Of a DNA stretch of 15,826 nt, positions 1-15,826 are shown one piece after another. A program made the position numbers and the translations under genes. The DNA is from Candidatus Peregrinibacteria bacterium RIFOXYB2_FULL_32_7 (GTDB lineage: Bacteria > Patescibacteriota > Gracilibacteria > UBA1369 > GWF2-33-10). A model generated the notes under the pieces. The model made no database searches. It had not been told where the DNA came from and saw only the letters and a list, made by a program, of their open reading frames with translations. Where the stretch lies: positions 1 to 15,826 of the forward strand of contig MFXJ01000007.1 in the NCBI GenBank assembly GCA_001787465.1. The letters run 5' to 3'. The stretch's first letter is position 1; each line of letters opens with the position of its first letter.

Positions 1-65
1 TTACTTAAATCCTCAACTTTGCTTTGATAACGACCATCTAAAGGTGACACAGCAGTAATAGACAT
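1..65 (-). CDS. purB: Adenylosuccinate lyase, N-terminal fragment (partial at window edge)
   Basis: Only the first 21 codons are in the window; the gene continues off the left edge. The reverse strand reads MSITAVSPLDGRY followed by QSKVEDLS. This matches the N-terminus of adenylosuccinate lyase, where a 'T-A-[VL]-[ST]-P-[LV]-D-G-R-Y' stretch is characteristic. The enzyme makes AMP from adenylosuccinate and also acts one step earlier, on SAICAR, in purine synthesis. The ATG at 65-63 is the natural start because the motif begins three residues later. It is divergent from sdaAB with 156 bases between them. No Shine-Dalgarno sequence is visible; the leader is A/T only just upstream of the start. 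The call rests on a short but distinctive motif. Confidence 0.82.
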   Translation of the reverse strand, partial: MSITAVSPLDGRYQSKVEDLS

Positions 66-118
66 TTTTATAATTTTAAATTTTAAATTATTTTTTTAAC
101 AAACTTAAAACTATTTTT

Positions 119-148
119 ATGTTACCTTTTTTTCTTTCCATCTTTCAA
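119..148 (-). promoter_or_regulatory. Weak candidate promoter for purB
   Basis: On the minus strand TTGAAA (148-143) is followed after 18 bases by TAACAT (124-119), about 54 bases before the purB ATG. The -35 box is good, the -10 box is moderate, and the spacing is one base longer than ideal. In sequence this AT-rich such matches can arise by chance. Confidence 0.3.
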
Positions 149-183
149 CCAAAAAATCTCTTCCCCTCTCCAAAAATCCTCCT

Positions 184-189
184 TATAAT
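184..189 (+). promoter_or_regulatory. Candidate -10 box (TATAAT) for the sdaAB-sdaAA operon
   Basis: A perfect TATAAT lies 32 bases before the sdaAB ATG. The bases 17 upstream (TTCCCC, 161-166) are a poor -35 box, so the promoter may be weak or need an activator. The leader after it is pyrimidine-rich and has no ribosome binding site of the GGAGG type. Confidence 0.4.
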
Positions 190-221
190 ACCCCCGTAAC
201 TTTTTTCTTTTTTCTTAAATC

Positions 222-911
222 ATGTCTGAAACTTGGAGCATCTTCGATGTTATCGGCCCAGTCATGATCGGACCTTCAAGTTCTCATACTGCTGGGGCTT
301 GCTTCATTGGTCTGATGGCGAGACAAATTTTTGGCGAAGAACCAAAAGAAGTAAAAATCAAACTTCATGGATCTTACGGTGAAGTTTATAAAGGTCATGG
401 AACTGATATCGCGATACTAGCCGGCCTACTCAATATTCAGCCTCACGAGTCCATTCTCGCGCAATCAATGGAAATTGCTAAAAAAAAGAAAATTAAATTT
501 GAATTTGAAAGTTGTAATCTCGGATCAAACTTACACCCAAATACAGCTTTAATAAAAATGATCGCAAAAGATAAAAAAATGTATGTGCAAGGAGAATCAA
601 TCGGAGGAGGCAAATGTAAAATTACGGAAATAGATAAAGCAATAGTTTCAATTGGACCGGAAATGTCTTGTTTGCTCGTTAAATATGATAATAAAAATAA
701 TATCTTAACGGATATTATCAATATTGTTACTAAAAGAAATTTTCACATCAATCAAATAGACACTCCTGTTTATAAAGATGTAACACTAGCTGTAATCATG
801 GTACGCGAACATTTTGAAAATGATATCTTAAATGATATCAAAAAACTTCCAGGTGTGATCTTTACTTCATACATAAATCACATCTCTCATTACAACCAAA
901 ACTACGATTAA
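222..911 (+). CDS. sdaAB: L-serine dehydratase, iron-sulfur-dependent, beta subunit
   Basis: This is the beta chain (229 aa) of the two-subunit [4Fe-4S] L-serine dehydratase, which deaminates L-serine to pyruvate and ammonia in the cytoplasm. The N-terminal half carries the family's GPSSSHTAGA signature (residues 17-26), the GSYGEVYKGHGTD block (about 50-62), HPNT (105-108) and SIGGG (126-130). Residues about 147-220 look like an ACT domain, as in Bacillus-type SdaAB, where such domains serve in regulation. The length is usual for the family. The alpha chain follows after 45 bases in the same direction, so the two are very likely co-transcribed. In single-chain enzymes such as that of E. coli these two parts are fused. 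Start: this ATG begins the usual 'ifDviGP' N-terminus. The upstream leader is a run of T and C with no Shine-Dalgarno sequence. Confidence 0.93.
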   Translation: MSETWSIFDVIGPVMIGPSSSHTAGACFIGLMARQIFGEEPKEVKIKLHGSYGEVYKGHGTDIAILAGLLNIQPHESILAQSMEIAKKKKIKFEFESCNLGSNLHPNTALIKMIAKDKKMYVQGESIGGGKCKITEIDKAIVSIGPEMSCLLVKYDNKNNILTDIINIVTKRNFHINQIDTPVYKDVTLAVIMVREHFENDILNDIKKLPGVIFTSYINHISHYNQNYD

Positions 912-956
912 AACTTACATTAATAAATTTTTTTCTTTGTCCTTTTTCCTAAACTA

Positions 957-1835
957 ATGAGCAAACAATTTTTCTCAGCAAAAAAATTAATAAAATTAAC
1001 AAACGAGGATAAATGCTCCATTCCCACAATGGTGCTAAAAGCCGAAAGCGAACTTACGGGCAGAACTGAAGACGAAATCAAAAAAAACATGGCGCAAAGA
1101 TTAGAACTAATGAGAAAATCCATAAATTTTGGTTTAAAAGGTAAAAAATCTTTAAGCGGAATGCTCTATGATGAAGGGAAAAAAATGTATGAAAAAATAA
1201 ATGATAAAAATATGGTTGGCAATAAAATGATTTTAAGAGCGGTAAGTTACGCTTTATCCATCATGAATTGCAATGCTAGCTTGGGACGAATAGTCGCCGC
1301 TCCAACTGCTGGATCCTCAGGAGTCCTGCCTGGAATAATATTTGCTTATTTAGAAGAAAAAAAAGCACCACTTGATTTAGGAGTTGAAGCTTTGCTTACA
1401 GCTTCTGGAATAGGATTAATTATTGCCAATAAAGCCACTTTTTCAGCCGCAAAAGCGGGCTGTCAGGCCGAAATTGGCGTATCATCAGCAATGGCCGCCT
1501 CCGCGCTTTCTTATATGCGTGGCATGTCAGTAGAACAATGCGTGGATTCAGCTGGGCTAGCCCTCAAAAATTTTCTCGGACTAGCTTGTGATCCAGTTGC
1601 CGGACTAGTAGAAGTACCCTGCGCCAAACGAAATGCTTTTGCCGTAAGTCATGCTTTTATGGCCAGCGATATGGTTTATGCGGGAATTAAAAGCGTTATT
1701 CCTTTTGATGAAATTGTCATGGCTATGAATGATGTAGGCAGATCAATGTCCACAAGAATAAAAGAAACTGCCCAATGCGGACTAGCTATGACTAAGACCG
1801 GAAAAAAATTAAAAGAAAAAATCTTTAACAAATAA
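957..1835 (+). CDS. sdaAA: L-serine dehydratase, iron-sulfur-dependent, alpha subunit
   Basis: This is the catalytic alpha chain (292 aa) of L-serine dehydratase, and it holds the oxygen-sensitive [4Fe-4S] cluster that binds serine. Visible family blocks are NASLGRIVAAPTAGSSG (about 106-122), AGCQAEIGVSSAMAA (about 167-181) and LACDPVAGLVEVPCAKRNA (about 209-227). Cys169, Cys211 and Cys222 sit where the family's cluster cysteines are. Cys274, in a C-terminal TAQCGLA segment, is a further conserved-type cysteine. The length matches stand-alone alpha chains. It lies 45 bases after sdaAB and completes the enzyme. The pair gives the cell a route from serine to pyruvate and implies a largely anoxic or well-protected cytoplasm, which is an inference from the cluster type. 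Confidence 0.94.
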   Translation: MSKQFFSAKKLIKLTNEDKCSIPTMVLKAESELTGRTEDEIKKNMAQRLELMRKSINFGLKGKKSLSGMLYDEGKKMYEKINDKNMVGNKMILRAVSYALSIMNCNASLGRIVAAPTAGSSGVLPGIIFAYLEEKKAPLDLGVEALLTASGIGLIIANKATFSAAKAGCQAEIGVSSAMAASALSYMRGMSVEQCVDSAGLALKNFLGLACDPVAGLVEVPCAKRNAFAVSHAFMASDMVYAGIKSVIPFDEIVMAMNDVGRSMSTRIKETAQCGLAMTKTGKKLKEKIFNK

Positions 1836-1920
1836 CGAAACATTCGCATCCATCGCAAATTAAATCATTGTAGAGAGAAAAAAGACGTGGCATTAATTAT
1901 AATGCACCTAAAATCTTTTA

Positions 1921-2079
1921 ATGATCGAAAACAAGCACGATAATAAAATATTTCTCTACCTCCCAATTGATCAAAAAAAAGCATTTTTCTTAAAAAGAAT
2001 TCCTGGCAGAATAGAAATCATCGAAGAATTCCCCAATTTTAAACAAAAAATAATTGATCTTTTAAAAAATTGCTTATAA
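1921..2079 (+). CDS. Possible small protein of 52 residues, function unknown
   Basis: An open frame starts with ATG at 1921 and ends with TAA at 2077-2079. It reads MIENKHDNKIFLYLPIDQ and continues with AFFLKRIPGRIEIIEEFPN up to the ending LLKNCL. The composition (charged, with alternating hydrophobic residues and a plausible helix at the end) looks like a real protein, but I recognise no family. A perfect TATAAT at 1898-1903 lies 18 bases before the ATG, which would give a nearly leaderless transcript; its -35 box is poor. The last codons (TTGCTTATA) are part of the left arm of the palindrome that follows, so the gene's 3' end may have been remodelled by a repeat. A chance frame in AT-rich DNA cannot be excluded. 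Confidence 0.4.
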   Translation: MIENKHDNKIFLYLPIDQKKAFFLKRIPGRIEIIEEFPNFKQKIIDLLKNCL

Positions 2080-2154
2080 AAATAGAAATAATAATTTTGT
2101 AGGGTGCGCAGATCTGCGCACCCTACCCTACAAAATTATTATTTCTATAAACAA
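2070..2154. repeat. Long inverted repeat with a 28-base perfect palindrome at its core
   Basis: The core, 2099-2126, is a perfect palindrome centred on AGATCT, with arms GTAGGGTGCGCA and TGCGCACCCTAC. Outward, the AT-rich arms also match (GAAATAATAATTTT on the left, its complement AAAATTATTATTTC on the right). Two offsets interrupt the match: five extra bases on the right, where CCCTA is doubled (2121-2130), and about five or six extra on the left (AAAATA near 2079-2084). The outermost matched bases are TTGCTTATA (2070-2078) and TATAAACAA (2146-2154). It sits between a small gene and the DUF192 gene, both on the plus strand. There is no T-run right after it, so it is not a typical intrinsic terminator. 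A repeat-type mobile palindrome fits better. Confidence 0.8.
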
Positions 2155-2162
2155 CTTAAATC

Positions 2163-2489
2163 ATGTATCTAAAAATCAATCAAAGCGCCATTTCTTTAAA
2201 AGAAGCTTCAACCTTTTTTCAAAGATTTCTGGGCCTTTCCTACAAACGAAACTCAAAATTTGCTCTGCTTTTTAAAAACACAAAATGCGTCCACACCTTT
2301 GGCATGTTTTTTCAAATCCACCTTCTTTGCTTAAATCAAAATTTTGAAATCATAAAAATCAAAACCAATTTAAAACCTTTTCGCATCTTTATCGCCCCAA
2401 AAGGAACAAAACACATCATCGAGATTCCAAGCAATTTAATCAAATTTGACAACAAAAATTCAAAATTAAAGATTGATTTACAAAACTGA
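2163..2489 (+). CDS. DUF192 family protein
   Basis: The 108-residue product shows the layout of the DUF192 family. It has an FQRFLGLSYK segment (about 19-28), where the family has 'R..GLM.R'; a FALLFKNTKCVHTFGMFF stretch (about 33-50), matching 'gmlF...vh.F.M'; a following LLCLNQNFEI strand; and KGTKHIIEIPSN (about 79-90), where the family ends with 'a..vlElp.G'. The biochemical role of DUF192 is not established. Members are often short and sometimes exported. No signal peptide is visible here, so this one is probably cytoplasmic. In some bacteria DUF192 genes sit beside Tad pilus genes; a Tad cluster lies 2.4 kb downstream here, but with unrelated genes in between. It ends with TGA, used as a true stop. 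Confidence 0.72.
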   Translation: MYLKINQSAISLKEASTFFQRFLGLSYKRNSKFALLFKNTKCVHTFGMFFQIHLLCLNQNFEIIKIKTNLKPFRIFIAPKGTKHIIEIPSNLIKFDNKNSKLKIDLQN

Positions 2490-2553
2490 ATTCTTTAACA
2501 TAAGGAAAAGATTGAAAAAACTTTTTTCTTTTTATTTTCTACTTTTTTTTAAT

Positions 2554-2868
2554 ATGTTTTTCACAGACGATAATTTCCAAACAGAGGTTCTAAATCAAAA
2601 AGGCATACCTGTACTTGTAGATTTCTATGCTGACTGGTGCGGTCCATGCCAAATGCTTTCTCCAATTATCGATGAACTTGCGGAAGAATTAAAAGGCAAA
2701 ATCAAAATGGGAAAAGTAAATGTAGATGAATCAGGAGAAATCGCCGCAAAATACAATGTACGTAGCATCCCAAAATTAATAATCGTCAAAGACGGCACCG
2801 TAGTTGAAGAAATGGTTGGGTTCCAAAGCAAAGAAGTGCTTAAAGAAAAACTGGAAAAACATATTTAG
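2554..2868 (+). CDS. trxA: Thioredoxin
   Basis: A 104-residue thioredoxin, the small cytoplasmic disulfide reductase. The active site WCGPC is at residues 28-32 (Cys29, Cys32), preceded by VLVDFYAD. The cis-proline is in RSIPKL (Pro73), followed by the usual KDGTVVEEMVGF strand-turn-strand. I place the start at 2554 (MFFTDDNFQ), where thioredoxins normally begin. The frame is open further upstream from 2473, but that would overlap the DUF192 gene and add a lysine/phenylalanine-rich tail encoded by a T-rich leader. The extra 27 residues could resemble a membrane anchor, which is a less likely alternative. It lies 64 bases after the DUF192 gene, in the same direction. The leader is very U-rich and without a Shine-Dalgarno sequence. 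Confidence 0.93.
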   Translation: MFFTDDNFQTEVLNQKGIPVLVDFYADWCGPCQMLSPIIDELAEELKGKIKMGKVNVDESGEIAAKYNVRSIPKLIIVKDGTVVEEMVGFQSKEVLKEKLEKHI

Positions 2869-2912
2869 AAGCCATAAACAAAAAGATTATAAAAAATTTC
2901 TTCGATTTTGTT

Positions 2913-2941
2913 TTGCAAAATTAGTTATTTTTTGGTAAAAT
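2913..2941 (+). promoter_or_regulatory. Sigma-70-type promoter with extended -10 for the orphan gene at 2972
   Basis: TTGCAA (2913-2918), a 17-base spacer and TAAAAT (2936-2941) are preceded by TG at the extended -10 position (2933-2934). Spacing is ideal, and the distance to the ATG at 2972 is 30 bases, so transcription would begin around 2948. It indicates that the orphan gene is transcribed on its own and not with thioredoxin. Confidence 0.65.
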
Positions 2942-2971
2942 ATTAAGATTTAATCTTTAATCTTTTTAATT

Positions 2972-3733
2972 ATGTTTGAAACAAAAAATCAACAATGTGT
3001 TGAAAGTTCTGATATTTATGAAAATACCTTGAATGGAATAAATGAGCTTACAAAAGAGCTAGAAGATTTAAACAAGCAAGAATATAATAGAATAAATGAA
3101 AATGCTGAGAAAGGATTAACATTGTTTTGTAGTACAGAAACTGACGAATGCTATACCGCAAAGAAAGGGAAAAAAGAAACTGATGGAGCGCCTGGAGGAG
3201 AAAGAACATATGGATACGTAAGAGATCAAGTCAGATCAAAAGCCTTAGAAGCGTATAGAAAAAGATTTACAGATCAGTATGTCGCAGAGGCTATAACTGA
3301 CCTTGAGACACAAATACTTCGTCAACTCCTTGGCGAAAATCTTTTAAATAAAATAGAAAAAAATTCAGGAAAAATTGCTAATGATCGAAATATATTAACT
3401 GAAAAGGAACAGGATTTATTACTTACTGCTCAAAACAAATTAGGAGGAGCCTTTTTTAAGGCTAGTAATGGCTATGATGAGACTCAATTAACTGAATTCT
3501 TAACTTCCAAAACTCAGGTAGATCCAAAAACGCCAAAAGGTTTTATTAAGCTAACGCTTACAAATAGCGGTGAAGGAAGCCCTTCGAATGGTATTGTTAG
3601 AGAAATGGGAGATTATGAATATGGCGATTCTAATTACGAAAGAGGTCTACTTTTACTTTATTTAAAAGAACTTATTAATTTAAAAAGAGAAATAAGCTGT
3701 GAAAGACAAATAACTCAAGCCGAAAAAGAATAA
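2972..3733 (+). CDS. Orphan protein of 253 residues, function unknown
   Basis: I do not recognise a family. The product is soluble and highly charged, with no signal peptide or membrane segment. Residues about 14-50 are rich in Glu, Lys, Asn and Leu and are likely helical or coiled coil (IYENTLNGINELTKELEDL). Residues about 68-80 form a Lys/Gly-rich linker, then a helical region follows (VRDQVRSKALEAYRKRF, about 83-102), and LTEKEQDLLLTAQNKLGGAFF is near 142-162. Two cysteines lie close together (Cys53, Cys60 in FCSTETDEC). The C-terminal part has LLLLYLKELINLKREI, another helix. It has its own promoter and converges on the RNase HI gene, with 32 bases between. The open frame of 762 bases and the well-placed promoter argue that it is real. 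Confidence 0.75.
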   Translation: MFETKNQQCVESSDIYENTLNGINELTKELEDLNKQEYNRINENAEKGLTLFCSTETDECYTAKKGKKETDGAPGGERTYGYVRDQVRSKALEAYRKRFTDQYVAEAITDLETQILRQLLGENLLNKIEKNSGKIANDRNILTEKEQDLLLTAQNKLGGAFFKASNGYDETQLTEFLTSKTQVDPKTPKGFIKLTLTNSGEGSPSNGIVREMGDYEYGDSNYERGLLLLYLKELINLKREISCERQITQAEKE

Positions 3734-3765
3734 AAACGAATAAAATAACAATTTAAAAATAAATT

Positions 3766-4227
3766 TCAAAATAATTTCGGTCTTTCCACCTTCGTCATTC
3801 TACCGCCGAATTTCTCTGCTTCTTTAAGAGCTATTTTATCAACCATCTCGTTGTAAAGATTTCCATTGTGCGCTTTCACCCAGTGCCATGAAATCTTAAA
3901 GGTTTTTTTTCGTAAATCTATCAAAAGCAAATCTAAAATATTCCATAAATCTAAATTTTTTTTCCGTTTCCAATTCTCATTCATAGTGCTGATAAGCAAT
4001 CTTGAATCAGAATAGATTTTTAATTCTGCATCCTCAAATTCTAAATCAGTCAAAATATATTTCAAGCCCTCAATCACCGCTTGAATTTCCATTCTATTAT
4101 TAGTAGTTTCAGCCTCCCCACCTGAATCTTTTTTAAAAATTTTTCCATTTTCCAAAAACACAAATCCCCAACCGCCAGGTCCAGGGTTCCCAATACAACT
4201 ACCGTCAGTATATAGATTCAAATTCAT
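3766..4227 (-). CDS. rnhA: Ribonuclease HI
   Basis: A 153-residue RNase HI, which cuts the RNA strand of RNA-DNA hybrids (Okazaki primers, R-loops). All catalytic residues are visible: Asp8 in YTDGSC, Glu47 in NNRMEIQAV, Asp74 in YSDSR, His120 in VKAHNG and Asp130 in NEMVDKIA. The conserved GNPGPGGWG loop (13-21) and the WVKAH strand are present. Start: the frame is open upstream to 4353, but the canonical N-terminus (MNLNLYTDGS) begins at 4227, so I use that ATG. The extra 42 residues have no resemblance to the known N-terminal hybrid-binding domain. Ends convergent to the orphan gene. No Shine-Dalgarno sequence. Confidence 0.93.
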   Translation of the reverse strand: MNLNLYTDGSCIGNPGPGGWGFVFLENGKIFKKDSGGEAETTNNRMEIQAVIEGLKYILTDLEFEDAELKIYSDSRLLISTMNENWKRKKNLDLWNILDLLLIDLRKKTFKISWHWVKAHNGNLYNEMVDKIALKEAEKFGGRMTKVERPKLF

Positions 4228-4397
4228 AAAAATAAATTTACAAATCAATCTTACCTTTATCCAACAAAAAAACAAATCTTCCCTCAACCTGAATTTTTCA
4301 TGAATTTTTCGTTGTAAATCTGTTAAAAATCGAAAGTTTTTTCCAAAAGCCACTAGACAGACTTTTTAACCAATGATGAAATTAAATATTGAATAAG

Positions 4398-4427
4398 ATA
4401 ATAAGTAATTAGTAATGAGTAATTAGG
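4398..4427. repeat. Left, inverted copy of a heptamer repeat array
   Basis: Read on the minus strand, 4427-4398 consists of 7-base units TAATTAC, TCATTAC, TAATTAC and TTATTAT after a leading CC. These match the units of the array at 4831-4984 with T in place of C at several positions. The array is therefore an opposite-orientation, decayed relative of the right-hand one, and the two enclose the four-helix-bundle gene. Confidence 0.7.
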
Positions 4428-4455
4428 CTCTATTTTAATTATTAATTTTCTATTT

Positions 4456-4833
4456 ATGAATAATTGTTTAGTGAAAAATTTTTATGATTTAGAAGTTTGG
4501 AAAGAAGCTCATAAATTAATTTTGGAAATATATAAAATAATCAAAACATTTCCAAAAGAGGAACGATTTGGAATTATTGAACAATTAAGAAGAGCAGGCA
4601 CTTCAATCACTGCAAATATAGCAGAAGGATTTGGCAGATATCATTTTAAAGATAAAATTAAATTCTATTATCAATCACGTGGATCGTTACTTGAAGTGCA
4701 AAATTTTTTACTATTAAGTAAAGATTTAGGTTACATAAATACAGAAAAATATAATGAATGTGAAAAGAAAATTGATGGCATAAAAAAACTAACAAACGGT
4801 TTAATAAACTCAATATCAAAACAAATAAACTAA
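4456..4833 (+). CDS. Four-helix-bundle protein of the S23 / 23S rRNA-intervening-sequence family
   Basis: A 125-residue all-helical protein with the family's landmarks: FYDLEVWKEAHKL (about 9-21), FPKEERFGIIEQLRRA (about 32-47), SITANIAEGFGR (about 50-61) and the SRGSLLE turn (about 74-80). The family was first found in open frames inserted in 23S rRNA genes, and the fold is shared with the Avd protein of diversity-generating retroelements. Stand-alone members like this are common in environmental genomes and have no settled function. No rRNA, reverse transcriptase or variable repeat is in this window. The gene is closely bracketed by inverted heptamer arrays; its TAA stop (4831-4833) is the first three bases of the right array. 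This suggests that gene and repeats moved, or are maintained, as one unit. Confidence 0.88.
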   Translation: MNNCLVKNFYDLEVWKEAHKLILEIYKIIKTFPKEERFGIIEQLRRAGTSITANIAEGFGRYHFKDKIKFYYQSRGSLLEVQNFLLLSKDLGYINTEKYNECEKKIDGIKKLTNGLINSISKQIN

Positions 4834-4984
4834 TTACCAATTCCCAATTACCCATTACCCATTACCAATTACCCATGCCCAATTACCAATTACCCATTAC
4901 CAATTCCCAATTACCCATTACCAATTCCCAATTACCCATTACCAATTCCCAATTACCCATTACCAATTCCCAATTACCCATGCC
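4831..4984. repeat. Array of 22 consecutive 7-base units (CAATTAC type)
   Basis: The 154 bases divide without any slip into 22 heptamers. Most are CAATTAC, CAATTCC or CCATTAC; the first is TAATTAC, and two are CCATGCC. From 4901 the order CAATTCC, CAATTAC, CCATTAC recurs as an exact 21-base period nearly four times. The first unit holds the stop codon of the four-helix-bundle gene and the last unit (4978-4984) holds the start codon of tadE. A related inverted array lies at 4398-4427, and short pieces of the same type recur at 5971-5984 and 6015-6030. Confidence 0.92.
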
Positions 4985-5372
4985 CAAACCCCCTGCTCAA
5001 GCCCTCATCGAATTTGCCATAACCCTCCCAATTCTAATTCTTATTGCTATTGGAATCATTAGTATCGGATACATGCTAACAGCGCAACAAATTATTACAC
5101 ACGCGGCCAAAGAAGGAGCTCGAATCGGCGCTCAAACAAATGATAATGCTCAAATTAACGGAACAATAGAAGCAATCATTAAATCATTCGATTCAGATCT
5201 AACCAGAACAAAAATCAACATTGATCCACAAGATCAAAATAGCCCTGATCGTCAAAGAGGAAACACTTTATCCGTAGAAATTACCTATGAAATCCCCTTC
5301 CAAATTCCAATATTTTCCGAAAATACCCTAAAAGTAAACGCCAAATCTTTGGCAAGGATTGAATATGAATAG
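4980..5372 (+). CDS. tadE: TadE-like pseudopilin of the Tad/Flp pilus cluster
   Basis: A 130-residue TadE family protein. The N-terminus [14 protein letters not shown] (4-17) is the hallmark: a short polar head, the conserved Glu (Glu11), then one membrane helix (about 13-33), followed by an extracytoplasmic domain. TadE proteins resemble prepilins and act in Tad pilus assembly. Start: ATG at 4980, which lies inside the last heptamer of the repeat array (CCATGCC). The frame also stays open back to an ATG at 4875 in another CCATGCC unit. Using it would add 35 residues made only of array translation (recurring QLPITNS), before the natural head of the protein. I judge that extension unlikely but possible. 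TadG-like gene follows 18 bases later. Confidence 0.85.
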
Positions 5373-5390
5373 TAAATAATAATAAGTAAA

Positions 5391-5921
5391 ATGCTACAAT
5401 CAAAAAATTATCATCCTCCAGCTACAATTCTCGTTCTCATTGCCATGACCATCGCTATGTTTTTGCTTATTACAGCCTTGGCAATTGATGCTGGACGAAT
5501 ACTTGTAATAAAAACAAAACTGCAATCAATAGCTGATCAAAGCGTTAATGCTGGAGCTTCAATTATCGGAGATCTAATTTTAACTGCCGCGACAAATCAT
5601 CAAAACGCCGATCCTAAGTTAAATACCATTAATGATCCTTTGCAATTAATTACTGAGCAAGATATTCAAAATATTTTAAACAGCGAATCAGAAATAATTA
5701 AAGAAACAGAAAAATATCTCAATTTAAATTCTCAAAATAGCAATATTGAAATTCAAAATTACCAAATCATTTATCCATATAATTACATAACAGGCGATTC
5801 AAAACTTTTTGTAAAAATAATAATTGAACATAGAAAAGATTTGATATTTGGGAAATTAATTAGAGAAGATTTTGTAGATCTAAAAATAGAATCCGTAAGC
5901 GCCATGCAAATTAGAGAATAG
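5391..5921 (+). CDS. TadG-like pilus-assembly protein
   Basis: A 176-residue protein with the N-terminal module of the TadG/TadE-like Flp pilus proteins: one membrane helix (about 11-31), then AIDAGRILVIKTKLQSIADQ (31-50) and SVNAGA. In this family an 'aiDvGr....r.rLQ.aaDaaalagA' stretch directly follows the helix. The rest (57-176) is an extracytoplasmic domain rich in Asn, Gln and Ile, with no recognised domain; full TadG proteins often carry a long C-terminal domain that is absent here. It lies between tadE and the cpaB-like gene, which supports a role as a minor pseudopilin or assembly factor. Confidence 0.75.
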   Translation: MLQSKNYHPPATILVLIAMTIAMFLLITALAIDAGRILVIKTKLQSIADQSVNAGASIIGDLILTAATNHQNADPKLNTINDPLQLITEQDIQNILNSESEIIKETEKYLNLNSQNSNIEIQNYQIIYPYNYITGDSKLFVKIIIEHRKDLIFGKLIREDFVDLKIESVSAMQIRE

Positions 5922-5970
5922 AATCTCAAAAATCTTCTCCATCCAGTTTAAATGATCCTTTAATTATTAA

Positions 5971-6030
5971 TTACCAATTACCAACTTGCCCGTCCGTAGT
6001 AAAACGAAGGCGGGTTACCAATTACCAATT
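5971..6030. repeat. Hairpin-forming segment inside duplicated TTACCAA repeats
   Basis: TTACCAATTACCAA (5971-5984) and TTACCAATTACCAATT (6015-6030) flank about 30 bases that are GC-richer than anything nearby. Those bases begin CTTGCCCGTCCG and end CGAAGGCGGG, with complementary ends (CCCGTC with GGCGGG, one G-U pair). The block lies 7 bases before the cpaB-like start codon. The layout looks like a small palindromic element set into a stretch of the ATTACC-type repeat seen at 4831-4984. Confidence 0.7.
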
Positions 6031-6037
6031 TTTTCAA

Positions 6038-6667
6038 ATGTTCTCAAAAAAAATATATTACCTTTTCCTAAGTTTTTTCACTCTAACGATTGCCGCACTA
6101 CTTCTTTTTCATTGGATAAGCCAATTTGAAAGCGAAAAAGACTGGATAAAAGTTGTAGTAACGAATAGAAATATTACCGAGGCTATTCAAATTTCTGAAC
6201 AAGACATCACGCTTAAATCTTTTCCAAAAACTCTTTTGAATAATGAGGTTTTTTATGAATCAAAAACTTTACTTGGATTAACTTTAACAAAATCTATTCC
6301 CAAAGGAGCCATTATTTATCAAAGAGATGTTTTTGAAAATATTGATCCTGACTCGCTCTCATTAAAACTTTCCAAAGATAAAAAAGCTTTCACTTTTGAT
6401 GAAAATTGGCTTGCGTCAAAGACTTTAGCCAAAACAAATGACAAAACAGATATCATTATTGCTAAAGAAAATGTGGATTTAAATCAAAACGATTTCATAA
6501 TTAAAAACGCAAAAATCATTAATATTTCAGAAACAAAAAATGCAAATAAATTAATCACTCTTGAACTAACTGATCAAGAAATACGAACTCTGATGTATGC
6601 GAAAGTAAACGATTTTTCAATCCAGCTCCTCATCCGTACAGATGCTCCGCTGGAGCATCTCTTTTAA
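6038..6667 (+). CDS. cpaB: CpaB/RcpC-like Flp pilus assembly protein with SAF domain
   Basis: A 209-residue protein with an N-terminal membrane helix (about 7-28) followed by a SAF-type domain (about 37-100): WIKVVVTNRNITEAIQISEQDITLKSFP, then LLGLTLTKSIPKGAIIYQRDV. This is the usual order in CpaB/RcpC proteins, periplasmic or extracytoplasmic factors of Tad pili. In bacteria with an outer membrane they work with the secretin; no secretin gene is present here, so a wall- or membrane-associated role is inferred. The last residues (DAPLEHLF) and the stop codon are encoded by the first unit of the 23-base repeat array, so the natural C-terminus may have been replaced by repeat sequence. Confidence 0.78.
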   Translation: MFSKKIYYLFLSFFTLTIAALLLFHWISQFESEKDWIKVVVTNRNITEAIQISEQDITLKSFPKTLLNNEVFYESKTLLGLTLTKSIPKGAIIYQRDVFENIDPDSLSLKLSKDKKAFTFDENWLASKTLAKTNDKTDIIIAKENVDLNQNDFIIKNAKIINISETKNANKLITLELTDQEIRTLMYAKVNDFSIQLLIRTDAPLEHLF

Positions 6668-6794
6668 TATAAATGGAGCATCTCTTTTAATATAAATGAA
6701 GCATCTCCTTTAATTCAAATGGAGCATCTTTTAGCACAAATGCTCCGCTGGAGCATCTCCTTTAATATAAATGGAGCATCTCTTTTAATTCTAA
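6641..6794. repeat. Tandem array of about six 23-base units at the cpaB-tadA junction
   Basis: Units begin TGGAGCATCT and end in TTTAATATAAA or a variant. They start at 6651, 6674, 6697, 6720 (21 bases long), 6749 and 6772. Two places, 6641-6659 and 6741-6757, form short hairpins (ATGCTCC, loop GCT, GGAGCAT). The array runs from the last codons of the cpaB-like gene to six bases before the tadA start. Most junctions between units read AAATGGAGCAT, so several units present an ATG, a few codons and a TAA (for example Met-Glu-His-Leu-Phe-stop). Confidence 0.9.
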
Positions 6795-6799
6795 TAAAC

Positions 6800-7900
6800 A
6801 TGATAGGAAACCAACAAATAACTGATATCATTCAAATTTTTCTTTCAAATCTGAAAACAACAGAAAATTTAAATGAGCCTGAAATAAAATTCGAACTCCA
6901 AAAAATTATTAATCAAAAAAATTCCCATCTTTCACAAAAACAAAACGATATTTTAATGCAAAAAATTCTTGATCAACTTCTTGGTCTTGGCGTGCTTGAA
7001 GAATTTTTACGCGATGATGAAATTTCTGAAATTATGGTGAATGGAAAAGACAAAATTTTTATTGAAAAAAATGGTTGTATTGAAAAAACAAATTTAATTT
7101 TTCAATCTGATGATGAACTTTTAAAAATTATTCAAAAAATCGTTTCCAAAGTCGGCAGAAGAATAGATGCCTCAAGCCCAATGGTCGATGCTAGGCTTCA
7201 TGATGGATCAAGGATAAATGCTATCATTGAACCTTTAAGTTTAATCGGACCAGTATTGACAATCAGAAAATTCCCAAAAGAAATTTTTACATTTGATAAA
7301 CTTATTGAATTTGAAACTGCAAATTTAGAAATTAAAACTTTTTTAGAAAAAGCAGTTAGCGAAAAACAAAATATCTTAATTTCAGGCGGAACCGGATCAG
7401 GCAAAACAAGCACTTTAAATGCGCTATCAAATTTCATTCCAGAAAACGAAAGAATTATTACTATTGAAGATTCAGCAGAAATAAAAATTAATCATCCTCA
7501 TTTAATTCAACTTGAAGCCAGACCACCAAATATTGAAGGCAAAGGGGAAATAACTATTAGGAATCTTGTCAAAAATGCGCTTAGAATGCGGCCAGATAGA
7601 ATCATCATTGGCGAAGTTAGAGGCGCTGAAGCGCTCGACATGCTTCAGGCAATGAATACCGGACACAAAGGTTCTCTCACTACCATTCATGCCAACTCAG
7701 CCTTAGAGGCACTTTACAGACTCGAAACGATGACGCTCATGTCAGATGTCAAACTACCTTTAAATGTCATCCGCACTCAAATAATTCAAGGCCTAGATTT
7801 AATCATCCAACAACAAAGATTTTCGAACGGAAAAAGAAAAATAATTTCAATTTCAAAAATAGATAAAAATGAAAAAGATTATAAATTAATTCATTATTAA
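6800..7900 (+). CDS. tadA: Flp pilus assembly ATPase TadA/CpaF
   Basis: The motor ATPase of the Tad pilus, a type II/IV secretion ATPase (366 aa). An N-terminal domain (about 1-110) carries [11 protein letters not shown] and IFIEKNG. The catalytic core has [19 protein letters not shown] (about 124-142), Walker A GGTGSGKT (196-203), ITIEDSAEI (about 220-228) with its Asp box, Walker [10 protein letters not shown] (267-275) and the His box TTIHANS (294-300). All motifs needed for ATP hydrolysis are intact. Start: ATG at 6800 ([10 protein letters not shown]), directly after the repeat array. The frame continues upstream to 6719, but those 27 residues are translated repeat units. It follows cpaB and is followed by tadB after 4 bases. 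Confidence 0.94.
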
Positions 7901-7904
7901 AAAA

Positions 7905-8651
7905 ATGCTCTATTCCAAATATCCTTTCTTAATAGCATCTCTCATCGCTCTAATTTTTTTAGGAAAAACTTTGGCAATTTTCCAGGCTAAAGAAAATATA
8001 AAAATATTCATTACAAAATCTATAATTTTTTTTAAAAATTTCCTTCAAAAATCATATAAATACTCCACTCAAGCATCTCTTTATATCTCCAATTCAAAAA
8101 CTAAAGTCAGCAAAGAAATTGAAAAACAACTTCCTTCAATGTTTGACGCAATCGCTGATGCCCTTCGAGCTGGATACAGCCTACAACAATCGCTAGGAAT
8201 TATTAACAGCGAAATAGAAGAACCTTTAAAACATTCTCTGCAAAAAATTTTCCTGAAAATGGAATATAATATTTCGCTTAAAGAAACTCTTAAAGTTTTT
8301 GAAGAAGAGATCCCGCTAGAAGATGTTAAACTTTTTGTAAATGCAATATTGTTGCAAGAAAAAATTGGCGGAAACTTAGCTATAGCTTTAAATCATATTT
8401 CACATTCTGTTAGAGAAAGATTAAAAATTGAACGAGACCTGAAATCATACACCTCACAAGGAAAACTTTCTGGAATTATCATGGTAGCGCTCGCGCCATT
8501 ATCTATGCTTATTTTTCAAAAATTAAGTCCTGGCTATATTTCTCCAATGTTCGAAACAAACTTAGGCCTATTTTTATTAATAATTGCTTTAATTTTAGAA
8601 ATCATCGGCTTTTTCTGGATCAAAAAAATTCTTAAATTCAAAATCTTTTAA
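7905..8651 (+). CDS. tadB: TadB-like membrane platform protein (T2SSF domain)
   Basis: A 248-residue inner-membrane protein of the GspF/TadB type. There is one membrane segment near the N-terminus (about 8-26). A cytoplasmic T2SSF domain follows (about 74-185) with LPSMFDAIADALRAGYSLQQSL (76-97) and the second half EKIGGNLAIALNHISHSVRER (152-172). Two membrane segments lie at the C-terminus (about 188-205 and 218-238). The family forms the platform on which the TadA ATPase acts. It starts 4 bases after tadA, and tadC starts 4 bases after it, so the three are translated from one message. The N-terminal part is shorter than in typical TadB proteins. Confidence 0.88.
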   Translation: MLYSKYPFLIASLIALIFLGKTLAIFQAKENIKIFITKSIIFFKNFLQKSYKYSTQASLYISNSKTKVSKEIEKQLPSMFDAIADALRAGYSLQQSLGIINSEIEEPLKHSLQKIFLKMEYNISLKETLKVFEEEIPLEDVKLFVNAILLQEKIGGNLAIALNHISHSVRERLKIERDLKSYTSQGKLSGIIMVALAPLSMLIFQKLSPGYISPMFETNLGLFLLIIALILEIIGFFWIKKILKFKIF

Positions 8652-8655
8652 TCTT

Positions 8656-9408
8656 ATGCCAATAAAAATTTTTTTAAAACTCATCAGAAAAAACTTTTTC
8701 AAACCAGGATTTATTTTAGAAGCGCTAAATTCTGAAACAAAAATCAAAACTATTTTAGCTTCTGCTAATTATCCGCATGATTTAAATATTAATGACATCA
8801 TGCATTTACAAAAATTTGGACTCTCTATTTGCGAAATTTACGCGCTGATAAGATACTTAATCATTGGAGGGATTTTAAATAATATTTTCTTATATCTTTT
8901 TTTATCAACCCTAACTTTTTACATCCCTATCTTTTATTTAAAAACCAAAGCTTTCAAAAGACAAAAAATTTTTGAAAAACAATTACCAAATATTATCGAC
9001 TTATTAATCCTTGCGATACAAGGCGGATTAAATCTAGAATATGCGATTGAACATATCGGACTAACAGTAAAAAATGTTTGCGGCGAAGAATTTTTAAAAA
9101 TTTCAAACGAAATTAAATTCGGCATTTCTTTAAATTCCGCTTTAGAAAATTTACTAAACAGAATCAAAAGCTCCGACTTAAATCGTTTTATTACCCTTCT
9201 CAAACAATCAAAAAATCTAGGCGTATCATTGTCAACCTCGCTAAAAATTCAAGCCGAAATAATCAGAACAATAAAAAGACAAACTGCGGAAGAACTCGCA
9301 AGAACCGCCTCAATCAAAATCATGGCTCCACTTATCCTCTGCATTTTTCCCGCACTGTTAATAATCTACCTCGCTCCAGGGATAATACAATTTTTAAAAA
9401 TAAGCTAA
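8656..9408 (+). CDS. tadC: TadC-like membrane platform protein (T2SSF domain)
   Basis: A 250-residue partner of TadB with the same domain type. A hydrophobic region lies at about 63-95. The T2SSF domain follows with QLPNIIDLLILAIQGGLNLEYAI (109-131) and a second half near 175-215 (LLKQSKNLGVSLSTSLKIQ, ending RQTAEELA). The C-terminal ARTASIKIMAPLILCIFPALLIIYLAP segment is the most typical TadC feature; there the motif is 'A.ka..KmlfPl..cifPa.fivl..P'. It is the last gene of the pilus run. Its stop codon (9406-9408) directly touches a 180-base palindromic element, so the operon very likely ends here. Confidence 0.9.
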   Translation: MPIKIFLKLIRKNFFKPGFILEALNSETKIKTILASANYPHDLNINDIMHLQKFGLSICEIYALIRYLIIGGILNNIFLYLFLSTLTFYIPIFYLKTKAFKRQKIFEKQLPNIIDLLILAIQGGLNLEYAIEHIGLTVKNVCGEEFLKISNEIKFGISLNSALENLLNRIKSSDLNRFITLLKQSKNLGVSLSTSLKIQAEIIRTIKRQTAEELARTASIKIMAPLILCIFPALLIIYLAPGIIQFLKIS

Positions 9409-9587
9409 GGAGCCGTAACGAAATAACTTTCATATCTAAGACACATTAAGCATTCATCTTTGAATTTTCTTCAATCGTGAAATTCTCACTGTAGCTTGGC
9501 TACACTTCCAATTTCACTCAATCAGAAAAATCAAATCTGAACGCTTTCTGAAGTCTTATCTATATAAGTTATTTCGTTACGGCTCCT
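9408..9587. mobile_element. MITE-like 180-base imperfect palindrome with 22-base perfect terminal inverted repeats
   Basis: The left end 9408-9429 (beginning AGGAGCCGTAACG) is the exact reverse complement of the right end 9566-9587 (ending CGTTACGGCTCCT). The similarity goes on inward with mismatches: GTGAAATT pairs with AATTTCAC. It reaches a 6-base stem TGTAGC/GCTACA (9490-9495 and 9499-9504) with loop TTG. That loop is at the centre of the whole element, so the element can fold end to end. No reading frame for a transposase exists inside. The left end overlaps the last base of the tadC stop codon. No clear target duplication is visible. It could also act as the operon's 3' end structure. 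Confidence 0.85.
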
Positions 9588-9605
9588 AAAATTTAATTAT
9601 TATAT

Positions 9606-9941
9606 TCATAAATAATCCAAAAATTCTTCTTTCGCTTTTTTAGCAAAATAAGTAATTTCACCTATACTTATAGATTCGCGTTCAGATTTTAAATATATAC
9701 AAAGAGGAACTAATATTTGCTTTGCTAATTTAACATAAACATATGATCGAAAAGCTCCTGATTTGCCTTTATTCATATCACTACTTGAAATTCTAATTTT
9801 ATAAATACCCTTGCCGATATGAACAGCACTTTCTACATTAAAAACTCTAAGGCAATCCAAAATATCTCTTTTTACAGATTTAAATTTTTTCTCAAGTTTA
9901 TTAATTTGAGATAAAAAATGGCCTGAGAATAAAATTTGCAT
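9606..9941 (-). CDS. RelE/HigB-like toxin of a type II toxin-antitoxin pair
   Basis: The 111-residue product matches the RelE-fold toxins seen in longer HigB-type members. It has an N-terminal helix with FLSQINKLEKKFKSVK; a strand GIYKIRISSSDMNKGKSGAFRSYVYVK (about 45-71), where the family has 'kiR.a..gkGKSGGyRviy'; and the ending CIYLKSERESISIGEI (81-96), matching 'iYsKs..edis..Ei'. Such toxins cut mRNA on the ribosome, halting growth. Key basic residues remain (Lys58, Lys60, Arg65, Lys85). The antitoxin gene ends one base before it, so the two are translationally coupled. Its 3' end faces the tadC palindrome. Family placement is by motif only; activity is not shown. Confidence 0.8.
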   Translation of the reverse strand: MQILFSGHFLSQINKLEKKFKSVKRDILDCLRVFNVESAVHIGKGIYKIRISSSDMNKGKSGAFRSYVYVKLAKQILVPLCIYLKSERESISIGEITYFAKKAKEEFLDYL

Positions 9942-9942
9942 T

Positions 9943-10200
9943 TTAAGAAAGTCCTAATTGTTCTTCCGCAGAAGGTATTTTTTTTGGATCAATTTTATCT
10001 ACAACGTTAGACAACTCATCAATCGCTCTTCCAAATTCATGTAATTGTTTCATCTTATAGTATTTCACTAAAAAACTAAAAGTAGATGCCCTATTACCTA
10101 AACCTTCCGACTCCTTAATATCATCAAATTCATCAACTATTACTTGAGACACCTTAATAGGAAGAATTTTTTTCGTATCATTTCGATGTAAAGTAAGCAT
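9943..10200 (-). CDS. Antitoxin partner of the RelE-like toxin
   Basis: An 85-residue protein directly upstream of the toxin, with one base between its stop and the toxin's ATG. The first part (ILPIKVSQVIVDEFDDIKE, about 12-30) resembles a strand-helix start as in ribbon-helix-helix DNA-binding antitoxins, followed by RASTFSFLVKYYKMKQLHEFGRAID. The acidic/proline tail (VDKIDPKKIPSAEEQLGLS) is the likely toxin-wrapping part. The first half would bind the promoter palindrome at 10219-10242 and repress its own operon. I cannot assign it to a named antitoxin family from sequence alone; position and size make the role likely. Confidence 0.72.
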   Translation of the reverse strand: MLTLHRNDTKKILPIKVSQVIVDEFDDIKESEGLGNRASTFSFLVKYYKMKQLHEFGRAIDELSNVVDKIDPKKIPSAEEQLGLS

Positions 10201-10218
10201 ACTTAATAGATTAAAAAC

Positions 10219-10242
10219 TATACTTAGTATATATTAAGTATA
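10219..10242. promoter_or_regulatory. Likely operator of the toxin-antitoxin operon
   Basis: TATACTTA (10219-10226) and TAAGTATA (10235-10242) form a perfect inverted repeat with 8 bases between. The palindrome covers the -10 box and the start region of the promoter. Binding of the antitoxin or the complex here would block polymerase, the usual autoregulation of type II systems. The AT richness of the area makes chance palindromes more frequent. Confidence 0.55.
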
Positions 10243-10254
10243 TATAGATGTCAA
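10226..10254 (-). promoter_or_regulatory. Near-consensus promoter of the toxin-antitoxin operon
   Basis: Minus strand: TTGACA (10254-10249), a 17-base spacer, then TATACT (10231-10226). The -35 box is perfect and overlaps the gatB stop codon (10253-10251). Transcription would start around 10219, about 19 bases before the antitoxin ATG. It allows expression independent of gatB, which runs in the same direction. Confidence 0.78.
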
Positions 10255-11687
10255 TTCAACAACTTCAATAATTTTTCTTTTACCTTACTCGGATTGGCTT
10301 TACCTTTTGATTTTTGCATAACTTGTCCTACAAAAAATCCGATTATTGATTCCTTACCGCTTTTGTATTGCGCCAAAGGTCCAGGGTTTTGAGAAATTAC
10401 TTCCTTACACCATATCTCTAAATCAGCTTCATTGTCACTATCAGCAAAACCTTGCTCTTTTATCACCTGTTCTGCGTTTTTTCCTTCCTGATACATTATT
10501 TCGAAAACCTGCTTTCCTATATTATTAGTTATTTCACCTTTGGAAATTCTGGAAACTAAATCAGCCAAATTTTCCACACTTATTTTTAAATTCCTAAAAT
10601 CTAAATTAGTCTCATCTTCTGCTTTCATTAAGCCAATTAAATTAGTAGTAATATATGAACATGATCTTTTTGGATCGCCTGAAATTTTCACTACTTTTTC
10701 ATAAAAATTTGCTAAAAAAGGATCATCAGTCAAAATCCTAGCGTCATTTTCCGAAATTCCATATTCCTTCAAAAATCTGATTTTTCTCAAACTTGGTAAT
10801 TCTGGAAGTTCAAGCCGTAATTTTTCTACAAAATCTTTTTCAGTATAAATTGGTGGCAAATCAGGTTCTGGGAAATACCGATAATCATTCGCTTCTTCTT
10901 TTGTCCTTTGAGAAATTGTTATTTGCTTAACATCATCAAAACCTCTAGTTTCTTGAATAACTTTTCCACCGCTTTCCAGTACCTCAATCTGTCTTTTAAA
11001 TTCATATTCAATCGCTTTTTCTAAAGATCGAAAAGAGTTCAAATTCTTAACTTCAGCTCTCGTTCCCAATTTAGTTTCGCCTTGTTTACGAATTGAGACG
11101 TTGGCATCAAATCTCATCCCGCCTTTTTCCATATCACATTCAGCCGCGCCAACATAACGCAAAATTTTCTGCAATTCCTGCGCATACAAACTAGCTTCTT
11201 TAGCTGATCTAATATCAGGTTCAGAAACTACCTCCATCAAAGGCGTGCCACAACGATTAAAATCACACAAAGTCCCGGAAGCAGTGTGAGTTAATTTTCC
11301 GGCATCTTCCTCCAAATGAAGACGTGTTATTCCTATCCTTTTTTTCTCTCCATCAACATCAATATCAACATATCCATTTTTTGAAACTGGTTCATCATAC
11401 TGTGAAATCTGAAAAGCTTTTGGCAAATCAGGATAAAAATAATTTTTTCGATCAAATTTAGACTTGGCAGGAATCTCGCAATTAAGTGCCAAAGCCGCTT
11501 TGATTCCTTTTATCAAAGCCTCTTCATTCAAAACAGGAAGCATTCCAGGAAAACCAGTACAAATGGGACAAACATGACAATTAGGCGGTTTGCCAAAAAA
11601 TTCATTATTGCAGGAACAAAACATCTTAGATTTAGTAGCAATTCTAGCATGAATTTCTAACCCAACAACAAGTTCATAATTTGACAT
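10251..11687 (-). CDS. gatB: Aspartyl/glutamyl-tRNA(Asn/Gln) amidotransferase subunit B
   Basis: The 478-residue GatB subunit of GatCAB, which converts Glu-tRNA(Gln), and often Asp-tRNA(Asn), to the amidated form. Its cradle domain starts with YELVVGLEIHARI (4-16). The zinc-site cysteines lie at FCSC (Cys24, Cys26) and in PPNCHVCPICTGFPG (Cys37, Cys40, Cys43). Further signatures are DRKNYFYPDLPKAFQISQYD, HLEEDAGKL, DFNRCGTPLMEVVSEPD and EANDYRYFPEPDLPP. The C-terminal tail domain ends IGFFVGQVMQKSKGKANP and SKVKEKLLKLLN, as in the family. Start: ATG at 11687; the frame is open to 11765, but a good promoter lies within that extension and the family begins at the chosen Met. It stops with TGA. 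gatA and gatC are not in the window. Confidence 0.96.
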   Translation of the reverse strand: MSNYELVVGLEIHARIATKSKMFCSCNNEFFGKPPNCHVCPICTGFPGMLPVLNEEALIKGIKAALALNCEIPAKSKFDRKNYFYPDLPKAFQISQYDEPVSKNGYVDIDVDGEKKRIGITRLHLEEDAGKLTHTASGTLCDFNRCGTPLMEVVSEPDIRSAKEASLYAQELQKILRYVGAAECDMEKGGMRFDANVSIRKQGETKLGTRAEVKNLNSFRSLEKAIEYEFKRQIEVLESGGKVIQETRGFDDVKQITISQRTKEEANDYRYFPEPDLPPIYTEKDFVEKLRLELPELPSLRKIRFLKEYGISENDARILTDDPFLANFYEKVVKISGDPKRSCSYITTNLIGLMKAEDETNLDFRNLKISVENLADLVSRISKGEITNNIGKQVFEIMYQEGKNAEQVIKEQGFADSDNEADLEIWCKEVISQNPGPLAQYKSGKESIIGFFVGQVMQKSKGKANPSKVKEKLLKLLN

Positions 11688-11718
11688 ATTTTTTTTAAAA
11701 AGGATCTTAGACGAAATT

Positions 11719-11747
11719 ATTTTAATATTTTTAATAAATAAGTTCAA
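11719..11747 (-). promoter_or_regulatory. Sigma-70-type promoter for gatB
   Basis: Minus strand: TTGAAC (11747-11742), a 17-base spacer, TAAAAT (11724-11719). Transcription would start near 11712, about 25 bases before the gatB ATG at 11687. The position rules against the longer reading frame starting at 11765. Confidence 0.65.
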
Positions 11748-11776
11748 TTGATTTCTCAACGACAAAACATTAATCT
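11748..11776 (+). promoter_or_regulatory. Weak candidate promoter for the DUF3352-FN3 gene
   Basis: Plus strand: TTGATT (11748-11753), a 17-base spacer, TAATCT (11771-11776), 29 bases before the ATG at 11806. Spacing is ideal but the -10 box is poor. It lies back to back with the gatB promoter. Confidence 0.35.
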
Positions 11777-11805
11777 AAAAGCTGATAATCTCTAAACTTA
11801 AATTC

Positions 11806-13815
11806 ATGTTGAAATTCAAAAATTTTCTGCTCCTTTTCGTTATTTTTCTTTTAACTGTTCAATTAACTTTTGCAAAAACAGAAAAAACGCCTGAACAATT
11901 ATTCCCAAATGATGTGAAAATTTACTTCAATTTAAAAATTAATAAAAATAGCGAACTTTCCAAAAAAACCTTAGAAATAGTCTCGGATTTTTATAAGGGA
12001 CAATTTGATTTAAAAGATCCAAAAGAAAAAACTATTTTCGATCTCATTATTAATAATTTTTTAGGAAACAGTATCACTATAGCTTTAAACGGTAATTTAA
12101 ATAATTTTGAAACTACCAATATTTATTCAGCGGCAAAAATAAATTCTTCTGATTTTTCAAAATTAGTATTTTTATTAAAAAATGAAGATCAAACAATAGA
12201 ATTAAATTCTTATGATTTCCCTGTCTATACCAATACCTACAAAAACACATTTATCACAAAAATTGATGATTACATTTATATGACCAATAACGAAACTGGG
12301 ATTAAAAAAATCATGCAATTGTACAAAAATAAAAGTCTTGGATTTAATCAAAATATCGAATTTCAAAATGCAATTTCAAAACTTAACCCTCAAAATCCCA
12401 TTGCCACTATCTATTTCACTAATGAAGGATATAAATACGCTTTAAATTGGCTGGAGGAAGAAAGTTTTTCAGCATTACCAGCAAATTTAATCGAATTAAC
12501 GGAAGCGACAAAATCATATACTTTGATTTTAGATGAAATCGGCTCTCGGATTTATGAAATTTCCAGCCAAATGGAATTAAATTCCACCAAAGCTAATCAA
12601 AGCGATATCAGGTTAGATAAAGCGGTAGCGCCAATTACTTTATACAAAATTCTGCCAAGCAAATATTTGAGCCTCTATTTTGAAACTCATGATTTAAAAG
12701 AGCAATTAAGTTTGATTAGCGACCTACCTGAAATTAATAATTTCAATCTTGAAATTGACCAAATGATAGAAAATTTAAGCCAAGAATTAAATCTAGAAAA
12801 ATCTGTAATTAGCGAAGTTGTAGATGTTTTCAAAAACTTAAATCAAAATCTTGCTTTTACTATTCATAGTAATGCAAAAGAAATTTATCCAGAGATAACT
12901 TTTATCGCAAAACTATCATCAACTTATAAAAATCAAATCTCAAATAATATAGAAGCGATTAAAAATACAGCAACAGAATATTTGGATGGACTTCAAGCTT
13001 CTGGTTTTATTAATTATGAATGTAATTATATTAAAAATAATGAAGATGCATATTTCGATTTAAAGCTAACAATAATATCTACTGAACAAGTTCTTAATTT
13101 TACGTTCGGTCTTGTTGATGGAAATTTAGTTTTATCAAATTATGCCAATATTGCTGATGAGATAAAAAATGGCCAATCAAATTTAGCCGATGATAAAGAT
13201 TTCACCATGAGAATAAACACTTCAAAGGATTCAGCAGGAAAATTTTATTTAAACTTTGAAAATACCGTTGAATATTTAAACGCTCTCAAAACTTTTTTAG
13301 AAAACAGCTATTATTTTGATGCTGTAGAATTGCAAACTTTCATTGATATTTTAAAAAATATTTCTTTTATCACTATGAATAATTCAGCAGAAAAATATCA
13401 GACAACCTCAAAAATTAGATTTGAATTTAAAGACCAAGGACTCATCAATATCATAGATCAAATTAAAGAATTTTATGAATCTCAAATGGAAAAATGGAAT
13501 GATTATAATTACGAAACTTATGAGGATTCTACCGATACAAGTAGTGTATATATAAATGAAGCTATCCCACAATCCAAATCAATATTATTAATTTGGGAGT
13601 CGGCCTATGATGATTCGGAAATTACTGGATACAAAATCTATTACGGTCAAAACCCAACTGAATATGAAAATATAAAAGAAGTAGGTAATCAAAACTCAAC
13701 CAGAATTACTGGCCTTGAAACAGGCAAAACTTATTATTTTGCAATAAAAACAATTGATAATGCCGGAAATGAAAGCGAAGGTTATAGTCTTGAAGTGAGC
13801 GCAATTCCGTATTAA
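11806..13815 (+). CDS. Secreted DUF3352-like protein with C-terminal fibronectin type III domain
   Basis: A 669-residue exported protein. A signal peptide is clear: a KFK head, then the hydrophobic run NFLLLFVIFLLTVQLTFA, with cleavage likely after FA near residue 23. The mature part begins EKTPEQLFPNDVKIYFNL. That opening, together with a later ALNGNL region and recurring 'AKINSSDFSKLVFLLKN' and 'DDYIYMTNNETGIKKI' segments, resembles DUF3352 proteins ('lP.da..yl.....' then 'l.dgyvvv.....l'), a family of unknown function. Residues about 585-669 form a fibronectin type III domain: ILLIWESAYDDSEITGYKIYYG, GLETGKTYYFAIKTIDNAGNES. FN3 domains typically mediate binding outside the cell. No C-terminal anchor or sorting signal is visible, so it is probably released or held by interaction. 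The DUF3352 call is tentative; FN3 and export are strong. Confidence 0.78.
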   Translation: MLKFKNFLLLFVIFLLTVQLTFAKTEKTPEQLFPNDVKIYFNLKINKNSELSKKTLEIVSDFYKGQFDLKDPKEKTIFDLIINNFLGNSITIALNGNLNNFETTNIYSAAKINSSDFSKLVFLLKNEDQTIELNSYDFPVYTNTYKNTFITKIDDYIYMTNNETGIKKIMQLYKNKSLGFNQNIEFQNAISKLNPQNPIATIYFTNEGYKYALNWLEEESFSALPANLIELTEATKSYTLILDEIGSRIYEISSQMELNSTKANQSDIRLDKAVAPITLYKILPSKYLSLYFETHDLKEQLSLISDLPEINNFNLEIDQMIENLSQELNLEKSVISEVVDVFKNLNQNLAFTIHSNAKEIYPEITFIAKLSSTYKNQISNNIEAIKNTATEYLDGLQASGFINYECNYIKNNEDAYFDLKLTIISTEQVLNFTFGLVDGNLVLSNYANIADEIKNGQSNLADDKDFTMRINTSKDSAGKFYLNFENTVEYLNALKTFLENSYYFDAVELQTFIDILKNISFITMNNSAEKYQTTSKIRFEFKDQGLINIIDQIKEFYESQMEKWNDYNYETYEDSTDTSSVYINEAIPQSKSILLIWESAYDDSEITGYKIYYGQNPTEYENIKEVGNQNSTRITGLETGKTYYFAIKTIDNAGNESEGYSLEVSAIPY

Positions 13816-13820
13816 TAAAA

Positions 13821-14193
13821 AAATCCGCCCTGCCCCTTCCCCAATCGAGTCGAGGACAAGCCTTTTTATATTTTTGGTTTTAAATTTATCTTTGATTATA
13901 TTTAAATAAATTAATTTTCTTTAAATAAAGGAGGGAATCTAAAAAAAAATCTTTTATCTTTTTATAAACTTGATAAAAATATTTCAATACTTTGCTGTTT
14001 GTTAATTTAAGTATTCTTAAATTAACTATTTCTCACCTTTTATAAGGTCATCATTATCATTCATATTAAATCAAAATTTAAAAAGCAGGAATTTCACTCA
14101 TAGATCCCCTCCTTTATTTTTTCAGTGTTAATTTTTTAGGAATTCAAAGACAAATCTTAGAATAATAACGTAAAAGGAGGGACAGGGTGGATT
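13821..14193. repeat. Gene-free stretch of nested inverted repeats (possible MITE-like element)
   Basis: This 448-base gap (13816-14263) holds no convincing gene. Its structure is symmetrical. The outer arms, 13822-13840 (AATCCGCCCTGCCCCTTCC) and 14175-14193 on the opposite strand (AATCCACCCTGTCCCTCC), differ at a few positions. The inner arms, 13924-13940 (AATAAAGGAGGGAATCT) and 14102-14118, are inverted copies with one mismatch. The middle has an 11-base perfect hairpin, GTTAATTTAAG (14001-14011), loop TATT, CTTAAATTAAC (14016-14026), close to the centre of the whole. Between the arms the sequence is AT-rich without clear pairing. Bases 14194-14263 show nothing notable. Confidence 0.72.
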
Positions 14194-14263
14194 CAGTTCA
14201 TTGCAACCAAATTTTCTATTTTTCTTCAAATTGTTTTCTGTTTGATTCAATTTAAATTCGTTT

Positions 14264-15331
14264 TTATTGAGCTTGCCTAGAAACCTGATTACGATCTTCA
14301 GCTGAAGAAGTTAAAGAAGGGGCATCACTACTTATTCCCTGAGTAGCTGTAGGTAGTAAAAATTGAGCTTGTCCTGTTCCTCCTTGTTCCAAATCAGCCA
14401 TTTCCTTTTCTGTTGCAAGAACTGCCTGTAATTTAATGATTAAATCAGCAATATTGTTAGTAGCTTGTTGTTGTGCAAATGAAACCATCCTTTTTTGATT
14501 AGAGATTTGATCTATTAAAGATTTGATTCTTATATATTGTCTTAATCTTTCCAATAAAAGATCAGGATTGCTTATTCCTTTTAACTCACTTAATGAGCTA
14601 TTCCATTGAGCTACTACTTGATCCGCAGGAAATCCTGCGAATTCATCACGAAATTGTCTTTCAATTTTTATTTTACAATTTGCTTCAGCTCTTCTTTTTT
14701 CAGTAGATTGCCTCTGACTCATAAAAACAGCAGACATAAACCCTAATGTTAATGGAAGAACTGCTTCTGTGAACGTTAGAGAAATTAAAGTTGATTGATA
14801 GGCAATTTGAAAAAGAAGATTAATAACACTTAGTATTATTATACCAAGGTTTATCTCACCCCTAAGATTAAAAGACCTCATTAATCTATCTTCCATCTCA
14901 TCTCGCGCCTCATCTCTTATTGCACCCCTTAAATCACCAGGCGTCTGCTCAATATAATTTAGGTTTAGAAGACGTGATAAATTAGCTTGATGATTTTGAT
15001 TTATTATATCTTTTAGGAATTGAGGTAAGAATTGAGTTGTCATACTTGTTAACATTCCATCATATTTTTCTTGTAAATCTTCATTTTCATCCAAATATTC
15101 TTCTATCATACGAATAGCACGTATTAAATCTGAAAAATGTGAGCTTTCGTCAAGTTGAGGAATGCTATCTCTTTTTCCATCTGAATCTAAAAGTGAAGTA
15201 ATTGACGTCCTTGTATCGTGATAAATAGCAATTAGTTTGGCTGGGATTTCAAACGTTGCATAGAAATTAAGCAATATTTTAAATGCTTCAATTTGCTCTT
15301 GATCTGGTTGTTGACATTCACCTATATTCAT
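14264..15331 (-). CDS. Orphan protein with two predicted membrane segments
   Basis: A 355-residue protein that I do not recognise. Residues 1-155 are polar and helical (for example FSDLIRAIRMIEEYLDENEDLQ, about 66-87, and RGAIRDEARDEMEDRLMRSF, about 135-154). Two hydrophobic segments follow at about 161-178 (NLGIIILSVINLLFQIAY) and 186-204, with a short turn between them, so both ends would face the same side. Residues about 207-310 are again helical, with a likely coiled coil (RLRQYIRIKSLIDQISNQKR). The tail (about 315-355) is Gly, Ser, Thr and Gln rich and probably disordered. No signal peptide. The layout, a hairpin anchor with two helical arms, suggests a membrane-tethered scaffold, but that is only a shape argument. 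It has its own candidate promoter. Confidence 0.75.
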   Translation of the reverse strand: MNIGECQQPDQEQIEAFKILLNFYATFEIPAKLIAIYHDTRTSITSLLDSDGKRDSIPQLDESSHFSDLIRAIRMIEEYLDENEDLQEKYDGMLTSMTTQFLPQFLKDIINQNHQANLSRLLNLNYIEQTPGDLRGAIRDEARDEMEDRLMRSFNLRGEINLGIIILSVINLLFQIAYQSTLISLTFTEAVLPLTLGFMSAVFMSQRQSTEKRRAEANCKIKIERQFRDEFAGFPADQVVAQWNSSLSELKGISNPDLLLERLRQYIRIKSLIDQISNQKRMVSFAQQQATNNIADLIIKLQAVLATEKEMADLEQGGTGQAQFLLPTATQGISSDAPSLTSSAEDRNQVSRQAQ

Positions 15332-15365
15332 AATTTTTTTATCAAAATTTACGAGAGAGAAAAAT

Positions 15366-15393
15366 AGCTTAGCATGTTTTCAAAATAAGTCAA
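15366..15393 (-). promoter_or_regulatory. Candidate promoter for the orphan membrane protein gene
   Basis: Minus strand: TTGACT (15393-15388), a 16-base spacer, TAAGCT (15371-15366). The -35 box is near consensus, the -10 box moderate. The distance to the ATG at 15331 is 34 bases. Confidence 0.42.
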
Positions 15394-15447
15394 GAGCAAA
15401 AAACGTAACTGCTTACAGAGCAACTCACATCCCCCCAGCCCTTTTCT

Positions 15448-15826
15448 CTATACACTAGAGAGAAGGACGATTTTTTTCATAGACTCTTCTATATCATTAA
15501 TTTCCCCTTCATTCTCAACCACAAAATCAGGTTTTAAAAATTCTAAATCTGAGTGAAATTGATGTAGATTTTCTGTCCCCAAATTTGCTCGAGAATTTTT
15601 AACTAAAATCCATTTAGAAATTAAATCATTAATTTTCGCATCTCTTCGATAAACTGTGATTTCAATGCACACTAAATCATTTTTAATTTGATTTAAAATT
15701 TCTTTGACCTCATGCAAAACCAAAGGATGAATAAACATTTCCAAAATCCTTAATTTTTGTTCATTATTAAAAACCGTTTTTCGTAATTTCTTTCTATTAA
15801 CAGCGCCATCTTTTTGCAAAAAATCT
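15448..15826 (-). CDS. coaE: Dephospho-CoA kinase, C-terminal part (partial at window edge)
   Basis: The frame is open to the right edge, so the gene starts outside the window; about 125 residues are seen of the usual 200 or so. The visible start reads DFLQKDGAVNRKKLRKTVFNN, followed by LRILEMFIHPLVLHEVKEIL. It matches the dephospho-CoA kinase block 'dG.lnRkkLr..vF.d...l..Le.i.HP.v', including the conserved His-Pro. The ending FLKPDFVVENEGEINDIEESMKKI matches the family's 'aDfvI.N.G.l..l..qv..l'. The enzyme phosphorylates dephospho-CoA in the last step of CoA synthesis. The Walker A part would lie outside the window. The middle is divergent, so a related kinase is possible. The stop is TAG at 15450-15448. 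Confidence 0.72.
   Translation of the reverse strand, partial: DFLQKDGAVNRKKLRKTVFNNEQKLRILEMFIHPLVLHEVKEILNQIKNDLVCIEITVYRRDAKINDLISKWILVKNSRANLGTENLHQFHSDLEFLKPDFVVENEGEINDIEESMKKIVLLSSV

Follow-up and report, generated by a model that had tools for sequence, protein, structure and literature searches.

The S23 locus

The window, i.e. the whole 15,826-nucleotide stretch of DNA analysed (contig MFXJ01000007.1, Candidatus Peregrinibacteria bacterium RIFOXYB2_FULL_32_7), contains an S23/IVP-type gene that lies, with a tandem heptamer array on either side, between genes for RNase H and TadE (Table 1). Some gene names used here and below (leuC, leuD, fadB, fadA, sdhA, sdhB, marR, DUF192, RAYT and similar) were assigned by eye from translations.

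Table 1. Features of the S23 unit and of related arrays in the window (positions count from the first nucleotide of the window).
Feature	Position	Strand	Basis
Left arm: decayed array of AGTAATT-type heptamers, opposite in orientation to the right arm	4399..4427	+	TRF, arm scoring
S23/IVP four-helix-bundle gene, 125 aa, N54/E57/E80 present; proposed mobility protein	4456..4833	+	TIGR02436/PF05635, invariant columns, AlphaFold2, Foldseek
Right arm: 22 heptamers, 0 indels, 21-bp super-period	4831..4984	+	TRF, lag-7 scoring
Right-arm segment pairing best with the left arm	4843..4871	+	Score 17 over 29 nt
Solo remnant with the heptamer of the S23-unit arms (AATTACC), between two tad operon genes	5969..5984	+	
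Second solo remnant (TTACCAA), adjoining a GC-rich palindrome	6015..6030	+	

The right array spans 154 nt, and its units are mixed rather than identical (ATTACCA, ATTCCCA, ATTACCC, ATGCCCA). Lag-7 matches occur at 117 of 147 positions, the segment score is 75.5 against a best of 11.5 among 2000 shuffles, and the super-period is present in 7.1 copies at 93%; the run of 22 units without slips claimed in a preliminary description of this DNA, made from its letters alone, is thus borne out. The left array is short (TRF: 4392-4423, 4.4 copies, 4% indels) and, as that description also held, both decayed and inverted, since none of 1000 shuffles reaches the score at which it aligns with the reverse complement of the right-arm segment. 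The TAA stop codon of the S23 gene (4831-4833) forms bases 1-3 of the right array, again as first described. The tadE open reading frame, from 4875, runs through the right array, but the start codon is likely that at 4980, in the last heptamer, because a normal TadE N terminus is kept from there.

In three relatives that keep a DUF192-tadE order (G001, G007, G020), tadE is not preceded by a heptamer run (lag-7 scores of 5, 3 and 6, respectively). In the window a thioredoxin gene (by eye), an unassigned ORF and the RNase H gene also lie between DUF192 and tadE, so these relatives are not clean empty sites; no near-identical empty site for the window unit itself was found among the relatives compared.

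Two further observations concern other parts of the window. At the cpaB/cpaF junction (6637-6784), 23-bp tandem repeats copy the start of the cpaF frame (residues 6-26, 86%), so the listed CpaF start of that ORF may be an artefact. On the minus strand at 9606-10200, two small ORFs resemble a toxin-antitoxin pair, the first scoring 26.3 bits for RelE, just below the cut-off of 27.

Fold and conservation of the S23 protein

The assignment of the gene to the S23 type holds with both family models, the scores being 122.9 bits for TIGR02436 (cut-off 24) and 131.3 bits for PF05635 (cut-off 33.8); the score for DivGenRetAVD, 32.6 bits, is below the cut-off of 80. The AlphaFold2 model (pLDDT 96.6) has four helices, and its best Foldseek match is 2gsc (TM 0.83-0.87), in agreement with a four-helix bundle. 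Searches with the model indicate that the fold equals that of 2gsc and 2rld and resembles that of Avd, an accessory protein that is not known to be an enzyme; where other bundles were matched, pectin methylesterase inhibitors among them, this was put down to common architecture. A Xanthomonas protein of the S23 family is a toroidal pentamer, according to the accessible text of PMC4990558.

Six polar residues, Q43, R46, S50, N54, E57 and E80, are each kept in 140-143 of 147 S23 proteins, near-duplicate viral ones included. Among 13 low-scoring, mostly Avd-like matches, Q43 is present in 3, S50 in 5, N54 in 6 and E57 in 1, with R46 and E80 mostly replaced. Along helix 34-60 of the model, five of these residues follow one another at spacings of 3, 4, 4 and 3, from which we infer that they share one face.

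Substitution ratios were computed for five copy pairs and indicate purifying selection on the protein in four of them. The dN/dS values are 0.018, 0.03, 0.09 and 0.10, rough where dS exceeds 1 (two pairs), and 0.86 in the fifth pair, where the ratio rests on very few changes; two further pairs are too similar for the calculation. S23 is the only protein encoded within the unit, in which Pfam and NCBIfam models detect no known transposase domain, and neither a catalytic motif nor a known transposase fold was recognised in S23.

Inverted arms accompany S23 genes

For comparison between loci, each was given an arm score, obtained by aligning the left flank without gaps to the reverse-complemented right flank and keeping the best match; scores of at least 16 were counted as positive. 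Among 99 related genomes, the window's own included, arms are present at 39 of 70 S23-like matches, compared with 0.57% of 700 mismatched pairs of flanks. The matches above the Pfam cut-off account for nearly all of these (38/57, against 1/13 below it), and eight of the 13 sub-cut-off matches adjoin a reverse transcriptase and resemble Avd. Named genomes, represented by the best 80 of at least 583 confirmed stretches, found from the S23 proteins of six relatives (three armed, three armless), have arms at 57 of 80 loci against 4.0% of 800 mismatched pairs, although these loci are not independent, because several share the fad site discussed below. The corresponding values are 17/23 against 4.3% for viral contigs (near-duplicates included), 10/12 against 12.9% for cyanobacterial plasmids, and 19/30 against 4.8% for Gammaproteobacteria, where the flank is too short to score in three of the 30. 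In Flavobacterium, 34 of 37 loci are armed; the mismatched pairs within that genus reach 30%, because its subfamilies have units in common.

Control ORFs of 100-250 aa from the same loci have arms in 0/34 and 9/387 cases (9/421 in total), and lag-7 runs accompany 1/34 and 36/387 (9%) of them, compared with 38/80 S23 genes. The link between gene and inverted arrays suggested in the preliminary description is therefore upheld by enrichment beside homologous genes in both the relatives and the named genomes. Armed loci cover about fifteen phylum-level groups, as judged from record titles. Arms are absent or below threshold in 61 of the 232 elements with enough flank and, when all matches among relatives are counted, in 31/70; loci without arms include the sole archaeal one, which has a left flank of just 75 bases. 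Matches between flanks in direct orientation are also raised (16/80 named, 3/23 viral, 4/37 Flavobacterium, 3/30 Gammaproteobacteria, 2/70 relatives), probably because some flanks carry arrays both ways round. A phage collection gave no match to the single S23 protein queried.

Both arms of an element repeat a single short unit, mostly of 7 bp, in opposite orientations. Of the 171 armed elements (of 232), 116 have a best tandem unit of 7 bp, 31 of 8 bp, 6 of 9 bp and 3 of 10 or 11 bp, and 15 have none that is clear. When the arms are aligned in different registers, their mean identity is highest in the best register, at 0.845, and falls to 0.54-0.55 at +/-7, 0.46-0.48 at +/-14 and 0.26-0.35 elsewhere, with higher off-register values near +/-8 and -16; picking the best register inflates the figure of 0.845 but has no such effect on the lag-7 peaks. 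Measured from one arm to the other, the elements have a median length of 477 bp (10-90% range, 428-551). The S23 stop codon lies within or adjoins the right arm in 68 of the 171; the right arm begins up to 20 nt past it in 66 and farther away in 37. In the left arm, G outnumbers C in 128 of 153 elements, is outnumbered by it in 17 and equals it in 8.

Insertion of the unit as a block

Comparison of filled and empty sites in relatives demonstrates that the unit was inserted whole, mostly into intergenic gaps. The clearest case, site A, occurs in conjugative plasmids of ~97% identity, where the unit is found in three records and is missing from six; a tenth record (Nostoc, C052, 90.5%) has a decayed copy. 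Two carriers, four empties and the decayed copy were compared at sequence level. The empty site reads AAAAAG-TAAT-TAACAAAT and the filled site AAAAAG-TAAT-[array-S23-array]-TAAT-TAACAAAT, so both arrays belong to the insert, which defines the ends that the preliminary description had left to be found from loci with and without the gene. The duplicated TAAT is 4 bp (5 counting G), so short a match that it may be chance, and no target-site duplication is visible at sites B, D, E and F, where the ends are imprecise. The filled and empty sequences diverge more at site B (a TraM-type gene) and site C (cas6-cas4); at site D, in an integrase operon, the insert replaces the last codons and provides a new stop; the ends are less exact at site E (cas10-cmr3); and the 'empty' record of site F (cas6-cas4) itself has a short heptamer run. 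As a separate observation, S23 units lie within CRISPR-cas operons of cyanobacterial plasmids at L412, L419 and L420, and the right array at L419 falls in the annotated start of cas4, the first codons of which are unlike those of an S23-less plasmid.

That the S23 unit relocates is therefore well supported, and of the two possibilities raised at the outset, a mobile or a domesticated unit, the first is favoured by the enrichment of arms and by presence and absence between near-identical plasmids; the second found no support. A domesticated S23 regulator that binds its own arms and controls the surrounding operon could account for purifying selection and for the usual location of S23 in operon gaps. 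We nevertheless consider it very unlikely, given the many unrelated host operons involved (fad, leu, sdh, cas, traM-like, virB-like), the variable presence between near-identical plasmids, and the existence of decayed or broken copies (L428, L042, L091).

It is similarly scarcely credible that the arrays are independent microsatellites or regulatory repeats among which S23 genes happen to sit. S23-less heptamer arrays are indeed frequent in some genomes, as also reported in the available portions of PMC4679880 and PMC4692102. At site A, however, this explanation is refuted by the four empty plasmids, which have no arrays, and the two filled ones, which have both; furthermore, left and right arms match each other and not the arms of other elements, and no array precedes tadE in the three relatives with the DUF192-tadE order.

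Arm sequence tracks the S23 lineage

In relatives, the sequence of the repeated unit belongs to the S23 lineage of the element rather than to the site, and units of one lineage occupy different sites. Arm similarity of at least 14 was found in 0 of 495 sampled pairs with S23 identity below 40%, in 1.9% of 3949 pairs at 40-50%, 6.5% of 651 at 50-60%, 53% of 55 at 60-70% and 57% of 7 above 70%; these pairs lack flank homology by tblastx over 150-800 bp per side, a filter through which some shared sites may slip. A subfamily with the sequence MHNLKELKIW and AGATNTG-type arms, for example, is found in four operon gaps, i.e. acetyltransferase-aspartokinase (L105), fadB-fadA (L122), fadA-acyl-CoA dehydrogenase (L136, L145) and sdhA-sdhB (L116, L142). 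One genome, with the order marR-S23-fadB-S23-fadA, has two S23 copies of 86% identity in neighbouring gaps, differing at 6, 0 and 43 sites in the three codon positions (dN/dS 0.018, dS 1.3). Different S23 genes are also seen in successive fad gaps at L108 and L136 (fadB-S23-fadA-S23-acyl-CoA dehydrogenase). The second S23 gene of the window's genome, the only other one found in this 74% complete assembly, lies between leuC-like and leuD-like genes and is flanked by inverted 7-mers of another sequence (arm score 20).

On a tree of 131 S23 proteins, the label fadB-fadA requires 10 changes, only 2 of which are forced by supported branches, so that vertical descent could account for many of the Bacteroidota copies at the fad site. 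Some rows with the label 'other' lie at different positions of that operon. The possibility that the shared flanks of many Bacteroidota loci are 23S rRNA was rejected, since Rfam detects none in five loci and the flanks resemble fadB/fadA.

Gene-less hairpins and solo arrays

Hairpins with S23-type arms and no gene exist at several sites. Three of them in the window's genome (C67, C101, C103) have AATTACC arms and a similar core and lie in unrelated places, and at another locus of this genome the left arm of a gene-less element aligns with that of the window unit (4398-4426) at 86% over 29 bp (E 0.002). The sequence AATTACCAATT occurs 33 times in the window's genome, compared with once for the reversed control; 21 of these loci were inspected, of which seven are inside long ORFs, probably by chance, and many of the remainder are solo arrays. 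At one plasmid site, the left end of a gene-less hairpin (L432) is almost identical to that of the S23 unit which the related plasmid L417 carries there, and because of this shared end we read the hairpins as non-autonomous derivatives of S23 units.

The fadB-fadA gap of Flavobacterium, parsed in 66 cases (70 of 99 matches were fetched), displays the range of such forms. Eight gaps are empty (3-5 nt); 41 have 75-130 nt and no S23 gene, 27 of these having an inverted score of at least 14 and being mostly heptameric, with inverted but not heptameric sequences at L247, L253 and L304; five have 174-276 nt; 10, of 441-572 nt, have S23 units; and of two larger gaps, one holds a RAYT-like gene and the other an S23 gene broken by REP-like repeats. 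Arrays that stand at the same locus in relatives regardless of the gene had been named in the preliminary description as counting against a unit tied to its repeats, and in part this is what the fad site presents, in the form of the 41 gene-less gaps with their 27 inverted cases.

Several observations at these loci stand apart. The L238 fadB-fadA gap has two tandem hairpins split by a copy of the fadA start and fadB end, i.e. a tandem duplication of the hairpin plus junction. At L252, L260 and L243, in other species, the fad gaps are occupied by REP-like repeats, alone or together with a RAYT-like gene for a Y1 transposase (by eye), and the Flavobacterium fadB-fadA gap is apparently a common landing site for unrelated small elements. 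A GC-rich palindrome of the CCCGTCCGTAGTGAAACGAAGGCGGG type adjoins AATTACC arrays at four places in the window's genome (window 5985-6014, L011, L017 and L027, the last partly cut off), possibly as another repeat family using the same gaps.

What moves the unit

Taking the evidence together, we propose, with a probability of about 0.72, that the unit in the window is a copy of a widespread family of minimal mobile elements of ~430-550 bp, ordered left array-S23-right array. We think it probable that S23 is the mobility protein of the unit, a role assigned on the grounds that the unit contains no known enzyme, that RT and Y1 are absent from some carriers, that a polar face is conserved and that a family member is pentameric; that S23 is itself catalytic we rate at rather less than an even chance. 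RVT_1 and Y1 models have no match in five S23-bearing genomes, i.e. that of the window (G000, 74% complete) and G001, G022, G091 and G092 (96-99% complete). Other S23 genomes have Y1 (e.g. G046, G096, G098) or RT (e.g. G040, G051); a dependence on either is unsupported, since S23-bearing genomes exist with matches to neither.

In the proposed mechanism, S23, a toroidal pentamer in the solved relative, would bind the repeated units of both arms and join the ends of the unit, possibly on an extruded hairpin. Cleavage and joining might be performed by the polar face of S23 (Q43, R46, S50, N54, E57, E80) or by a host nuclease, and insertion could leave a short duplication. The arms would provide stop codons, enabling flanking genes to survive, and each arm could template the other so that the two remain matched; such mutual templating would cause the unit to drift jointly in both arms along an S23 lineage. 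Gene-less hairpins could be mobilised in trans. Excision or transposition of an S23 unit was not observed in these sequence comparisons.

By an alternative that we regard as unlikely, S23 is a passenger or accessory, and a recombinase encoded elsewhere, other than RT or Y1, moves anything so armed, hairpins included. The commonness of gene-less hairpins and the fact that no enzyme was recognised in the unit would fit such an arrangement. It accords less well with purifying selection on S23 in four of five pairs, with the tracking of S23 identity by the unit sequence, and with the absence of RT and Y1, the only two enzymes scanned for, from several S23-bearing genomes.

The element might instead act at the level of RNA, as the 23S intervening sequence (IVS) does, with the arms folding in operon mRNA, RNase III cutting the stem, pairing being selected, and spread occurring via RNA or recombined cDNA. 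The Coxiella IVS has a 28-bp stem cut by RNase III (available text of PMC4990558), and armed S23 genes are co-directed with both neighbours in 56 cases and opposed to both in 15; however, armless S23 genes are equally co-directed (25 versus 8), so the orientation may merely reflect expression. Mismatches between the arms, read in the sense RNA, comprise 143 G-U and 211 A-C (p = 3.6e-4), opposite to the prediction for selected RNA pairing. The named genomes are the main source of this skew (29 versus 66), which is absent from relatives (40 and 45) and viral contigs (19 and 16); the fad hairpins give 17 versus 45, but share ancestry. The skew speaks against an IVS-like RNA function being the main constraint, and the deficit of G-U would be compatible with pairing of the opposite strand or with asymmetric mutation. 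As, in addition, no RT was found in several S23-bearing genomes, we consider an RNA-level element improbable.

Implications and comparison with known systems

A mobile S23 unit offers one testable explanation for three puzzles, i.e. the role of stand-alone S23 proteins, the origin of the 23S IVS, and the commonness of intergenic heptamer arrays. Were S23 itself to move the unit, it would be a mobility protein built as a helical bundle of ~120 residues, for which we know of no comparable example. A broader proposal, which we put forward tentatively and would not back at even odds, is that S23/IVP proteins are DNA mobility enzymes of a new class, pentameric and wholly helical, which use a conserved polar face to cut and join tandem-heptamer hairpin ends and co-evolve with the unit they recognise; the class would be a common source of the 23S IVS and of the heptamer arrays of cyanobacteria, Beggiatoaceae, Bacteroidetes and Xanthomonas, with Avd descending from it after loss of the face. 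For annotation, it follows that S23 genes in operons, including CRISPR-cas operons, can be hitch-hikers, and that translated arrays, e.g. the tadE extension in the window, are artefacts.

Several known systems share features with the S23 unit. REP/RAYT systems and REPINs likewise combine a small gene between inverted repeats with many gene-less intergenic hairpins, and a RAYT-like gene and REP-like repeats (by eye) occur in the same fad gap of other Flavobacterium. RAYT is a Y1 transposase, however, whereas S23 is not, and PF01797 is unmatched in the window's genome (74% complete). MITEs and insertion sequences resemble the unit in their terminal inverted repeats, gene-less derivatives and, at one site, a possible target-site duplication, and copies without a gene but with the same arms recur at several sites (C67/C101/C103, the fad gaps and L432). 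By contrast with them, the S23 unit has no recognised transposase, and it has variable tandem arrays, different from one element to the next, as terminal repeats. Unlike Avd of diversity-generating retroelements, the unit has no neighbouring RT, RVT_1 being unmatched in the window's 74% complete genome, and Avd-like matches mostly lack the S23-specific residues.

The heptamer arrays described previously, so far as the available parts of the reports extend, are like S23 arms in being intergenic and sometimes in inverted pairs. MacGregor (2015) described TAACTGA arrays, here compared by description only, in Beggiatoaceae, cyanobacteria and Bacteroidetes, with no transfer mechanism evident (PMC4679880). 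Rehm (2015) reported GGGAATC arrays in Xanthomonas, with 70 and 75 inverted pairs in two species and generally without association to mobile elements (PMC4692102). S23, IVS or four-helix wording was not found in the available parts of these two papers. GGGANTN units form or flank the arms of S23 units in Gammaproteobacteria; since no close relative of XCC0516 was found among the 369 genomes drawn (best identity 58%), the Xanthomonas link is reduced to these units in other Gammaproteobacteria. A CRISPR survey names the IVP domain (accessible text of PMC10910872), which S23 units in cas operons could explain. The literature search, which left bioRxiv and most subscription journals outside its range, found no paper joining an S23 gene with heptamer arms; the S23 unit with such arms is apparently an undescribed mobile element.

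A close parallel is with the 23S IVS of Leptospira, Coxiella and others, for the features of which we follow the available text of PMC4990558. The protein family is the same, the ORF is enclosed by terminal inverted repeats, as is also found in the window, and the size is similar, the Coxiella IVS being 428-444 nt. Warrier (2016) called the Coxiella IVS selfish and the origin of such elements unclear, and the IVS is thought possibly mobile (same source). The differences are that the IVS sits in rRNA whereas S23 units lie between protein genes (RNase H and tadE in the window, with no rRNA detected by Rfam in the loci of five relatives), that the IVS has one unique stem in place of arms made mostly of tandem heptamers, and that gene-less copies and empty sites were found for S23 units. 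It may be that the classical 23S rRNA IVS is a special case of the S23 unit.
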